Below are positions 1-64,000 of a DNA stretch of 64,000 bases, one piece after another. The DNA is from Bacilli bacterium (GTDB taxonomy: Bacteria; Bacillota_I; Bacilli_A; RF39; UBA660), in assembly GCA_017416535.1 (NCBI GenBank), contig JAFQCG010000001.1, positions 389,013 through 453,012 of the forward strand, given 5' to 3'. The stretch's first letter is position 1. Each line of letters opens with the position of its first letter. The notes beneath the pieces were generated by a model. The model made no database searches and was not told where the DNA came from. It was given only the letters and a program-made list of their open reading frames with translations. The translations under genes were made by a program, and so were the position numbers.

Positions 1-155
1 AAGAAGATAAAGTTGATCATACTGTAGGAATTAAACTAAACAAATTAGTTGGCGAAAAAGTAAAACGTGGAGATGTTTTAGCAACACTTTACGTTAAAGA
101 TAGAATAGATTTAGATTTTGTTGATACAATATTTACAATTGATGAAGAAAATTAG
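1..155 (+). CDS. pdp: pyrimidine-nucleoside phosphorylase, C-terminal end (partial)
   Basis: The gene enters from the left edge and only its last 50 codons are present, read from position 3 to the TAG at 153-155. The visible peptide carries the pattern VDHTVGIKLNKLVGEKVKRGD, followed by LATLYV. This is typical of the C-terminal barrel-sandwich domain of thymidine/pyrimidine-nucleoside phosphorylases, which split pyrimidine nucleosides with phosphate. The catalytic part lies outside the window, so the assignment rests on this tail alone. A dacF-like gene follows about 3.4 kb later; in Bacillus dacF also lies in a neighbourhood with nucleoside-catabolism genes. Confidence 0.75.
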   Translation, partial: EDKVDHTVGIKLNKLVGEKVKRGDVLATLYVKDRIDLDFVDTIFTIDEEN

Positions 156-208
156 TTGAAGTTTTTTAAAGTATGTTATAATAATATTTGTAAAGGTAGG
201 GGATTTTT

Positions 209-1471
209 ATGGAAAAGATCTATATGGATTCTAAAGGTAAGAAACCAAAAAAACAAACTTTTTTAAAACAATTATTTAATGATAAAGGATCGATGCTAGC
301 ATTAGTTATTGTTGCTTTTGTTGGTGTTTTAGGTTTAATGGTGTTTGGACTTAATCAAATATCATTTGCTGTTAATACTGCAGGGAGTCTTCCAGATTCA
401 TTTGTCTCTAAACAAGGTGATGAAAATGTAATGCGTTTAATTGGTACTGCTGGATATATGGATAATGGAACATTTAAAACTACTGATCCAGATAAAGTTC
501 AACAAGGTGTTTTACCAATATTAGGTTTTTATACTGATGGTGATATTCCTATTTTCTGTATTGAATATAATGTTGGTTATGAAGTTGGGAGAACTTATAC
601 TAAAGGTGGGGAAATTAAAGACTATGGTTTAATTTATTTAATGTCTCAAATTTATCCTAATAAACCATTTAAAGATATAGATGGTGAGGAGTTAGATGAA
701 AATATTCAAGTTTGGTTAACTCAATCAGCAATTTGGTCTTATTTATATGAAAGCGGAGATACACAAAACAGTAAATTTGTTGACTGGAATGATAAAGTAA
801 AATTAGTTTTTAAACTTTATAACAATGATGGCGATGATGTAATTGCTACTGATGGTACTAAAACTTTATATCAAGCTTTTGGAATTGATACAATTATTTC
901 TAAAGCTAAAGAAGTAAAAACAAATGTAAAAGATTTAACTGCCTTCTTAACTGTTAGTAAGGCATCTGAAAATATTTCAGTAACAAATGATAATAAATAT
1001 TATCAAACAGATGAAATTAGTATTATTGGTTCAACTAAAGCAGAATTTATTTCTAAATATAATGGTTATTCTGTAACATTATCAAATGCTCCAGAAGGAA
1101 CATTCTTAGTTGATGAAAAAGGTAATAAATACGATGATTTAAGTAAAATGTCTCCAACAGATAAGTTTTTTGTAAGAATACCTATTAAAAATGTAAATGA
1201 TAAGAATAAGAAGTTTGGGTTATCAATTAAAGGTAATTTTGAAATGTATGGGGCCAATATGTATGTGTCTGATGCAAAGCAAAAAGTTGCTAATGTAAAA
1301 CTTATCAATCAAATTATTAATAAGAATTTAGATGTTAATTTAGACTATACACCAGAAGTTCCAGATACTGGAATGGGAGTAGCTCAAACAATTTACTTTG
1401 TGGGATTAATACTTTTATTAAGTGGTGTAGGTATTGTTTATGCAAACGCAAAACCAAAAACAAATGAATAA
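209..1471 (+). CDS. thioester-domain (TQXA) surface protein with sortase signal
   Basis: A 420-residue cell-surface protein. After a basic cytoplasmic start there is a signal or anchor segment at about residues 29-55. A thioester domain follows: Cys117 in IPIFCIEYN and Gln172 in WLTQSAIW are the pair that form an internal Cys-Gln thioester in TQXA adhesins, which bind host or surface amines covalently. The C terminus has the sorting signal VPDTG, a hydrophobic stretch and a short Lys-containing tail, an LPXTG variant with Val for Leu. The downstream gene is a sortase overlapping its stop, so it is probably the dedicated anchoring enzyme. AGGTAGGGG precedes the ATG at 209. The thioester and anchoring are inferred from motifs. 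Confidence 0.85.
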   Translation: MEKIYMDSKGKKPKKQTFLKQLFNDKGSMLALVIVAFVGVLGLMVFGLNQISFAVNTAGSLPDSFVSKQGDENVMRLIGTAGYMDNGTFKTTDPDKVQQGVLPILGFYTDGDIPIFCIEYNVGYEVGRTYTKGGEIKDYGLIYLMSQIYPNKPFKDIDGEELDENIQVWLTQSAIWSYLYESGDTQNSKFVDWNDKVKLVFKLYNNDGDDVIATDGTKTLYQAFGIDTIISKAKEVKTNVKDLTAFLTVSKASENISVTNDNKYYQTDEISIIGSTKAEFISKYNGYSVTLSNAPEGTFLVDEKGNKYDDLSKMSPTDKFFVRIPIKNVNDKNKKFGLSIKGNFEMYGANMYVSDAKQKVANVKLINQIINKNLDVNLDYTPEVPDTGMGVAQTIYFVGLILLLSGVGIVYANAKPKTNE

Positions 1472-2102
1472 AAAAATTAAAAAGAGCCAAATATTATTAC
1501 TTGGTTCTTTGCTTGTATTTGTTGGAGTTGGAGTATTAACATTTGAATATTTTGTAAAGATGAAAAATGATGTCTTTACAGAAATGGAACTAAAAGCTAG
1601 TGCTAATTTAGTTTCTGCAGAAGAAGATGATAAAGATACTACTGATGTACCTATTGCAAATAATCTTCCTAAAGATAAGAAAGATAAAGTAGCAGTAGTT
1701 GATTATAGTAAATATTTAGGTGTTTTGGAAATACCTAAAATAGGATTAAAAAGAGGTTTTTACAATATTGATTCAAGATATAATGATATTCAATATAATG
1801 TTGCGATGGTAAAGGGTTCTACTTTACCAGATGTTAAGAATGGTAATTTAATTTTAATGGCACATTCTGGATGGGCGGCAATTTCATATTTTGAATATTT
1901 ATATAATTTAAGTTTAGGTGATAAAGCATACGTAACTTATAAAGGGAAAAAATATACTTATAAGTTAGTTAAGGTTTATGATGTTGTTAAAAATGGAAAG
2001 GTTAAAATAGTTAGAAGTTATGACAAAACAACTTTAACTCTTATTACTTGTACTAGAAATAACGACAAGGCTCAAACTGTTTATATTTTAGAATTAGTAT
2101 AG
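1464..2102 (+). CDS. sortase, partner of the thioester surface protein
   Basis: A membrane-anchored transpeptidase of about 212 residues. It has one N-terminal transmembrane segment, a variable linker and a sortase fold containing LMAHSG (catalytic His) and TLITCTRNN (catalytic Cys). The conserved Arg expected in the strand after the Cys is not obvious: alignment with the class B sortase at 9437 puts Gln there (AQTVYIL against GRKVVHA). The only nearby Arg is two residues after the Cys. The start is uncertain: the ATG at 1464 overlaps the upstream stop by 8 bases, and in-frame TTG 1434 and ATG 1440 are alternatives. None has a strong ribosome site, which suggests translational coupling to the surface-protein gene. 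Confidence 0.82.
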   Translation: MNKKIKKSQILLLGSLLVFVGVGVLTFEYFVKMKNDVFTEMELKASANLVSAEEDDKDTTDVPIANNLPKDKKDKVAVVDYSKYLGVLEIPKIGLKRGFYNIDSRYNDIQYNVAMVKGSTLPDVKNGNLILMAHSGWAAISYFEYLYNLSLGDKAYVTYKGKKYTYKLVKVYDVVKNGKVKIVRSYDKTTLTLITCTRNNDKAQTVYILELV

Positions 2103-2113
2103 GAGGTGATACT

Positions 2114-2686
2114 ATGAACATGACTTTGTTAGATAAATTTGTAACTGTATTTAAATATATGTTTTCATCATTTTTATCAATAGGGATGTTCATATTAAGC
2201 CTTCTTTTATTATGTATTTTATTAGTTAATATAAAGTTGAAAAATAAGTATATAAATATAGCTGCAATTGGGATATATATTGGTTTTGCTTTAGGTATTA
2301 TTATTAGTTATAGTGATTATGTACAACTATGTATTAATGGTTTTGTTAAGGCAATACTTAATTATATATATTTTCCATCAACATTTGTCTATTTCTTAAT
2401 ATTTGCATTTGTAACTATATTAATGCTTAAGACTATTTTTAGTAAAAAAATGAAACCATTAAAGAAAGTTATAAATTATATTTGGTTTTCGATACTTTAT
2501 TTCTTCTTTATGTCGTTTATAGTACTTTGTGTATATAGTGGAGTAGATATTTATGATACTGTGGCATTATATAAAAATGATATAATTCTATCAATTGTAC
2601 AGATAAGTAATTTATTGTTTGCGATATGGATTATTATTTCTTTCTTTTATGAATTGTATCAATTTTATCAAAGAAAGTTTGATTAG
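2114..2686 (+). CDS. multi-pass membrane protein of the sortase operon, function unknown
   Basis: A 190-residue, very hydrophobic protein with about five predicted transmembrane segments and few charged residues outside short loops. I do not recognise a family. It starts 11 bases after the sortase stop behind a perfect AGGAGGTGAT ribosome site (2101-2110) and ends at a terminator, so it is the third gene of the thioester protein-sortase operon. A role in surface-protein export or in positioning the sortase is possible, but only from context. ATG at 2120 is an alternative start. Confidence 0.7.
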   Translation: MNMTLLDKFVTVFKYMFSSFLSIGMFILSLLLLCILLVNIKLKNKYINIAAIGIYIGFALGIIISYSDYVQLCINGFVKAILNYIYFPSTFVYFLIFAFVTILMLKTIFSKKMKPLKKVINYIWFSILYFFFMSFIVLCVYSGVDIYDTVALYKNDIILSIVQISNLLFAIWIIISFFYELYQFYQRKFD

Positions 2687-2710
2687 AATGGTTTGGCCAT
2701 TCTTTTTATT
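2685..2710 (+). terminator. Rho-independent terminator after the sortase operon
   Basis: Stem AGAATGG / CCATTCT with a five-base loop, followed by TTTTATT. It overlaps the end of the convergent carboxypeptidase gene. Confidence 0.8.
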
Positions 2711-3506
2711 TGTCTAAATAAATAGTGTAATACTCATCAAATGTTATTTGTTTTTGATAAATGTTTGTTGCAATATTAACTCCTACATATCTATAGTGCC
2801 ATGGTTCATATTGATATGTAGTTATATGTTCTTTATTTTTAGGATATCTTAGGATAAAACCATATTTATGTGCATTTTCTTGCATCCATTTAAATTCTAT
2901 TGTATTTTCAAACTCAATATAGGATTTTTCTTTTGTACAAACATCTATAGCTAGTCCAGTTTGGTGCTCCGAATGTCCTGGTCTTGCGGAATAAGTATCT
3001 GCTTTATCTTTTCCATCTATTGCTGAATATTTATTATATAGTTTTTCTTGATATATGTAACTTCTATAACCAGATACAGGTATTATATATAAATTTTCTT
3101 TCTTTGCAGAATTTACTAGTTTTTCAAAACTTTTTTTTGCGACTTTTCGTAATTTTATATTAGAGGTAACAAGTTCTAAATCATCTGGAATATAATTTTT
3201 ATCTAAATAATTATATTTGTTTACTAATGTATTTATTTTTGTTGGTTGATTAATTATTTTTATATTTGAATATGGTTCTTGGTCTAGACCAATATTTGTG
3301 TATATTAATATGTTTCTATTTGTTATATTTGGGTATTTATTTTTATAAGATAGATATCTATTTTTATTTTCTTTTTTATAAATAGAATTTTTTTGTAATT
3401 GTTTTATAAATGATGGGTTTTTCTTTGGAGTTTTTAATCCTTGGGAAATACTAATTAAAATTAGAAGTAATAAAATATAAATAAGATATATTGTTTTTGT
3501 TTTCAT
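2706..3506 (-). CDS. VanY-type (M15) D-alanyl-D-alanine carboxypeptidase
   Basis: A 266-residue protein with one N-terminal membrane segment (about residues 5-24) and a C-terminal M15B peptidase domain. Visible signature elements are SGYRS, then GHSEHQTGLAIDV, which supplies the Zn-binding His and Asp, and EPWHYRYVG, which supplies the catalytic Glu and third Zn ligand. The family trims the terminal D-Ala from peptidoglycan stem peptides outside the membrane. The ATG at 3506 has AAGGTGATTT upstream. It diverges from an S11-type carboxypeptidase at 3575, giving two unrelated enzymes for the same reaction side by side. Low-complexity Lys/Asn-rich residues at about 25-110 are probably a spacer through the wall. 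Confidence 0.9.
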   Translation of the reverse strand: MKTKTIYLIYILLLLILISISQGLKTPKKNPSFIKQLQKNSIYKKENKNRYLSYKNKYPNITNRNILIYTNIGLDQEPYSNIKIINQPTKINTLVNKYNYLDKNYIPDDLELVTSNIKLRKVAKKSFEKLVNSAKKENLYIIPVSGYRSYIYQEKLYNKYSAIDGKDKADTYSARPGHSEHQTGLAIDVCTKEKSYIEFENTIEFKWMQENAHKYGFILRYPKNKEHITTYQYEPWHYRYVGVNIATNIYQKQITFDEYYTIYLDK

Positions 3507-3574
3507 TAAATCACCTTAATATATATTTATGTATAAATTTTTTGGTTTTTACATAAAAATAATTGGAGGATATT

Positions 3575-4732
3575 ATGAAGAGAATAGTTATAATTTTGAT
3601 TTTTTTGAGTTTAATTAGTGTTTTTCCTGTTTATGTATTTGCGAATGATAATAATAATTTAATACCAGGTGCAGTTAGTGGATTATTAATGGATGCTGAT
3701 AGTGGAAAAATTATTTTTGAAAAGGATAAGAATAAGAGAGTTGCGGTTGCATCTATGACGAAGATGGTTGCGCAAATTATTGTTATGGAAAAGATTGATG
3801 AAAAGAAGATAAAATGGGATGATATCGTTACTGTAAGTAAGAATGCTGCTGATATGGGTGGTTCACAAATATATATTGCTGAAGGAGAAAAAATAACTGT
3901 AGAAGATTTGATGAAGGGAATTTCAATGGCAAGTGGTAATGATGCGACAGTTGCAATGGCTGAGTATATTAGTGGTAGTGAAAATAAGTTTGTTGAATTA
4001 ATGAACAAAAAGGTTAAAGAACTTGGACTAAAAAATACAGTATTTAAAAATTGTACTGGTTTAGATGAGGATGGTCATTATTCTAGTGCATATGATATGG
4101 CAATTATTGCGAGAGAACTAATAATTAAACATCCGGATATTTTTAGATTTTCATCTGTTTATGAAGATTATTTAAGAGAAGATACTGATAATAAATTTTG
4201 GTTAGTAAATACTAATAAATTAGTAAGATTTTATGAAGGAGCTGATGGCTTAAAAACTGGACATACGGATAATGCTGGTTATTGTTTAGCTGCTACTGCT
4301 AAGAGAAATAATTTAAGATTAATTGCTATTGTTTTAGGAGAGGGAAATGCTACTACTCGAAATAATGAGACAATGGAGCTTCTGGATTATGGATATAAGA
4401 ATTTAAAAACTGTTAAATTAAAAAGTAGTGGTGATATTGTAAAAAAAATAAAATTTGATAAGGCAGATACTAAAATTGTAGATATTGTATTAAAAAATGA
4501 TTTGTATGTTACAGAAAACATTACAGATAATAAAGAATATAAATATAAAATAGATATTGATGATTTGAAATTGCCAATTAAAATAGGAGATATTGTTGGT
4601 AAGATAGAAGTTTATAGTGGAAATAGAAAAATAAAAGAAGGTAATTTAACTGTAAGTAAAGATATAAATCCATTAAGTTTTATGGAACTTATTTTTAAAG
4701 AAATAGTTGATTTAGCTATTGGGGAGTTTTAA
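3575..4732 (+). CDS. dacF: D-alanyl-D-alanine carboxypeptidase, S11 (DacF/PBP5-like)
   Basis: A 385-residue penicillin-binding protein with a signal peptide. The three active-site motifs are present: SMTK (SxxK), SGN (SxN) and KTG in GLKTGHTDNAG. A C-terminal beta-rich domain follows. It removes the terminal D-Ala from peptidoglycan pentapeptides outside the membrane. GGAGGA at 3565-3570 decides the ATG at 3575 over an upstream TTG at 3563. In Bacillus dacF is a forespore gene next to the spoIIA operon; here it lies near spoVS but far from the sigF locus, so the dacF symbol is by similarity only and a vegetative PBP5 role is equally possible. Confidence 0.87.
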   Translation: MKRIVIILIFLSLISVFPVYVFANDNNNLIPGAVSGLLMDADSGKIIFEKDKNKRVAVASMTKMVAQIIVMEKIDEKKIKWDDIVTVSKNAADMGGSQIYIAEGEKITVEDLMKGISMASGNDATVAMAEYISGSENKFVELMNKKVKELGLKNTVFKNCTGLDEDGHYSSAYDMAIIARELIIKHPDIFRFSSVYEDYLREDTDNKFWLVNTNKLVRFYEGADGLKTGHTDNAGYCLAATAKRNNLRLIAIVLGEGNATTRNNETMELLDYGYKNLKTVKLKSSGDIVKKIKFDKADTKIVDIVLKNDLYVTENITDNKEYKYKIDIDDLKLPIKIGDIVGKIEVYSGNRKIKEGNLTVSKDINPLSFMELIFKEIVDLAIGEF

Positions 4733-4834
4733 TATGTAAAATTAATTGTCTAATTTATGTCTAATTTTAATATACAATTTAATGTAGTATAAATATAATG
4801 ATATAATTACATGGAGATATAAGAGGTGTTTATT

Positions 4835-5881
4835 ATGGCAGAAAAGAAAAATACAAGTACGAAGAAAAATACTGAAAATAAAAGTACAAAGAAAACAACT
4901 AATACTAAAAATACTACAAAGAAAACAACTACAAAAAGTACTACAACTCCAAAGAAAAAGAATGGTAGTGCGAATAGTAAGGTAAAAAAAGTAGAGGAAA
5001 TTGAAGTTCTTGATAAGACAAATTCTTTTGATATTATTATTGATGATGAAAGATTAAAAGATAAGGAATCTTTAGATTTTAGTTTTATAGATGGTAAAAG
5101 AAAAAAGAAAAAAGCTAAAAAAGAAATAGAGATTTTAGAAGAAGTTGATTATAAGGAAGAATTAAAGAATATTGATATTCCTAAAAAAGAAAAGAATGGT
5201 AGTGATGCTTTTTCTACTTCATTATTAATTATTTTTTCTTTTGTTTTTGGTTTCTTAATTTGTTTTATATGGGCGAAAGAAAGCGATTATTTTACTGTTG
5301 TTGAAAAGGAAAAAGAAGAAGTTGTTAAAACTGAAATTATTGTTGATGATAATTATTTGTTTGTAGGCGACTCTATAACAGCAAGATATGATTTAGATGA
5401 ATATTTTAAGGGAATGCCAGTTATTAATAGTGGTATTGGTGGTAATAAGACTACTGATATTTTAAATGATATGAATGATAGAATTTATAGATATAATCCT
5501 TCTAAAGTAATTTTACTGATTGGTACAAATGATTATAGTAGACTTTCTAATAGTGATACTGTTAAAAATATTGGAAAAATTATTGATGGAATAAAAGATA
5601 ATAGAGAATATGCTGATATATATGTTCAATCTATTTATCCTGTTAATAAAGAAATTAGTAAATCTACTGTTGGAGATAGAAATAATGAAGATATATCTGA
5701 AATGAATAGTGATATTAAAAAGCTTTGTAAAGAAAAGTCTGTTAGTTATATTAATATGTATGATCTTTTAGTTGATGATGATGGTAATTTAGATGATGAT
5801 TATACTAAAGATGGTTTACATCTAGATTCCGATGGTTATGAGGTTGTTACTGAAGAAATTATGAAGATATTAAAAAAATAA
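4835..5881 (+). CDS. membrane-anchored SGNH/GDSL hydrolase with Lys/Thr-rich N terminus
   Basis: A 348-residue protein. Residues 1 to about 55 are almost only Lys, Thr, Asn and Ser, followed by an acidic/basic linker and a transmembrane segment at about 130-150. An extracellular SGNH hydrolase domain follows with FVGDSITARYD (nucleophile Ser), NSGIGG, LIGTNDY and DGLHLDSDGY (Asp-x-x-His). Such domains act as O-acyl esterases or transferases on wall polymers or lipids; the substrate cannot be read from sequence. AAGAGGTG supports ATG at 4835; a GTG at 4826 lies inside that ribosome site. It is monocistronic and ends at a strong terminator. Confidence 0.85.
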   Translation: MAEKKNTSTKKNTENKSTKKTTNTKNTTKKTTTKSTTTPKKKNGSANSKVKKVEEIEVLDKTNSFDIIIDDERLKDKESLDFSFIDGKRKKKKAKKEIEILEEVDYKEELKNIDIPKKEKNGSDAFSTSLLIIFSFVFGFLICFIWAKESDYFTVVEKEKEEVVKTEIIVDDNYLFVGDSITARYDLDEYFKGMPVINSGIGGNKTTDILNDMNDRIYRYNPSKVILLIGTNDYSRLSNSDTVKNIGKIIDGIKDNREYADIYVQSIYPVNKEISKSTVGDRNNEDISEMNSDIKKLCKEKSVSYINMYDLLVDDDGNLDDDYTKDGLHLDSDGYEVVTEEIMKILKK

Positions 5882-5904
5882 AAACATCTTAGGATGTTTT
5901 TTTT
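5881..5904 (+). terminator. terminator after the SGNH hydrolase
   Basis: AAAACATC / GATGTTTT stem with a TTAG loop and a T-run. Confidence 0.85.
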
Positions 5905-5961
5905 GTTCTAATTAATTATTTTTCTCATATAGTTAAATATAGAAAGAGAGGAATAATATAT

Positions 5962-6222
5962 ATGGAAATACTTAAAGTTTCAACTAAATCTAATCCTAAT
6001 TCAGTTGCTGGAGCGTTAGCTAATGTTTTTAGGGAAAAAGGGGTTGTAGAAATACAGGCTGTAGGTGCTGGTGCATTGAATCAAGCGATTAAAGCAGTTG
6101 CTATTGCTAGAGGATTTGTTGCTCCATCTGGTAAGAATTTAGTTTGTATTCCAGCATTTCAGGATATTGCCATTGATGGTGAGGAAAGAACTGCTATTAA
6201 ATTAATTATTGAGGCAAAATAG
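5962..6222 (+). CDS. spoVS: stage V sporulation protein S
   Basis: An 86-residue protein that fits the SpoVS family over its whole length: MEILKVSTKSNPNSVAGALA, then the Gly/Ala-rich nucleic-acid-binding-like segment (VGAGALNQAIKAVAIARGF) and IPAFQDIAIDGEERTAIKLI. In Bacillus it is a small conserved regulator affecting septation and coat assembly during sporulation. A GAGAGG ribosome site precedes the ATG and the gene is flanked by terminators on both sides, so it is monocistronic. The family is almost confined to spore formers and some Deinococcus-Thermus relatives, supporting a sporulating host. Confidence 0.95.
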   Translation: MEILKVSTKSNPNSVAGALANVFREKGVVEIQAVGAGALNQAIKAVAIARGFVAPSGKNLVCIPAFQDIAIDGEERTAIKLIIEAK

Positions 6223-6235
6223 TCTGTAAAATAGT

Positions 6236-6270
6236 GAGAAAAATCATTTTGATATTTTCTCTTTTTTTTT
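6236..6270 (+). terminator. terminator after spoVS
   Basis: GAGAAAA / TTTTCTC stem with an inner ATC/GAT pairing, then nine T. Confidence 0.8.
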
Positions 6271-6307
6271 ATTGTGATATATTATTAATAGAATAAGAGG
6301 TGTTTTT

Positions 6308-7363
6308 ATGAATCAAGATAATAATACTTTTGTACCAATGGAACCGTCTAATATATTACCAAATAATGTGGTTCCTAATAATACTAATATGGTTAATCCA
6401 GCGGTTGCTAGCGTACAACCACAAGTAGCTCAAGTACAAGCAGCACCTTCAGCACAACCTGCAGGACAACAAACTGCACCTGCGACACAACAAGCTGCGA
6501 CATCGACAAATCCTGGGGTGCTAATTTGTCCAAAATGTGGAAGTGAAATGAAAAAAGAATCAAGATATTGTATGAAATGTGGTCAATTAAATTATGCTCA
6601 TCCAGAAAATGAATCAATGAAACAATATGCTTGGGAAAGTATTAAACAAGGACACTTTATTTCTGGTGCTAATGTTGATAATAAACAACCGTTAACAATG
6701 GGTAATGTTAGTTCTGTATCTGAAGTTAATCCATTTAAACCATGCTTAATTACAAATATAGTTTTACATGTTTTATTACTTGTAGGATTGTTAGTTATTA
6801 GTGGTAATTTTGAAGCAATTGCAACTGGTTTATATATTGCAAGTGCTTTGGGAGTTGGAATTGGATTTTTACTAAATTATTCTACACAAGCAATGTTTAT
6901 AAAAGCTGGCGAGCCTTGGTGGGGATATTTTGTTCCATTTTATAATACTTATTTAATGTTTAAAGTAGGATTTGGTAATGGTTGGTATTTCTTAATGATG
7001 CTTATTCCGGTAGTTGGATTAGTTTTACCATTTGTATTACTTTATCAAATTGGAAAGAAATTTTATAAGAGTGGTTGGTTAACTTTATTTTTCCCTTATG
7101 TAATGATTCCAATTATTGCGTTAGATAAGAATTGTGAATATAGTATGCTTGCAAAGAGCATGCTGGGTGATAGCGCAATGGATGCTAAAGGTAGAACTCA
7201 ATCAGAAAAAGAATATGGTCGTAATAAAACTATTATAACTATAATTGTTGTTATTATAGTAGCTGTGGTTCTATACTTTGCTTGGCCATATTTAAAACCA
7301 GTACTTTATAAAATATATGATTTAATAATGAAATTAGTTGAAAAAATTCAAAGTATGAATTAA
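6308..7363 (+). CDS. zinc-ribbon membrane protein with DUF5684-like domain
   Basis: A 351-residue protein. Residues 1-75 are Asn/Pro then Gln/Ala/Pro-rich low complexity. A zinc ribbon follows (CPKCG with a 13-residue spacer to CMKCG), then five or six membrane segments. The middle membrane part, with GEPWWGYFVPFYNTYLMFKV and FPYVMIPIIALDKN, resembles DUF5684/signal-peptidase-associated membrane domains. A final transmembrane helix lies near residue 320. Function unknown. It has its own AAGAGGTG ribosome site and is followed by the serS T-box leader. Several membrane proteins in this window carry the same style of zinc ribbon. Confidence 0.75.
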   Translation: MNQDNNTFVPMEPSNILPNNVVPNNTNMVNPAVASVQPQVAQVQAAPSAQPAGQQTAPATQQAATSTNPGVLICPKCGSEMKKESRYCMKCGQLNYAHPENESMKQYAWESIKQGHFISGANVDNKQPLTMGNVSSVSEVNPFKPCLITNIVLHVLLLVGLLVISGNFEAIATGLYIASALGVGIGFLLNYSTQAMFIKAGEPWWGYFVPFYNTYLMFKVGFGNGWYFLMMLIPVVGLVLPFVLLYQIGKKFYKSGWLTLFFPYVMIPIIALDKNCEYSMLAKSMLGDSAMDAKGRTQSEKEYGRNKTIITIIVVIIVAVVLYFAWPYLKPVLYKIYDLIMKLVEKIQSMN

Positions 7364-7399
7364 AACTTGCTAAAAAATAATTTTTAGAATATAATATTA

Positions 7400-7592
7400 A
7401 CAAATCGATTATTAGAACTAATAACAAGTAAGTTTAATTTTAGAGAAGTCGTGGTTGGTGAAAACGATATTAAAACCTTGTTTATCTACTCTATAGATGA
7501 AGAAATTCCGGTTGATACCGTTATGTAATTAAGAAAAATAAAGGATGGTACCGTGTCTTTATAGGCACTCCTTGGGTATCATTCTTTTTTTG
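7400..7592 (+). promoter_or_regulatory. T-box riboswitch leader of serS
   Basis: The 337-base gap before serS holds a T-box leader. The Stem I apical motif AGAGAAGTCGTGGTTGGTG lies at 7442-7460. The antiterminator T-box sequence AAGGATGGTACCGTG is at 7541-7555. The competing terminator pairs GGATGGTACC with GGGTATCATTC and ends in seven T at about 7585-7591. Uncharged tRNA-Ser is expected to stabilise the antiterminator and switch serS on. A UCU at 7485-7487 could be the specifier, but I cannot fix the Stem I folding with confidence; serine identity is mainly from the downstream gene. Confidence 0.9.
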
Positions 7593-7609
7593 TTTTTGGG
7601 AGTGATTAT

Positions 7610-7672
7610 ATGAAAAAATTTAGTTTTAATAATTTGATATATAATAAAGTCTCGTGCTTTTTGTGTATATAA
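7610..7672 (+). CDS. possible 20-residue peptide between the T-box and serS
   Basis: A short ORF lies between the T-box terminator and serS: ATG behind GGGAGTGAT at a good distance, 20 codons reading MKKFSFNNLIYNKVSCFLCI, then TAA. serS starts 28 bases later with its own GGAGGAG site. It could be a translated leader, or chance in AT-rich DNA. No family is recognised and it is not enriched in serine codons. Confidence 0.3.
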   Translation: MKKFSFNNLIYNKVSCFLCI

Positions 7673-7700
7673 AAAAATATGAAAATAGGAGGAGAAAATT

Positions 7701-8987
7701 ATGATAGATATTAAATTAATTAGAGAAAATCCAGAAATGGTAAAAGAAAATATTAAAAAGAAATTTCAAGATAAGAAATTACCTTTAGTTGATGAAATTA
7801 AAGATTTAGATGTTAGAGTACGTGAAGTACAAGTTAGAGTGGATGGACTAAAGGCTGAAAAGAACCGTTTAAGTGGTGAAATTGGTAAACTAATGAAAGA
7901 TGGTAAACGTGATGAAGCTGAAGAAATTAAAGCTACAATTGCAAAGACTGCTGATGAAATTAGTGAACTAGAAAAAGAATTTGAAGAATTAAGTAAAACT
8001 ATTAAAGAAAAAATGATGGTTATTCCAAATATTATTGATGATAGTGTTCCTGTTGGAAAGGATGACAGTGAGAATGTTGAAAATGAAAAATATGGAGAAC
8101 CAGTAGTACCTGATTTTGAAGTTCCATATCATGCTGATATTATGGAAAGACTAGCTGGTCTTGATAAAGATTCAAGTGGTAGAACTTCAGGAAATGGTTT
8201 TTACTATTTAATGGGTGATGTTGCTAGAGTTCATTCTGCAATGTTAAGTTATGCAAGAGACTTTATGATAAATAAGGGATTTACTTATTGTGTACCACCA
8301 TTCATGATTAGAAGTGATGTTGTTACTGGAGTAATGAGTTTTGAAGAAATGGATGCTATGATGTATAAAATTGAGGGTGAAGATTTATTCTTAATTGGTA
8401 CAAGTGAACATAGTATGATTGGTAAATTTAAGGATCAATTATTAAAGAAAGAAAATTTACCATATACATTAACAAGTTATTCTCCATGTTTTAGAAAAGA
8501 AGTTGGAGCACATGGTATTGAAGAAAGAGGAGTATATCGTGTACACCAATTTGAAAAACAAGAAATGGTTGTTATTTGTGAACCTGAAGAGAGTATGGAC
8601 TGGTATAACAAAATGTGGAATTATACAGTTGAGTTCTTTAGAAGTTTAGATATTCCAGTTAGAACATTAGAATGTTGTAGTGGAGACTTAGCCGATTTAA
8701 AAGTTAAATCTTGTGATATTGAAGCATGGAGTCCACGTCAACAAAAATATTTCGAAGTAGGAAGCTGTTCTACATTAGGAGATGCTCAAGCTAGAAGACT
8801 TGGAATTAGAACTAAAGGTGAAAAGGGAAGTTATTATTTACATACATTAAATAATACAGTACTTGCTACACCTCGTGGTTTAATTGCATTCTTAGAAAAT
8901 AATGTATGTGAAGATGGAAGTGTTAATATTCCAGAAGCATTAAGACCATATATGGGTGGAATTGAAAAGTTAATTCCTAAAAAATAG
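7701..8987 (+). CDS. serS: seryl-tRNA synthetase
   Basis: A 428-residue, full-length class II aminoacyl-tRNA synthetase. The N-terminal antiparallel coiled coil occupies about residues 1-110 and binds the tRNA long arm. The catalytic domain follows, with motif 2 near SPCFRKEVGAHGIEERGVYR and motif 3 near NNTVLATPRGLIAFLENN. It charges tRNA-Ser and tRNA-Sec with serine in the cytoplasm. The start has a GGAGGAG ribosome site. Expression is controlled by the T-box leader upstream and the gene ends at a terminator, so it is a single-gene unit. Confidence 0.97.
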   Translation: MIDIKLIRENPEMVKENIKKKFQDKKLPLVDEIKDLDVRVREVQVRVDGLKAEKNRLSGEIGKLMKDGKRDEAEEIKATIAKTADEISELEKEFEELSKTIKEKMMVIPNIIDDSVPVGKDDSENVENEKYGEPVVPDFEVPYHADIMERLAGLDKDSSGRTSGNGFYYLMGDVARVHSAMLSYARDFMINKGFTYCVPPFMIRSDVVTGVMSFEEMDAMMYKIEGEDLFLIGTSEHSMIGKFKDQLLKKENLPYTLTSYSPCFRKEVGAHGIEERGVYRVHQFEKQEMVVICEPEESMDWYNKMWNYTVEFFRSLDIPVRTLECCSGDLADLKVKSCDIEAWSPRQQKYFEVGSCSTLGDAQARRLGIRTKGEKGSYYLHTLNNTVLATPRGLIAFLENNVCEDGSVNIPEALRPYMGGIEKLIPKK

Positions 8988-8992
8988 TACGT

Positions 8993-9026
8993 AAAAAAGA
9001 GTCAAATGACTCTTTTTATTTTTTTT
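8993..9026 (+). terminator. terminator after serS
   Basis: AAAAAAGAGTC / GACTCTTTTT stem with an AAAT loop and a long T-run. Confidence 0.9.
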
Positions 9027-9065
9027 AAATAGTGGTATGATTATATAAGAATAGAGGGATTATGT

Positions 9066-9428
9066 ATGACAGTAGTATTAATTGTATTTTTTAGTATATT
9101 ATTAGTATCTTTTATTACAGGAATTATTATTACTGTTATAGAAGAAAAGAAGAGTAGTTCTTTTGTGATACTTGATAAATTTGTACTTCCTGAAAGAATT
9201 CAATTGGTACAAACAAATTCATTAGTAACTGATCAAGAAAGCTTAGAGAAAACTATGAGAATGAATAAAGTTGATAGTGAAGATTATGAAGAATATCATG
9301 AAGAAACAGAAATATTAAGTTTAGAAAAAACATTAATAATGAATGCCATAGAAGTAGAAAATTTAGAAAACACAATGTATTTTGAAACTCCAATTTTAAC
9401 AACAGATTATGATGAAGAAATTATTTAG
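9066..9428 (+). CDS. small membrane-anchored acidic protein with internal repeats
   Basis: A 120-residue protein with an N-terminal membrane segment (about residues 3-25) and an acidic tail. The tail repeats a short pattern three times: LEKTMRMN, LEKTLIMN and LENTMYFE. I do not recognise a family. It ends 8 bases before the class B sortase start, so the two are probably co-transcribed. No sortase motif is visible, so it is more likely an accessory than a substrate. The ATG at 9066 is close to an out-of-frame ATG at 9062, leaving the start slightly uncertain. Confidence 0.6.
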   Translation: MTVVLIVFFSILLVSFITGIIITVIEEKKSSSFVILDKFVLPERIQLVQTNSLVTDQESLEKTMRMNKVDSEDYEEYHEETEILSLEKTLIMNAIEVENLENTMYFETPILTTDYDEEII

Positions 9429-9436
9429 GTGATAAT

Positions 9437-10423
9437 ATGAAGAAAATTGGAAAGTTTTTAAAGTATTTATATTATAAAACACATAAAGGATTTTACTTTT
9501 TGTGTTTAGTTTTTTCTAGGGGATTTTATTATTACTTTTATTTGTTTTTTAGTTTTTTAAAAAAAATATTTAAAAAGTCAAAGAAGTTAGAGGATATTGT
9601 TAATCATTATAAAGAACGACAAGAAAGGCCGGAATATTTCTTTTTACTTTTATTTGCGACAATACTTTTTATTTCAACAATTTATGTAATTTTTTATGAT
9701 TCTAATAAAGTTGTTAATTTAAAAGAGATGGAGCAAGAAAAAGAGGAAGTTATTCAAGAAGATTCTGTTCAAGAAAAAGTTGAAGAAGAAAAAGAGGAAG
9801 AAAAGAAACCGCCTCTTGAAACAAATTTATATAAAATATATGGTAATAAAAGTATTCATGAAATTAATTTTAATGAATTAAGAAGTGTAAATAGTGATGT
9901 TAAAGCTTGGATAATTGTGGATGGAACAAATATTAATTATCCTGTTGTTCAAACTAGTAATAATGATTATTACTTGAAATATAATATTAAAAAGAAGAAA
10001 ACAACTAATGGATGGCCATTTATTGATTATAGAAATAGTTCTTCTATGAGTGATGATAATACTATTTTCTATGGACATAACTTATTAAATAAAACTGCAT
10101 TTGGTAGTATTTCTAATTTATTTACTAAGTCATGGTTAAATAATTCTAGTCATAAGATTTTAGTTTTAACAGATACTAAAATGTATGAATATGAAATATT
10201 CTCAGTATATTATAGTGATCCAAATAGTTATTATTTACAAACTAAATTTTCTAGTCCTGCTAGTAAGTTGAATTTCTTTAATAATTTAAAAGTTAAGAGT
10301 AAAGTTAAGTTACCAGCAACAGTATCAGAAAATGATAAGATAATTACATTATCTACTTGTACTGATGATAATAAAGGTAGAAAAGTAGTTCATGCTAAAT
10401 TAGTTTCTATTTCTAATAGATAG
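9437..10423 (+). CDS. srtB: class B sortase
   Basis: A 328-residue protein with a basic N terminus, a membrane segment at about residues 70-88, a Glu/Lys-rich linker and a class B sortase domain. Visible are KAWIIVDGTNINYPVVQ, the YYLKYN and WPFIDYRN strands, FYGHNLL (catalytic His), TLSTCTDD (catalytic Cys) and GRKVVHAKLV (catalytic Arg). It cleaves a sorting motif and joins the protein to the peptidoglycan cross-bridge, or to another protein. No NPQTN-type substrate is seen nearby. It is the second sortase in the window and differs from the one at 1464 in having all three catalytic residues. Confidence 0.92.
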   Translation: MKKIGKFLKYLYYKTHKGFYFLCLVFSRGFYYYFYLFFSFLKKIFKKSKKLEDIVNHYKERQERPEYFFLLLFATILFISTIYVIFYDSNKVVNLKEMEQEKEEVIQEDSVQEKVEEEKEEEKKPPLETNLYKIYGNKSIHEINFNELRSVNSDVKAWIIVDGTNINYPVVQTSNNDYYLKYNIKKKKTTNGWPFIDYRNSSSMSDDNTIFYGHNLLNKTAFGSISNLFTKSWLNNSSHKILVLTDTKMYEYEIFSVYYSDPNSYYLQTKFSSPASKLNFFNNLKVKSKVKLPATVSENDKIITLSTCTDDNKGRKVVHAKLVSISNR

Positions 10424-10467
10424 AATAAGTTTTACTTTATTACATAAAATATTAGTGGTGATGTTTT

Positions 10468-10605
10468 ATGAAAGATGATAAAAGAATTGAAACAGTAAAA
10501 AAAGAAAGTGGTCTTTACAATATAAATGTAGATTGTAATTCTAAAGAAGGAAAAACATTAATTGAAGTTGTAGAGAAAGAGAGTAGTTTAAAGAAGAACC
10601 AATAG
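10468..10605 (+). CDS. small charged protein, 45 residues, unknown
   Basis: A 45-codon ORF with a GGTGATG-type ribosome site just upstream of ATG 10468, ending inside the terminator hairpin that follows. The peptide is Lys/Glu-rich and soluble, starting MKDDKRIETVKKESG and ending ESSLKKNQ. Its position right after the sortase gene, its frame up to a clean stop, and the terminator beginning 13 bases before that stop argue for a real small gene. No function can be suggested. Confidence 0.55.
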   Translation: MKDDKRIETVKKESGLYNINVDCNSKEGKTLIEVVEKESSLKKNQ

Positions 10606-10615
10606 GTTCTTTTTT
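10592..10615 (+). terminator. terminator of the sortase B unit
   Basis: AGAACC / GGTTCT stem with an AATA loop and seven T. It overlaps the stop of the 45-residue ORF. Confidence 0.88.
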
Positions 10616-10658
10616 TACGTAAATGTTATATAAAAATATGTTTGTATTATATAGTTTG

Positions 10659-10667
10659 TGATATAAT
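10659..10667 (+). promoter_or_regulatory. extended -10 promoter element (TGATATAAT)
   Basis: Exact TGnTATAAT 28 bases upstream of the ydjG-like start, directly after a terminator. Confidence 0.65.
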
Positions 10668-10695
10668 CAAATATAGAATGGGGAGTGATAATAGC

Positions 10696-11748
10696 ATGGA
10701 TGCACTTGATAATAAATGTCCTGCATGTGGAGCGACTATTACTTTTAATCCGGCTAATCAAATGTGGGATTGTAGTTATTGTGCAAGTAAGTTTACTTTA
10801 GAACAGATGCAACAACATAGTAATGCTAGTACACAGGAGTCTAATACTGTTAATCAGTTAATGCCTGAGTCTACTATTGGTGATGTAGATGTTTATAGAT
10901 GTAAAAACTGTGGTGCAGAAATAATGGCTGATCAAACTACAACTGCAACTTTTTGTGTATATTGTGGTAGCACTGCAATATTAAAGGATAGAATCTTACA
11001 AGGAAGAGCGCCTAATTATATTATTCCTTTTAAGACTGTTAAAGAAGATGCAATTAAAGGATTTAAGAAAGTTACTAAAGGTAGACTTTTAATGCCTAAA
11101 AGTTTTAAAGACCCTAAGAATATTGAAAAAATTTCAGGTATTTATATTCCTTTTTGGGGTTATGATTTAGAAGCTAATGGAGAAGTGGAATTTGAAGCTA
11201 GTGATATTAAAACTTGGAGTGATTCTAAGTATAAATATCGTAAGGTAGATAGATATTCAATTAGAAAGTCTGGACACTTTGATTTTAATAAAGTACTTGC
11301 TGATGCTTCTTCAAGATTTCCTGATGATTTAATGGATTCTCTAGAACCATTTAATTATGATGATTTAACACCTTATAATCATGCGTATTTATCTGGTTTT
11401 TTAGCAGAAAAATATGATGTAGATGAGACTGAAGGATTAAAGAGAGTTAGTGGTAGAACTAATTCAACTGCTGTTACATTAATGCAAGAAACTGTTGGTC
11501 ATATGGAACAAAAAGTTATTAATAATGGTATTAGAGTTAGTGCAAGATATACACATTATATTATGTTACCTGTATGGATGCTTAATATAAAACACAATAA
11601 TAAGATGTACACATTTGCAATGAACGGACAAACTGGTAAAGTAATTGGAAATATACCAATTGGAATTAAAGAAACAATTATTTGGTCAATAATTTTCTTT
11701 ATTACATTATTTGTTTTAGGAATAGTCTATGTACTATTTATAATGTAG
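10696..11748 (+). CDS. ydjG: TFIIB-type zinc-ribbon membrane protein, YdjG-like
   Basis: A 350-residue protein. Two zinc ribbons lie at the N terminus: CPACG...CSYC (about residues 7-32) and CKNCG...CVYCG (about 73-100). A cytoplasmic domain with GIYIPFWGYDLEANGEVEFE and a C-terminal membrane segment follow. It resembles Bacillus YdjG. There, PspA, YdjG, YdjH and YdjI form one operon, and YdjG/YdjH help place YdjI and PspA at the membrane. The next two genes are a TPM protein and an SPFH protein in the same order. GGGGAG supports ATG at 10696; a longer in-frame reading from 10642 lacks support. Confidence 0.85.
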   Translation: MDALDNKCPACGATITFNPANQMWDCSYCASKFTLEQMQQHSNASTQESNTVNQLMPESTIGDVDVYRCKNCGAEIMADQTTTATFCVYCGSTAILKDRILQGRAPNYIIPFKTVKEDAIKGFKKVTKGRLLMPKSFKDPKNIEKISGIYIPFWGYDLEANGEVEFEASDIKTWSDSKYKYRKVDRYSIRKSGHFDFNKVLADASSRFPDDLMDSLEPFNYDDLTPYNHAYLSGFLAEKYDVDETEGLKRVSGRTNSTAVTLMQETVGHMEQKVINNGIRVSARYTHYIMLPVWMLNIKHNNKMYTFAMNGQTGKVIGNIPIGIKETIIWSIIFFITLFVLGIVYVLFIM

Positions 11749-11761
11749 GGAGGTAATATTG

Positions 11762-12646
11762 ATGAAGAAAATAAAAATAATTATTAGTTTGTTAGTGTTG
11801 TGTGTGTTTATTAATTGTAATGATGTTTTTGCTAGTACTAAAGTTAATACAAGAAGCGAAGGTAATTACTTAGTACCTAGTGATGTAGTAGTTACAGAGT
11901 CTATAAAAAAAGATATTATGAGTACTCCAGCAATTAATGCTGAAGAGAAGATTTATGATTTTGCTGATTTGTTGACTAAAGATGAAGAAGAAAAACTTTA
12001 TAAGCATGTTAAGAATTTTGTTAATGGTGCTAATATGGATCATATTATTGTTACTGTTAGTAAAAATAATAAGGCATCAGCAAGTAAATATGCTAAAGAT
12101 TTTTATGATTATAATGATTTTAAGACAGATGGAATATTGTTGCTAATAGATATGGATAATAGAAGTATTTATATGTTAACATCAGGTAATGCATATAATT
12201 TATTTCCTGATTCAAGGATGAAACCAATACTTGAAAATGTATTTAGTAAGATTAAAGAAAAGAAGTATTATGATGCGTGTAAAAGTTTTACGACTTCTAT
12301 AAGTCAATTTGTTAAGATTGGTACAGTAAGCGATGATGAGGGAGTTGTAAAAGTAGGGGAAGATGGTAGTATTCTTGTTAAGAAGGATTTACATTTATCG
12401 GAAGTCTTTGTCTTTGCTTTAATTGGAACTTTAGTAATAATTGGAGTATTAATATTAAGTAGTAGAATGGTAAGAAAAGCCACTTCTGCTAAGAATTTCT
12501 TAAATAAGGAAACAATGAAAATTATAAATATTAGTGAAATGTCTTTAGGTAGTCAAACTTATAAAAAGTTATTGGCTAGTGACAATAATTCTTTTGATAA
12601 AAAGAATAATGGTCCTAATCAAGGTGGGACTGGGATAAATTTTTAA
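11762..12646 (+). CDS. ydjH: TPM-domain membrane protein, YdjH-like
   Basis: A 294-residue protein with a signal peptide, a TPM (YgcG/DUF477) domain at about residues 55-190 and a transmembrane helix at about 215-240. The TPM domain begins at INAEEKIYDFADLLTKDEEE and continues through FKTDGILLLIDMDNRSIYML. A flexible tail ends in a Gly/Asn-rich stretch. It is the middle gene of a ydjG-ydjH-ydjI-like trio and probably anchors the complex, with its TPM domain outside the membrane. GGGAGGTAAT supports ATG 11762; the TTG just before it is an alternative. Confidence 0.83.
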   Translation: MKKIKIIISLLVLCVFINCNDVFASTKVNTRSEGNYLVPSDVVVTESIKKDIMSTPAINAEEKIYDFADLLTKDEEEKLYKHVKNFVNGANMDHIIVTVSKNNKASASKYAKDFYDYNDFKTDGILLLIDMDNRSIYMLTSGNAYNLFPDSRMKPILENVFSKIKEKKYYDACKSFTTSISQFVKIGTVSDDEGVVKVGEDGSILVKKDLHLSEVFVFALIGTLVIIGVLILSSRMVRKATSAKNFLNKETMKIINISEMSLGSQTYKKLLASDNNSFDKKNNGPNQGGTGINF

Positions 12647-12650
12647 AGTA

Positions 12651-12659
12651 TGGTATAAT
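12651..12659 (+). promoter_or_regulatory. extended -10 promoter element (TGGTATAAT)
   Basis: Exact TGnTATAAT between the ydjH-like and ydjI-like genes. It suggests the SPFH gene also has its own promoter. Confidence 0.6.
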
Positions 12660-12688
12660 TAATTTAATGATAGAAAAGGAGAAAAATT

Positions 12689-13894
12689 ATGGGATTAATT
12701 AAAGCTGCTGTAGAGGCTGTAGGAAGTACTCTACACGATCAATGGAAAGATTATATTAGATGTGAGGATTTAGGACAAGATGTTTTGATGAGAAGAGTGT
12801 CAACTCCAAATGGTGTTATCTCTAAAGATAGTGCTATTCAAGTTGCACCTGGTCAAATTGCTGTAATTTTTGATAGTGGTAGAATTGTTGATGCTACTGC
12901 TGAACAAGGAATTTATACATTTGATCAATCAACTTCACCATCATTCTTTGCTGGACAATTTGGACCTGTGTTTAAAGAAATATGGACTCGTTTTGTATAT
13001 AATGGAGCTACTAATAAGGAACAAGCAGTATTTTATTTAAATGCAAAGGAAATTATGGATAATAAATTTGGTACACCTGCACCAATTCCATTCCAAGATT
13101 GGTCACATCCAATTCCAAATCAAATGACTGGAACTATGAATCCATTAAGAGTAGAAGTTAAATGTTTTGGTAAATATACATTTAAGATTGCTGATCCTGC
13201 AGTGTTTATGAGTAAAGTTGCTGGAACAACAGATGAATTTAGAAAAGATGCAATTGTTGAACAAATGAGATCTGAAGTTATTGGTTCATTCCAAAATGTC
13301 TTAAATGAACTTGGAAATTCAGAACATAAAACACCAGTACTTGAATTACCAAGTAGTACTGATGAAATTAAAAAAGTTATGGATGAAAAAGTATTCGATC
13401 AACCAATTCGTGATCGCGGACTTAGTATTGTAGGATTTGTTGTTGAATCTGTTACATTAGATGAAGAAAGTGAAAAGAAAATTGATAATTATGAATTATC
13501 TTCTAACAGTTTCATGCAACAAGGTACTCTTGTTGGAGCATATGCAAATGCTGTTCAAGATGCTGCAAATAATGCTGGTGGAGCTATGAATGGTTTCATG
13601 GGTGTTGGTATGATGAATATGGCAAGTGGTGGAGTATTTGGTGGAGCTGTTCAAAATGCTCAAGCACCTCAAGGAGCTGCTGCAAGTCAAGCTTATAATC
13701 CATATCAAGGACAAAATTCACAAGGACAACCTCTACATCCTGGAGTAGTTGCTCATGGAGAAAATGCTGAAGAATTAGAAGATAAAGTAGAAGCTGCACC
13801 TGCTGCTGGAGCACCAATGGCTTTTTGTCCAAATTGTGGAACAAAAAATAACGGAGCTAACTTCTGTAGTAATTGTGGAAACAAACTTAAATAA
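12689..13894 (+). CDS. ydjI: SPFH-domain protein with C-terminal zinc ribbon, YdjI-like
   Basis: A 401-residue protein of the YdjI/virion-core-like SPFH family. The N-terminal part (MGLIKAAVEAVGSTLHDQWKDY, then APGQIAVIFDSGRIVDATAEQGIYTF) and the SPFH core with LRVEVKCFGKYTFKI are diagnostic. A Gly/Ala/Gln-rich linker leads to a zinc ribbon (FCPNCG...FCSNCGNKL). In Bacillus YdjI is recruited to the membrane by YdjG and YdjH and then recruits PspA under envelope stress. No pspA gene is adjacent here; upstream is a sortase unit. Confidence 0.9.
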   Translation: MGLIKAAVEAVGSTLHDQWKDYIRCEDLGQDVLMRRVSTPNGVISKDSAIQVAPGQIAVIFDSGRIVDATAEQGIYTFDQSTSPSFFAGQFGPVFKEIWTRFVYNGATNKEQAVFYLNAKEIMDNKFGTPAPIPFQDWSHPIPNQMTGTMNPLRVEVKCFGKYTFKIADPAVFMSKVAGTTDEFRKDAIVEQMRSEVIGSFQNVLNELGNSEHKTPVLELPSSTDEIKKVMDEKVFDQPIRDRGLSIVGFVVESVTLDEESEKKIDNYELSSNSFMQQGTLVGAYANAVQDAANNAGGAMNGFMGVGMMNMASGGVFGGAVQNAQAPQGAAASQAYNPYQGQNSQGQPLHPGVVAHGENAEELEDKVEAAPAAGAPMAFCPNCGTKNNGANFCSNCGNKLK

Positions 13895-13913
13895 TTGTAA
13901 ATTAATGTAAATA

Positions 13914-13948
13914 AAAAGATTAAGGATTTTGTTTCTTAATCTTTTTTT
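13914..13948 (+). terminator. terminator after the ydjGHI-like module
   Basis: AAAAGATTAAG / CTTAATCTTTT stem with a ten-base loop and a T-run. Confidence 0.88.
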
Positions 13949-13989
13949 CTAATTTGTGATATGTTTATTATAAAGAATAAGGAGGATTT

Positions 13990-15075
13990 ATGAAAAAGAA
14001 AATATATTTAATTTTTTATGCAGTTGTACAAATTATTATTAGTATTTATTCAATGATAAATGTTAATGCTATTGCTAATACACAAGTTAAGTTGATTTCC
14101 GATATGTTTAAAGATATGCCTAAAGAAATGCAAACAATGATGGCAGAAGCATATAGTTTGGAAGCTATGAAAGCATCTGTTATGTTAACTGCGGTTATTT
14201 GTTTAGTACTTGGATTAATTCTTTTATGGTTATTTATAAGAGATAGAGTTCCAGTTAAGAAAGGCTTAACAATGGGATTAGTTATTACTTCAATGGTACT
14301 GGGATTAAGTGATTTAATTTTAATTCTTTCAATTATTGCGCTTATATTAGTAATTAAAACTGAAAAGAAAAAGGTAACTAAAGAAAAGGTAGAAAAACAA
14401 GAAATAAAGAAGTTGCATAATTTGAAAGTAACTGGTAAAGATTTAATTTGGGTAGTAGTTTTAGTACTAGCTTACTCAACACAATTTTTTATACCTAATC
14501 TTTTAAATAATAAAACAATATTACTTATTTATGATATTTTATTTAATGTATTAGTATTTGCACTTGTTATTTATATTTTTGGTAAACGTTTAAAACGTGA
14601 TTTTAAAGCATTTAAAGAAAATAGTAATTCATATATTGGTTATATATTTAAATGGTGGGGAATAATGCTTGGACTTTCATTTGTTGCTGCATTTATTAGA
14701 TTACTTTTAGGTGGGGCAATTGAAACTGCTAATCAAGAAGCGTTAAATAGTGCACCATTATGGTATGTTGGACCTTTAGCAATTATTTGGGCACCAGTAG
14801 TAGAAGAAGGTATTTTTAGAGGTGGACTTAGAAGATTTATTAAAAATGATAAATTATTTATTGTTTTATCAGCAGTATTATTTGGTTTATTACATACAGT
14901 TGGTACTGAAACAGGCCTTTATAATATTTTTGTTCAATCATTACAATATTTAGTAATGGGTGGAGTAATGGCTTATACATATACTAAGACAAATAATATA
15001 TTTGTTAATATGGGAATACATTGTGTTCAAAATACTTTAGGAGTTATTTTGATGTTGCTTATGCCTTTATTATAA
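13990..15075 (+). CDS. CPBP-family intramembrane metalloprotease
   Basis: A 361-residue multi-pass membrane protein. The C-terminal CPBP (CAAX/Abi) domain shows APVVEEGIFRGGLRRF (motif 1, EExxxR), LFGLLHT (motif 2 His) and NMGIHCVQNTLG (motif 3 His), all in or near membrane helices. Family members are glutamic-type intramembrane proteases, some tied to bacteriocin immunity or to envelope regulation; the substrate here is unknown. The N-terminal third holds three extra membrane segments and a Lys/Glu-rich cytoplasmic loop. It is monocistronic between two terminators. Confidence 0.88.
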   Translation: MKKKIYLIFYAVVQIIISIYSMINVNAIANTQVKLISDMFKDMPKEMQTMMAEAYSLEAMKASVMLTAVICLVLGLILLWLFIRDRVPVKKGLTMGLVITSMVLGLSDLILILSIIALILVIKTEKKKVTKEKVEKQEIKKLHNLKVTGKDLIWVVVLVLAYSTQFFIPNLLNNKTILLIYDILFNVLVFALVIYIFGKRLKRDFKAFKENSNSYIGYIFKWWGIMLGLSFVAAFIRLLLGGAIETANQEALNSAPLWYVGPLAIIWAPVVEEGIFRGGLRRFIKNDKLFIVLSAVLFGLLHTVGTETGLYNIFVQSLQYLVMGGVMAYTYTKTNNIFVNMGIHCVQNTLGVILMLLMPLL

Positions 15076-15100
15076 CAACTCTATTGAGTTGTTTTTCTTT
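15074..15100 (+). terminator. terminator after the CPBP protease
   Basis: AACAACTC / GAGTTGTT with a TATT loop, then T-rich. It overlaps the stop codon. Confidence 0.85.
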
Positions 15101-15149
15101 GTATAAAATTATTCTTTATTAATCATAATTAGATTAAGGAGGGAGTCAT

Positions 15150-15905
15150 TTGACAAAGAAAAATACTTCTGATAGAATATATAACTGTCACATGAACAAA
15201 GAGGTGTTAAAAATGTTTTACAGTGAACAGCAAGTAGTTGAGGCTTGTACCGAGGAGCCATCCCTGATATTTAATGTTATTAGAAATGGTGATTTTGAAG
15301 TAATCGAAAGATTATTAAAAGAGAATAAATTAAACGTAAATATTTGTGATGGATTCGGAAATGATTTAGTTACAAAACTTTTAAAAGCAAGACAATATGA
15401 TTTAGTTATTGAAGTAATGAAAAAAAGAAATTGGGATGTAAATCATCAAAATATTGAAGGAAATACTTTTGGTCATATTTTAGTACTAGATAATTCTGTG
15501 GGTGCTTTAAGAGTAATGGAACAATTAATTAAGAAAAAGAATTTTACTCCTAATATTAAAAACAATAAAGGGGAGACAATGTTAGATAGAGCAATTAATA
15601 ATAACTATGTACTAACAGTGTTTAAAATTTTAGAAGATAAAAGATTTAATGATATTGATGTAGTTACATTTAAGAAACTTTATAAAACTTGTATTAGTAG
15701 TTCTTATTATGGTAAATATTCTAAATTAAATAATTTAGAAGTTATTGTTGATAAACTTGGTAAGAAAGATTTACAACCTAATATGAAAAAAGTTATTGAA
15801 GTAATTACTGATAATATGGATACTATTAAAACTGAAATATTAAGAAATAGATCTTCTATATTAGAAAGTATTATTAATTCGGGGTTAAATGAAGCAACTA
15901 TTTAG
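15150..15905 (+). CDS. ankyrin-repeat-like protein
   Basis: A 251-residue cytoplasmic protein with degenerate ankyrin-type helix-turn-helix repeats at about residues 35-160. Repeat elements include IFNVIRNGDFEVIERLLKE, NVNICDGFGNDLVTKLLK and NIKNNKGETMLDRAINN. The C-terminal part is helical and not recognised. The role is probably protein binding. There are two plausible starts: TTG 15150 behind a perfect AAGGAGGG, and ATG 15213 behind AGAGGTG, which gives MFYSEQQVVEACTEEPS and may be the family's natural start. It is a single gene between terminators. Confidence 0.75.
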   Translation: MTKKNTSDRIYNCHMNKEVLKMFYSEQQVVEACTEEPSLIFNVIRNGDFEVIERLLKENKLNVNICDGFGNDLVTKLLKARQYDLVIEVMKKRNWDVNHQNIEGNTFGHILVLDNSVGALRVMEQLIKKKNFTPNIKNNKGETMLDRAINNNYVLTVFKILEDKRFNDIDVVTFKKLYKTCISSSYYGKYSKLNNLEVIVDKLGKKDLQPNMKKVIEVITDNMDTIKTEILRNRSSILESIINSGLNEATI

Positions 15906-15917
15906 TTGCTTTTTTTG
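15892..15917 (+). terminator. terminator after the ankyrin-like gene
   Basis: AAGCAACT / AGTTGCTT stem overlapping the stop codon, then T-run. Confidence 0.88.
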
Positions 15918-16007
15918 TGTAAAAGGGGAATAAAGTTTTCTAGTTAAGTTGATTTTTAGTTTATGATAAGGTATTATATTTTCGAGAAAAGAAATGGAAG
16001 TGGTAGT

Positions 16008-17423
16008 ATGCGTTTACCAGATTATAAGGAAGCAAGAACTAGAGATAAACGTGATTATAAAAGAGTTGAATTTTCATTTGAAGATAGTATTAAAGGAAAA
16101 TATAAAGGGAAAACATTTTTCTTAAAAACTTATGGTTGTCAAATGAATGAGCATGATAGTGAAAATATTGAGGCATTACTTATTGAACTAGGATTTAGTA
16201 AAGTTGATGATTATAATTTAGCTGATTTAGTATTATTAAATACTTGTTCTATTAGAGAAAATGCTCATAATAAGGCATTTGGTATGCTTGGTAGATTAAA
16301 GCATTTAAAACAAGAAAAACCAGAACTTTTAGTAGGTTTATGTGGATGTATGGCACAAGAAGCAAGTGTTGTTGATGAAATACTTAAAAATTATAAGTTT
16401 GTTAATTTTGTATTTGGTACTCATAATATGTATCAATTACCTGAAATAATTGATAAGGCAATAGTTGAGAATAAACAACAAATTGAAGTTTTTTCTCGTG
16501 AGGGTGATTTAATAGAAGGATTACCTGTGGTTAGGGCTAATGATTATAAAGCATATGTAAATATAATTTATGGTTGTAATAAATTTTGTACATATTGTAT
16601 AGTTCCTTATACTAGAGGTAGTGAAAGAAGTAGAGCAAAAGAAGATATCTTAAAAGAAGTAGATGAGTTAATAAATGACGGATATAAAGAAATTACTTTA
16701 CTTGGTCAAAATGTTAATGCTTATGGAAAAGATTTATATGAAGATTATACTTTAGGTAATTTACTTGAGGATATTGCTAAAAAGGATATTCCAAGAGTAA
16801 GATTCATGACTTCTCATCCATGGGATTTTACTGATAGTATGATTGAAGTTATTGGTAAATATAAAAATATTATGCCTAGTGTACATTTACCTGTTCAAAG
16901 TGGTTCAAGTAGAATTTTAAAACTTATGGGTAGACGTTACACTAAAGAAAGTTATTTAGAATTATTTAATAAAATTAAAGAAACTGTTCCAGGTGTAAGT
17001 ATTTCTACGGATATTATTGTAGGATTTCCAGGGGAAACAGAAGAAGATTTTTTAGAAACTTTGGATTTAGTAGAACAATGTAAATATGATAATGCGTTTA
17101 CTTTTGTATTTTCAGCAAGAGAAGGGACACCTGCTGCTAGATTAAAAGATGATACTCCTTTAAAGGAAAAAGAGGAAAGATTACAAAGACTAAATGAAGT
17201 TGTAAATAAATATTTCTTGGAAAATAATAAAAAATTAGAAGGTAAGGTATTACCAGTATTATTAGAAGGTACTTCAGAGAAAAAAGATATGTATTTTGGG
17301 TATAGTGATACTAATAAATTAATAAATTTTGTAAGTAATAAAGAACATAAGATTGGAGACATCGTTAATGTTAAAATTACTTCTGCAAAGACTTGGAGCT
17401 TAGATGGAGAAGAAGTTGAGTAA
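16008..17423 (+). CDS. miaB: tRNA-2-methylthio-N6-dimethylallyladenosine synthase
   Basis: A 471-residue radical SAM methylthiotransferase. The N-terminal UPF0004 domain shows TYGCQMNEHDSENI and LLNTCSIRENA. The radical SAM cluster motif is YGCNKFCTYCIVPYTRG (CxxxCxxC). A C-terminal TRAM domain follows. It adds the methylthio group to i6A37 in tRNAs reading UNN codons. ATG 16008 has GGAAGTGGT upstream; a longer in-frame reading from 15963 lacks a ribosome site. The last 20 bases overlap the ymcA-like gene, the miaB-ymcA order known in Bacillus. Confidence 0.96.
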   Translation: MRLPDYKEARTRDKRDYKRVEFSFEDSIKGKYKGKTFFLKTYGCQMNEHDSENIEALLIELGFSKVDDYNLADLVLLNTCSIRENAHNKAFGMLGRLKHLKQEKPELLVGLCGCMAQEASVVDEILKNYKFVNFVFGTHNMYQLPEIIDKAIVENKQQIEVFSREGDLIEGLPVVRANDYKAYVNIIYGCNKFCTYCIVPYTRGSERSRAKEDILKEVDELINDGYKEITLLGQNVNAYGKDLYEDYTLGNLLEDIAKKDIPRVRFMTSHPWDFTDSMIEVIGKYKNIMPSVHLPVQSGSSRILKLMGRRYTKESYLELFNKIKETVPGVSISTDIIVGFPGETEEDFLETLDLVEQCKYDNAFTFVFSAREGTPAARLKDDTPLKEKEERLQRLNEVVNKYFLENNKKLEGKVLPVLLEGTSEKKDMYFGYSDTNKLINFVSNKEHKIGDIVNVKITSAKTWSLDGEEVE

Positions 17424-17736
17424 GGCTGTGAATGAAGTTGTTTCTGCAATTACTGATAGTGAAGAGTTTAAAGAATGTATTAGATTAAAAGAGAAGATGG
17501 ATGGAAATAGTGAGATTAAGGAATTAGTTGATATTATAAAAAAACTTCAAAAAAAATATGTTCAAACAATGGATGATTCAGTAAAAGAAGAATTAGATAA
17601 AATGCAAGAAAAATTAGATAGTATTCCATTATATGATAGTTATCAAAAAAAATTAGCTGAAGTAAACAAAAAAATTGAATTTATTAAAGATGAACTTAAT
17701 GATTATTTTTATAAAGTTGTTAATGAAAAAAAATAA
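17404..17736 (+). CDS. ymcA: YlbF/YmcA-family regulator
   Basis: A 110-residue, fully helical protein of the YlbF/YmcA family, with EEFKECIRLKEKMDGNSEIKE and a central QKKYVQTMDDSV segment. In Bacillus YmcA, YlbF and YaaT form a complex that helps RNase Y mature certain mRNAs and promotes sporulation, competence and biofilm. The gene starts inside the 3' end of miaB (20-base overlap), so it is translationally coupled. With cotE 1.5 kb downstream this mirrors the Bacillus miaB-ymcA-cotE region, though mutS/mutL do not follow here. Confidence 0.88.
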   Translation: MEKKLSKAVNEVVSAITDSEEFKECIRLKEKMDGNSEIKELVDIIKKLQKKYVQTMDDSVKEELDKMQEKLDSIPLYDSYQKKLAEVNKKIEFIKDELNDYFYKVVNEKK

Positions 17737-17760
17737 GAGGATGTCCTCTTATTTTTTATT
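17724..17760. terminator. bidirectional terminator between convergent genes
   Basis: AATAAGAGGA / TCCTCTTATT stem with a two-base centre, A-run before and T-run after, so it can serve both strands. Confidence 0.9.
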
Positions 17761-18372
17761 TAGAATGTTTAATATTTCTTGGGATGCTTCATCTATAAAT
17801 TGAAGTACTAAGAAGATATCAAATGTATATGGTTTTTCTTCTTTTGAGTTTTCAATTATTAATCCCATTTTGTCTATTAAGATATTTAATTTTTCTTTAG
17901 GTATTTCTTCTATATTAGTATCTGGTATTATAAATTCTTCATAGAATAAAGATAAATCCATTTTATATTCATCAAGTAGTTGAATGTTTAAGTTAGTGTA
18001 GTCTTGATATACTATTTTTGTTATTTCTTCTGGTGAAGAATTTATTACTGTACCATCTAATAATTTAATATAATTTCCTGAATAAATTTGAGATGTAAAT
18101 CTAGAAAACCAAATTTTATCTGTATATAAGTGAATAAAATATCCTAAGTCAAATGATTTTTCTTTAAAGTTTGGATATTTATTTGTAAATAATTCTATAT
18201 TTGGTATATCATCTCTTGCGTTAATTAAGAAATGAGAACGTTGTTTACTTTCACCTATTTGTTTTGCAATATCAGGAGCGATAGAGCCTAAATAATAATC
18301 TCTAGGGTTTTCAATATTAAGATATTTTTCTAAAGTTTTTGCTACTGCTAAATGGATAATTGCTGATGCCAT
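17749..18372 (-). CDS. zinc-dependent phospholipase C-like protein
   Basis: A 207-residue protein resembling the Zn-dependent PLPC fold found in many Firmicutes hypotheticals. Conserved features are the early His (SAIIHLAVAK), GSIAPDI with a metal-type Asp, the SHF motif, and GYFIHLYTDKIW with His and Asp. No signal peptide is evident, so a cytoplasmic hydrolase is likely; the substrate is unknown. AAGGAG precedes the ATG at 18372. It converges with ymcA and shares its terminator, and it diverges from the gene at 18433. Confidence 0.72.
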   Translation of the reverse strand: MASAIIHLAVAKTLEKYLNIENPRDYYLGSIAPDIAKQIGESKQRSHFLINARDDIPNIELFTNKYPNFKEKSFDLGYFIHLYTDKIWFSRFTSQIYSGNYIKLLDGTVINSSPEEITKIVYQDYTNLNIQLLDEYKMDLSLFYEEFIIPDTNIEEIPKEKLNILIDKMGLIIENSKEEKPYTFDIFLVLQFIDEASQEILNILNKK

Positions 18373-18392
18373 ATGAATTCTCCTTTTTTCTA

Positions 18393-18401
18393 TGTTATAA
18401 T
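18393..18401 (+). promoter_or_regulatory. extended -10 promoter element (TGTTATAAT)
   Basis: Exact TGnTATAAT 31 bases upstream of the start at 18433. Confidence 0.62.
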
Positions 18402-18432
18402 TAAATTATACAAAAGAAAGTAGGGTGTGTCT

Positions 18433-19179
18433 ATGAAGAAAAGAGTAATTGCACTTATTTGTGTTGTTTTATTATTTGTTGCAATATTGGTTGTTTTTTG
18501 TACTTCGAATAAAAATTTGGGTAATAAATTTATTGGTCATGAATGGGCTGATGGTTCTGAAATAATTAGTTTTTCAGATAATGGAGAATTTGGATATTAC
18601 GATAATAGTGGTAGTCCAGTTGGTAATTATGATTTGTGTGATAAATATACTTATAGTTCAAAAACAGGAAGAATAAAGCTTTCTTGCGATAATTTTTTTT
18701 CAGTTTTATTTAAGAATATAAAAGTTGTTGAATGTGATGGTATGGTGTTAAAACTTCGAATTAATGGTTTTGTTAAGAAGTTTTCTTTAATAACTGATTA
18801 TGAAAATGAAAAGTTTGTTGGTTTTTGGTCTAGAGAAAATAATGGAAAAAAGGATTATTTAAATATATGGTATGATGGTTCTATATCTTATGAAAGAAGT
18901 AAGATTGTAACTACTTCTGAGTTTGAGAAAAATTCTGATTATTATAATAATGAATGTGGTGAATATGGAATAAGTGATGATGAGAAAAGCTATGAAGTAA
19001 AATGCCCAATAGACTCTAAGATGGGAAAAAATTATATTTATGATAAAGATGAAAAGAAATTAATTGTATATGATGTTAATACTGATAAAAAAATAGAAAT
19101 AAAAATTATTTCTGTTGATAAGGAAAAATTAAAAGTAGAATTTAATAATGAAGTTATGGAATTTAAATTAGACGAATAA
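18433..19179 (+). CDS. membrane-anchored or secreted protein, unknown
   Basis: A 248-residue protein with an N-terminal hydrophobic segment (about residues 5-24) and a beta-rich, Cys-containing extracellular part. It holds two related-looking halves, FIGHEWADGSEIISFSDNGEF and FVGFWSRENNGKKDYLNIWYDG, suggesting a duplicated lipocalin-like or beta-sandwich unit. A Cys follows the hydrophobic segment, but the lipobox is poor, so I would not call it a lipoprotein. AGTAGGG supports ATG 18433; GTG 18427 is an alternative. No family is recognised. Confidence 0.6.
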   Translation: MKKRVIALICVVLLFVAILVVFCTSNKNLGNKFIGHEWADGSEIISFSDNGEFGYYDNSGSPVGNYDLCDKYTYSSKTGRIKLSCDNFFSVLFKNIKVVECDGMVLKLRINGFVKKFSLITDYENEKFVGFWSRENNGKKDYLNIWYDGSISYERSKIVTTSEFEKNSDYYNNECGEYGISDDEKSYEVKCPIDSKMGKNYIYDKDEKKLIVYDVNTDKKIEIKIISVDKEKLKVEFNNEVMEFKLDE

Positions 19180-19185
19180 TAAAAG

Positions 19186-19214
19186 TTACTATTTTATAAT
19201 AGTAAATTTTTTTT
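19186..19214 (+). terminator. terminator before cotE
   Basis: TTACTATT / AATAGTAA perfect stem with a TTAT loop and eight T. Confidence 0.85.
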
Positions 19215-19216
19215 GT

Positions 19217-19244
19217 ACTTTTATTTTGGTAATTGCATAGATTA
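19217..19244 (+). promoter_or_regulatory. sigma-K/sigma-E-like promoter of cotE
   Basis: AC at 19217-19218, a 17-base spacer, then gCATAGATTA at 19235-19244. This matches the sigma-K pattern AC-N16/17-gCATAnnnTA and also the sigma-E -10 (CATAnnnT). It lies 17 bases before the cotE start. Bacillus cotE is transcribed by both mother-cell sigma factors. No TATAAT-type promoter is seen in this gap. Confidence 0.6.
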
Positions 19245-19261
19245 GAGTAGGGAGGACTTAT

Positions 19262-19795
19262 ATGGCGAGTTATAGAGAGATTGTTACTAAGGCAGTTATT
19301 GCTAAGGGTAAGAAATTATTTACATCAAATCATGAGGTTGTTTCTACAAATAAACCTTCAACTATTTTAGGTGTTTGGGTTATTAACCATAATTTTAATG
19401 GTGTTAAGAATAATGATGAAATTAGAATTAATGGTAGTTATGATGTTAATATTTGGTATTCATATGATAATGATACAAAGACAGAGGTTTTAAAAGAAAC
19501 AAATCAATATAGTGAAGTTGTTAGAATGAGAGAAAGAGAAGATGCTCAAGATGAACAAATAATTGTTAGAAGTTTAAAACAACCTAATTGTATTAAAGTA
19601 GATATTGATGGAGATAGTATTAAATATACTATTGAAAAAGAGTTGGGGGTTGAACTTGTTGGTGATGTTAAAGTAAAAGTTCAAGCTGATGAGGAAGAAG
19701 ACCCTTGGGATGAAATTATTGAAGAAAATAATGATATAGATGTTTTAGAAAAAATTGATAATGTAAGTGATGAGTATCTTACGGATAATATTTAA
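19262..19795 (+). CDS. cotE: outer spore coat morphogenetic protein CotE
   Basis: A 177-residue protein matching CotE: SYREIVTKAVIAKGKKLF, KPSTILGVWVINHNFN, INGSYDVNIWYSYDNDTKTEV, then LKQPNCIKVDIDGD and a very acidic C-terminal tail, as in Bacillus. CotE assembles around the forespore in the mother cell and directs outer-coat deposition. GGGAGGA precedes the ATG. It sits downstream of miaB-ymcA as in Bacillus, with two genes inserted between. A sigma-K/E-like promoter lies directly upstream. CotE is limited to Bacilli, which is the strongest taxonomic hint in the window. Confidence 0.94.
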   Translation: MASYREIVTKAVIAKGKKLFTSNHEVVSTNKPSTILGVWVINHNFNGVKNNDEIRINGSYDVNIWYSYDNDTKTEVLKETNQYSEVVRMREREDAQDEQIIVRSLKQPNCIKVDIDGDSIKYTIEKELGVELVGDVKVKVQADEEEDPWDEIIEENNDIDVLEKIDNVSDEYLTDNI

Positions 19796-19820
19796 TAACA
19801 CGTAATTGTGTTATTTTTAA
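19794..19820 (+). terminator. terminator after cotE
   Basis: AATAACAC / GTGTTATT stem with a six-base loop, followed by TTTAA. Confidence 0.78.
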
Positions 19821-19837
19821 GTGTTATCAAAAAAAGG

Positions 19838-19866
19838 TTGACAAGATAATGTTTTGTTGTTAAAAT
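19838..19866 (+). promoter_or_regulatory. sigma-A promoter of rpsP
   Basis: TTGACA (19838-19843), a 17-base spacer, then TAAAAT (19861-19866). This is the best canonical -35/-10 pair in the window and fits a highly expressed ribosomal gene. Confidence 0.85.
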
Positions 19867-19900
19867 ATATATCAGTAATCGAGGAAATGGAGGGATATTA

Positions 19901-20176
19901 ATGGCAGTTAAAATTAGATTAACAAGAATGGGTGCAAAGAAAAAACCTACTTACAGAATTGTAGCTACTGATTCAAGACGTCCAAGAGATGGACAATACT
20001 TAGAACTTATTGGAACTTATGCTCCAGTTGGTGAAGGACAAGTTAAAATCAATGAAGAAGTTGCTTTAAAATGGTTAAACAATGGTGCGCTTCCAACTGA
20101 TACAGTTAAAAACTTATTTAGTAAAGCTGGAATCATGAAGAAGTATGCTGAATCTAAAGTAAAGAAGGATAAGTAA
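19901..20176 (+). CDS. rpsP: 30S ribosomal protein S16
   Basis: A 91-residue ribosomal protein S16 of full length: [39 protein letters not shown] and [20 protein letters not shown]. It binds 16S rRNA early in small-subunit assembly. GGAGGGATATT precedes the ATG. It is followed two bases later by khpA, the rpsP-ylqC order of Bacillus, but rimM and trmD are not next. Confidence 0.98.
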
Positions 20177-20178
20177 TT

Positions 20179-20427
20179 ATGGATTTAGTAACATTAACAG
20201 AAGAAATAGTAAAAGCTTTAGTAGAAGATGTTGATGCAGTAAGTGTTAAAGAATTTCCTACTGAAGAAGAAAATGTTATGCTTATTCAAGTAATGGTAGC
20301 AGAAAGTGACATGGGAAGAGTTATTGGAAGAGACGGAAAATGTGCTAATGCTATTAGAACTTTAGTACAAGCTAGCAGTGCCTTAAAGGATAATAAATAT
20401 ATTAAAATTGACATAGATAAATTTTAG
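20179..20427 (+). CDS. khpA: KH-domain RNA-binding protein KhpA
   Basis: An 82-residue single KH-domain protein (YlqC family). The GxxG-type loop is in MGRVIGRDGKCANAIRTLV. It binds RNA together with KhpB and affects cell division and gene expression in Firmicutes. It starts two bases after the rpsP stop, with the ribosome site inside the rpsP end (AAGAAGGAT). A terminator follows at once, so the operon is just rpsP-khpA. Confidence 0.95.
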   Translation: MDLVTLTEEIVKALVEDVDAVSVKEFPTEEENVMLIQVMVAESDMGRVIGRDGKCANAIRTLVQASSALKDNKYIKIDIDKF

Positions 20428-20457
20428 GAAGTCTTTTGACTTTCTTTTTTTTTTTTA
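20426..20457 (+). terminator. terminator after rpsP-khpA
   Basis: AGGAAGTC / GACTTTCT stem with a TTTT loop, one G-T pair, then a long T-run. Confidence 0.85.
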
Positions 20458-20513
20458 TTGGTATATAATGGAGTAGTAGAGTGGCAATATGTATATGAAC
20501 GAGAGGTAATATA

Positions 20514-21224
20514 ATGAATAAAGAAAATGAACTAATTATGCCCAAACATATAGCAATGGTATTAGATGGAAATAGAAGATGGGCAAAAGAGAAAGGAATG
20601 CCAACGTTAAAAGGGCATCAAAAAGGGTTTGAAAATATAAGAGATTTAACTCCATATATATTTGATAGAGGAGTAGAAGTTTTAAGTGTTTATGCTTTTT
20701 CTGAACAAAATTTTAATCGAAGTGAAGAAGAAGTAACATATTTAATGGATATATTTGTTAATATGTTTAAAAATGAGTGTGAAAAAATTCACAAAGAGAA
20801 TATTAGAATTGTTTTTTCTGGAAGAAGAAATAGATTAAGAAAAGATGTTGTTGAAGCAATGGATGAAATCACAGAAAGAACAAAAAACAATACAAAAGGT
20901 ACATTTAATGTTTGTTTAGGATATAGTGGACAACAAGAAGTTTGTGATATGACTAAGAAATTATGTGAAATGTATAAAAATGGAGAAATTAGTTTAGATG
21001 AAATTACTCCAGAATATGTACAAACAAAGTTGTATCAAGATTTACCACCAGTTGATTTAATGATTAGAACTAGTGGTGAATATAGATTAAGTAACTTCAT
21101 GATGTATCAAAATAGTTATGCAGAATTTTATTTCCCAGATGTTTATTTCCCAGATTTTAATAAAGATGAATTTGAAAAAGCTATTTTAGAATTTAATAGA
21201 AGAAATAGAAGGTTTGGTGGTTAA
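20514..21224 (+). CDS. uppS: isoprenyl transferase (undecaprenyl diphosphate synthase)
   Basis: A 236-residue cis-prenyltransferase. It shows HIAMVLDGNRRWAKEKG (catalytic Asp and Asn), GHQKGFENIRDL, YAFSEQNFNRSEEEV and DLMIRTSGEYRLSNFM (Arg and Ser for diphosphate binding), and the AEFYF motif. It makes undecaprenyl diphosphate, the lipid carrier for wall synthesis, on the inner membrane face. GAGAGGTAAT gives the start. The cdsA gene begins one base after its stop, as in the common uppS-cdsA pair. Confidence 0.96.
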   Translation: MNKENELIMPKHIAMVLDGNRRWAKEKGMPTLKGHQKGFENIRDLTPYIFDRGVEVLSVYAFSEQNFNRSEEEVTYLMDIFVNMFKNECEKIHKENIRIVFSGRRNRLRKDVVEAMDEITERTKNNTKGTFNVCLGYSGQQEVCDMTKKLCEMYKNGEISLDEITPEYVQTKLYQDLPPVDLMIRTSGEYRLSNFMMYQNSYAEFYFPDVYFPDFNKDEFEKAILEFNRRNRRFGG

Positions 21225-21225
21225 A

Positions 21226-22029
21226 ATGACTAAAAGAGTTGTTAGTGCAATAGTTATGGTGTTAATATTTGTACCATTTCTAATAATGGGAGGAATTCCA
21301 TTTACAATTTTAATGGCAGTACTTGGTGTTTTAGGACTTTATGAACTTTTAAAAATACGAGGAGATGTGAAAAAGAAGTTTCCAGTTGTAATGAGATTAC
21401 TTGCATATTTAATGGTTATATTTTTAATTATTAATAATGCTAATTCAATTGATTTACAATATGACTTAGATTATAGATTGGTGTCTTTAATTATATTCTT
21501 ATTTTTAGCACCAATGGTATTTATTAATAATAGTAAGAAATATAATTTAAATGATGCATTATTCTTAGTAGGTTCTGTTGTATTTATTGGACTTAGTTTT
21601 AATTTATTAACAGTAATACGTAATTTTAATATTGCATATATCATATACTTATTTTTGATTACAACTATGACAGATACATTTGCATTATTTACTGGAATGT
21701 TTATTGGAAAACATAAACTAGCTCCAGAAATTTCACCTAAGAAGACTATTGAAGGAGCAGTTGGTGGTTCTATTATGGGAACTTTAATTGCAACAGCATT
21801 TTATACAACTGTTATTAGTTCATCAGTTCCTTTAGTATTTTTAATATTAATTACACTAGCACTTACAGTAGTTGGTCAAATTGGAGATTTAGCTTTCTCG
21901 GCAATTAAGAGATATTATGGTCAAAAAGACTTTTCTGATTTAATTCCTGGACATGGTGGTATTTTAGATAGACTTGATAGTTTAGTGTTTGTTGTATTAG
22001 CTTTTATTTTAGTATTAGGTATTATTTAA
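21226..22029 (+). CDS. cdsA: phosphatidate cytidylyltransferase
   Basis: A 267-residue membrane enzyme with about seven helices and the C-terminal CDP-diglyceride synthase signature, from ISPKKTIEGAVGGSIMG to VGQIGDLAFSAIKRYYGQKD and PGHGGILDRLDSL. It makes CDP-diacylglycerol for phospholipid synthesis. ATG 21226 behind GGTGG is preferred over a TTG at 21214 inside uppS. In Bacillus dxr follows cdsA; here rseP follows directly, so dxr is absent from this position. Confidence 0.95.
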   Translation: MTKRVVSAIVMVLIFVPFLIMGGIPFTILMAVLGVLGLYELLKIRGDVKKKFPVVMRLLAYLMVIFLIINNANSIDLQYDLDYRLVSLIIFLFLAPMVFINNSKKYNLNDALFLVGSVVFIGLSFNLLTVIRNFNIAYIIYLFLITTMTDTFALFTGMFIGKHKLAPEISPKKTIEGAVGGSIMGTLIATAFYTTVISSSVPLVFLILITLALTVVGQIGDLAFSAIKRYYGQKDFSDLIPGHGGILDRLDSLVFVVLAFILVLGII

Positions 22030-22048
22030 TAAACAAGGAGGGATTTAC

Positions 22049-23101
22049 TTGTCAGTAATTTTAAATATTATATTATTTATATTGATTTTAGGTGTAATAG
22101 TATTTATTCATGAATTTGGACATTTTACATTTGCAAAATTAACAGGTGTTTATGTGTATGAATTTTCAATTGGTATGGGTCCAAAATTATGGAGTAAAAA
22201 AGGAAAAGAAACAGAGTATTCACTTCGTGCTATTCCAATTGGTGGTTTTTGCCAAATGGCTGGTGAAGACATGGAAGATGATGACTTAAAGAAAATTCCT
22301 AAGGATAAGAGATTACAATCTAAAACAGTTTGGCAAAGATTTTTAATTATGTTCTTTGGTGCTGGAAATAATTTTATTTCAGCAGTATTAATTTTATTCT
22401 TTTTAGCTTTAATTTGGGGTGGAAATTCAATGACACCTAAAATTACTGAAGTAACAAAAGATTATCCGGCGCAAAAAGCTGGTATTCAAGCAGGAGATAT
22501 TGTTAAAGAAATTAATGGTCATAAGATTAAAACTAGTGATGATATTTCTTTATACTTAGCTATTGCTGATCCAAAAGAAAAATCCACATTTGTTGTGGAA
22601 AAAGGTAATGGATATGAAGTTACTTATAAATTTAAAGCAAAAAAAGTAAAAGAAAAAGATGAAGTATCATATGTATATGGTATTGGAATGAAACAAGAAA
22701 AAACAAAAGGTTTTGTTAATGCTATAAAATATACAGTTAAAAAGACTGGTTCTATATTTAAGCAAATGGGAGTAACAGTAGGATATTTATTTACTGGGGG
22801 AATTAGTTTAAATCAATTATCTGGTCCTGTAGGTATTTATTCAGTTGTTGGTGAATCATCTAAGGCAGGTATAGCAAATATTTTATATTTAGTAGCTTTT
22901 TTAAGTATAAATGTTGGATTTATAAATTTACTTCCTTTACCAGCATTTGATGGTGGACATATTTTATTCTTAGTAATTGAAGCTATTAAAGGGTCTCCTG
23001 TAAAACCTGAAGTAGAAGAAAAAATACATGGAATTGGTATGATGCTTTTATTGTTATTAATGGTTGTTATAACTATTAATGATATAATTAAATTATTTTA
23101 G
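22049..23101 (+). CDS. rseP: RIP site-2 metalloprotease RseP/RasP
   Basis: A 350-residue intramembrane zinc protease. It has HEFGH (active site) in the first membrane helix, one PDZ domain at about residues 130-205 (AQKAGIQAGDIVKEINGHKI) and NLLPLPAFDGGHI (third Zn ligand) near the C terminus. It cuts membrane proteins such as anti-sigma factors and leftover signal peptides. TTG at 22049 follows a perfect AAGGAGGG site. It ends the uppS-cdsA-rseP operon at a terminator. Confidence 0.95.
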   Translation: MSVILNIILFILILGVIVFIHEFGHFTFAKLTGVYVYEFSIGMGPKLWSKKGKETEYSLRAIPIGGFCQMAGEDMEDDDLKKIPKDKRLQSKTVWQRFLIMFFGAGNNFISAVLILFFLALIWGGNSMTPKITEVTKDYPAQKAGIQAGDIVKEINGHKIKTSDDISLYLAIADPKEKSTFVVEKGNGYEVTYKFKAKKVKEKDEVSYVYGIGMKQEKTKGFVNAIKYTVKKTGSIFKQMGVTVGYLFTGGISLNQLSGPVGIYSVVGESSKAGIANILYLVAFLSINVGFINLLPLPAFDGGHILFLVIEAIKGSPVKPEVEEKIHGIGMMLLLLLMVVITINDIIKLF

Positions 23102-23127
23102 AAGAATTAACAATTCTTCTTTTTTTT
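23101..23127 (+). terminator. terminator after uppS-cdsA-rseP
   Basis: GAAGAATT / AATTCTTC stem with an AAC loop, then eight T. Confidence 0.88.
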
Positions 23128-23138
23128 GTTCTAAAAAC

Positions 23139-23147
23139 TGGTATAAT
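23139..23147 (+). promoter_or_regulatory. extended -10 promoter element (TGGTATAAT)
   Basis: Exact TGnTATAAT 26 bases before the start at 23174. Confidence 0.65.
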
Positions 23148-23173
23148 TATCTTATAAAGAGTGAGGTGATAAG

Positions 23174-23434
23174 ATGCAATTATTATTTGTAATTTTGTTC
23201 GGTGTTGTTGTAAGTTTTATATTATATTTATCTTATCATACTCATGTTGTTGAGAAAACTGAAAATAAGTTGCAAGAGAAGAAGGAAGTAATTGAAACTA
23301 AGAAAGATTTTAAAGAAGAGAATCTTGAAAAGGTTGAAGATAAGAAGGAAGATATTGAGGTAGTAGAAATAGTTAAGTTTAAAGCTAAAAGAAATAAAAA
23401 AACAATTGAAGAAGATGAAGAAGAAATCATATAA
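23174..23434 (+). CDS. small membrane-anchored charged protein, unknown
   Basis: An 86-residue protein with an N-terminal membrane helix (about residues 2-20) and a cytoplasmic or exposed tail made mostly of Lys and Glu. The tail ends in an acidic stretch next to a basic KRNKK patch. No family is recognised. GAGGTGAT precedes the ATG. It is a single gene with its own extended -10 promoter and a terminator overlapping its stop. It could be a membrane scaffold, but the sequence is too simple to say. Confidence 0.55.
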   Translation: MQLLFVILFGVVVSFILYLSYHTHVVEKTENKLQEKKEVIETKKDFKEENLEKVEDKKEDIEVVEIVKFKAKRNKKTIEEDEEEII

Positions 23435-23460
23435 GAAATATATGATTTCTTTTATTATTT
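23421..23460 (+). terminator. terminator between the small membrane gene and priA
   Basis: GAAATCATAT / ATATGATTTC stem around the stop codon, followed by TTTTATTATTTT. Confidence 0.75.
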
Positions 23461-23469
23461 TGGTATAAT
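23461..23469 (+). promoter_or_regulatory. extended -10 promoter element of priA (TGGTATAAT)
   Basis: Exact TGnTATAAT 22 bases before the priA start. Confidence 0.68.
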
Positions 23470-23491
23470 TTAAGTAATAGGAGGTGATACT

Positions 23492-25669
23492 TTGATTATT
23501 GGTGTATTAGTTGAATTATCAAGTAAAAATATTGATAAGATGTTTGATTATTTAGTTCCTCTAAATCTTCAAGATAATATTAAGATTGGAATCAGAGTAG
23601 AAGTTCCTTTTGGTTCTCAAACCTTAGAGGGTTTTGTTTTAGAAATTAAAGATAATAGTAGTTCGGATTTTAAACTAAAGGAAATAATTAGTATTAAAGA
23701 TACAGATATAATTTTAAATGAAGAATTATTAGAGCTTGGTAAAATAATGCATAATAATACTTTGGCTACTTTAATTAGTTGTTATCAAGTGATGTTACCT
23801 AAAGCTTTAAAAGCTAAACAAGGAAGTATTATTAATAAAAAGTTTGATACTTATTATATGGTTAATGAAAGTATTTTATCTACTATGAAGGTTACTCCTA
23901 AACAAGAAGAAATGATTAATTTATGTAAGAAAAATAAATTAGTAAAAAGAAGTGAATTGTTAGAAATGTCTTCTAGTATTTTAAGTGCTTTGGTTAAGAA
24001 AGGAATTCTTGTTGAGGAAAAATTAGAAAAGTATCGTTTAAGTTATTCAAAAGAATTAGGTAGTAAGTTTCAATTAACAGCTGATCAAGAAAATGTAGTG
24101 GAAAAGGTTTTAGAAAATACTAGATATAAACCATATTTATTACATGGTGTTACTGGTAGTGGTAAGACAGAAGTTTATATGGAATTAATTGAAGATGCTT
24201 TGAATAAAGGTAAAACAAGCATTATGTTAGTTCCAGAAATTAGTTTAACTCCACAAATGGTAGAAAGATTTCAAAAGAGATTTGGAGATAATATTGCAGC
24301 ACTTCATTCTGCTTTATCTGATGGTGAAAAGTATGATGAATGGAGAAGGATTGCTAGAGGAGAAGCTAGTATTGTTATCGGTGCTAGAAGTGCTATTTTT
24401 GCACCCCTTAAAAATATAGGAATGATTATTATTGATGAGGAGCATAGTGATTCATATAAACAAGGAGACTCAAATCCAAGATATAGTGCTAAAGATATTG
24501 CAATGTTTCGTGGAGAGTATCATGATTGCCCAGTAATATTTGGAAGTGCAACTCCGTCTCTTGAAGTTATGGCTCGTGCACAAAAGGGTGTTTATGAATA
24601 TTTAAGTTTACCTAATAGAGTAAATGGGAAAAAATTACCTTTAGTTAGAATTATTGATATGAATGAAGAAATAAAAAAAAGTAAAGGGCATTTTTCTCGA
24701 AACTTAATTACTTCTATTAACGATAAACTTGAAAAGGATGAGCAAGTTATTTTATTACTTAATAGAAGGGGGTATGCTTCTTTTGTAACTTGTAAAAATT
24801 GTGGTTATACATTTAAGTGTCCTAATTGTGATATTTCACTTACTTATCATAAAAGTAGTAATACAATGAGATGTCATTATTGTGGATATGGTACAAAAGT
24901 ATATGATACTTGTCCAGAGTGTCATGAAAAGTCTATTAGTGATTTAGGTGTTGGTACTCAAAAAATTGAGGAAGAACTTGGAGAGATTTTTCCTAATGCA
25001 AGAATTTTAAGAATGGACTTTGATACTACTAGTAGAAAAGGTGCTCATGAAAAAATGATTAAGTCATTTAAAAATCATGAGTATGATATTTTACTTGGTA
25101 CACAGATAGTAGCGAAGGGACTTGATTTTTCTAATGTTACATTAGTAGGTGTAATTAATGCGGATACATCTTTAAATATTCCAGACTTTAGAAGTAGTGA
25201 AAATACTTTTTCACTTCTAAGTCAGGTTGCTGGTAGAAGTGGTAGAAGTGAAAAGAGTGGAGAAGTAATTATTCAAACCTTTAATCCAGATCATTATGCA
25301 ATTAGTTATACAAAAATGCATGATTATATGGGGTTCTATAATAAAGAGATGGAAATTAGAAAGACTTTAAAATATCCACCATTTTATTATTTGTGTTATA
25401 TAAAAATTAGTGGTAAGGATATGGAATATATTTCTAAAGAAGCAGATAAGATTAAACGAGCTTTAGTTAGAAATTTATTGAATACTAATATTTTAGGACC
25501 AACTCCATCTACTATATTTAGGGTTAATAATATTTATAGATTTGGAATAATTTTAAAATATAAGAAAGAAGAAAAATTAAAAGATGTTTTAAATAAGATT
25601 TTAGAACATTATAAAGGTAACAATAAGATTAGGATTGATATTGATTTTAATCCTAGTCAAATCTATTAA
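23492..25669 (+). CDS. priA: primosomal replication helicase PriA
   Basis: A 725-residue 3'-to-5' helicase of full length. The N-terminal DNA-binding domain is followed by Walker A (HGVTGSGKTEVYME, about residue 220), DEEH in IIDEEHSDSYKQ, and a helicase core interrupted by two zinc-binding modules (CKNCGYTFKCPNC and CHYCGYGTKVYDTCPEC). The core continues with GTQIVAKGLDF and a C-terminal domain. It restarts stalled forks by loading the helicase. TTG 23492 follows GGAGGTG. In Bacillus def and fmt follow; here two unknown genes lie before fmt. Confidence 0.97.
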   Translation: MIIGVLVELSSKNIDKMFDYLVPLNLQDNIKIGIRVEVPFGSQTLEGFVLEIKDNSSSDFKLKEIISIKDTDIILNEELLELGKIMHNNTLATLISCYQVMLPKALKAKQGSIINKKFDTYYMVNESILSTMKVTPKQEEMINLCKKNKLVKRSELLEMSSSILSALVKKGILVEEKLEKYRLSYSKELGSKFQLTADQENVVEKVLENTRYKPYLLHGVTGSGKTEVYMELIEDALNKGKTSIMLVPEISLTPQMVERFQKRFGDNIAALHSALSDGEKYDEWRRIARGEASIVIGARSAIFAPLKNIGMIIIDEEHSDSYKQGDSNPRYSAKDIAMFRGEYHDCPVIFGSATPSLEVMARAQKGVYEYLSLPNRVNGKKLPLVRIIDMNEEIKKSKGHFSRNLITSINDKLEKDEQVILLLNRRGYASFVTCKNCGYTFKCPNCDISLTYHKSSNTMRCHYCGYGTKVYDTCPECHEKSISDLGVGTQKIEEELGEIFPNARILRMDFDTTSRKGAHEKMIKSFKNHEYDILLGTQIVAKGLDFSNVTLVGVINADTSLNIPDFRSSENTFSLLSQVAGRSGRSEKSGEVIIQTFNPDHYAISYTKMHDYMGFYNKEMEIRKTLKYPPFYYLCYIKISGKDMEYISKEADKIKRALVRNLLNTNILGPTPSTIFRVNNIYRFGIILKYKKEEKLKDVLNKILEHYKGNNKIRIDIDFNPSQIY

Positions 25670-25705
25670 ATTGTGTTATTATTAAAGATGATAGAGAGGT
25701 GATTC

Positions 25706-26038
25706 ATGATGGGATTCTTCAATGAAGACTTTTATAAAGAGTTAGATAAGAATTATGAAGTTGTAGAAGATGATGAAGAAGAAGATTCTGTTGATGAATT
25801 TGACTTTGATGATGAAGATGATTATGATGATTCTTCATTTGCTCAAAATATGGATCTTGCAGTAAATAAAAGTAATAAGGAAAAGTTTAAAAATATTATG
25901 GATAATGCTGCGATTAAGTATGATTCGTATTGGGATGCTAATAACCCAATCATTAGATTTATTTTAGTTGTTTTATTTGTGATAATCATAGTTGGATTAC
26001 TTTATTATGTAGTTGGTTGGTTTAATATGCTTAAGTAA
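25706..26038 (+). CDS. small acidic protein with C-terminal membrane helix, unknown
   Basis: A 110-residue protein. The first half is very acidic, with several runs of Glu and Asp (about residues 15-45), and a membrane helix spans about 87-108, so it is probably tail-anchored with its body in the cytoplasm. No family is recognised. GAGAGGTGATT precedes the ATG. It lies between priA and an equally unknown membrane-tailed protein with short gaps and no terminator, so it likely belongs to a priA-to-fmt transcript. Confidence 0.6.
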   Translation: MMGFFNEDFYKELDKNYEVVEDDEEEDSVDEFDFDDEDDYDDSSFAQNMDLAVNKSNKEKFKNIMDNAAIKYDSYWDANNPIIRFILVVLFVIIIVGLLYYVVGWFNMLK

Positions 26039-26069
26039 TTAATTAACCAATTTATGTGGTGGTGGTAGT

Positions 26070-27242
26070 GTGTTAGAAGAAATTATTAGGAGAGAAGATG
26101 TATCTCATTTATTGGAGGATATTTGTAATAGTGCAAGATATTATGATAAAAAATCTAGTAATTCTATGGGATACCAAATGTATTTTGGAGTAGAACAAAT
26201 TCTTTTCCTTTTTTATGATGCACTATTTAAGTATAAAATTATTATTGATGATATGAGTTATTTTAATGACTTTTTTGAACAAATAGATAAATTAATAAGA
26301 AAAATTGATAATTTCTATGATATTAGTAATGGTATTAATAGAATTATTGGAAGAATTTGTGCTTTCAAACTAGGTATAAAAGATGTTGAGGAAGAAGAAT
26401 CTAAAAAAGAAGTAGTAAAATATATTTATGATAAATATATGGTTCATGGGTATTATATACATGGATATTCTTCTCACTATTATGGTTCTATTTTAGAAGA
26501 AGGATTTTTCGTAGAACAATATAATAATTTATATAATAAGTTTATAAAAGTACAAGAAATATTAAATAAGAAAAATCATGGGAAAATGTTAGAAAAAGAT
26601 TTTACATTAAAGAAAGTGGAATTTACTGATAGTTTATTATTAGGGTGTTACTACTCGGTAAATTCACCAATGTATTTTTCTTCGTTATTATGTAGAAATG
26701 AATTTATTCAAAAACAAGAATATGTTGATGACTATTCTAAAAATGATTATAATGCTTGTTTAAAAAATTTATATAGAGTTATTAATGGTCTTAATTTAAA
26801 TGAAAGTGAAAAGAATATTTTTATTGATACATTTAAGAGTGAATGGAATTTACTAGATAAAAATAATAGTAATATTAGTTTGATGCTAATACCAAGAGAT
26901 TTATTTATGAATGAATTAATTGATATAGATAAGTTTATTGATGAAAATATTGAAAATAGTTTTGCAGATGTTGTTTGTAAATTGTTTAATCAAAGAAGTA
27001 ATATTTCTGTTAAAGATGATATAGCAAAAAGACATATTACATTTATTAATTTAGATGGTTATAAGAAATATGTTAAAGAAGAAAAGAAAGATTCTTTGAA
27101 AGAAGAAATTGAAAAGACATTTATTACAAGTGATGATGAATTTGCTTTTTCTAATATGTATGGAAAAGTATCTATTTTATTGTTACTAGGTACTATGCTT
27201 ATAACTTTGGGGGTTGTTTTAACTATATTAATGTTTAGTTAG
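26070..27242 (+). CDS. C-terminally membrane-anchored protein, possible ADP-ribosyltransferase-like fold
   Basis: A 390-residue protein. A membrane helix lies at the very C terminus (about 367-388). The N-terminal part is helical. From about residue 125, YYIHGYSSHYYGSILEEGF resembles the entry motif of ART-fold proteins (His-Gly, then a helix ending in ILxxGL/F). Later, CYYSVNSPMYFSSLL could be the Tyr-containing second strand. A clear catalytic Glu was not identified, so this is only a fold guess. The GTG start at 26070 has a weak GTGGTGG site. It ends 10 bases before fmt. Confidence 0.5.
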   Translation: MLEEIIRREDVSHLLEDICNSARYYDKKSSNSMGYQMYFGVEQILFLFYDALFKYKIIIDDMSYFNDFFEQIDKLIRKIDNFYDISNGINRIIGRICAFKLGIKDVEEEESKKEVVKYIYDKYMVHGYYIHGYSSHYYGSILEEGFFVEQYNNLYNKFIKVQEILNKKNHGKMLEKDFTLKKVEFTDSLLLGCYYSVNSPMYFSSLLCRNEFIQKQEYVDDYSKNDYNACLKNLYRVINGLNLNESEKNIFIDTFKSEWNLLDKNNSNISLMLIPRDLFMNELIDIDKFIDENIENSFADVVCKLFNQRSNISVKDDIAKRHITFINLDGYKKYVKEEKKDSLKEEIEKTFITSDDEFAFSNMYGKVSILLLLGTMLITLGVVLTILMFS

Positions 27243-27252
27243 GAGAGGTTAT

Positions 27253-28188
27253 ATGAAAAATACTAAAGTTATATTTATGGGGACACCAGATTTTGCTGTT
27301 CCAATACTAGAAGGATTAATTGAAAATTATACAGTTGTACTTGTTGTTTCTCAACCTGATAGAAGAGTTGGCAGAAAACAAGAACTTGTTAATACTCCAA
27401 CAAAAGAAGTGGCATTAAAGAATAATATTCCTGTATTTCAACCTGAGAAAATTAGAAATGATTTTCAGACAGTACTTGATGCCGATGCAGATATTATTGT
27501 TACTTGTGCATATGGACAAATTGTTCCTAAAGAAGTTCTTGATGCTCCAAGATTAGGATGTATTAATGTACATGGTTCATTACTTCCAAAATTAAGAGGT
27601 GGTGCTCCAATACATTGGGCTATCATTAATGGAGAAAAGAAAACTGGAATGACTATTATGTATATGGATGTTAAGATGGATAGTGGGGATATTATTAGTC
27701 AAAGAGAAACTGAAATACTTGATAGCGATAATTTAGAGAGTTTATATGATCGTATGAGTTTAATTGGTAGGGATTTATTACTTGATACAATGCCAAGTAT
27801 AATTGAAGGAACTAATACTCGTACAAAGCAAAATGAAGACGAAGTTACATTTGGATTTAATGTAAAAAGAGAAGAAGAACATATTGACTTTAATAAGAGT
27901 TGTAAAGATGTGTTTAATTTAATTAGAGGGTTATCTCCGATTCCTGGAGCTTATGCAGTACTTGATGATACTGAAATGAAAGTATACGGAGCTTTAGTTA
28001 GTGATAAGAAAGTTAATGGTAAATGTGGAGAAATTACAAATACTTATAAAAATGGAATAGGTGTTTGTTGTAGTGATGGAGAAATAATTCTTACTGATAT
28101 AAAACCATTTGGAAAGAAAAGAATGGATGCTGGAAGTTATTTAAATGGTGTAGATAAGAAGAGTTTAATAGGAAAGGTATTTGAATAA
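27253..28188 (+). CDS. fmt: methionyl-tRNA formyltransferase
   Basis: A 311-residue enzyme of full length. It shows MGTPDFAVPILEGL, SQPDRRVGRKQ, the formyl-transfer site NVHGSLLPKLRGGAPIHWAI (Asn, His) and MDVKMDSGDIISQ (Asp), plus a C-terminal tRNA-binding domain. It formylates Met-tRNAi for translation start. AGGAGAGG precedes the ATG. Its TAATG end overlaps the next start by one base. The usual neighbours def and rsmB are missing from this cluster. Confidence 0.97.
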   Translation: MKNTKVIFMGTPDFAVPILEGLIENYTVVLVVSQPDRRVGRKQELVNTPTKEVALKNNIPVFQPEKIRNDFQTVLDADADIIVTCAYGQIVPKEVLDAPRLGCINVHGSLLPKLRGGAPIHWAIINGEKKTGMTIMYMDVKMDSGDIISQRETEILDSDNLESLYDRMSLIGRDLLLDTMPSIIEGTNTRTKQNEDEVTFGFNVKREEEHIDFNKSCKDVFNLIRGLSPIPGAYAVLDDTEMKVYGALVSDKKVNGKCGEITNTYKNGIGVCCSDGEIILTDIKPFGKKRMDAGSYLNGVDKKSLIGKVFE

Positions 28189-28898
28189 TGAATAAGAAAG
28201 AAAGTAAAAACGAAATAAAAGAATTAATGAAAACTCCTAGAGGAAGAGCTATTTTGTTTTTTGGGGCTTATTTATTATTCTTTTTGTTTATAGCTATTTT
28301 CGCAAGAACTGGTGGTACTAGTAATATAAATAAAAAATATGAGTCCGGTAGTCCTTTAGCATTTAGTTTAAGTGGTATTGAAAAAAGCAATTATAAATTT
28401 AAGTATGAAGTAAATATAGATGGTGTTATTTCTAAGTATGAAGGTAGTAGTACTATTAATAATTCGTTATTTAAAGTAAATGGAATGATTGAATATTATT
28501 TTAATGGAAATAATTATTTTACTAATAATAATGGTGTATGGTTAAATGTAGAAAACCCTATAAAAAATTATGATTTTATTAATAATAAAAACATAAGTAA
28601 GTTTATTGAAAAAGCATCGTATATATCTAAAACGGAATATGATAGTGGAAAAGATGTTTATACATTTAATATTAGTTCAGCTACTATAAATAAGATTCTT
28701 GAGAATAAAGATTTAGATATTAGTGAAGTACCAAATGAAATTATAATTAGTACTGATGATGAGAATAATGTTACTGAAGTAAAGTATAATTTAAATAGTT
28801 ATTGTAAAGTGAAGAAGTTATGTACTAATAGTATGAATATTACTTTAAATTATGATGACGTTGGTGATATTTCTGATATTGCAAGTCCATTAGAATAG
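28188..28898 (+). CDS. membrane-anchored extracytoplasmic protein, unknown
   Basis: A 236-residue protein with a short basic cytoplasmic start, a membrane helix at about residues 20-42 and an extracytoplasmic beta-rich domain. The domain is full of Asn, Ser and Tyr and resembles DUF-type lipoprotein-like folds. Two Cys near the end could form a disulfide (NSYCKVKKLCTNS). No family is recognised. The ATG overlaps the fmt stop (TAATG), so translation is coupled. It is followed by another membrane protein with a zinc ribbon. Confidence 0.62.
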   Translation: MNKKESKNEIKELMKTPRGRAILFFGAYLLFFLFIAIFARTGGTSNINKKYESGSPLAFSLSGIEKSNYKFKYEVNIDGVISKYEGSSTINNSLFKVNGMIEYYFNGNNYFTNNNGVWLNVENPIKNYDFINNKNISKFIEKASYISKTEYDSGKDVYTFNISSATINKILENKDLDISEVPNEIIISTDDENNVTEVKYNLNSYCKVKKLCTNSMNITLNYDDVGDISDIASPLE

Positions 28899-28908
28899 GA
28901 GTGTTTCT

Positions 28909-30045
28909 ATGAAGAAAAGAAAAAAGAATAATAAGCCGCTAATAATACTTGTTGTAGGATTATTAGTATTTGGTGGTTTACTTGGTTTTGGAATTTATAA
29001 AGTAAGTGAACATAAAAAATTTTTAGTTGAAGATAAAAAAGAATTTGATAAGAAAATAGCAGAAGAAAAGATATCTTGTAATGAGAAAATTGTTCAAGCT
29101 AAAAAAGATATAGAAAAGTTGGAACTTGAAATTGATAAAATCGATAGAGAGGTTACTTTATTACAAAGACAAAAAACAGATGAGTTTATGAATTCATCAG
29201 GGTTTTCTAAAAAGTATTATGAATTAGAAGATAAGATTACTGCGAAAAGAAAAGAACAAACTAAAAAGCGTACAGAAATTAGTAATAAAAGATCTGAAAT
29301 TACAAAGTTGGAAAATACTATTTGGAAGATTGATAATGAATGGGATACTTATAGATATAAAAATCCTGGTTTTAAAAATGGAAATCCAATGTTATTTTTA
29401 AGTCTTGGTTCTTTAGGATTAGTTGTTACTTTTATTAGTGCAGGATGCAGTTTATTAGTTAAGAAGACTATAAGTGAAAAAAGCTATAGTGAATATATTG
29501 AAATAGACGAGGGTGTTTTATCAGAGATAGATGTTAATGAGGGAATGCTAATTAAGAAGGAATTATTTGAAAAATTAAAAGAATTACTTTTAGCATCTAG
29601 TAAGGATGATAAAGATACTATTAGAAAGCTATGTACTAAAAATATGGCAAAGAGTTATGTTGATGAAATTGAACTTTTAAAGAAACATAAACAAAAATTA
29701 GTAGTTAAAGATATAGAAAATGTTGAGTCTAAGATTGTTGATGTTGATAAAGATCAACATAATACTGTTATAGTTTTGGTACAAAAAGTTAAAATGTATG
29801 ATTATACAAAAGATGTTACTACTAATGAAGTTCTTGATGGTAATGATAAGAAAAAACAAGAGAAAGCATTTAAATTAGTATTTATTAAAGACTTTGGAAA
29901 AGGTCATAGTGTTAAGAAATGTCCTAATTGTGGTGCTAATATAAAAGATGCAAGTAAGGTTGCTTGTGATTACTGTGGTACTTTATTTGATGATAGTAAT
30001 TATGATTGGTATTTAGCAAGTAAAGTTATAATTAGTGAAGATTAA
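28909..30045 (+). CDS. membrane protein with coiled coil, Tim44-like domain and zinc ribbon
   Basis: A 378-residue protein. A first membrane helix lies at about residues 8-28. A long Lys/Glu coiled coil follows at about 35-145. A second helix is near 162-183. A Tim44-like domain at about 205-335 contains KLKELLLASSKDDKDTIRKL and the strand VIVLVQKVKMYDY. The C terminus has a zinc ribbon (CPNCG...CDYCG). The coiled coil should sit outside the membrane and the ribbon inside. Function unknown. GGAGTG precedes the ATG, and a terminator ends the priA-to-here cluster. Confidence 0.65.
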   Translation: MKKRKKNNKPLIILVVGLLVFGGLLGFGIYKVSEHKKFLVEDKKEFDKKIAEEKISCNEKIVQAKKDIEKLELEIDKIDREVTLLQRQKTDEFMNSSGFSKKYYELEDKITAKRKEQTKKRTEISNKRSEITKLENTIWKIDNEWDTYRYKNPGFKNGNPMLFLSLGSLGLVVTFISAGCSLLVKKTISEKSYSEYIEIDEGVLSEIDVNEGMLIKKELFEKLKELLLASSKDDKDTIRKLCTKNMAKSYVDEIELLKKHKQKLVVKDIENVESKIVDVDKDQHNTVIVLVQKVKMYDYTKDVTTNEVLDGNDKKKQEKAFKLVFIKDFGKGHSVKKCPNCGANIKDASKVACDYCGTLFDDSNYDWYLASKVIISED

Positions 30046-30066
30046 GAGACTTAGGTCTCTTTTTAT
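30043..30066 (+). terminator. terminator before rlmN
   Basis: AAGAGAC / GTCTCTT stem with a TTAG loop, then T-run. Confidence 0.87.
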
Positions 30067-30219
30067 TTTAGTAAATTATTGTTTTTAATTCGTATAATTA
30101 TTTATGAAGGATAAAAAGATAGATATTTATTAGTAAAGTGATGGCTATTATTGGTGGTTTTTCTTTATTTTTCTATGAAATATCAGTATAATTATAGTTG
30201 AATATATTGGAGTGGTAAT

Positions 30220-31239
30220 ATGAATATTTATGGATTAACAATTGAAGAAATGGAAGAATATTTTTTATCTTTAGGTTCTAAAGCATTTCATGCGAAGCAG
30301 TTATTTTCATGGTTATATGAAAAAAGAATTGAAGACTATAAAGATATTACAGATATTAAGAAAGATTTAGTTGATGTTATAAGTAAAGAGTATTCTATTG
30401 ATAGATTAAAAATTGTTGATATTCAAGAAGATGTAGATGTTAATAAATATTTATTTGAACTTAGTGATGGAGAACATATTGAAGCTGTTCTAATGAGACA
30501 TGATTATGGAAATAGTGTATGTGTTTCTAGTCAAGTTGGATGTAATATGGGGTGTAAATTTTGTGAATCAGGAAGAAGAAAAAAAGTAAGAAATCTTGAA
30601 GTTCATGAAATGGTTTTACAAATTCTTATGATCGAAAAAGAATTGGGAGAAAGAATAAGTCATGTTGTTGTAATGGGAATAGGAGAACCATTTGATAATT
30701 ATGATAATTTAATTAAATTCTTAAAGATTATAAATCATCCAAAAGGTCTTGCTATTGGAGCACGTCATATTACTGTTTCTACATGTGGTATTGTTCCAAA
30801 AATAAAAGAATTTAGTGAATTAGATTTACAATTTAATTTAGCAATAAGTTTTCATTTTCCAAATGATGAATTAAGAAGTAAGATTATGCCTATTAATAAA
30901 GCTTATCCTTTAAGTGTTTTAATGCCAGCACTTAGAGATTATGTAGATAAGACTAATCGTAGACTTACTTTTGAATATATTTTATTAAAAGATATAAATG
31001 ATAGTGAAAAACATGCTTTAGAACTTGTTAATTTAGTTAAAGGATTAAACTGTTATATTAATTTAATTCCTTATAATGAAACTAATAATATTGAATTTAA
31101 ACGTAGTAATACTATTCAAATAATGAAGTTTTATGATATACTTAAAAAGAATAAGGTAAATGTAACAATCAGAAAAGAATTTGGTAGCAAGATTAGTGCT
31201 GCCTGTGGACAGCTTAGAAGTAAGAAGGAGGAACTATGA
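30220..31239 (+). CDS. rlmN: 23S rRNA/tRNA adenine-C2 methyltransferase RlmN
   Basis: A 339-residue radical SAM methyltransferase. It has the cluster motif CNMGCKFCESG (CxxxCxxC), VVMGIGEPFDNYDN and the terminal catalytic Cys region (SAACGQL). It methylates A2503 of 23S rRNA and A37 of some tRNAs. GGAGTGGTAAT gives the start. It heads the rlmN-prpC-prkC-rsgA-rpe cluster of Bacillus; the next ATG overlaps its stop by four bases. The 174-base gap upstream holds a GTATAAT -10-like element near 30187 and nothing else I can name. Confidence 0.95.
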   Translation: MNIYGLTIEEMEEYFLSLGSKAFHAKQLFSWLYEKRIEDYKDITDIKKDLVDVISKEYSIDRLKIVDIQEDVDVNKYLFELSDGEHIEAVLMRHDYGNSVCVSSQVGCNMGCKFCESGRRKKVRNLEVHEMVLQILMIEKELGERISHVVVMGIGEPFDNYDNLIKFLKIINHPKGLAIGARHITVSTCGIVPKIKEFSELDLQFNLAISFHFPNDELRSKIMPINKAYPLSVLMPALRDYVDKTNRRLTFEYILLKDINDSEKHALELVNLVKGLNCYINLIPYNETNNIEFKRSNTIQIMKFYDILKKNKVNVTIRKEFGSKISAACGQLRSKKEEL

Positions 31240-31982
31240 GATCATTTTATTTAACAGATCCAGGAAAAGTTCGTGATCATAATGAAGATAGTGTCATTAT
31301 TGTAAAAAATAATGAAGGTAATTACTTAATGGCTATTGCTGATGGAATGGGTGGACATTCTGCTGGAGAAGTTGCTAGTTCTATTGCAATAAGTTATTTA
31401 GGAAAACATTTTAAAGAATCATTTATTAATATGACAAAGGTTAATGCTGTTAATTGGATTAGAGATGCAGTTGATGAAATTAATACTTTGATTTTTCAAC
31501 ATGAAAAAACTCATCCTGAAAGTAAAGGGATGGGAACTACATTAGTTCTTGCAATACTTACTAAAGAGTATTTACTATTTGGTAATGTAGGTGATTCTAG
31601 TGGTTTTGTTATTAAAGAAGATAAACTTCATAAAGTAACTTATGACCATACTTTAGTAAATTTATTAGTTAGTGCTGGTGAACTTACTAAAGAAGAAGCT
31701 AGTAATCATCCAAAGAAAAATGTTTTAATGAAAGCACTTGGTGCTGCTACAGAAATTGATGTTGATATTTTTGATTGTGATATGGATGTAACAGAAATTT
31801 TACTTTCTAGTGATGGTTTAACAAATATGTTAGATAAAGAACAAATTGAGAAAGTACTTCTTGGAGAAGGTGCAGCAGAAGATAAAGTTATTAAGTTAAT
31901 TAAAAAAGCTAACAACAGGGGTGGAACAGACAATATTTCGGTTGCTTATTTGGTTATAGAAAAAGAAGGTGACGATAAGTGA
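31236..31982 (+). CDS. prpC: PP2C-type serine/threonine phosphatase
   Basis: A 248-residue PPM phosphatase with all metal-binding motifs: DPGKVRDHNEDS, IADGMGGHSAGE, GNVGDSSGFV, SSDGLTNML and GGTDNISVAYL. It reverses phosphorylation by the PASTA kinase encoded next, in the cytoplasm. Start and stop overlap the neighbours by four bases on both sides (ATGA and GTGA), so the three products are translationally coupled. The stop is TGA, showing UGA is not read as Trp here. Confidence 0.95.
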   Translation: MRSFYLTDPGKVRDHNEDSVIIVKNNEGNYLMAIADGMGGHSAGEVASSIAISYLGKHFKESFINMTKVNAVNWIRDAVDEINTLIFQHEKTHPESKGMGTTLVLAILTKEYLLFGNVGDSSGFVIKEDKLHKVTYDHTLVNLLVSAGELTKEEASNHPKKNVLMKALGAATEIDVDIFDCDMDVTEILLSSDGLTNMLDKEQIEKVLLGEGAAEDKVIKLIKKANNRGGTDNISVAYLVIEKEGDDK

Positions 31983-33751
31983 TTTCAAAGGGGCAAAAAA
32001 TAAATGAACGTTATGAAATAATTCGTTCTATTGGTGAAGGTGGTATGGCTAATGTTTATTTAGGATATGATACTATTCTAGATAGAAATGTTGCCATAAA
32101 AATATTAAGAGGTGATTTGTCTAACGATGAAAAGTTTGTAAGACGTTTTCAACGTGAAGCATTATCTGCTTCATCACTTGCTCATCCTAATATTGTTGAA
32201 ATGTATGATGTAGGTGAGGATGATGGACTTTACTATATTGTAATGGAGTATGTTGATGGTAAGACATTAAAGCAAATGCTTAAGAAACGTGGTAATTTAA
32301 CATTATCAGAAGCAATTGATATTATGTTACAACTTACTGATGGTATGGCACATGCCCATGATTCATATATTGTGCATAGAGATTTAAAACCACAAAATGT
32401 AATGATTAAAGATGATGGACAAATTAAGATTACTGATTTTGGTATTGCGATGGCATTAAATTCAACACAACTTACACAAACAAATTCAGTAATGGGAAGT
32501 GTACATTATTTACCACCAGAACAAGCTAGTGGAAAAGGTTCGACTATTAAGAGTGATATTTATTCAATAGGTATTATTTTCTATGAATTATTAAGTGGAA
32601 GTTTACCATTTAGAGGAGATAATGCTGTTGAGATAGCTTTAAAACATATGAGAGATCCACTACCTAGTCTTAGAGATGAAAATCCAGCAATTCCTCAAAG
32701 CATTGAAAATATTATTATGAGAGCAACTGCTAAAAATCCTAAGAATAGATATGAGGATACAAGAACAATGCATGAGGATTTACTTACTGCATTAGATGAT
32801 GAAAGAATGGATGAAGAACCAATTAAGTTTAAATATCCAGAACATGAGGAAACTGCAAAGAAAAAGAAAACAAATGAAGATAAAGATGAACCAGAAATTG
32901 AAGAAGTAGAAGAAGAAATTGCTACTAAGATTGAAGATGAAGATGATAAGAAAAATAAAGTTCTTATAATTGTTTTAGCAGTAATTTTAGTTTTATTAAT
33001 TGCTGGTATGATAATTGTATTTGTTATGTTTGGTGGTACTAAGAAAGAAGATACAGTATCAGTACCTGATTGTGAAGGATTAAAGGTAAGCGCTTGTGAG
33101 AAAAAACTTATTAAAGCAGGATTTGAAGTTGAAGATAAAATTGAATTAGTTGAATCTGATAAGATTGAAAAAAATAGAGTTGTTAAAACTGATCCTGAAG
33201 CAGGTAGAAGTAAAAAAGTAGGAACAAAGATTACTATTTATAAGTCTTTAGGTGAAGAAGTTTATGAACTTGAAGATTATACAGGTAAAAATTATATTGA
33301 AATAGAAACTTTACTTGAAACTAAATATTCGTTAGAAGTTACAGTTGAGAAGAAAGAACCAACTGATAATACTAAGGATTATGATGATCAAGAAATTATT
33401 GGACAATCTTTAGCTGCTGGTTCAGAAGTAAAAGCAGGAGATAAATTAACTCTTTATATTCCTGATGTTACTGATGAATTTCCAGATATGAATGCTGAGG
33501 GATGGAGTTTAGCAGATGCTGAGGCATTCTGTACTAAGTATGGTTTAATTATTAAAGTTAGATATGTTGAAACTGATAAATATACTGAAGGTAAAATTAT
33601 TAGTCAATCACGTGCTGCAGGAAGTCCTGTTGCTAGAGGAACAACATTAACTGTAGATGTTGCTAAGAAACCAACAGAGAAACCACCAGTAGAAGAAACT
33701 CCAAGTGAAGGAACTGGTACTGAAGGTACGCCAACAGAAAGTACCGAATAG
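31979..33751 (+). CDS. prkC: PASTA-domain serine/threonine kinase
   Basis: A 590-residue membrane kinase. The kinase domain spans about residues 10-270: GEGGMANVYLG, AIKIL, HRDLKPQNVMI and DFGIAMAL, plus SVMGSVHYLPPEQA in the activation loop. An acidic/Lys-rich juxtamembrane stretch and one membrane helix (about 325-348) follow. Three PASTA repeats at about 355-565 bind wall fragments outside, and a Pro/Thr/Glu tail closes the protein. In Bacillus it senses muropeptides and triggers spore germination. GTG start, overlapping prpC. Confidence 0.95.
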   Translation: MISKGQKINERYEIIRSIGEGGMANVYLGYDTILDRNVAIKILRGDLSNDEKFVRRFQREALSASSLAHPNIVEMYDVGEDDGLYYIVMEYVDGKTLKQMLKKRGNLTLSEAIDIMLQLTDGMAHAHDSYIVHRDLKPQNVMIKDDGQIKITDFGIAMALNSTQLTQTNSVMGSVHYLPPEQASGKGSTIKSDIYSIGIIFYELLSGSLPFRGDNAVEIALKHMRDPLPSLRDENPAIPQSIENIIMRATAKNPKNRYEDTRTMHEDLLTALDDERMDEEPIKFKYPEHEETAKKKKTNEDKDEPEIEEVEEEIATKIEDEDDKKNKVLIIVLAVILVLLIAGMIIVFVMFGGTKKEDTVSVPDCEGLKVSACEKKLIKAGFEVEDKIELVESDKIEKNRVVKTDPEAGRSKKVGTKITIYKSLGEEVYELEDYTGKNYIEIETLLETKYSLEVTVEKKEPTDNTKDYDDQEIIGQSLAAGSEVKAGDKLTLYIPDVTDEFPDMNAEGWSLADAEAFCTKYGLIIKVRYVETDKYTEGKIISQSRAAGSPVARGTTLTVDVAKKPTEKPPVEETPSEGTGTEGTPTESTE

Positions 33752-33764
33752 TTTAGGGGGATAT

Positions 33765-34604
33765 ATGCAAGGACAAATAATAAAAATAGTTAGTGATTTA
33801 CATATAGTTAGTTGTAATGGTGAAACTTATCCTTGTAAATGTCGTGGTATATTTAGAAAAGAACATATTACTCCATTAGTGGGGGATTATGTTCTTTTCA
33901 GTAAAGAGAAAAATTTAATTGAAAGTATTGTGCCACGTAAGAATGAGTTTCAAAGACCAAAAGTTAGTAATATAGATCAAGCTTTTTTAATTACAAGTTT
34001 GGTTCATCCTGACTTTTCATTAAATTTATTAGATAAGTTAATAGTGTTGATGGAAATAAATAAAGTAGAACCAATTATTTGTATTACTAAAGAAGATATT
34101 ACTGATGAAGAAGAAAAGATGCGTGTATATAGTATTTTAGAATATTATAAAAATATTGGTTATAAAGTAGTATCTAATCAGGATTTGGAAGAAATAGAAA
34201 ATTTATTACATAATAAAACAAGTGTATTTACTGGGCAAACTGGTGCTGGTAAAAGTACACTACTTAATAAATTAAATCCAGATTGGGATTTAGAAACCGG
34301 TGAAGTTTCTTTAGCTCTTGGTAGAGGAAGACATACTACTAGAGTAGTAGAATTATTTGAACTTTTTGATGGAAAAGTTATGGATACTCCTGGTTTTTCA
34401 GCACTTGATTTTAAAGGTGTTTCTAAAGAATTAATTAGAGATAGTTTTGTTGAATTTAGAGATTTTCCTTGTCCTTTTAAGGATTGTAATCATACAAAAG
34501 AAGGGGAATGTGCTATTAAACAAGCTGTTTTAGATGGAAAAATTATGAAAAGTAGATATGAAAATTATTTAAGTTTTATAGGGGAGGGTAATTATGAAAG
34601 TTAG
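33765..34604 (+). CDS. rsgA: ribosome biogenesis GTPase RsgA
   Basis: A 279-residue circularly permuted GTPase. An N-terminal OB-fold is followed by G4 (ITKED), G1 (GQTGAGKSTLLN) and G3 (MDTPGF) in permuted order, then a zinc finger with CPFKDCNHTKEGEC. It helps mature the 30S subunit. AGGGGG supports ATG 33765 (MQGQIIKIV); a longer in-frame reading from 33705 would overlap prkC and is not needed. Its end overlaps rpe by 11 bases. Confidence 0.95.
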   Translation: MQGQIIKIVSDLHIVSCNGETYPCKCRGIFRKEHITPLVGDYVLFSKEKNLIESIVPRKNEFQRPKVSNIDQAFLITSLVHPDFSLNLLDKLIVLMEINKVEPIICITKEDITDEEEKMRVYSILEYYKNIGYKVVSNQDLEEIENLLHNKTSVFTGQTGAGKSTLLNKLNPDWDLETGEVSLALGRGRHTTRVVELFELFDGKVMDTPGFSALDFKGVSKELIRDSFVEFRDFPCPFKDCNHTKEGECAIKQAVLDGKIMKSRYENYLSFIGEGNYES

Positions 34605-35220
34605 TGCATCATTTTTAAGTAGTAAGAATCCAGCTGTAGATTTAACTAAATTAAATGATACTGATGTTGATTATATTCATGTCGATATAATGGATGGAAA
34701 GTTTGTTCCTAATAAGACTATGCCATTTAGTGAAATGAAGAATATTTATAAATATACTTCTAAAAGATTAGATGTTCATTTAATGGTTGAAAATCCTAAG
34801 GAATATATTCCATTATATGCAGAACTTAATACTGAATATATTACTATTCATGTAGAACTTGAAGAAGATATTATGGAATGTTTAGAACTTATAAAAAGTT
34901 ATTCAATAAAAGCTGGTTTATCTATTAAACCTAATACAAAGGTATCAGAACTTATTCCTTATTTACCATATATTGATATGGTTTTAGTAATGAGTGTTGA
35001 ACCTGGTGCGGGTGGACAAGCATTTATTGAAGAAAGCGAAGAAAGAATAAAAGAAGTAAGAGCGTTGCTAAATTCATATAATATACCGGCAGTTATTAAT
35101 GTTGATGGTGGTATTAATGGAGATACAGTTAAACGTTGTAGTGAATGTGATATCGTAACAGCAGGAAGTTATATAGTTAATAGTGATAATTTTCAAGATA
35201 AAATATCTAGTTTGAGATAG
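34594..35220 (+). CDS. rpe: ribulose-phosphate 3-epimerase
   Basis: A 208-residue TIM-barrel enzyme. It shows VSASFLSS, VDYIHVDIMDGKFVPN (metal His, Asp), LDVHLMVENP, MSVEPGAGGQAFIEES and VDGGINGDTVKRCSECDI. It interconverts ribulose-5-P and xylulose-5-P in the pentose phosphate pathway. GGGGAGGG precedes the ATG within the rsgA end. It closes the cluster; thiN, which follows in Bacillus, is not here. Confidence 0.95.
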   Translation: MKVSASFLSSKNPAVDLTKLNDTDVDYIHVDIMDGKFVPNKTMPFSEMKNIYKYTSKRLDVHLMVENPKEYIPLYAELNTEYITIHVELEEDIMECLELIKSYSIKAGLSIKPNTKVSELIPYLPYIDMVLVMSVEPGAGGQAFIEESEERIKEVRALLNSYNIPAVINVDGGINGDTVKRCSECDIVTAGSYIVNSDNFQDKISSLR

Positions 35221-35227
35221 ATTGTTA

Positions 35228-35236
35228 TGTTATAAT
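35228..35236 (+). promoter_or_regulatory. extended -10 promoter element (TGTTATAAT)
   Basis: Exact TGnTATAAT 25 bases before the GTG start at 35262. Confidence 0.65.
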
Positions 35237-35261
35237 ACTATGTAGAATAGGAGTTGATAGT

Positions 35262-36215
35262 GTGAATAATAATATAGAAGAAACTTTAGAACAACCAACA
35301 GTAAGTAATGATACTCCAGTTCTTACTCCGGTTGTAGATAATGATGCAGAAGTTTTATCTATGAGTGAGCCAGTTGTGCAAGAAACTCCAAAAGTGGAAG
35401 AAGCACCTGCGACTGCAGAAGCAATTGTTCAAACAATGGAGGCAGCTGCATCACAGGCAGCGCAAACTTATGAGCAAAAGTCTGCACCAGTTGCACCACA
35501 ACAAGATAGGGTTCAATTAATTGATACAAAACCTAAACTTCATGCTGTTCAATTAAATGGAGTAACAATGTCTACTGAAAAAAATGAAAGTCAACCAGTA
35601 AGTGAAAATACAGAAGTTTTAGAGGTAGTAGAAGATACAACTAATAATGTGCAACCAGAACAAAGTTCAGGAAAAAAAGGTAGTACAATAGGGTTATTTA
35701 TACTATTTGGTGGTTTACTTGCGTTAATTATTTTCTTACCAGATATTCAAGCTTATATTACTAATCAAAGATATTTAAAATCACAAGAAGTAAAAGAAAA
35801 GATTACTACTGGTACTTTAGAGTGTACTATGGAAGATAGTTCAGAAACTTTGGATTACGATTATACATTTAATTTTGGTTTTTCTGATAATAAATTAACT
35901 AGATTAAAAAGTATTACTGAAATTCGTGGAGATGTTAGTTTAGATGAAGCAGAACTAAGTAAGCTAAAAGGAGAATGTGATTTATTAGAATCTGTTACAT
36001 CAGGATTAAATGGTGTTAGTGTTTCTTGTAAATTAGAAAATGGATTACTTACAAAAAGTCAAACATTTAATTTTGCTTCAATTGTTGTAGATGATGCAAT
36101 TACTGCTTATGTAGAAGCAGGAGGTTCATATCCATTTTATCGTAATGGAGATAATGTTGATGAAGTTGAAAGAGATCTGATAAGTTCTGGATATACTTGT
36201 GAAAGAACTAAATAA
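35262..36215 (+). CDS. membrane-anchored protein with low-complexity cytoplasmic region, unknown
   Basis: A 317-residue protein. Residues 1 to about 140 are Glu/Pro/Ala/Gln-rich low complexity in the cytoplasm. A membrane helix spans about 146-165. The outer domain at about 175-317 has four Cys (ECTME, GECDLL, VSCKL and YTCERT) that could form two disulfides, and alternating beta strands. It resembles small YehR/DUF1307-type lipoprotein folds only loosely. The GTG start follows AGGAGTTG. Single gene with its own promoter; function unknown. Confidence 0.6.
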   Translation: MNNNIEETLEQPTVSNDTPVLTPVVDNDAEVLSMSEPVVQETPKVEEAPATAEAIVQTMEAAASQAAQTYEQKSAPVAPQQDRVQLIDTKPKLHAVQLNGVTMSTEKNESQPVSENTEVLEVVEDTTNNVQPEQSSGKKGSTIGLFILFGGLLALIIFLPDIQAYITNQRYLKSQEVKEKITTGTLECTMEDSSETLDYDYTFNFGFSDNKLTRLKSITEIRGDVSLDEAELSKLKGECDLLESVTSGLNGVSVSCKLENGLLTKSQTFNFASIVVDDAITAYVEAGGSYPFYRNGDNVDEVERDLISSGYTCERTK

Positions 36216-36313
36216 TTTACATAATTTTACTTGGTAAAAAATGTTAATTTACACACATTAGTTGTAAACTCTTTGTAAATATGATAAATTCATATAAACA
36301 AGGAGTTTTTATT

Positions 36314-36994
36314 ATGAAAAATAAAATGTGTTGTATTTTAGTTACATTGATAGCTTTTTGTGCTTTATACATTAGATTTTCTAATGAAATAATTAAATAT
36401 AATAATTATTTTGAAATAAGCAATGAAGTTAGATATGTAGATAGTGATATATTAGAAGAAGATTATGAAGACATTATTAAAGCTAAAGAAGCTGCGATAG
36501 AAGAAGAAAAGAAAAAAGAAGAAGCAAAGAAAAAAGAGGAAATAAAAAAGCAAGAAGTAAAGAAGCAACAAGCAATTGAAAAGGTTCAAGAAAAGCCTAA
36601 ACAAGAAGAAAAGAAAGAAGAAATCAAAGAAGAAAAACCAGTTATTTCTACAACAAAAAATGAAGTGATTACTGGTAAGATGAGTGGTTATGGTCCAGAT
36701 TGTGTTGGATGTAGTGGTTATGTTGCTTATGGTAAGTATGTAGGAAATGGAAATATTTATTATAATGACAAAGAATATGGAAAGGTTAGAATTGTTGCTG
36801 GTGATAAGAAATATAAGTTTGGAACAATTGTAAAAATAAACGATTCTATGTTAGCAATAGTTCTTGATAGAGGGGGATCTATTGGGATAGGTAAGAAGTT
36901 CCTATTTGATTTATTATATGAAAGTGAAAAAGAAGCTTATAAATATGGTGTGTCATATAATACTAAGTTTGAGATATTAAGAAATGGTTTTTAA
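36314..36994 (+). CDS. 3D-domain (DPBB) wall-associated protein with coiled coil
   Basis: A 226-residue protein with an N-terminal membrane helix, a Lys/Glu coiled coil at about residues 45-115 and a C-terminal double-psi beta-barrel 3D domain. The domain shows KMSGYGPDCVGCSG, VRIVAGD, FGTIVKIND and the diagnostic VLDRGGSIGIGKKFLFDLL (DRG with Asp). Such domains are wall lytic or resuscitation-type proteins like YuiC. AAGGAG supports ATG 36314; a longer reading from 36281 is unsupported. The stop lies inside the terminator. Confidence 0.8.
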   Translation: MKNKMCCILVTLIAFCALYIRFSNEIIKYNNYFEISNEVRYVDSDILEEDYEDIIKAKEAAIEEEKKKEEAKKKEEIKKQEVKKQQAIEKVQEKPKQEEKKEEIKEEKPVISTTKNEVITGKMSGYGPDCVGCSGYVAYGKYVGNGNIYYNDKEYGKVRIVAGDKKYKFGTIVKINDSMLAIVLDRGGSIGIGKKFLFDLLYESEKEAYKYGVSYNTKFEILRNGF

Positions 36995-37012
36995 AAAACA
37001 CATTTCTTTTTT
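36979..37012 (+). terminator. terminator after the 3D-domain gene
   Basis: AAGAAATG / CATTTCTT outer stem and GTTTTT/AAAAAC inner stem, then T-rich. It overlaps the stop codon. Confidence 0.8.
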
Positions 37013-37022
37013 ATTATTGTTA

Positions 37023-37031
37023 TGTTATAAT
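37023..37031 (+). promoter_or_regulatory. extended -10 promoter element (TGTTATAAT)
   Basis: Exact TGnTATAAT 32 bases before the start at 37064. Confidence 0.65.
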
Positions 37032-37063
37032 TTTACTAGAATAGGAAAATAGGAGTTGGACTT

Positions 37064-37573
37064 ATGGGTTTATTTAATAAGATATTTGGAATTTTTAAAC
37101 AAAAAGAAGTTGTTAATGAGGAGACTGTTACTGAAAAGGTAATTAGTAATAATGAGGAAAATCCAATTGTTGTTAGTGATACTACTAATACTCCTGTAAT
37201 GGTTAGAGCAGATGATTTTCAAGATAGTTCTGTTACTCCTGAAGAGTATAAAGTTGCGGATGATGATGAGATAATAGAAGAAGCAAAAGTTGAAGAAACA
37301 GTTGATCATGGTATTGATGTTTCTGAAGGCGATGATATGACTCCAATTATTATGGATGTTGAAGAAACTACAGAAGTAGTAGAGGAAGTAATTGAACCAG
37401 CTGAAGAAATTGTGGAAGAAACATTAGAGGTAGTTGATGATGTTCCAGAATTAATTGAAAATGTAGAAGACAATACTGAAGTTATAGAAGAAGTCGAATC
37501 TATTGAAACGGATGAAGAAGTAGAAGTTATAGGTAGTGAAGAAACATTAGAAGAAGAAATAGAAGTTTTATAA
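37064..37573 (+). CDS. acidic Glu/Val-rich protein, unknown
   Basis: A 169-residue protein. The start MGLFNKIFGIFKQKE is an amphipathic helix like the N termini of FtsY and similar membrane-touching proteins. The rest is dominated by Glu and Val, with repeated EEV/VEE patterns and no clear fold. It may be an intrinsically disordered peripheral membrane protein. No family is recognised. AGGAGTTGG precedes the ATG. Monocistronic, between an extended -10 promoter and a palindromic terminator. The minus strand has a shadow ORF that I do not accept. Confidence 0.55.
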   Translation: MGLFNKIFGIFKQKEVVNEETVTEKVISNNEENPIVVSDTTNTPVMVRADDFQDSSVTPEEYKVADDDEIIEEAKVEETVDHGIDVSEGDDMTPIIMDVEETTEVVEEVIEPAEEIVEETLEVVDDVPELIENVEDNTEVIEEVESIETDEEVEVIGSEETLEEEIEVL

Positions 37574-37588
37574 AATAAATGTAAAGAG

Positions 37589-37612
37589 AACTAAGAATTC
37601 TTAGTTTTTTTT
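37589..37612 (+). terminator. terminator before tex
   Basis: Perfect palindrome AACTAAGAATTCTTAGTT followed by a T-run. Confidence 0.82.
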
Positions 37613-37663
37613 ATTTGATGTGATAAAATATTAATTGAGTATAATCAGAAAGAGGTAAACATA

Positions 37664-39817
37664 ATGAATGAAATGATTATTAAAGAAATTGCAAAGGATT
37701 TAAATATTACTGAGAAACAAGTTAATGTTGTTTTAGAATTGCTTGGAGAAGGTAATACAGTTCCTTTTATTGCAAGATATAGAAAAGAAGCAACTGGTGC
37801 TTTAGATGAAGAAATGATTCGAAAAATTAATGAGGTTTATGAATATCAAGTTAATTTATTGAAACGTAAAGAAGATGTAATTAGATTGATCGATGAAAAG
37901 GGTATGTTAACTGATGAACTTAGAGATTCTATTCTTTCTTGTAGTAAATTAGTTGAGGTTGAAGATTTATATAGACCTTATAAAGAGAAGAAGAAAACTA
38001 AAGCTACTGAAGCTATTGCTTTAGGACTTGAACCTTTAGCTAAGATGATGATGAGTTTTCCAACCACAGGTAGTTTAGAAGATATGGCTAAGAAATTTGT
38101 TAAGGATGATTTACCAGTAGAAAAGTGTATTGAAGGTGCTAAATACATTATTGCTGAGTGGATTAGTGATAATGCAGCTTATCGTAAGGCAATTAGAAGT
38201 TATTTTTATAAGAATGGTATTATTTCATCTAGTTTAAAGAAAAATGCTGTTGATGAAAATAAAGTATATGAAATGTATTACGATTATAATGAACCAGTAA
38301 AATATATTAAGCCACATAGAGTGTTAGCTTTAAATCGTGGAGAAAACGAAAAGGTTCTTAATGTAAGTATTGATGTTGATAAGGAAGGAGTTATTTCTTT
38401 CTTAGAGAAGAAGCTAATTAAGAATGATAAGAGCTTTGTAGTTAATTCTGTTAAAGAAGCAATTCTTGATGCTTATAAGAGATTAATTGAACCATCTATT
38501 GAAAGAGAAATTAGAAGTGATTTAACTGAAGTTGGAGAAGAAGCTGCGATTGAGAACTTTGGTAAAAATTTAGAGGCTTTACTTTTAACTCCTCCAATGA
38601 AAGAACAAGTTGTGCTTGCTTTTGATCCTGGTTTTGTTAATGGATGTAAATTGGCTGTTGTTGATAAGAATGGTAAATATTTAGATTCTACCGTTATTAA
38701 GCCTTTCTTAAATGGAGATACTGAAAATAGAATAAAACTTAGTAAAGAAGTTGTTGTTCAACTTATTAAGAGACATAATGTAGATATTATTGCGATTGGT
38801 AATGGAACTGCATCACGTGAATCTGAAAAGTTTTGTAGTGAGATGATTAAAGAATATAATCTTTCTTGTAAATATGTAATTGTATCAGAAGCAGGGGCAT
38901 CAATTTATAGTGCTTCTCCTGTTGCGATTGAAGAGTTTCCAGATTTAGCTGTTGAAAAGAGAAGTGCAGTTAGTATTGGTAGACGACTTCAAGATCCTTT
39001 GGCAGAGCTTGTTAAAATACCACCGGAAGGGATTGGTGTTGGTTTATATCAACATGATGTTAGTCAAAAGAAACTTTCTAGTTCTTTAGATTTTGTTGTT
39101 GAAAAATGTGTTAATAGTGTAGGCGTTAATATTAATACAGCATCTAGTTCATTATTAAAATATGTTTCTGGTATTACAAAGAAAGCAATTGAAAAGATTA
39201 TTCAATATCGTGAAGAAAAAGGAAAAATCAATTCGCGTGAAGAAATTATTAAGAAAAAATTACTTACTGATAAAGCTTATGAACAAGCAATTGGATTCTT
39301 AAGAGTTGTTGGTGGAGATAATGTGTTGGATGCAACTGCAATCCATCCAGAAAGTTATGATGTTGCTTTAAAATTGTTGTCTGAACTTGGTATGGATAAA
39401 AATAGTATTGGTACTAAAGAATTAATTGAAAAATTAGATAATATTAATTTGGAAGAATATAAAGAAAAACTAGGTACTGATATTTATACTTTAGAAGATG
39501 TAGTGGCATCATTAAAGAAACCTAACTTAGATCCAAGAGATGAAATGCCACAACCTATTCTAAAAAGTGATATTTTAGATATTAAAGATTTAAGTGTAGG
39601 AATGAAATTACAAGGTACTGTTAGAAACGTTGTGGATTTTGGTTTATTTATTGATATTGGTCTTCATAATGATGGTCTTGCTCATATATCAAAATTAAGC
39701 AAACAATTTATTAAACATCCATCTGATTTATTTAGTGTAGGTGATATAGTAGATTGTTATGTTGACGAAATACAATTAGAAAAAGAAAAAGTAAATTTAA
39801 GCTTACTTGAAAGATAA
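37664..39817 (+). CDS. tex: Tex-family S1 RNA-binding protein
   Basis: A 717-residue protein of full length. Its layout follows Tex: N-terminal helical HTH region (VPFIARYRKEATGALDEE), a YqgF/RNase-H-like domain (AFDPGFVNGCKLAVVDKNG), helix-hairpin-helix motifs (SSLLKYVSGITKKAIEKII) and a C-terminal S1 domain at about residues 645-715 (GMKLQGTVRNVVDFGLFIDI). It binds nucleic acid and is thought to affect transcription; its exact role is unclear. AAGAGGTAAA precedes the ATG. Single gene. Confidence 0.95.
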   Translation: MNEMIIKEIAKDLNITEKQVNVVLELLGEGNTVPFIARYRKEATGALDEEMIRKINEVYEYQVNLLKRKEDVIRLIDEKGMLTDELRDSILSCSKLVEVEDLYRPYKEKKKTKATEAIALGLEPLAKMMMSFPTTGSLEDMAKKFVKDDLPVEKCIEGAKYIIAEWISDNAAYRKAIRSYFYKNGIISSSLKKNAVDENKVYEMYYDYNEPVKYIKPHRVLALNRGENEKVLNVSIDVDKEGVISFLEKKLIKNDKSFVVNSVKEAILDAYKRLIEPSIEREIRSDLTEVGEEAAIENFGKNLEALLLTPPMKEQVVLAFDPGFVNGCKLAVVDKNGKYLDSTVIKPFLNGDTENRIKLSKEVVVQLIKRHNVDIIAIGNGTASRESEKFCSEMIKEYNLSCKYVIVSEAGASIYSASPVAIEEFPDLAVEKRSAVSIGRRLQDPLAELVKIPPEGIGVGLYQHDVSQKKLSSSLDFVVEKCVNSVGVNINTASSSLLKYVSGITKKAIEKIIQYREEKGKINSREEIIKKKLLTDKAYEQAIGFLRVVGGDNVLDATAIHPESYDVALKLLSELGMDKNSIGTKELIEKLDNINLEEYKEKLGTDIYTLEDVVASLKKPNLDPRDEMPQPILKSDILDIKDLSVGMKLQGTVRNVVDFGLFIDIGLHNDGLAHISKLSKQFIKHPSDLFSVGDIVDCYVDEIQLEKEKVNLSLLER

Positions 39818-39822
39818 TAAAG

Positions 39823-39849
39823 AAAACTACTTAAAAAGTAGTTTTTTTA
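39823..39849 (+). terminator. terminator after tex
   Basis: AAAACTACTT / AAGTAGTTTT stem with an AAA loop and seven T. Confidence 0.87.
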
Positions 39850-39933
39850 TGAAAAAATTTTTCTTTTTTTCGAATAATATAATTGAAGACTTAATGGTTG
39901 AGTACTACCTCTCTTATGAAAGAAGGTGATAAT

Positions 39934-40023
39934 ATGAAAAGAAAAGATTTATTAATATCATTTCAATTGATTATTATCATACTTCTGATAGTATCTAATA
40001 TGATATTAGTCATAAAAAAATAG
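39934..40023 (+). CDS. type I toxin-like hydrophobic peptide, copy 1
   Basis: A 29-residue peptide that starts MKRKDLLISF, has a single membrane helix and ends in Lys-Lys. It sits behind AGAAGGTGAT. It resembles the putative holin-like/TxpA-type toxins of Firmicutes (short basic start, DLLISF, one helix, Lys end). Its mRNA 5' arm (39885-39911) is an inverted repeat of 40056-40091, so it could fold back and hide the ribosome site. An antisense RNA gene overlaps its 3' end. Toxicity is inferred, not shown. Confidence 0.72.
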   Translation: MKRKDLLISFQLIIIILLIVSNMILVIKK

Positions 40024-40096
40024 TACTTAATCTAGTGGATTAAGTACTCACCCATGAGGAAGTACTCAATTCTACGACAAATTAAGTCTTCCGTTA
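40014..40096 (-). ncRNA. predicted antisense RNA (antitoxin), unit 1
   Basis: On the minus strand an extended -10 TGTTAAAAT (40102-40110) leads to a start near 40096. Hairpin AGTACTTAATC / GATTAAGTACT at 40022-40048, followed by seven T, ends the RNA near 40014. About 83 nt, complementary to the toxin mRNA 3' end. Ends are estimates. Confidence 0.6.
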
Positions 40097-40222
40097 ATTT
40101 AATTTTAACATAAATAAATAATAATATTAATAGTTTTTAGAAAAAACTTAAATTTTTTTCGAATAATATATTTGAAGACTTAATGGTTGAGTACTACCTC
40201 TCTTATGAAAGGAGGTGATAAT

Positions 40223-40312
40223 ATGAAAAGAAAAGATTTATTAATATCATTTCAATTGATTATTATCATACTTCTGATAGTATCTAATATGATATTAGTC
40301 ATAAAAAAATAG
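40223..40312 (+). CDS. type I toxin-like hydrophobic peptide, copy 2
   Basis: The 29-residue peptide is identical in sequence to copy 1 (start MKRKDLLISF, one membrane helix, Lys-Lys end). The ribosome site is GGAGGTGAT, one base better than copy 1 (GAAGGTGAT). The 5' arm at 40174-40200 pairs with 40348-40383. Identity with copy 1 at both peptide and flank level indicates recent duplication. Toxin function is inferred from size, hydrophobicity and the overlapping antisense RNA signals. Confidence 0.72.
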   Translation: MKRKDLLISFQLIIIILLIVSNMILVIKK

Positions 40313-40388
40313 TACTTAATCTAGTGGATTAAGTACTTACCAAACATGAGGAAGTACTCAATCTTACGACAAATTAAGTCTTCCGTTA
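40303..40388 (-). ncRNA. predicted antisense RNA (antitoxin), unit 2
   Basis: Same signals as unit 1: minus-strand TGTTAAAAT at 40394-40402, start near 40388, and hairpin plus T-run ending near 40303. Ends are estimates. Confidence 0.6.
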
Positions 40389-40519
40389 ATTTAATTTTAA
40401 CATAAATAAATAATAATATTAATAGTTTTTAGAAAAAACTTAAATTTTTTTCGAATAATATATTTGAAGACTTAATGATTGAGTACGCCTCTAATTCTAA
40501 TTGAAGGAGGTGATGCGTA

Positions 40520-40609
40520 ATGAAGAAAAAAGATTTATTAATCTCTTTTCAAACTATTATCATCTTTGTGTTAGTTATATCAGTTTTGATATTAAGCATA
40601 AAAAAATAG
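40520..40609 (+). CDS. type I toxin-like hydrophobic peptide, copy 3 (diverged)
   Basis: A 29-residue peptide MKKKDLLISFQTIIIFVLVI with the same length, DLLISFQ core and IKK end as copies 1 and 2, but about ten substitutions. This is the pattern of purifying selection on a real protein. It has AAGGAGGTGAT upstream. The 5' arm (40466-40491) and 3' arm (40644-40673) have diverged together with the loop sequence, so cross-talk with the other units may be lost. An out-of-frame ATG at 40513 precedes it. Confidence 0.7.
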   Translation: MKKKDLLISFQTIIIFVLVISVLILSIKK

Positions 40610-40678
40610 TACTCAATCCACCACGATAAAGTACTAATCTTTGTGAGGAATACTTAATCTGTGTTAAGTCTTCCATTA
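40600..40678 (-). ncRNA. predicted antisense RNA (antitoxin), unit 3
   Basis: Minus-strand TGTTAAAAT at 40684-40692, start near 40678, then a weaker AGTACT...AGTACT hairpin and seven T ending near 40600. Ends are estimates. Confidence 0.52.
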
Positions 40679-40712
40679 ATTTAATTTTAACATATACTAG
40701 ATAATTATTCAA

Positions 40713-41261
40713 TTAGCTAGCTTTTTTATTTTGTTTTGTTTTTAATAACTCTTTTGCTTTGTCTTCTACTTTTGTTTGTTCTCCATTAAATGCAAGTTCA
40801 TTCTTTAAGTAGAACATATTATTTATTGCTGAAACATATTGATCTAAATAGCCATTTTCAGTTAATTCTTCGTAGAAGGAAAGTATGTCATTATATGATG
40901 ATTTTTTTCTTGGAACATCAAATGTTATGGAACCGCCAATTACATCACCATCATACCATCTTCCACATTCTTCACCAAAATATTCTTTTGATGATTTTTC
41001 TTTTACTATAGTAAATTGTCTTCCAGTTAGAATTTCTTTACCATTACTTTTACAGCATGGGCATGTAGGTAAAGCAAATACTATTTTTTGATATTGTTCA
41101 GGTACTTGTTCTGCTTCAAAAAATGTTTTTGCAGATGTTGAGTCATATGGAACATATTCATTCCAAAAGTCATTAAAACCTGATACTCTTTGGTGTTTTC
41201 TTAAAGTAACTACTATTTCATTTGCAGGTACTATTAAATATTTTCGTCTTTGATCTTTCAT
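40713..41261 (-). CDS. unrecognised protein with CPCC motif
   Basis: A 182-residue soluble protein. It has a central CPCCKSNGKEILTGRQF segment and a Cys in FGEECGRWYDGD, which may bind a metal. An acidic/aromatic helical C-terminal half ends in a Lys-rich tail. No family is recognised. AGGAGGTTAT precedes the ATG. It starts 32 bases after the FNR-like regulator stop on the same strand, so it is probably the second gene of that operon and may act in the same low-oxygen response. It converges on the toxin units with no clear terminator between. Confidence 0.6.
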   Translation of the reverse strand: MKDQRRKYLIVPANEIVVTLRKHQRVSGFNDFWNEYVPYDSTSAKTFFEAEQVPEQYQKIVFALPTCPCCKSNGKEILTGRQFTIVKEKSSKEYFGEECGRWYDGDVIGGSITFDVPRKKSSYNDILSFYEELTENGYLDQYVSAINNMFYLKNELAFNGEQTKVEDKAKELLKTKQNKKAS

Positions 41262-41293
41262 GATAACCTCCTGATAAATAAATTATAACATAG

Positions 41294-41920
41294 TTATATA
41301 TATAATTTTATTATTCTTCCTTCTTTTTTAATTAGTTTTTCATTTTCCATTTTATTTAACTCTCTCATTAAATTACTTCTGTCAACTGCGATATATTCAG
41401 CAATTGCTTTATAAGATGTTGTTACTTTAAAAATGTTATCTTTATTTGCACGTCTTTTTAAGAAGAAAATTAGTTTTTCTCTTACTGAACGTTTTGATAA
41501 AAGTTCAATTTTTTCATTTTGTTGGCGATTGTCTTCTATTAATAATTCAAATAGTTGGATTACTAAATTAGTGTGGAAAGGACAATTGAGATGACAGTTT
41601 TTTAATGTTGAATAATAATCGATGAATGTTACTTCTGTATATTCGTTACTTATTATATATATTTCATCTTCTGAATTTTGAAAGAATAGATTTGAAAAAA
41701 TATCATTTTCTTTTAGTTCTCTCATTATAATTGTATTTCCGTCAATATCGGTTTTTATAATAAATGCTTTACCATAAGTAATAAAACCGATTCTTTTTTT
41801 GATAGGTGTATAACTAAGGATTAATTCTTTATTTGTATATTGTTTTGTGGTTACGTTTACACACTTTGACAGATTTTTTCTAAATTGTAAAAGTCGTTCA
41901 TTTATAGTATTTCCAACCAT
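41294..41920 (-). CDS. Crp/Fnr-family transcription regulator
   Basis: A 208-residue regulator with an N-terminal cyclic-nucleotide-binding-type beta barrel and a C-terminal winged helix (SYKAIAEYIAVDRSNLMRELNKMENEKLIKKEG). The sensor part has a Cys pair in LKNCHLNCPFH, a possible redox or metal site, but not the classical FNR four-Cys cluster. GGAGGTG supports the ATG at 41920; a longer reading to 41980 is unsupported. It is transcribed away from the anaerobic RNR genes, with a palindrome in the shared promoter, suggesting it controls them and itself. Confidence 0.86.
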   Translation of the reverse strand: MVGNTINERLLQFRKNLSKCVNVTTKQYTNKELILSYTPIKKRIGFITYGKAFIIKTDIDGNTIIMRELKENDIFSNLFFQNSEDEIYIISNEYTEVTFIDYYSTLKNCHLNCPFHTNLVIQLFELLIEDNRQQNEKIELLSKRSVREKLIFFLKRRANKDNIFKVTTSYKAIAEYIAVDRSNLMRELNKMENEKLIKKEGRIIKLYI

Positions 41921-41942
41921 ATTTACACCTCCGTTAGAAAAT

Positions 41943-41978
41943 ATTATAACAAGTTTTGTTTTTAGTTGCAAATGCAAC
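41943..41978 (-). promoter_or_regulatory. promoter and palindromic operator of the Crp/Fnr gene
   Basis: On the minus strand, -35 TTGCAA and extended -10 TGTTATAAT are separated by 17 bases. The -35 lies inside the palindrome GTTGCAAATGCAAC (41965-41978), a likely Crp/Fnr-type operator. It also lies 54 bases upstream of the nrdD start on the other strand, so both directions could be controlled. Binding is inferred. Confidence 0.62.
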
Positions 41979-42031
41979 ATTTAAATAAATAAAAAGTAGA
42001 GTAAAATGTGAAGTATAGCGGAGGTGAAAAG

Positions 42032-44182
42032 ATGGGGAGAAGTAAGAAGGAATTAAAGAAAATCATGATTATTAAGAGAAATGGTAATCTTGAAGAATTT
42101 GATCCTGAACGTGTTAAAGCAGCTTGTATCTCTAGTGCCGAAAGAGTTATGGTTGATTTAACAGATGTAGCTTTGGAGAAGATTGTAAAGTTAGTTCGTG
42201 AATTATTAGAAACGCAAACTACTAATCCAACAGTTGAGCAAGTACATAGTTGTTGTGAAGCTGCTCTTGAAAGAGTTAATCCATTAGTTGCTAAAAGTTA
42301 TCGTGAGTATAGAGACTATAAGAGGGAGATAGTTCATATACTTGATAAAGTTTATAAGAAGGCACAAGTTATTACATATATTGGTGATAAAGATTGTGCA
42401 AATATGGATAGTGCACTTGTTACAACACAAAGATGTTTAATTTATAATAGTTTAAATAAAGAGTTATATAAGAAATTCTTTTTAACAGCAGCAGAGATTG
42501 AAGCTTGTAAAGATGGCTATATTTATATTCATGATATGAGTTTTAGAAGAGATACAATGAATTGTTGTTTATTTGATATGGCTAATGTGTTAAAAGATGG
42601 TTTTGAAATGAGTAATATTTGGTATACGGAACCGAAAGGATTACAAACTGCATTTAATGTTATGGGGGATGTAATTATAAATACGACTGCTATGCAATAT
42701 GGTGGTTTTACTGTAGCTGAAGTTGATACTGTTTTAAAGAAATATGCAAAGTTATCTTATGATAAGTACTATGAAGAGTATTTAGAAATTAAAGGAAAAG
42801 AGTATATAGATGAGGCAAAAGAATATGCTTGGAAAAAAACTGTTCGTGAGTGTGAACAAGGATACCAAGGCATTGAATATAAATTAAATACTGTAAGTTC
42901 TAGTAGAGGAGATTATCCATTTGTAACATTTACTTTTGGTGTGGATGAAGATGAATTTGCAGTTATGATTACTAAGATTATGTTAGATGTACATAGAGAA
43001 GGTCAAGGAAAGAAAGGATTTAAGAAACCTACTTTATTTCCAAAACTTGTATTTTTATATGATAAGGATAAACATGGTGAAGGTAAAGTATTAAGAGATA
43101 GTTTTGTTACGGCTATTAAATGTAGTGAAAAGACAATGTATCCTGATTATTTGTCATTAAGTGGAGAAGGTTATGTTCCAGAAATGTATAAGAAATATGG
43201 AAGAATAGTTAGTCCAATGGGATGTAGAGCATTCTTAAGCCCTTGGTTTGAAAGAGGTGGAATGGAACCTTTCGATAAAGATGATAAACCTGTATTTATT
43301 GGAAGATTTAATATAGGAGCAATATCACTTCATTTACCAATGATTCTTGCTAAAGCAAGAGAAGAACAAAAAGATTTTTATGAAGTATTAGATTATTATT
43401 TACAAATGATTCGTAAGATTCATATTAGAACATATAAATATTTAGCTAAGAGAAAAGCTTCTACTAATCCGCTTGCTTATTGTCAAGGAGGATTTTATGG
43501 AGGAAATCTTAAACCAGAAGAATCAATTGAATCAGTTATGAAATCTTGTACTGCATCATATGGAATTACGGCATTAAATGAATTGCAAGTTTTATATAAT
43601 GGGAAGAGTATTGTCGAAGATGGAGAGTTTGCTTTAGAGGTTTTAAAATATATTAATGATAAGACTTTAGAATATAAGAAAGAAGATAATATTTTATATG
43701 CAATATATGGGACACCTGCTGAAAGTTTATGTGGCCTTCAAATAAAACAATTCAGAAAGAAATATGGTGTTATTGAAGGTGTAAGTTCTAGAGAATATGT
43801 TTCTAATAGTTTCCATTGTGGAGTATGGGAAGATATTACTGGAATTGAAAAACAAGATTTGGAAGAAAGATTCTGGGAACTTTGTAAAGGTGGAAGAATC
43901 CAATATGTTAGATATAATTTGAGTTATAATCGTAAAGCAATGCTTACATATATAGAAAGAGCTATGGAAAAAGGATTCTATGAAGGAGTTAATTTATCTT
44001 TGGCTTATTGTAATAACTGTGGTCATGAAGAGCTAGAAATGGATACTTGTCCAAAATGTGGTAGTAGTGATTTGACTAAGATTGATCGTATGAATGGATA
44101 TTTATCTTTCTCAAGAGTTCATGGAGATACTATGTTGGGTGCTGCTAAAATGAAGGAAATATCCGAAAGGAAATCTATGTAA
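42032..44182 (+). CDS. nrdD: anaerobic ribonucleoside-triphosphate reductase, first copy
   Basis: A 716-residue class III reductase. An N-terminal ATP-cone (MIIKRNGNLEEFDPERVKAA) is followed by the glycyl-radical barrel with TRIPLE-like HIRTYKYLAKRKASTNPL. A zinc-ribbon (CNNCG...CPKCG) and a C-terminal radical loop DRMNGYLSFSRVHG carry the Gly. It reduces NTPs to dNTPs without oxygen after activation by NrdG. GCGGAGGTG supports ATG 42032; the upstream GTG at 42008 is unlikely. NrdG follows at once. Its C terminus differs from the classical RVTGYL...RVKH form, which is found instead in the separate ORF at 47859. Confidence 0.93.
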   Translation: MGRSKKELKKIMIIKRNGNLEEFDPERVKAACISSAERVMVDLTDVALEKIVKLVRELLETQTTNPTVEQVHSCCEAALERVNPLVAKSYREYRDYKREIVHILDKVYKKAQVITYIGDKDCANMDSALVTTQRCLIYNSLNKELYKKFFLTAAEIEACKDGYIYIHDMSFRRDTMNCCLFDMANVLKDGFEMSNIWYTEPKGLQTAFNVMGDVIINTTAMQYGGFTVAEVDTVLKKYAKLSYDKYYEEYLEIKGKEYIDEAKEYAWKKTVRECEQGYQGIEYKLNTVSSSRGDYPFVTFTFGVDEDEFAVMITKIMLDVHREGQGKKGFKKPTLFPKLVFLYDKDKHGEGKVLRDSFVTAIKCSEKTMYPDYLSLSGEGYVPEMYKKYGRIVSPMGCRAFLSPWFERGGMEPFDKDDKPVFIGRFNIGAISLHLPMILAKAREEQKDFYEVLDYYLQMIRKIHIRTYKYLAKRKASTNPLAYCQGGFYGGNLKPEESIESVMKSCTASYGITALNELQVLYNGKSIVEDGEFALEVLKYINDKTLEYKKEDNILYAIYGTPAESLCGLQIKQFRKKYGVIEGVSSREYVSNSFHCGVWEDITGIEKQDLEERFWELCKGGRIQYVRYNLSYNRKAMLTYIERAMEKGFYEGVNLSLAYCNNCGHEELEMDTCPKCGSSDLTKIDRMNGYLSFSRVHGDTMLGAAKMKEISERKSM

Positions 44183-44725
44183 ATGAAATATCATAATATA
44201 ACAAAAGCAGATATGCTTAATGGGGAAGGACTAAGAGTTGTTCTTTGGACAAGTGGATGTAGTCATAATTGTCCTGGTTGTCATAATGCAATTACTTGGA
44301 ATAAAGATAATGGTCTTTTGTTTGATGATGCTGCTAAAGAGGAAATATTTTGTGAACTAGAGAAAGATTGGTGTAGTGGTCTTACTTTATCAGGAGGAGA
44401 TCCACTATTTCCTGAGAGTAGAGAGACTATTGCTGAATTAGTTAAAGAAGTAAAGGAAAAATATCCTAATAAAACTATTTGGTGTTATACGGGATTTATT
44501 TGGGAAGAATTAATTCCGCAAATGGAGAAAGATAAAAATTTAGAAACTATTATTAATAATATTGATGTTTTGTTAGATGGTAAGTTTGTTTTAAGACTTG
44601 CATTAGAAAAATTACAATATGTTGGTAGTAGTAATCAGAATATTATTGATGTTAAAAAGAGTTTAGAAAGTGATAAGAAAATATTATATATAGATAATAA
44701 TAAATGGTTAGAGGGAGAAGAATAA
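44183..44725 (+). CDS. nrdG: NrdG radical SAM activase, first copy
   Basis: A 180-residue anaerobic RNR activating enzyme. The iron-sulfur motif is SGCSHNCPGCHN (CxxxCxxC), with LTLSGGDPLF as the SAM-binding GGE-like motif and WCYTGFIWEEL. It uses SAM to place the radical on the Gly of NrdD. The ATG follows the nrdD stop with no gap, so translation is coupled. Its TAATG end overlaps the dUTPase start by one base. The order nrdD-nrdG-dut makes a nucleotide operon. Confidence 0.95.
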   Translation: MKYHNITKADMLNGEGLRVVLWTSGCSHNCPGCHNAITWNKDNGLLFDDAAKEEIFCELEKDWCSGLTLSGGDPLFPESRETIAELVKEVKEKYPNKTIWCYTGFIWEELIPQMEKDKNLETIINNIDVLLDGKFVLRLALEKLQYVGSSNQNIIDVKKSLESDKKILYIDNNKWLEGEE

Positions 44726-45186
44726 TGAAAACACGTGGATTTGAAATTGCTAAAGGATGGGAAGATAAGGGGATTAATTTACCTGTTAGAAAGACTGCAC
44801 GTTCTGCTGGATATGATGTAGAAGCTGCAGAAGATATAATTATACCTATGTTTACTCCAGGGTGTAAGCCAACACTTATTCCTACAGGATTAAAAGCGTA
44901 TTGTATGGATGATGAATGTTATTTACTATTAAATCGTAGTAGTGGACCTAAAAAAGGATTTATACTTGCAAATAGTGTAGGATTAATAGATGCAGACTAT
45001 TATGAAAATGAAAATAATGATGGACATTTTTACTTCGCATATTTTAATTGTAGTGACCATGATATTTATGTTAAAAAAGGTGATGTTATAGGGCAAGTTG
45101 TTTTCCAAAAATATTTGGTTGTAGACAACGATACTGCAACAGGAACTCGTACTGGTGGGTTCGGTTCGACAGATGATAAAAAATAG
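44725..45186 (+). CDS. dut: dUTP diphosphatase
   Basis: A 153-residue trimeric-type dUTPase. The five motifs are visible: SAGYDVEA (1), RSSGPKKG (2), GLIDADYYENEN (3, with the Tyr that rejects ribose), YVKKGDVIGQVVF (4) and TGTRTGGFGSTD (5). It cleaves dUTP to dUMP, limiting uracil in DNA and feeding dTMP synthesis. AGAGGGAGAAG supports ATG 44725, overlapping the nrdG stop; a longer reading from 44704 is inside nrdG. A dCTP deaminase is less likely given motif 3. Confidence 0.88.
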   Translation: MKTRGFEIAKGWEDKGINLPVRKTARSAGYDVEAAEDIIIPMFTPGCKPTLIPTGLKAYCMDDECYLLLNRSSGPKKGFILANSVGLIDADYYENENNDGHFYFAYFNCSDHDIYVKKGDVIGQVVFQKYLVVDNDTATGTRTGGFGSTDDKK

Positions 45187-45509
45187 AAAAAATTAAAAAA
45201 ATAAAAAAATGGATTTTTGGATTTTTTGAAAAAAATCAAAAATGTAAACTAGTGATTTGTTGAAAAATAAAGGAATTTTGTTAATAACAAAATGTAAAAA
45301 TTTAAAAAATAGAAAAAATCTTTTTTCTTAATTGTATAATTTTGTCAATTGTCGTAAATCGAACAAAAATAATTTTTTTACGTTTTCCTTATATATCAAC
45401 GAAAAGAAGAAAAGGGATAAAAAAATAGTAATTTTAGTAGTTGTAAAAGTAAAAAATTAACTTTAAAATGAAATTAGAAAAGTTAAAGAAATTATGTGAG
45501 GTAGAAGTT
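45187..45509 (+). promoter_or_regulatory. leader region of the second nrdD
   Basis: A 323-base, extremely AT-rich gap without a gene. It holds GATTTTTT/AAAAAAATC near 45219-45237, which could end the dut transcript. A near-perfect inverted repeat ATTTTGTT-AAT-AACAAAAT at 45275-45293 resembles Rex- or Fnr-type operators. A GAAAAAA/TTTTTTC hairpin lies at 45312-45327, and a TATAAT at 45335-45340 has no good -35. The long distance from TATAAT to the start (about 170 bases) suggests regulation in the leader. Confidence 0.45.
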
Positions 45510-47825
45510 ATGAATGAAGTAGTTGATAAGTTAGAAAACTTAACAGTAATTAAAAGAAATGGTAAAAAGGTTAGTTTTGATGAAACAAAAATAGCTTTAT
45601 CTATAAAAAAAGGGTTCGATAGTGTTGAAGTAGATGTTGATGATGATGATAAAGAAAGAAAGTACACTACTAAGGATGTACAAAAAGTTTATCAAGCAGT
45701 TCTAAAGAGACTTGAAAAAATTTCGAAAGAAACAGATAAAATTAAAATTGAAGAAATTCAAGATTTAATAGAAGAAGAATTATCTAAAAAAGGATATGAA
45801 GATGTTTATAAGTCATTTTCTGAATATAGAGAAAGAAGAAATCAATCTCGTCAATTATTCTTTGAAGATAAGAAAACACATAAGTTTTTAAAATCATTAG
45901 AAAACTTAGGTTTAAAATCAGCTAATGAAGAAGATGCTAAGAGAGAAAATGCAAATATCGATGGAAATAGTCCAATGGGAACAATGTTACAATATGGAGC
46001 TACAGTTTCTAAAGAATTTGCTAAAGCATATTTAATGAAACCAGAATATGCAACAATGCATGATAATGGAACAATTCATATTCATGATATGGACTTCCTA
46101 GCAATGGGAACTACAACTTGTTGTCAAATTAATCTTGAAAGATTATTCAAAAATGGATTTGATACAGGACATGGGTATGTAAGACCTCCACAAGATATTT
46201 CAACATATGGTTCACTTGCTGCTATTGTTGTTCAAGCAAACCAAAATGACCAACATGGTGGACAAGCTATTCCAGCACTTGATTATTATTTGGCTCCTGG
46301 GGTTTTAAAAACATTTAAGAAACAATTTAAACAAACAATTTATGATTTCTTAGATCTAGATGGATTTTTACCAGTAGTTAATGTAGATAGAATTATTCGT
46401 GAAATTGATAAATTAGAATCAATTGAAGTAAATGTAGAAGAATTTACAGATTATCAAAAGGGTTCAGAAAGAATTCAAGAAATTTTTGTTAAAGGATATG
46501 AAAAAGCTTTACAAAAGACAGATAGAGCAACACAACAAACTATGGAAGCATTTATTCATAACTTAAATACAATGCATTCAAGAGCTGGTGCTCAAGTACC
46601 ATTCTCATCAGTAAACTTTGGTACTGATACTTCTCCAGAAGGAAGAATGGTAATTAAGAACTTCTTACTTGCAACTGATAGAGGACTTGGAAATGGTGAA
46701 ACACCAATCTTCCCAGTATCAATCTTTAAGGTAAAAGAAGGAGTTAACTATAATAAAGAGGATAAAAACTATGATTTATTTAGATTAGCGTGTGAAGTTT
46801 CTGCTAAGAGACTTTTCCCTAACTTTGCATTTGTAGATGCTCCATTTAACTTAGCTTTCTATAAAGAAGGAGATGTTAATACAGAAGTATCTTACATGGG
46901 ATGTCGTACAAGAGTTGTTGCAGATGTTACTTCTCCGGATAATCAAGTAGTTACTGGAAGAGGAAACTTATCATTTACAACAATCAACTTACCAAGACTT
47001 GGAATTAAATATGGTATTGCTTTAGGTGAAAGAGATAAAGCAGATATGAAAGGATTCTATGAAGAACTTGGTGAAATAATGGATAAGGTTCGTGACCAAT
47101 TACTAGAGAGATTTGAAGTTCAATGTAATAAACGTTGTTATAACTTCCCATTCTTACTAGGACAAGGTGTATGGACTAATGGTGAAAAATTAAAACCAAC
47201 TGATAGATTAAGAAAAGTTTGGAAACATGGTTCATTATCAACTGGATTTATCGGATTAGCTGAATGTTTAAAAGCTTTAACTGGTAAACATCATGGAGAA
47301 GATCCTAAGAGTCAAAAATTAGGAATTGAAATTATTAAATTCATGAGAGACAGATGTGATGAAAATGCTAAGAAATATAACTTAAACTTTACATGTTTAG
47401 CTACACCAGCTGAAGGATTATCTGGTAGATTTACAAATATTGATAGAGCTATTTATGGAAAGATTAAGGGTGTTACAGATAGAGAATACTATACAAACTC
47501 ATTCCATGTACCTGTTTACTATAACATTAGTATTAGTGACAAGTTACATACTGAAGCACCATATCATGATTTCACAAATGGTGGACATATTTCTTATATC
47601 GAAGTTGATGGAGATGTTGCTGCTAACGTTGATGCTTTCGAAAGTATTATTAGAACAATGAAGGAAGCAGGAATTGGTTATGGAGCAGTTAACCATCCAG
47701 TAGATAGAGACCCAGTTTGTGGATATGTTGGAGTTATCAATGATGTATGTCCTGGATGTGGACGTAAAGAGTTTGAAGGAGTTCCAATGGAGAAAATTAC
47801 AGCACCTGAGTGTTGTGGTAGATAA
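45510..47825 (+). CDS. nrdD: anaerobic ribonucleoside-triphosphate reductase, second copy, core without radical domain
   Basis: A 771-residue class III reductase core. The ATP-cone (VIKRNGKKVSFDETKIALSI) is followed by the long barrel with MGTTTCCQINLERLF, IVVQANQNDQHGGQAIPALD, VPFSSVNFGTDTSPEGRM and SYMGCRTRV, then a zinc-ribbon region (CGYVGVINDVCPGCG). It stops after ITAPECCGR, so the Gly-radical RVTGYL segment is absent. That segment is the next ORF, in the same frame, after 33 bases. GTGAGGTAG supports ATG 45510; an upstream ATG at 45468 lacks a ribosome site. It is distant in sequence from the first copy. Confidence 0.93.
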   Translation: MNEVVDKLENLTVIKRNGKKVSFDETKIALSIKKGFDSVEVDVDDDDKERKYTTKDVQKVYQAVLKRLEKISKETDKIKIEEIQDLIEEELSKKGYEDVYKSFSEYRERRNQSRQLFFEDKKTHKFLKSLENLGLKSANEEDAKRENANIDGNSPMGTMLQYGATVSKEFAKAYLMKPEYATMHDNGTIHIHDMDFLAMGTTTCCQINLERLFKNGFDTGHGYVRPPQDISTYGSLAAIVVQANQNDQHGGQAIPALDYYLAPGVLKTFKKQFKQTIYDFLDLDGFLPVVNVDRIIREIDKLESIEVNVEEFTDYQKGSERIQEIFVKGYEKALQKTDRATQQTMEAFIHNLNTMHSRAGAQVPFSSVNFGTDTSPEGRMVIKNFLLATDRGLGNGETPIFPVSIFKVKEGVNYNKEDKNYDLFRLACEVSAKRLFPNFAFVDAPFNLAFYKEGDVNTEVSYMGCRTRVVADVTSPDNQVVTGRGNLSFTTINLPRLGIKYGIALGERDKADMKGFYEELGEIMDKVRDQLLERFEVQCNKRCYNFPFLLGQGVWTNGEKLKPTDRLRKVWKHGSLSTGFIGLAECLKALTGKHHGEDPKSQKLGIEIIKFMRDRCDENAKKYNLNFTCLATPAEGLSGRFTNIDRAIYGKIKGVTDREYYTNSFHVPVYYNISISDKLHTEAPYHDFTNGGHISYIEVDGDVAANVDAFESIIRTMKEAGIGYGAVNHPVDRDPVCGYVGVINDVCPGCGRKEFEGVPMEKITAPECCGR

Positions 47826-47858
47826 ATAAAAAAATATTAGAAAAGGGAGAAATAGTTT

Positions 47859-48023
47859 ATGGAAAAAGTAATGGGTGAAGGACAAGGGTTCGAAAGAATA
47901 AGAAGAGTTACAGGATATCTTGCAGGAGATGTATCAAGATTCAATAATGGTAAGAGAGCTGAAGAAAGAGATCGTGTAAAACATAGCGGACATAAAGATT
48001 TATTAAAGAAAAACGCTAAGTAA
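47859..48023 (+). CDS. separate glycyl-radical domain of the second NrdD
   Basis: A 54-residue ORF with AAAAGGGAG upstream. Its sequence is the classical NrdD C terminus: GFERIRRVTGYLAGDVSRFN, then NNGKRAEERDRVKH, with the radical-bearing Gly19 in RVTGYL. The core gene at 45510 lacks this part. The two ORFs are in the same frame, separated by TAA, then TAG, then the new ribosome site and ATG. Its TAATG end overlaps the nrdG start. It probably docks on the core as a separate subunit, similar in principle to GrcA/YfiD for pyruvate formate-lyase. Confidence 0.88.
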   Translation: MEKVMGEGQGFERIRRVTGYLAGDVSRFNNGKRAEERDRVKHSGHKDLLKKNAK

Positions 48024-48571
48024 TGAAAATTAGATTAGCTGCTGATTTACAGCCTGATTCTGTTGTAGATGGTGAGGGAATAAGAACTGTGTTATGGACA
48101 CAGGGATGCCCTCATGCCTGCAAAGGATGTCATAATCCTCAAACACACAGCTTCAAAGATGGGGTTGAAGTTGATGTTGAAGAAGTAATTGAAGCATTAA
48201 GTGAAATAAAACATCAAGATGGATTAACTTTATCGGGAGGAGATCCTGTATGTCAGAGCGAAGCTTGTTATGAGATAAGTAAAGCTGCACATGAAATGGG
48301 ACTAAACGTTTGGTGTTATACAGGTTTTACTTATGAAACAATGCTTCAAAATCCAAAGCATAGAAAACTTTTAGAAGAAATTGATGTCTTAGTAGATGGA
48401 AAATTTATTCTAGAAGAAAAAAGCTATGATTTACATTTTAGAGGTTCTCGTAATCAAAGAATTATTGATGTTCAAAGAAGTTTAAAAGAAGAAAAGGTTG
48501 TGTTAGTTGAGAAGTATGCCGAAGATAAAAAGATTTCTAGCTATGAAAAACCAAGTTATATGTTTATTTAA
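48023..48571 (+). CDS. nrdG: NrdG radical SAM activase, second copy
   Basis: A 182-residue activase. It has DGEGIRTVLWTQGCPHACKG, completing CxxxCxxC in GCPHACKGCHN, then LTLSGGDPV and WCYTGFTYETM. It generates the radical on the Gly now carried by the small ORF just upstream, with which its start overlaps by one base. It differs clearly from the first NrdG (44183), so each reductase has its own activase rather than a recent duplicate. A terminator overlaps its stop. Confidence 0.95.
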   Translation: MKIRLAADLQPDSVVDGEGIRTVLWTQGCPHACKGCHNPQTHSFKDGVEVDVEEVIEALSEIKHQDGLTLSGGDPVCQSEACYEISKAAHEMGLNVWCYTGFTYETMLQNPKHRKLLEEIDVLVDGKFILEEKSYDLHFRGSRNQRIIDVQRSLKEEKVVLVEKYAEDKKISSYEKPSYMFI

Positions 48572-48594
48572 GAAGTCTTAGGGCTTCTTTTTTT
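48570..48594 (+). terminator. terminator after the second RNR operon
   Basis: AAGAAGTC / GGCTTCTT stem with a TTAG loop, then T-run. Confidence 0.85.
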
Positions 48595-48624
48595 GTTTGT
48601 TCGATTGTATCACGAACTTATGTT

Positions 48625-48649
48625 TGATATAATTAACTTAGGTAAGTTA
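48625..48649 (+). promoter_or_regulatory. extended -10 promoter and adjacent palindrome before the Bro-N gene
   Basis: TGATATAAT at 48625-48633 is followed at once by the inverted repeat TAACTT-AGGT-AAGTTA (48634-48649). This covers the expected transcription start, a typical place for a repressor, possibly the Bro-N protein itself. Confidence 0.5.
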
Positions 48650-48675
48650 TTAATTTATATATAAGGAGATGAAAT

Positions 48676-49533
48676 ATGAAACAAGAACAAATGCATTTAA
48701 TTAATAAGTTATTTAATAATGAAACTATTAGAACTATATGGGATAAGAAAGAAGAAAAATACTATATTAGTGTTGTTGATGTGGTAAGGGTTCTAATTGG
48801 TGGTGGATATCAAGATTCTAGAAATTATTGGAAGGTTTTAAAGTTTAGATTAAAAAAAGAAGGAAATGAAATGGTTACAAATTGTAACCAGTTGAAATTA
48901 AAAGCTGATGATGGCAAATATCGTTTAACTGATGTAGTCGATATAGAAGAAATGTTTAGAATTATTGAATCAATTCCGAGTAAAAATGCTGAACCAATAA
49001 AGTTATGGTTAGCTAGACTAGGCAAAGAAAGAATTAATGAAACTTTTGATCCTTCATTAACAGTTCAAAGAGCAATAGACACATATCGAGCTAAGGGATA
49101 TGATGAAGAGTGGATTATAAAAAGGATTAAAGGTATTCAGGATAGAAAGAAATTAACTGATGTTTGGAATGATTGTGGAATTACTGATGAAGTTGAATAT
49201 GCAATACTTACAAATGAAATATATAAAGAATGGTCTGGAATGACAGCTAATGAATATAAAAACTTTAAGGGACTTAGAAAAGAATCATTAAGAGATAATA
49301 TGACAGATATTGAAGTTGCTCTTGCTGATTTAGGAGAATTGGCAACAAGAAAACTTGCTAATAAACGTAAACCACACGGGTTAGAAGAAAATAAGGAAGT
49401 TGCTAAAATTGGAGGAAGTATTGCGAAGAATACTAGAAATAATCTTGAAAGAGAATTAGGAGAATCTATGGTTTCAAATGATAATAATTTAGGTTATACT
49501 TATAGTAAAGAAGAAAATTTATTGGAGGAATAA
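48676..49533 (+). CDS. Bro-N domain (phage antirepressor-like) DNA-binding protein
   Basis: A 285-residue protein. The N-terminal Bro-N domain at about residues 10-115 shows YYISVVDVVRVLIGG and YRLTDVVDIEEMFRIIESIP. A helical C-terminal part includes WNDCGITDEVEYAILTNEIY and KEWSGMTANEYKNFKGL. Proteins of this build are common chromosomal relatives of phage antirepressors and DinD-like damage-response proteins. AAGGAGATG gives the start. No other phage gene is nearby, so it is not evidence for a prophage. It is followed after one base by the PPC-domain gene. Confidence 0.8.
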   Translation: MKQEQMHLINKLFNNETIRTIWDKKEEKYYISVVDVVRVLIGGGYQDSRNYWKVLKFRLKKEGNEMVTNCNQLKLKADDGKYRLTDVVDIEEMFRIIESIPSKNAEPIKLWLARLGKERINETFDPSLTVQRAIDTYRAKGYDEEWIIKRIKGIQDRKKLTDVWNDCGITDEVEYAILTNEIYKEWSGMTANEYKNFKGLRKESLRDNMTDIEVALADLGELATRKLANKRKPHGLEENKEVAKIGGSIAKNTRNNLERELGESMVSNDNNLGYTYSKEENLLEE

Positions 49534-49534
49534 T

Positions 49535-49927
49535 ATGCATATATTTAGATTAACTAAAGGAATGGATCTTAAGAAAAGTATAATTGAATACTGTAAAGAT
49601 AATAATATTAAAGCAGGAATAATTGGTGCATGTGTAGGATGTTGTTATGAAATATATTTTAGACTTGCTGGTGGAAAAGATTTTTATCATAAAATAGGAG
49701 ATCATGAAATTGTTAGTATGACAGGAACTATTTCAGAAGATGGAGTTCATATACATGTTAGTTTTGCTGATATAGAAGGAAATGTTGTAGGTGGACACTT
49801 AAGCGATGGATGTTATGTAGGTTCTACTGCGGAAATTGCAATTATAGAAGTAAAAGAATATAAACTAACACGAGAGTTTGATGAATCCACTGGATATAAG
49901 GAATTAGTAATAGAGAAGATTAAATAG
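49535..49927 (+). CDS. PPC-domain (DUF296) DNA-binding protein
   Basis: A 130-residue single-domain protein of the PPC/DUF296 family. It shows IIGACVGCCYEIYFRLAGGK, then VSMTGTISEDGVHIHVSFADIEGNVVGGHL with the metal-type His residues, and VGSTAEIAIIEV. Plant and bacterial members bind AT-rich DNA or act in small complexes; the bacterial role is poorly defined. TTGGAGGAAT precedes the ATG, one base after the Bro-N stop, so the two are one operon of putative DNA-binding proteins. It lies directly upstream of the poly-G promoter. Confidence 0.85.
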   Translation: MHIFRLTKGMDLKKSIIEYCKDNNIKAGIIGACVGCCYEIYFRLAGGKDFYHKIGDHEIVSMTGTISEDGVHIHVSFADIEGNVVGGHLSDGCYVGSTAEIAIIEVKEYKLTREFDESTGYKELVIEKIK

Positions 49928-49941
49928 TCTTCTTTTTTTTT
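49914..49941 (+). terminator. terminator after the PPC gene
   Basis: AGAAGA / TCTTCT stem with an eight-base loop containing the stop, then nine T. Confidence 0.78.
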
Positions 49942-49966
49942 GTTTGAAAATAAACCTGTGGAAAAC

Positions 49967-49998
49967 TTGACAAAATGAGGTGGGGGGGGGGGTAAAAT
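49967..49998 (+). promoter_or_regulatory. promoter with 11-G tract in the spacer (probable phase variation)
   Basis: TTGACA at 49967-49972 and TAAAAT at 49993-49998 are separated by 20 bases, of which 11 are consecutive G (49982-49992). Sigma-A promoters work best with about 17. Slipped-strand changes of the G count would move the spacer in and out of the working range and so switch the surface protein at 50027. At 8 G the spacer would be exactly 17. Switching is inferred. Confidence 0.75.
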
Positions 49999-50026
49999 TT
50001 TACTAGAAAATAGGAGGTGGAATAAG

Positions 50027-51946
50027 ATGATGAAAAATTATAAAAAAACTTTTTTAATTTGTATTGTTCTTTTTGTTATCTTTTCCATATCGATTGGTTA
50101 TTCTGCTTTTTCATCTGAGTTATCTATTAGTAAGATAGTTGCGGATGTTAGAGTTAAGCAAGATATTAGAATTACTGATATTTCTGTTTCTAGTAGTAGT
50201 TCTATTAATGGTAATTATGGAGTTCCTAAGATAGAATATGATGCAGATTCAATAATTCTTACACAAGTATTTGCATCATATGATGATTTTATTGAAGTAA
50301 GTGTTAATATTACAAATTTTGGTAATACGAATATGGGTATTTTTAATATTAGTGTACCACAAGGAATTGGTTATAAATTAACCGATTATGAATTAAAAGA
50401 TAAACTTTGTAATGATATTGGTAAATGTAATTTAGGTGCTAGTAAAATAATAAAACTTAAAATGTATCCTACAAGTGATGAAGGTTTTAATTTAGAAAAT
50501 TCTATTGTTGATTTTGATTTTAGAGAAATGCATAGTATTACATATAGTGGGGTTACTAATAACGGTTATACTACTGAAATTATTGATGGTGGCAATTTAA
50601 GTATTCAATTTACTTCTGATACTCCAGAGAATGTAGTTGTGTATAGTGATGGAAAAGTTAATTCTTCTAAATATACATATTCTAATGGTACTTTAACTAT
50701 GAATAATGTTAGTGGAGATTTAGTTATTAAGAGTGTGAAGAATCTTTATAATATGATTAAATTAAAAACTAATGGTATTGATACTAATATTAATTTTAAG
50801 GTTGCATCGTCTGAAACTAATGGTGATGGGGTTAATACTTTAAGTGGTACTGAGAACAATCAATATCCAGTTTATTATTATAGGGGTGCTGTCGAAGATA
50901 ATAATGTTAAATTTGCTAACTTTTGTTGGAAGATGGTTAGAACTACAGAAACTGGTGGAGTAAAACTTATTTATAATGGAACTGTTGCAGATGATGGCTC
51001 ATGTAATAATACCGGAACTGCAAGTGCAATAGGAACTAGTAAATTTAATGAAGATGATAAATCTCCGTCAAATGCAGGATATATGTATGGTGCTACTTAT
51101 TCAGTTTTAACTAGAAATCTTATTACTCAGAGTGAACCATATATTTATGGAAATGATGTAGAATGGGATGGAACTAACTATACATTAATTGGAGATGCGA
51201 TGACAAGTATAAGTTGGGCTGAGGATTATGAGACTTTAGCAACAAAATATCATTACACTTGTTTTAACGATACAGGAATATGTGAAACGGTTTATTATTT
51301 ACATGATTTTAGGAACTCTAACAATGCATATTACTTGACATTGAAAGATGGAAAAAATATAGAAAATGCAAAAGAAGAAATGTTTGCGAATAGGACAGAT
51401 TCGAAGATTAAAACAACAATAGATAATTGGTATAAGGCAAAAATGAATTTATATACAAATTATTTAGAAGATACAGTCTGGTGTAATGATAGAACATTTC
51501 ATTCTTCTGGACCATTATATGATAAAGATACTAGTGGTGCTGGTGGAACGATATTTATTGCATATAATAGAAATTATAATACATTTAAACCCTCTATAAC
51601 TTGTTCAAATACACGAGATAGTTTTACAGTTAATAGTACTAATGGAAATGGTAAATTATTTTATCCAGTGGGGCTACTTACAGCGGACGAAATGACTTTG
51701 GCTGGTAGTGGGAGTAGAGGATATAATACATCTAATTACCTATATATAGGATATGATTATTGGAGTTTGTCACCATGTTCATTTAATGGGGATATTGTTC
51801 GTTTTCACTATCTAAGTGAAAATGGTTATCTTGGTCATCTTGGAATACATTATGATTTTTTAGTTCGTCCGTCAGTTTCACTTAAACCCGGAACGTATGT
51901 GTCTACTGGTGATGGTAGTGTTTCAAATCCATATATAGTTGAATGA
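50027..51946 (+). CDS. large secreted/surface protein with C-terminal DUF6273-like domain
   Basis: A 639-residue protein. An N-terminal signal or anchor helix (about residues 6-27) leads to a beta-rich region rich in Ser, Asn and Thr. A C-terminal domain at about 280-639 ends with YDYWSLSPCSFNGD, FLVRPSVSLKPGTYV and the tail DGSVSNPYIV, a pattern like DUF6273 surface domains. The first 60 residues (IGYSAFSSELSISKI) recall SipW/TasA-type exported matrix proteins. No sortase motif is seen. AGGAGGTGG precedes ATG 50027. Its promoter holds the 11-G tract, typical for variable surface antigens. Confidence 0.72.
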   Translation: MMKNYKKTFLICIVLFVIFSISIGYSAFSSELSISKIVADVRVKQDIRITDISVSSSSSINGNYGVPKIEYDADSIILTQVFASYDDFIEVSVNITNFGNTNMGIFNISVPQGIGYKLTDYELKDKLCNDIGKCNLGASKIIKLKMYPTSDEGFNLENSIVDFDFREMHSITYSGVTNNGYTTEIIDGGNLSIQFTSDTPENVVVYSDGKVNSSKYTYSNGTLTMNNVSGDLVIKSVKNLYNMIKLKTNGIDTNINFKVASSETNGDGVNTLSGTENNQYPVYYYRGAVEDNNVKFANFCWKMVRTTETGGVKLIYNGTVADDGSCNNTGTASAIGTSKFNEDDKSPSNAGYMYGATYSVLTRNLITQSEPYIYGNDVEWDGTNYTLIGDAMTSISWAEDYETLATKYHYTCFNDTGICETVYYLHDFRNSNNAYYLTLKDGKNIENAKEEMFANRTDSKIKTTIDNWYKAKMNLYTNYLEDTVWCNDRTFHSSGPLYDKDTSGAGGTIFIAYNRNYNTFKPSITCSNTRDSFTVNSTNGNGKLFYPVGLLTADEMTLAGSGSRGYNTSNYLYIGYDYWSLSPCSFNGDIVRFHYLSENGYLGHLGIHYDFLVRPSVSLKPGTYVSTGDGSVSNPYIVE

Positions 51947-51969
51947 AGAGTCTTTTGACTCTTTTTTTG
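51945..51969 (+). terminator. terminator after the surface protein
   Basis: AAGAGTC / GACTCTT stem with a TTTT loop, then T-run. Confidence 0.88.
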
Positions 51970-51977
51970 TTGGTTTT

Positions 51978-52036
51978 TGTCGAACGAAAAAAAGGTCTTG
52001 TTTTGTCGAATTGATAGAAAATAAATTTAATATAAT
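51978..52036 (+). promoter_or_regulatory. Spo0A-controlled promoter of the sigF locus
   Basis: Two exact Spo0A boxes TGTCGAA lie at 51978-51984 and 52004-52010, 26 bases apart, both on the plus strand. A TATAAT -10 is at 52031-52036. The second box falls on the -35 position, as in Bacillus spoIIG-type promoters activated by Spo0A~P. No sigma-H consensus was recognised. This supports entry into sporulation by the classical Spo0A route. Confidence 0.72.
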
Positions 52037-52064
52037 TTATAGTTTTACCTGAGAGGTGATATCT

Positions 52065-52400
52065 ATGTTAGAGATTGATATTGATGTTTTAAAAGGAATA
52101 TTATTTATACATTTGGATGGAGTTTTAAATAAGGAAACTATTAGTCAATTTGATAGAGAATTAAATTATTTGCTTTATAAACAGGGAATGCATTATTATG
52201 TATTAGATTTTAAGGATATAGAAAGAATTGAATTTGATGTTATTAATTGGTTAGAAAATAAATTAGTGGAGATTTTTCTTTCTTGTGGAAAAGTAGTTTT
52301 ATGTGGATTAGATGGAAAATATGAAAAGAAAATTGGAAAACAAGATAAATTATTTTATGTTAGAGAGGGGATTGAAGCTTTTAAATATTTAACTGTATAA
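52065..52400 (+). CDS. spoIIAA: STAS-domain protein, SpoIIAA-like, phosphorylation site lost
   Basis: A 111-residue STAS-domain protein that aligns without gaps to most of SpoIIAA: IDIDVLKGILFIHLDGVLN, HYYVLDFKDIERIEF and GKVVLCGLDG. SpoIIAA is the anti-anti-sigma factor freeing sigma-F from SpoIIAB; its Ser58 in DSSG is the switch. Here the same place reads IEFDVIN, with Phe at the Ser58 position and no Ser in reach. GAGAGGTG supports ATG 52065. The next gene is the sigma factor; spoIIAB is not between them. The symbol is by position and fold, not proven function. Confidence 0.72.
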   Translation: MLEIDIDVLKGILFIHLDGVLNKETISQFDRELNYLLYKQGMHYYVLDFKDIERIEFDVINWLENKLVEIFLSCGKVVLCGLDGKYEKKIGKQDKLFYVREGIEAFKYLTV

Positions 52401-52408
52401 GGAGGATA

Positions 52409-53044
52409 ATGGATAACTTATTAGAATACGAGAATTTAGTTTTTAGTATTATAAGTAAGTATGGTAATTATTTTGATAAAGATGATTTGTATCAAGTTGG
52501 TATGATAGGCTTGATTGATGCTTATAAACATTTTGATGAAAGTGTTGGAGTTAAGTTTTCAAGTTATGCTTATTATTATATTCTTGGAGAAGTTACTAAA
52601 TTTGTTAGAGAAAATAGAAGTGTTAAAGTAAGTAAAGATGTTATTAAACTTAATAGTTCTATTGAAAAGTGTAGAGATATAATGAGACAAAAGTTGGGGA
52701 GAGAACCAACTGATACTGAAGTTTCTTTATTTTTAGAAATTGATGAAGAAAAAGTTAGTGAAGTTAGAAATTCTATGCAGGAAGTAAAAAGTTTAGATTT
52801 TTGTTATGAAGAAGATATTTCATTATACAATTCAGTAATGTGTTTTGATAATGGAACAAGTGCAGATGTTTTAGACTTAAAAGATGAAATAAGTAGATTA
52901 AATGAAGAAGAAAAAGCAATAATTGATGCAAGATACTATCAAGAAATGACACAAAGTGAAGCAAGTAAAAAACTTGGAATTAGTCAGGTACAAGTTTCGA
53001 GAAAAGAAGGAAAAATATTAGAAAAATTAAGATGTAGATTATAA
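52409..53044 (+). CDS. sigF: sporulation sigma factor, SigF/SigG type
   Basis: A 211-residue sigma-70 family protein. Region 2 (DLYQVGMIGLIDAYKHFDES to YYYILGEVTKFVRENRSVKVS), region 3 (LGREPTDTEVSLFLEID) and region 4 (MTQSEASKKLGISQVQVSRK) are complete. Compared with Bacillus SigF (about 255 residues) the N terminus is about 35-40 residues shorter, lacking most of region 1.2. Position after a STAS gene and before spoVA identifies it as the sigF slot. AAGGAGG lies only three bases before the ATG, a short spacing that may limit translation. Confidence 0.87.
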   Translation: MDNLLEYENLVFSIISKYGNYFDKDDLYQVGMIGLIDAYKHFDESVGVKFSSYAYYYILGEVTKFVRENRSVKVSKDVIKLNSSIEKCRDIMRQKLGREPTDTEVSLFLEIDEEKVSEVRNSMQEVKSLDFCYEEDISLYNSVMCFDNGTSADVLDLKDEISRLNEEEKAIIDARYYQEMTQSEASKKLGISQVQVSRKEGKILEKLRCRL

Positions 53045-53069
53045 CTTAAGATTTTTCTTAAGTTTTTTT
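53043..53069 (+). terminator. terminator between sigF and spoVA
   Basis: AACTTAAG / CTTAAGTT stem with a six-base loop, then T-run. Confidence 0.85.
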
Positions 53070-53098
53070 GTATATAAAGAATTTATTTATTCATACTA
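53070..53098 (+). promoter_or_regulatory. sigma-G-like promoter of spoVACDE
   Basis: GTATA (53070-53074), a 17-base spacer, then CATACTA (53092-53098). The -10 fits the sigma-G consensus CATnmTA exactly and the -35 differs by one base from GmATR. The spoVA genes are sigma-G targets in Bacillus. The implied leader before ATG 53114 is short, about 10 bases. Confidence 0.6.
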
Positions 53099-53113
53099 CT
53101 AATGGTGATTAAA

Positions 53114-53557
53114 ATGAAAAATGTTAAATATGATAGAACTGCTGATTTATATAAGGCTGATGAACATCGAGTTAGGAATTTCTTTTTAGCTTTTTTAGTT
53201 GGAGGACTTATTGGTTTTCTTGGAGAATTAATTATTGAAATATTAATTAATGAATTTCATATTTCTAGGAGTGATGCTTCTACATTTATGATTATGTTTT
53301 TTATTGTTTTTGCTAGTTTATGTACAGCACTTGGATTTTTTGATAAATGGGTTACTAAATTTAAATGTGGTTTATTGATTCCTATTACAGGTTTTGCGCA
53401 TTCTATGACAAGTGCGGCAATGGATTATAAAAATGAAGGACCTATTTATGGGATTGGTTCAAATATATTTAAATTAGCAGGTTCGGTTATTTTATATGGG
53501 GTTGTATCGGCGTGGATTTTTGGAATGATTAGATATTTAATTGGGGTGATTTCATGA
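53114..53557 (+). CDS. spoVAC: stage V sporulation protein AC
   Basis: A 147-residue inner-spore-membrane protein with four helices and the family signature GLLIPITGFAHSMTSAAMDY. SpoVAC forms a mechanosensitive channel for dipicolinic acid uptake into and release from the spore core. GGTGAT supports ATG 53114; the upstream ATG at 53102 is an alternative. Its TGA overlaps the spoVAD ATG by four bases. Confidence 0.95.
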   Translation: MKNVKYDRTADLYKADEHRVRNFFLAFLVGGLIGFLGELIIEILINEFHISRSDASTFMIMFFIVFASLCTALGFFDKWVTKFKCGLLIPITGFAHSMTSAAMDYKNEGPIYGIGSNIFKLAGSVILYGVVSAWIFGMIRYLIGVIS

Positions 53558-54546
53558 CTTTTAATTATAAGAATGTTTATATTAAAGATACATCTACTAT
53601 TGCTGGACCATATGAAAAAGATGGCCCATTAAAGAAGTATTTTGATAAAACGTATAGTGATTTATATTTTGGTGAAAAATCTTTTGAAAAGGCTGAAGTA
53701 AAGTTAGTAAAAGATGCATTAGTTATGCTGATGAAAAAGACAGCTTTAACTAAAAAAGATATTGAATTAACTATTGGTGGAGATTTGCTTAATCAAATAA
53801 CTGCATCTACGTATGGTACATATAGTGTAGGAAATGCTTTTGTAGGGATTTATGGGGCTTGTAGTACGAGTGTTTTAGGAATGATAATAGGAAGTAATTT
53901 TATTGATGATGGTAGATGTAATAATGCTTGTGTTGTTGTATCTAGTCATAATTTAAGTAGTGAAAAACAATTTAGGAATCCTATTGAATATGGAGCTCCT
54001 CGTCCATCAAGTGCGACTTTTACAGCTACAGGTGCGGCTGCTTGTTTACTTACTAATGAAAAGACAAATGTAAAAGTTGATTGTGCTACTTTAGGAAAGA
54101 TTGTTGATTATAATCAGAATGATGTTAATGATATGGGGAGAGTAATGGCTCCGGCAGTAGTTGAGACGTTACTTACACATTTTGAAGAAACTGGTAGAAG
54201 TGTAGATGATTATGATCTTATTTTAACTGGGGATTTAGGTGTTTATGGGAAAGCAATTTTACAGGATTATATGTTTAATGTACATGATGTTGATTTATCT
54301 AATAATTATAATGATTGTGGAGTTATGCTTTATGATTTAGAAAAACAAGAAGAAGTAAATGCCGGTGGCTCTGGTCCTGTTTGTAGTGCGTTAGTTAATT
54401 TTTCTTATGTATATGATCAATTAAAAAAGAAGAAATTAAAAAGAGTTCTTCTTATTGCGACAGGGGCTTTATTTTCACCAACAATGGTATATCAAAAAGA
54501 AAATATTAATTCAATTGCTCATGCGATTAGTTTGGAGGCGGTTTAA
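53554..54546 (+). CDS. spoVAD: stage V sporulation protein AD
   Basis: A 330-residue soluble protein of the thiolase-like fold. It shows GNAFVGIYGACSTSVLGM, VVVSSHNLSSEKQFRNPIEYG, LTGDLGVYGKAILQDYM and DCGVMLYDLE. SpoVAD binds dipicolinic acid at the membrane and works with SpoVAC and SpoVAE. GGGGTGAT precedes the ATG. Overlaps on both sides show a tight operon. Confidence 0.97.
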   Translation: MTFNYKNVYIKDTSTIAGPYEKDGPLKKYFDKTYSDLYFGEKSFEKAEVKLVKDALVMLMKKTALTKKDIELTIGGDLLNQITASTYGTYSVGNAFVGIYGACSTSVLGMIIGSNFIDDGRCNNACVVVSSHNLSSEKQFRNPIEYGAPRPSSATFTATGAAACLLTNEKTNVKVDCATLGKIVDYNQNDVNDMGRVMAPAVVETLLTHFEETGRSVDDYDLILTGDLGVYGKAILQDYMFNVHDVDLSNNYNDCGVMLYDLEKQEEVNAGGSGPVCSALVNFSYVYDQLKKKKLKRVLLIATGALFSPTMVYQKENINSIAHAISLEAV

Positions 54547-54896
54547 TGCTTTTATTTAATTCATTTTTATTTTGTGGATTATTATGTGGAATTGCGCAAA
54601 TTATTTTAGATAATACAAAACTTACTCCAGGACATATTACTAGTATTTTTGTTGTAATAGGTGCAGCATTAGATAGTTTTAGTATATATGATTTAATTAT
54701 TAAATATGTTGGTGGTGGAGCAATGCTTCCTATTACTAGTTTTGGACATTCTTTAATACATGGAGCACTTGCTGCGACTAATAGTCATGGGTTTGTTGGT
54801 CTTATGATGGGGATGTTTGATTTAACTGCAACAGGTATTACTACGGCGATAATATTTTCCTTTGTATTTACTTTAATTTTTAAACCTAAAAATTAA
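54546..54896 (+). CDS. spoVAE: stage V sporulation protein AE (AEb)
   Basis: A 116-residue membrane protein with four helices: FLFCGLLCGIAQIILDNTKL, TPGHITSIFVVIGAALDSF and LPITSFGHSLIHGAL. It completes the minimal DPA-channel set AC-AD-AE, the version found in clostridia; AA, AB and AF of Bacillus are absent here. TAATG overlap with spoVAD. The operon ends at the next terminator. Confidence 0.95.
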   Translation: MLLFNSFLFCGLLCGIAQIILDNTKLTPGHITSIFVVIGAALDSFSIYDLIIKYVGGGAMLPITSFGHSLIHGALAATNSHGFVGLMMGMFDLTATGITTAIIFSFVFTLIFKPKN

Positions 54897-54920
54897 AAGA
54901 GATAGATTTCTATCTCTTTT
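54895..54920. terminator. bidirectional terminator after spoVA
   Basis: AAAAGAGATAG / CTATCTCTTTT stem with an ATTT loop, between convergent genes. Confidence 0.88.
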
Positions 54921-55222
54921 TAGTTTACTTTTGATAATTCAATTATAAGTTCCATGTTATCATCTTTTGCCATTATATTTTTATGTGGTTCATTACATGA
55001 TGTACATTTATATAATATTTTATATGTATCTTTAAACTTTTCTATACCAATTGGTTTTAATAGACCTTTACAAGTATTTTGTCTATCTCCTGGCATTATA
55101 TCTACATGTTTTGAATATAAACAGTGTGGACAATGGTCTCTTGCGGTATATCCTAATGGAGAAACTAACTCTCCACAATTTTCACAAATAAATTCTTCAT
55201 CACGCATAGTAAAGTTCTTCAT
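54920..55222 (-). CDS. RNHCP-domain zinc-binding protein
   Basis: A 100-residue protein fitting the RNHCP family along its length: FICENCGELVSPLGYTARDH, then HCPHCLYSKHVDIMPGDR, CKGLLKPIGIEKF and YKCTSCNEPHKN. Three Cys pairs and His suggest two zinc sites. Function is unknown in any organism I know of. AGGTGATAT precedes the ATG at 55222. It diverges from scpA. Confidence 0.88.
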   Translation of the reverse strand: MKNFTMRDEEFICENCGELVSPLGYTARDHCPHCLYSKHVDIMPGDRQNTCKGLLKPIGIEKFKDTYKILYKCTSCNEPHKNIMAKDDNMELIIELSKVN

Positions 55223-55264
55223 TTATATCACCTAAATATTATTATAGCATAAGGGTTTTTATTG

Positions 55265-55273
55265 TGTTATAAT
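55265..55273 (+). promoter_or_regulatory. extended -10 promoter element of scpAB (TGTTATAAT)
   Basis: Exact TGnTATAAT 25 bases before the GTG start of scpA. Confidence 0.65.
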
Positions 55274-55298
55274 TAATTTATAGTTCGGAGTGATTTTT

Positions 55299-56018
55299 GT
55301 GAATGTAGAATTTAAAATTAATGATTTTGAAGGTCCATTAGATTTATTACTTCATCTTATTAAAGAGAGTAAGATGGATATAATGAATATTGAAATAGAA
55401 CTTATTACTAAACAATATATGGATTATTTAGATCTTCAAGAGAAAATGAATTTAGAGATTGCGAGTGAATATTTAGTACTTGCTGCTGAGTTGCTTGAAA
55501 TAAAAAGTAAAATGTTGTTACCTCGACAAACAATTGAAGAAGATGAGGAAGAAGAAGATCCGAGAGAAGAATTAGTTAATAGATTGTTAGAGTATCAAGC
55601 TTATAAGGAAATAACTAAAGTTTTACATGAAAAAGAAAGCTTAAGAAGAGAAATATATACAAAGTCACCTGAAAATATTAAGAACTATATTGATGAGGTT
55701 ACTGAAATAAATGCGGATGTTTCTTTAGATGATTTAGTTGATGCATTTAAGAGATATTTAGCTAGAAAGAAAGATAATAAGCCTTTAAAGACAAAGGTTA
55801 CAGTAAATGAAATAAGTGTTTCTTCAAGAAGACATGATATTAAGAGATTACTTAAAAGTAAGAAACGTGTTTCATTCTTTGAACTTTTTCCTGTTTTAAC
55901 TAAGGAATATGTTGTTGCAACATTTTTAGCGGTATTAGAAATGGCTAAGAGTGGAGAACTTACTATTAAACAAGAAAAAGCATTTGATGATATTATATGT
56001 GAGGAGGTTTCACGTTGA
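55299..56018 (+). CDS. scpA: segregation and condensation protein A
   Basis: A 239-residue kleisin. The N-terminal Smc-neck-binding part is NDFEGPLDLLLHLIKESKMD; the middle acidic linker (EEDEEEEDPREELV) binds ScpB; the C-terminal winged helix contains VVATFLAVLEMAKSGELTI. It joins ScpB and Smc in the condensin that separates chromosomes. The start is GTG 55299 with CGGAG eight bases upstream; a GTG at 55290 lies inside that site. It overlaps scpB by four bases. Confidence 0.95.
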   Translation: MNVEFKINDFEGPLDLLLHLIKESKMDIMNIEIELITKQYMDYLDLQEKMNLEIASEYLVLAAELLEIKSKMLLPRQTIEEDEEEEDPREELVNRLLEYQAYKEITKVLHEKESLRREIYTKSPENIKNYIDEVTEINADVSLDDLVDAFKRYLARKKDNKPLKTKVTVNEISVSSRRHDIKRLLKSKKRVSFFELFPVLTKEYVVATFLAVLEMAKSGELTIKQEKAFDDIICEEVSR

Positions 56019-56593
56019 ATAAAGCAGTATTAGAAGGTCTTTTGTTTGTTGTTGGTGAAGATGGTCTTACTTTTGAACAAATAGAAGATGTATTAGATAT
56101 AACAGAAGAAGAAGCTAAGGAACATTTGATGGAATTAAAAAAAGATTATGAGGAAGATAATCGAGGCCTTAGAATAGATTTTTTAGGTAATAGATTTAAA
56201 CTTACTACTAAGTTTGAACATCGTGAGTATTATCAAAAATTAATTGAGAATCCAGAAACAAATTTTTTAAGTCAATCTGCATTAGAAACACTAGCAATTA
56301 TTGCATATAATGAACCAATTACAAGAGTTGAGATTGATAAATTACGTGGAGTTGGTAGTGTTCAGATGGTAAGAAAACTTGTTGCGAAAGGATTTATTAA
56401 AGAAGTTGGTAGAAGTGATTTACCTGGAAGACCAATTCTTTATGAAACTACTAGTGAATTTTTAGATTACTTTGGTTTAGCAACAATTGAGGATTTACCT
56501 GATATGAGGGATTTCTTAGAAGAAAATGAAAGTGTAGAGGAAGATAATGAATCTGATTTATATACTTCTAAATATATGGAAGAAGTAGAATAA
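56015..56593 (+). CDS. scpB: segregation and condensation protein B
   Basis: A 192-residue protein with two winged helices: LEGLLFVVGEDGLTFEQIED and QSALETLAIIAYNEPITRVE, then IDKLRGVGSVQMVRKLVAKG and GRSDLPGRPILYETTSEFLD. It dimerises and binds the ScpA linker. TTG start within TTGA of the scpA stop, behind GAGGAGG. An acidic tail follows. No terminator is obvious; the tRNA promoter comes next. Confidence 0.95.
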   Translation: MNKAVLEGLLFVVGEDGLTFEQIEDVLDITEEEAKEHLMELKKDYEEDNRGLRIDFLGNRFKLTTKFEHREYYQKLIENPETNFLSQSALETLAIIAYNEPITRVEIDKLRGVGSVQMVRKLVAKGFIKEVGRSDLPGRPILYETTSEFLDYFGLATIEDLPDMRDFLEENESVEEDNESDLYTSKYMEEVE

Positions 56594-56607
56594 AAAGAAA
56601 AAAGTTC

Positions 56608-56637
56608 TTGCATGTTATTGGGAATATGATATATAAT
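56608..56637 (+). promoter_or_regulatory. promoter of the tRNA pair
   Basis: TTGCAT (56608-56613), an 18-base spacer and TATAAT (56632-56637), 14 bases before the tRNA-Leu gene. Confidence 0.72.
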
Positions 56638-56650
56638 TTATTCATACCCC

Positions 56651-56737
56651 GCTCGTATGGCGGAATTGGTAGACGCGGTGGACTCAAAATCCACTTCTAG
56701 CGATAGAGTTCCGGTTCAAGTCCGGATACGAGCACCA
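56651..56737 (+). tRNA. tRNA-Leu (anticodon CAA)
   Basis: An 87-base gene with acceptor GCTCGTA / TACGAGC, a long variable arm typical for leucine, anticodon loop CTCAAAA giving CAA (reads UUG), T-loop GGTTCAAGT and an encoded CCA end. It is followed after one base by tRNA-Thr, so both are cut from one transcript. Confidence 0.96.
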
Positions 56738-56738
56738 C

Positions 56739-56814
56739 GCCGAAATAGCTCAATTGGTAGAGCAACTGATTTGTAATCAGTAGGTTACGGGTTCAAGTCC
56801 TGTTTTCGGCACCA
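56739..56814 (+). tRNA. tRNA-Thr (anticodon TGT)
   Basis: A 76-base gene with acceptor GCCGAAA / TTTTCGGC-side pairing, anticodon stem ACTGA/TCAGT with loop TTTGTAA giving TGT (reads ACA and relatives), T-loop GGTTCAAGT and an encoded CCA end. Confidence 0.96.
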
Positions 56815-56823
56815 TTAAGTAGT

Positions 56824-56849
56824 AAAGCAATCGAAAGATTGCTTTTTTT
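56824..56849 (+). terminator. terminator after the tRNA genes
   Basis: AAAGCAATC / GATTGCTTT stem with a stable GAAA tetraloop and T-run. Confidence 0.9.
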
Positions 56850-56858
56850 GTTGTTTTA

Positions 56859-56867
56859 TGATATAAT
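56859..56867 (+). promoter_or_regulatory. extended -10 promoter element (TGATATAAT)
   Basis: Exact TGnTATAAT 26 bases before the start at 56894. Confidence 0.65.
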
Positions 56868-56893
56868 ATGGAACACATTGAGGGGGAGATAAT

Positions 56894-57586
56894 ATGGCAA
56901 TGATAACACAAGAAATTTTTGATAGTGTTGTTAAAAAGGCACCATATAAAACTAATGGAGAAGGATTTAGAGATTTATTAGAATTATATTTATCTTTATC
57001 TGATATTGAAAAAGAAAGTCTAGATTTTGATGGAATGTATGAAAATGTACTTTATCATTTAGAAAATGGTGATATACCATTAGATGTTGCTTATGCATTA
57101 TGTGATGGAGATGAAGCATTAATTGAAAATGTTAATGAACTTGCGAAAAAGAGTAATGAGACAAGAATAATACATCAATATTTAATAAAAAATGAAGTGT
57201 CTGATGATGATTTTGTTGAATTAAGTATAAGAGCAGTAAAAAATGTTTTACCTGATGAAGAAATAGATAATGTTGCACTTTTAGAATTAAGAGGTATAGC
57301 AGTTGAAAGAGGATTACTTGATGATGTAGTTGCTGGTATTAAAACATCTGGTGATGTTGAAACTGTAGTTTGTGGAGCATTATGTTATGAGACATCATTA
57401 ATAGATGAAATTTTTGGTGGAAAAGCTAATATGTATTTATATTTAGAAAGTAATACATTTACTGATGATGAGTGTATTAACTTCTTCTTAGAAAGACTTT
57501 TAACTATGGATGATAGTGAATTAGAAAAATCATTAGATTCTAAAGCGCAAGCTATTGATGCAAAGATAAAGGAAAAGAAAATATAA
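56894..57586 (+). CDS. helical cytoplasmic protein, unknown
   Basis: A 230-residue acidic protein that looks all-helical, without membrane segments, Cys clusters or a known motif. It resembles helical-repeat scaffolds: helices such as DLLELYLSLSDIEKESLDF, LLELRGIAVERGLLDDVVAG and VVCGALCYETSLIDEIF come at fairly regular spacing. It ends in a charged Lys-rich tail. GAGGGGGAG precedes the ATG. Its own promoter and terminator make it a single gene, just before the GH10-PHP fusion gene; no functional link is shown. Confidence 0.6.
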   Translation: MAMITQEIFDSVVKKAPYKTNGEGFRDLLELYLSLSDIEKESLDFDGMYENVLYHLENGDIPLDVAYALCDGDEALIENVNELAKKSNETRIIHQYLIKNEVSDDDFVELSIRAVKNVLPDEEIDNVALLELRGIAVERGLLDDVVAGIKTSGDVETVVCGALCYETSLIDEIFGGKANMYLYLESNTFTDDECINFFLERLLTMDDSELEKSLDSKAQAIDAKIKEKKI

Positions 57587-57590
57587 AAGT

Positions 57591-57617
57591 AAACTAACTG
57601 AAAAGTTAGTTTTTTTT
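57591..57617 (+). terminator. terminator before the GH10-PHP fusion gene
   Basis: AACTAACT / AGTTAGTT stem with a GAAA loop and eight T. Confidence 0.9.
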
Positions 57618-57661
57618 ATTATCTTTTTGTTGTATAATGTGTATAGTAGGAGTGCTTTGAT

Positions 57662-60600
57662 ATGGATAATAGATATACAATGATAAAAGATTTAGTAACT
57701 CAAACTTGTAATAGATTAAGAGAGATGGGAATTTCTATTGACGATAGTGTTATAGAAACTATGGTACAAGATTTTCATTCTAAAGATATTAGTATTGATC
57801 AAGTTAAGGCTAGTGTTTTAAGTATGGAAAGAGAACAAAGAACAAAACATGAAGTTGAAATGGTATTAAATAATGAACTTACTATTGCAAGAAATCTACA
57901 AAATTTACCTGTGCAACATAAAGGTATAACTTTACATAATCAAGATATTGAACTTATGATGATAGCTACATGTAATAATTTTGAAGAGTTAGCTGTTGTT
58001 ATGGACAAGATAAATGTAGGTATTATACCAGAAGGTTTTGGTAATGGTGATTTTGTTCAATATAGACAAACTTTATTTGATAATTATATAAATAATTTAA
58101 CTTCGAAGAATGATTTTTTTGGAAATAAAGATATTGAGTTTTCTAGAAAGTTAGAATATCTAAGTAGAAGTGGTTTAGTTACAAATGAAGAAATGGCTGA
58201 AGTTATGCGTATTGCAAAAGAAAAGAAAGAATTAGGAAATGATGCTATTATCTCAGAATTAACTACTACTTTTGGAAGTGAAAAAGTACATGATATGTTA
58301 CTTACTATTAGAGATTTTACTCCTGTTGAGAAGTCTGGTGTTAAATCTACTTCTGTTGAATACTATAGAAGTTTGCATACACAAATTAAATATTTTCATG
58401 ATTCTATTACTTTAGATGAAGAAGGTAAATATGGAAAATTGATTTTACAAGATGGTACTTTTGATGATAGAACCTTAAGAAAAGATTTAGAATATATAAA
58501 AAGTTTGGGTAAAACAGCTCGTGTTAATGCTTTGATGTTTTATATGGATTGTCCTGAAGAAGTATATAAATTAGAAGAAGGACATGAAGCAACTAGAATT
58601 GCGAGAGAAAAACTTACATTTTATGTTGATGAGGTTACAAAAGTTTTAGCTGATTATCCAGATGTAGTGAGAAGTGTTGATGTTTTCAATGAACTTTTAA
58701 ATAGACATCCTATGGTTGGAGATGCTCCTTATATGGTTAGAGGGGATATTCCACAAAATGTAGATAGTGATGATTTTGATAATATTAATGCTGGTTGGTT
58801 AAAACATTTAAGTGTAGAAGATATTTGTGAGATATTAGTTACTGCAAGAGAAAACTTACCAAAAGTTGATTTTATGTATAATGATGATCATTTAGTTGAC
58901 CCTAATAAGTTACCGGCGACAATTGAATTGATAAGAAGAATTCAAGATTATAGTAAGGGTCTTGGGGTTCAATTAATTGATAGTATTGGTACACAATTAC
59001 ACATGGATAATAATATTTCTAAAGAGGAACTTAGAAATATGTTTATATCATTGAGTGAGATTGGTTTACCTATAGAAATTACTGAGTTTGATTTAGCAAT
59101 GACTAGTAATGTTGAAGGATTAACTGATGATGAAATAGAAACTCTTAGACAACATAAGATTAATGAAATTTATGAAGTTATTAATGAATTAAAAGATAAA
59201 TGTGATATTAGAGGATTTACTGTTTGGAGTAAGACAGATAGTCAAAATTTTAGAGTGTCTTTGGCTAATGAAGATTTAATTAGAGATGGTAGAGAACCAA
59301 TTACAACATTACATGGTGGTGCTTATACAGAATATTGTTTACCAAAATCTAGTGAGATTTCTAAAAGAATAAGAAAACAAAACTTTAATTATCATGGACA
59401 TACAAGTAGATGCGGTCATGCAAGTAGTGCTCATGAAAGTTTATATGTTCTTGCTGCTAAGAATATGGGAATTAAAACTATTGGATTTTCTGATCATGTT
59501 GCCTTTAGTCCTTTAGAGTATTGGCAACAAGGAAAGAGAATGCATATAAGCGAAGTGGAGGGTTATATTACAAGTATTAGAAAGTTACAAAAGAATAATC
59601 CAGATATGATTATAAGATGTGGTTTTGAAGCGGAATATTCTCCTTTAAAAGTGGGGTATTTAAGTGAATTGAGAGATTCTTCTGATTATATGATTTTAGG
59701 TCAACATTATGTTCAAGATGGATTTGGTATAGTTAAATCTCAAGATAATCCTGAGTATCCTTTAATATATGCTGAAAGTATTTGTAAAGCGATGGAAACA
59801 GGTATTTATGATATACTTGCTCACCCTGATTACTTTATGTTAGAAAGAGATACTTGCTCTACAGATGAGAAAAGACAATTATTTATGGAAAATGCTAAAA
59901 AAGCAAGTTATATGATTTGTGAAAAAGCTCGTGAAATGGGAATTCCACTTGAATTAAATGCAAGGGGGATGGACTATGAAAGAGGAATTGATGGGGAATA
60001 TAAATATCCACATAGTGTATTTTGGAATGCAGCAGCAGAAGTTGGAAATGAAGTTTTATTTGGAGTAGATGCTCATTATCCTGGACATTTAATGCATATT
60101 GATGATTCTAGAGAAGAAATTGCGGCTGCTATTGATATTTCAAAATTAAAATTAGTTAGTGATGATTATGACCCTGTATTGGCTAGAGAAAAAAATGAAA
60201 GATTACAACAAGCTTTTGCCGAAACAAGAGAAAGTAGTGTAACTGCTGAAACAGCAATGATTGAAATGTTATTAAATAATTTTGAAATTGATGGTGAATC
60301 TGAATTAAGTGAACAGTTTATTAGTAATTTAGATTCTTGGAGAGAACAGTTTGCAGAAAATGCTGAAGCTAAAATTAAAAAAGTAGATGAAAAACTGGAG
60401 ACTATTGAAAGGGATGTTAAAATCTCAGATACAGAAAAACAACAAAAAAGAGACAAGTATGCTTTAAGAAAAGCCAGAATTCAAGAAACTTTAGAAGTTA
60501 GGCGAGAAGCAATTAGTCGTTGTAAAGAATCTGTTTTAGAAGCAAAAGCAATTGGCTGTAGTTCAAAAGAAGAATATGTTGAAATCATTGGTGTTTTAAC

Positions 60601-60862
60601 TGAGGCAAAAACAGAATCTAATCCAATGAAAATAGCAGCTGCTGGTGATAGAGTTGAAGCGTTCAAACAAAGTAAAGAAAGTTCTAAAGGTAGTGATTCT
60701 TTAGATGGACCTAAAACTTTAGTATATAGTGATCAAAGTGGAAATAATAATGGTAATAGTGGTAATGATTCTAATGGTGGTTATGCAAGTAGTATTAATC
60801 TATTGTTAGTTATTGGAATGCTTGTTATGTTTGGTCTTATTTTAGGATTTATGATTAAATAG
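57662..60862 (+). CDS. GH10-like glycosidase fused to PHP phosphoesterase, tail-anchored
   Basis: A 1066-residue protein without a signal peptide. Residues 1 to about 235 are helical and unrecognised. About 240-555 looks like a glycoside hydrolase family 10 barrel: DVFNE (acid/base Glu344), MYNDDH, SIGTQLHMD and IEITEFD (nucleophile Glu475), then FTVWSKTDS. About 575-830 is a PHP domain with NYHGHTSRCGHASSAHE, FSDHV, FEAEY, LGQHYV, LAHPDYF, ELNARG and GVDAHYPGH, covering the metal ligands. A coiled coil and a Gly/Asn/Ser-rich stretch lead to a C-terminal membrane helix (about 1045-1064). Both active sites look intact. The topology puts both in the cytoplasm, which is odd for a xylanase relative. 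GGAGTG precedes the ATG. Confidence 0.78.
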   Translation: MDNRYTMIKDLVTQTCNRLREMGISIDDSVIETMVQDFHSKDISIDQVKASVLSMEREQRTKHEVEMVLNNELTIARNLQNLPVQHKGITLHNQDIELMMIATCNNFEELAVVMDKINVGIIPEGFGNGDFVQYRQTLFDNYINNLTSKNDFFGNKDIEFSRKLEYLSRSGLVTNEEMAEVMRIAKEKKELGNDAIISELTTTFGSEKVHDMLLTIRDFTPVEKSGVKSTSVEYYRSLHTQIKYFHDSITLDEEGKYGKLILQDGTFDDRTLRKDLEYIKSLGKTARVNALMFYMDCPEEVYKLEEGHEATRIAREKLTFYVDEVTKVLADYPDVVRSVDVFNELLNRHPMVGDAPYMVRGDIPQNVDSDDFDNINAGWLKHLSVEDICEILVTARENLPKVDFMYNDDHLVDPNKLPATIELIRRIQDYSKGLGVQLIDSIGTQLHMDNNISKEELRNMFISLSEIGLPIEITEFDLAMTSNVEGLTDDEIETLRQHKINEIYEVINELKDKCDIRGFTVWSKTDSQNFRVSLANEDLIRDGREPITTLHGGAYTEYCLPKSSEISKRIRKQNFNYHGHTSRCGHASSAHESLYVLAAKNMGIKTIGFSDHVAFSPLEYWQQGKRMHISEVEGYITSIRKLQKNNPDMIIRCGFEAEYSPLKVGYLSELRDSSDYMILGQHYVQDGFGIVKSQDNPEYPLIYAESICKAMETGIYDILAHPDYFMLERDTCSTDEKRQLFMENAKKASYMICEKAREMGIPLELNARGMDYERGIDGEYKYPHSVFWNAAAEVGNEVLFGVDAHYPGHLMHIDDSREEIAAAIDISKLKLVSDDYDPVLAREKNERLQQAFAETRESSVTAETAMIEMLLNNFEIDGESELSEQFISNLDSWREQFAENAEAKIKKVDEKLETIERDVKISDTEKQQKRDKYALRKARIQETLEVRREAISRCKESVLEAKAIGCSSKEEYVEIIGVLTEAKTESNPMKIAAAGDRVEAFKQSKESSKGSDSLDGPKTLVYSDQSGNNNGNSGNDSNGGYASSINLLLVIGMLVMFGLILGFMIK

Positions 60863-60873
60863 AGGTGATTATT

Positions 60874-61335
60874 TTGGAAAAGATAATAGAAATAGATTTA
60901 GATAATGAAGATGATTTATTTGAGTGCTATAACAAAAAGAAAATTTCGAGAGATTTAATTCAATATATGATTGATTCGATGCCTAGATTGAAAAGAAATG
61001 ACAAATTAAAAGTTGTTATCAATAATAAGATAAAGGGTAATATTAGATGTGCAGAACTAATAAAACAAGCAATAGATGAAGCTTGTGATAGAAGTGACTT
61101 TAGATTTCATTATACAAATATGAAACAAATATGGTTTTTGATACTAGGAGTTATTGCACTTTTAGTTGCATCTGTTATTGATGGGGAAATCTTAAAAGAA
61201 ATTGTTATCATAGGTGCTTGGGTATTACTTTGGGATGTTGTTGAAATGGAAGTTGTTGATGATATTAACAATAGAAAAAAGAAAAGAATCTTGAAGAAAA
61301 TACTTAGTAGTGAATTTGTTGAAAATATAAAATAA
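60874..61335 (+). CDS. small two-helix membrane protein, unknown
   Basis: A 153-residue protein. An N-terminal acidic/basic domain (about residues 1-85) contains LKVVINNKIKGNIRCAELIK. Two membrane helices at about 90-122 and a Lys-rich tail follow. It is not recognised. TTG 60874 follows AGAGGTG; a GTG at 60865 sits inside that site. It starts 11 bases after the GH10-PHP gene and shares its transcript and terminator, so it may be a membrane partner of that protein. Confidence 0.62.
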   Translation: MEKIIEIDLDNEDDLFECYNKKKISRDLIQYMIDSMPRLKRNDKLKVVINNKIKGNIRCAELIKQAIDEACDRSDFRFHYTNMKQIWFLILGVIALLVASVIDGEILKEIVIIGAWVLLWDVVEMEVVDDINNRKKKRILKKILSSEFVENIK

Positions 61336-61354
61336 GCGGTTATCCGCTTTTTTT
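61334..61354 (+). terminator. terminator after the GH10-PHP unit
   Basis: AAGCGG / CCGCTT stem with a TTAT loop and T-run. Confidence 0.88.
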
Positions 61355-61420
61355 CTTGTGTATAATGTCGTTATATAGTATAATGAATGGGTACGTTGAA
61401 TATTATGTATAGGAGGATTT

Positions 61421-61573
61421 ATGTATCCTAAATTAGAAAATAAAAGAAATAGATTTGTTGTTATTATGAAAGCATTAGGAACTGAGGCTTATTCTTTAGC
61501 TTTCTCTATAAATAAATTTTTAAAAGGTAAAGATTATTTGTGGATTTTTATGAGTAAATGTTTTCATATTTAA
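61421..61573 (+). CDS. small basic protein, 50 residues, unknown
   Basis: A 50-codon ORF with a perfect AGGAGGAT site seven bases before ATG 61421, between two terminators. The peptide starts MYPKLENKRNRFVVIMKALG and ends FMSKCFHI; it is basic with a moderately hydrophobic centre. The clean ribosome site, an upstream TATAAT-like element near 61361 and the terminator right after its stop make it a credible gene. No family is recognised. Confidence 0.6.
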   Translation: MYPKLENKRNRFVVIMKALGTEAYSLAFSINKFLKGKDYLWIFMSKCFHI

Positions 61574-61577
61574 TATT

Positions 61578-61603
61578 AAGAACTATAAGTTAGTTCTTTT
61601 TTT
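61578..61603 (+). terminator. terminator after the 50-residue ORF
   Basis: AAGAACTA / TAGTTCTT stem with a five-base loop and T-run. Confidence 0.87.
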
Positions 61604-61647
61604 GTGTAAAAAAATGATGTATAATGATATTGTTAGGAGGATTAATT

Positions 61648-62793
61648 ATGAAGTTAGGAGATAACCTTAATGAAATGAAAAAATGGATTATTTTAGTTCT
61701 TGTTGGTGTTCTTGCTTTCTGGGGACTTAATAATTTAGAATTAATTTTTGATGTTTTAGGAAATATTTATAGAGTATTTTCTCCATTTATTCTAGGATTT
61801 GTACTTGCATATATTTTGAATATTCCTATGATGAAGGTGGAATATTTACTTAAGAAAGCAATTCCTGATAAATATGAGGATAAGTATAGTGGAATAATTA
61901 GATTAGTTTCAATTATTTTATCAATACTATTATTAGTTTTAATAATTGCTTTTGTTGGATTCTTACTTATTCCAGAACTTATTGAAAATATTGAATCATT
62001 AATGAATAATATTCCTGCTTTTATCGAAAGTTCAAAAGACTGGGTTATTAATTTATTAGATAAGTATCCAGATGTACAAAGAGAAATTGAAGTAATGTTT
62101 GCAGAAAGTGGAAATGTTTCTGGTATTGTTTCAAGTATATTTACTTATATTATTAATGGTATTGTTGGATTTGTTAGTGGTTTTGTTGGTGGGTTTGTTT
62201 ATATCTTTACAGGAATTATTTTTGCGATTTATATGTTATGTCAAAAAGAATATCTTGTTGATGGTATAAAGAGATTAGTGTATGCTTTTACTGATAAAAG
62301 AAAAGCTAATAAGATTATGGATATTAGTAAATTAACTAATAAGACATTTAGTAAGTTTATTTCTGGACAATGTGTTGAAGCAGTTATTTTAGGTACTATT
62401 ATGTTTGTTGTATGTTTATTAGGTAGGTTCCCATATGCTTTAATTATTGGAGTACTTACAGCAATAACTGCATTGGTTCCAATATTTGGTGCATTTATCG
62501 CTTGTGGAGTAGGAGCTGTTTTAATTGCTATTACTAATCCATTACAAGCTCTTATCTTTGTTGCAGTATTTGTTATTATTCAACAAATTGAAGGTAATGT
62601 TATTTATCCTAAAGTTGTAGGTAAATCAGTTGGTTTATCACCACTTTGGACATTGCTTGCAATTACTGTAGGTGGAAATTTATTTGGTGTAGTTGGGATG
62701 ATTATTGGACTTCCACTTGCATCAGTTGTTTATGCTATAGGTAAAGAAAGTATAAAGAAAAAGTTAGATAAAAAAGATATAGAAATTGTGTAA
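61648..62793 (+). CDS. AI-2E-family (PerM/YtvI-like) transporter
   Basis: A 381-residue membrane protein of the AI-2E/UPF0118 family with about eight helices. It shows the N-terminal pair, SPFILGFVLAYILNIPMMKV, a central extracytoplasmic region (LIPELIENIESLMNNIPAFI) and the C-terminal signature GRFPYALIIGVLTAITALVP, then QQIEGNVIYPKVVGKSVGLS. Members export or exchange small molecules or ions; AI-2 transport is not general. AGGAGGAT supports ATG 61648; the longer reading from 61624 is not supported. Confidence 0.9.
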   Translation: MKLGDNLNEMKKWIILVLVGVLAFWGLNNLELIFDVLGNIYRVFSPFILGFVLAYILNIPMMKVEYLLKKAIPDKYEDKYSGIIRLVSIILSILLLVLIIAFVGFLLIPELIENIESLMNNIPAFIESSKDWVINLLDKYPDVQREIEVMFAESGNVSGIVSSIFTYIINGIVGFVSGFVGGFVYIFTGIIFAIYMLCQKEYLVDGIKRLVYAFTDKRKANKIMDISKLTNKTFSKFISGQCVEAVILGTIMFVVCLLGRFPYALIIGVLTAITALVPIFGAFIACGVGAVLIAITNPLQALIFVAVFVIIQQIEGNVIYPKVVGKSVGLSPLWTLLAITVGGNLFGVVGMIIGLPLASVVYAIGKESIKKKLDKKDIEIV

Positions 62794-62796
62794 ATA

Positions 62797-62820
62797 AAAA
62801 AGCCATGAGAATGGCTTTTT
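62797..62820 (+). terminator. terminator after the AI-2E-family gene
   Basis: AAAAAGCCAT / ATGGCTTTTT stem with a GAGA loop. Confidence 0.88.
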
Positions 62821-62885
62821 AATTGTAATTATTTGGTTACTATGATAATATATATGTAATGTCGTTATATATGAAGGAGACTAAT

Positions 62886-63212
62886 ATGAATGCAGAAATA
62901 TTAAGAGGTTTTACAGATGCAATTATATTAAAAGTATTATTAGATGGTGACTCTTATGGATACAAAGTATCACAAGCAATTATTGAAAAAACTAATAATG
63001 CTATGGATATAAAAAATGCAACTATTTATTTAGCATTTAAAAGAATGGAAAAAGAGGGATTAATTACTTCTTATTGGAATGATAATCCAGATGTTGCTAG
63101 ACGTAGGTATTATAAAATTACTCCTCAAGGAAAAAAATATTTAAAAGAAAAACAAGCAGAGTGGAGTAATAATAAAGGTATTTTGGATAAGTTACTAATG
63201 GGAGATAAATAA
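62886..63212 (+). CDS. PadR-family transcription regulator
   Basis: A 108-residue winged-helix repressor: ILRGFTDAIILKVLLDGDSY, GYKVSQAI, NATIYLAFKRMEKEGLITSY and RRRYYKITPQGKKYLKE. PadR proteins usually repress a neighbouring membrane-protein gene; here the next gene starts two bases after its stop. GAAGGAG supports ATG 62886; the longer reading from 62859 is not supported. It probably responds to a small molecule or to envelope state and controls its own operon. Confidence 0.93.
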   Translation: MNAEILRGFTDAIILKVLLDGDSYGYKVSQAIIEKTNNAMDIKNATIYLAFKRMEKEGLITSYWNDNPDVARRRYYKITPQGKKYLKEKQAEWSNNKGILDKLLMGDK

Positions 63213-63213
63213 T

Positions 63214-64000
63214 ATGAGGGAAAAGTTTGAGAAGTATTTAAATAAAAAGTTTAAAAAATTAGCTGATACTGAAGAAGTTAAAGAACTTAAAGATGAAATT
63301 ATAAGTGATTTAATGGAGAAGAGTGAAGAAGTAAATAAGACAACTAAGGATGAAAATGAAACTTATGAAATTTGTATTAATAGTTTAGGTGACTTAATGG
63401 CAGTTATTAAGGAATATAAAAAAGATAATAATAAGTTGGCTAATAAGATTGATTTACCTAAATATAAGCTAGGAGAAGAATTAGTTAATTCTATTTCTCA
63501 TGGAATAGGTGGGGCATTATCAATTGTTGCTTTAATTCTTTGTATTATTAAATCGAGTAATGGTCTTGGTTTATTATCATCATTGTTTTATGGGATATCA
63601 TCAATTATTTTATATGTAATGAGTTGTTTATATCATTCTTTGGCAAGAAATAATGCTAAAAGAATATTTAGAATTATTGATCATTGTTCAATATTCTTAC
63701 TTATTGCAGGAACATATACACCTTTTTGTTTATGTGTATTACCACTTAATATTGGATGGTGGATATTTGGATTTGTTTGGGGATGTGCTGTACTTGGCAT
63801 TTTATTAAATTCGCTAGATATGAAGAAATTTAAGAAGATTTCAATGATATTATATTTAGTAATGGGATGGTGTATTATAATTACATTTAAACCATTATGG
63901 AATAATATGAATCATTTTGGTATATTGTTATTGTTACTTGGAGGAATTATTTATACTCTTGGTGCAGTATTATATGGTGTAGGAAAAAAGAGACAATATA
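63214..64000 (+). CDS. HAAS-like N terminus fused to hemolysin-III-type membrane protein (partial)
   Basis: The gene runs off the right edge; 262 codons are present. Residues 1 to about 85 are a helical, charged domain like the HAAS/DUF1700 region that often accompanies PadR regulators. From about residue 88 the hemolysin III (YqfA/PAQR) fold begins: NSISHGIGGALSIVALILCI, CLYHSLARN (SxxxH-type) and IDHCSIFLLIAGTYTPFCL, with five or six helices visible. HlyIII proteins are integral membrane proteins with a probable metal site and unclear role. It starts two bases after padR. Confidence 0.82.
   Translation, partial: MREKFEKYLNKKFKKLADTEEVKELKDEIISDLMEKSEEVNKTTKDENETYEICINSLGDLMAVIKEYKKDNNKLANKIDLPKYKLGEELVNSISHGIGGALSIVALILCIIKSSNGLGLLSSLFYGISSIILYVMSCLYHSLARNNAKRIFRIIDHCSIFLLIAGTYTPFCLCVLPLNIGWWIFGFVWGCAVLGILLNSLDMKKFKKISMILYLVMGWCIIITFKPLWNNMNHFGILLLLLGGIIYTLGAVLYGVGKKRQY

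Follow-up and report, generated by a model that had tools for sequence, protein, structure and literature searches.

A class III ribonucleotide reductase predicted to carry its glycyl radical on a separate 54-residue peptide in uncultured Bacilli

Analysis of a 64,000-nucleotide stretch of DNA from a Bacilli bacterium (hereafter the window) revealed a class III ribonucleotide reductase (RNR) that most probably consists of two polypeptides, a catalytic NrdD core and a small peptide whose glycyl radical acts in trans. In textbook class III RNRs the radical is carried on the enzyme's own C-terminus. The probability of the two-polypeptide reading is put at about 0.88, in the absence of expression, proteomic or biochemical data. 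A two-subunit NrdD had been suggested in an earlier note on this DNA, and is now strongly supported by separate translation signals, by conservation and by its being the sole detected RNR in nine genomes, as well as by independent splits and by genes for the glycyl-radical domain (GRD) that are unlinked from, or located 5' of, cores in other genomes and phages. In the proposed mechanism the 771-aa core would supply the ATP-cone, allosteric sites, barrel, zinc ribbon and catalytic cysteines, and the separately translated 54-aa peptide would provide the glycyl-radical loop. NrdG, encoded in the same operon, would abstract a hydrogen from Gly19 of the peptide, which is inferred to dock in the barrel at the position usual for a cis GRD and to pass the radical in trans to Cys465, starting nucleotide reduction. 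More speculatively, a peptide cleaved by oxygen could be replaced and the 87-kDa core kept. The coordinates of all parts are listed in Table 1.

Table 1. Features of the split nrdD locus, in window coordinates
Feature	Position	Strand	Basis
NrdD catalytic core without radical glycine, 771 aa	45510..47825	+	PF13597 1-533/562, ATP-cone, NF005497
Alternative core start, ATG, giving a 785-aa frame	45468	+	ORF list
ATP-cone, allosteric activity domain	45543..45842	+	PF03477 E 5.6e-15, residues 26-125 of 785-aa frame
Core Cys204	46119..46121	+	alignments; matches first Cys of T4 NrdD active-site TNCC
Core Cys465, in MGCR, putative thiyl-radical cysteine	46902..46904	+	aligns with T4 Cys290 / PcNrdD Cys416
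Zinc-ribbon cysteines C737, C747, C750	47718..47759	+	invariant in alignment A4
Core tail KEFEGVPMEKITAPECCGR: degenerate start of lost cis radical domain and Cys-rich end	47766..47822	+	register comparison
Core stop TAA	47823-47825	+	sequence
Core-peptide gap, 33 nt	47826..47858	+	sequence
Shine-Dalgarno-like AGGGAG inside gap	47844-47849	+	sequence; comparable signals in relatives
Glycyl-radical peptide (GRD subunit), 54 aa, ATG start	47859..48023	+	PF13597 532-562; PcNrdD 707-741
Peptide Gly19 in RVTGYL, predicted glycyl-radical site	47913..47915	+	aligns with PcNrdD RITGYL
nrdG, radical-SAM activase	48023..48571	+	TIGR02491 161.7 bits, above cut-off
Terminator-like hairpin closing the core-peptide-nrdG unit	48570..48589	+	hairpin scan

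The PF13597 profile (562 positions) divides cleanly between the two products, with positions 1-533 on the core (E 1.9e-183) and 532-562 on the peptide (E 1.1e-7). In an alignment with Prevotella copri NrdD (PcNrdD, PDB 8p23), the core corresponds to residues 8-708 and the peptide to residues 707-741, and the core matches NF005497 at 982.8 bits, above the cut-off. The earlier note had described a core ending after its zinc ribbon without RVTGYL, a radical-domain ORF with its own ribosome site 33 bases further on, and nrdG overlapping the end of that ORF; these observations are borne out by the profile boundaries, by the AGGGAG in the gap and by base 48023, shared between the nrdG start and the last base of the peptide stop codon. 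The core start at 45510 was favoured since the alignments of most relatives begin at about residue 13-15 of the 785-aa frame. Among the features of class III enzymes, an NRDD catalytic domain with an ATP-cone (PF13597, PF03477, NF005497), the cognate activase NrdG (TIGR02491) and a formate-type active site (T4 Cys79, Cys290 and Asn311) are present, but the radical glycine, expected at the C-terminal end of the same chain, is located in the separate ORF. C204, C465, N486 and the zinc-ribbon cysteines are invariant in alignment A4, which comprises 51 rows down to 28% identity, as is the radical glycine, numbered G802 there. The two active-site cysteines were aligned to T4; the roles of C204, C465 and N486, including the equivalence of N486 to T4 Asn311, are presumed from established knowledge. 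Where T4 NrdD has the first of its four zinc cysteines, this lineage has an aspartate (DRDPVCGY, window 47700-47760), in fused and split forms alike. The PFL-type Gly_radical profile (PF01228) did not match the peptide, for which PF13597 was the only Pfam match; the single PF01228 match in the window genome is a fused pyruvate formate-lyase (PFL).

Between core and peptide, the + strand has no terminator-like hairpin. The repeat search, promoter scan and Rfam search of the window revealed nothing further beyond the terminator after nrdG and two tRNAs, and no Rfam intron was found in the window. Genes for a sigma factor, SpoVAC and SpoVAD at 52409-54546 are sporulation genes in this uncultured Bacilli MAG of 1.5 Mb.

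Related loci were gathered from species genomes, mostly MAGs in the case of bacteria, and 96 of the 97 examined could be scored, one being at a contig edge. The GRD is encoded by a separate ORF in 85 of the 96 loci and fused in 11. The stop, ribosome site and ATG arrangement that the earlier note proposed to seek in relatives is therefore present in most of them, and neither circumstance named there as a refutation applies: the relatives are not all fused, and stop codons that are sequence errors or strain-specific are contradicted by the recurrence of the arrangement. In the window's family, a hand count gave 31 genomes with the peptide in its own short frame and 8 with a fused form. The gap between core and peptide in the split loci is 1-51 nt (median 17, n=85). 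A Shine-Dalgarno-like sequence was found for all 85 peptide starts, with the usual spacing for nearly all; in this count, one start was called at the first Met just 5' of the likely one. The radical domain of the peptide has a pN/pS of 0.17 over 25 close relatives, from which purifying selection on the peptide is inferred. A tree of 99 cores accounts for the split label with 2 changes, where shuffled labels would be expected to need 13 (0 of 500 shuffles were as low), and fused forms are basal. Judged from sequence, the split NrdD is conserved in a large set of gut bacteria that have not been cultured, and many phages have a split form as well. One fused pair (L009, L121) is nested within the split clade, and may be either a re-fusion of core and radical peptide or a second split.

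Full-length NrdD could still be made if ribosomes read through the stop codons, shifted frame or bypassed the gap, and both window ORFs are indeed in the same frame. This shared frame, pointed out in the earlier note, holds for the window but not as a general trait, for the peptide is in frame 0, 1 or 2 relative to the core in 29, 26 and 30 of the 85 loci, respectively. Readthrough is ruled out as a general mechanism because of this equal use of frames, the variable gaps and the Shine-Dalgarno-like sequences. In the window itself core and peptide are separated by three in-frame stops (TAA 47823, TAG 47838, TAG 47853), and elsewhere the GRD precedes the core, is encoded on the other strand or lies at a distance of 1.38 Mb. 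Readthrough or bypass was rejected on frames, stops and gene order, and retains almost no credibility.

Two class III RNR operons follow one another in the window, and no class I or II RNR was found in the genome. Directly 5' of the split locus lies a second, conventional fused nrdD (42008-44182), whose 724-aa product ends in GYLSFSRVHG...; an nrdG of its own and a dUTPase gene accompany it (42008-45186). A search for the class I/II large subunit (PF02867) gave no match in the window genome or in 13 split relatives; the control search was positive in 11 of 14 control genomes. Nine of the 13 split relatives (G005, G008, G010, G014, G021, G024, G026, G027 and G032) have a single NrdD, in the split form. 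Since it is the sole RNR detected in these nine, the split enzyme would have to work there, unless another RNR has been lost through incompleteness or the organisms live on salvage; the relatives bearing this argument are MAGs 88-96% complete. Essentiality rests on these other relatives because the window genome and the independently split genome G059, described below, each have a second, fused NrdD.

The draft state of the window MAG and the intact fused NrdD upstream might suggest that the split results from faulty sequencing or assembly, or that the locus is a pseudogene in decay. Chance or assembly error is discounted because 85 of the 96 scorable loci, from many assemblies, share the arrangement, and decay is at odds with the pN/pS of the peptide and with the nine relatives in which no RNR other than the split NrdD was detected. 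On these three grounds (recurrence, selection and sole detected RNR) error and pseudogene were rejected as scarcely tenable.

The origin of the split can be read from the core tail. In fused relatives the residues after the zinc-ribbon CGR read xExDGVxFERIRRITGYL. The tails of all 85 split cores have, after CGR, a degenerate DGVxFERI in the ancestral register with V at offset 5 (for example CGR-KEGEGVPMERIKN...), and about 0.2% of shuffled tails reach the score of the real motif. The peptide has its own complete copy of the radical domain, preceded by the same linker, GEGVKFERIRRITGYL; a GEG (or GKG) motif lies 5' of FERIRR in 81 of 85 peptides, and GEGVPMERI of the core tail compares with GEGVKFERI of the peptide. 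The duplicated motif was exposed by a mixed alignment (A1) that placed peptide rows on the core tail, which was wrong for folding. Because the core keeps the GRD start in register while the peptide has a complete copy, it is inferred that the radical-domain segment was probably duplicated, the second copy gaining its own start and the cis copy being truncated. In 80 of 85 split core tails there are one or more cysteines near the new C-terminus (CCGR, NCCE, CGC, CGGR), absent there in fused relatives; their role is unknown, a redox shuttle, a metal site or docking being candidates.

An alternative origin is a mobile element (intron, intein or homing endonuclease) whose split was tolerated rather than selected, as nrdD is often broken in this way in phages (PMC3653736, PMC12363816). 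No such element lies between the window core and peptide, where the gap offers only 33 nt (1-51 nt in relatives). The retained GRD start together with a complete peptide copy points to duplication and truncation instead, and unrelated lineages share the same breakpoint. An origin from a mobile element is therefore improbable, although less firmly dismissed than readthrough or error.

Splitting is not confined to the window's relatives. In G059, a one-contig complete genome, an NrdD core ends at profile position 538, as GLERIPRINLESE and a stop, at the nrdG start, and the only matching free GRD is a 92-aa protein encoded 1.38 Mb away; its second, fused NrdD is of another type. GRD-less phage cores have a GRD ORF just 3' (L249, L260, L267, L269, L275, L276, L297 and others), 2 kb 3' (L273 contig) or 5' (L285). 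On the L300 contig (IMGVR_UViG_3300031998_000115) NrdD is in three pieces, covering profile positions 1-157, 158-531 and the GRD, the last about 4 kb off on the opposite strand. On a tree of 84 cores the split/fused state changes about 10 times, a count that allows for phage row L360 having an E. coli-type CGYL domain and so not being split, and the breakpoint is the same in unrelated lineages; L274 and L282 were scored as split with no GRD found nearby, and their state is less sure. Given the independent cases in G059 and phages and these changes, splitting of NrdD is inferred to be recurrent and to have evolved independently several times. In Eggerthella phage EL753P1 (OP172808; L214 6964-7169), NrdD has an intein-like insert and no GRD, and the downstream GRD ORF is apparently broken by 5 extra bases within RRI/TGYL. 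A genome that is 96% complete (G112) has a free GRD gene (C8:3796-4038), with no NrdD core found.

A GRD ORF, short or long, without an NrdD core was found on nineteen IMG/VR contigs. Their neighbours include RusA-like, terminase-small-like and resolvase genes, and one core-less GRD (L039) lies inside a prophage-like region. Over 33 residues, several phage GRDs match peptides of split hosts without a single difference. The phage contigs with a free-standing NrdD radical domain and no NrdD (L163-L181) make it a candidate auxiliary metabolic or host-takeover gene.

For structure prediction with AF2, the in-frame read-through chain of the window served as a tethered model, with stops read as Gly and an artificial linker. 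With 51 diverse aligned rows the model reached a pLDDT of 85.1 and a pTM of 0.79, the peptide part being at about 45-73 pLDDT; with 23 close relatives only, it was useless (pLDDT 53, pTM 0.40). Its best PDB fold match is 8p23 chain B (825 columns, rmsd 8.9 Å), from the structure with ATP and CTP, where the GRD is ordered in one monomer (PMC11226230). The model agrees with the peptide docking at the usual GRD place but is no proof of it, provides no Gly-Cys distance, and rests on an alignment whose fused homologues favour the cis geometry. For the glycyl radical to be installed, the GRD must swing out towards NrdG and then return (PMC12662201), a movement that a detached GRD would make natural.

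The window enzyme resembles the class III NrdDs of P. copri (8p23), T4 and Streptococcus thermophilus (9d3x) in its ATP-cone, barrel, catalytic cysteines, zinc ribbon and GRD sequence, and in having nrdG in the operon. Those enzymes, however, have the GRD as the C-terminal part of the catalytic chain (PMC11226230, PMC9531940), whereas here it is a separate protein. The class II NrdJab of Pseudomonas aeruginosa likewise distributes an RNR catalytic polypeptide over two adjacent ORFs (PMC4520616), 16 bp apart (PMC4009431), but it is adenosylcobalamin-dependent and the divided part is not the radical-bearing domain. Phage nrdD and nrdA genes broken by introns, inteins and homing endonucleases (PMC3653736, PMC2988022; Jug phages, PMC12363816) also yield an RNR in pieces, but these breaks are due to mobile elements, are often restored by splicing, and include no conserved radical-domain subunit. 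In one nrdD in four fragments no mRNA splicing was seen between the 230-aa and 91-aa fragments (PMC12363816), and the latter might be a separate GRD of the same sort. Open-access papers on RNR families and split RNRs contained no mention of an NrdD with a separate radical domain, which does not prove that it is unreported.

A further parallel is the spare part. GrcA/YfiD and T4 Y06I (PMC8683613) are, like the window peptide, small free-standing glycyl-radical-domain proteins serving a large glycyl-radical enzyme; they are homologous to the PFL radical domain, whereas the peptide is of the NrdD type, and the partner of GrcA/YfiD has its own cis radical domain, which the window core lacks. PFL is the sole validated user of spare-part proteins, although other glycyl-radical enzymes may have them (PMC8683613). 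Many other Bacilli (L051/L184, about 20 related loci) have a fused NrdD and an unlinked free GRD protein of ~92 aa, composed of an uncharacterised N-terminal domain of ~55 aa, with a weak ThiS-like match, and a complete NrdD-type GRD. This arrangement resembles that of PFL with GrcA, and the ~92-aa protein is a candidate NrdD spare part.

The window peptide too could be mainly a renewable module for an oxygen-damaged enzyme, given these free GRDs beside intact fused NrdDs and the core-less phage GRDs, which recall the Y06I that phage T4 carries for PFL (PMC8683613). A replaceable module is a plausible reading of those bacterial and phage GRDs, although exchange and oxygen repair are untested. 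As the main role of the window peptide it is possible but rather unlikely: split-clade cores have no cis GRD, so that an undamaged enzyme depends on the peptide as well. In the window's organism, where the core lacks a radical glycine, the peptide would be an obligatory component and no spare part. Oxygen repair may be an added benefit of the two-subunit enzyme rather than a rival to it.

A separate radical carrier would overturn the rule placing the radical at the C-terminal end of the catalytic chain itself. With a 54-residue radical subunit, radical installation, docking, stoichiometry and turnover become separable and directly testable, and the split NrdD offers a minimal system from which renewable glycyl-radical enzymes could be engineered. 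PMC8683613 asks whether spare-part radical domains exist beyond PFL, and free NrdD radical domains are candidates provided by nature. It is conceivable, with the balance still slightly against it, that they form an exchangeable radical-subunit system, serving bacteria as an obligatory or spare subunit and phages as a means to supply, renew or redirect the host anaerobic RNR. If this is true, radical storage is separated from the catalytic chain and free to pass from one genome to another, and phage-borne radical subunits would be a new route to influence host DNA precursor synthesis.
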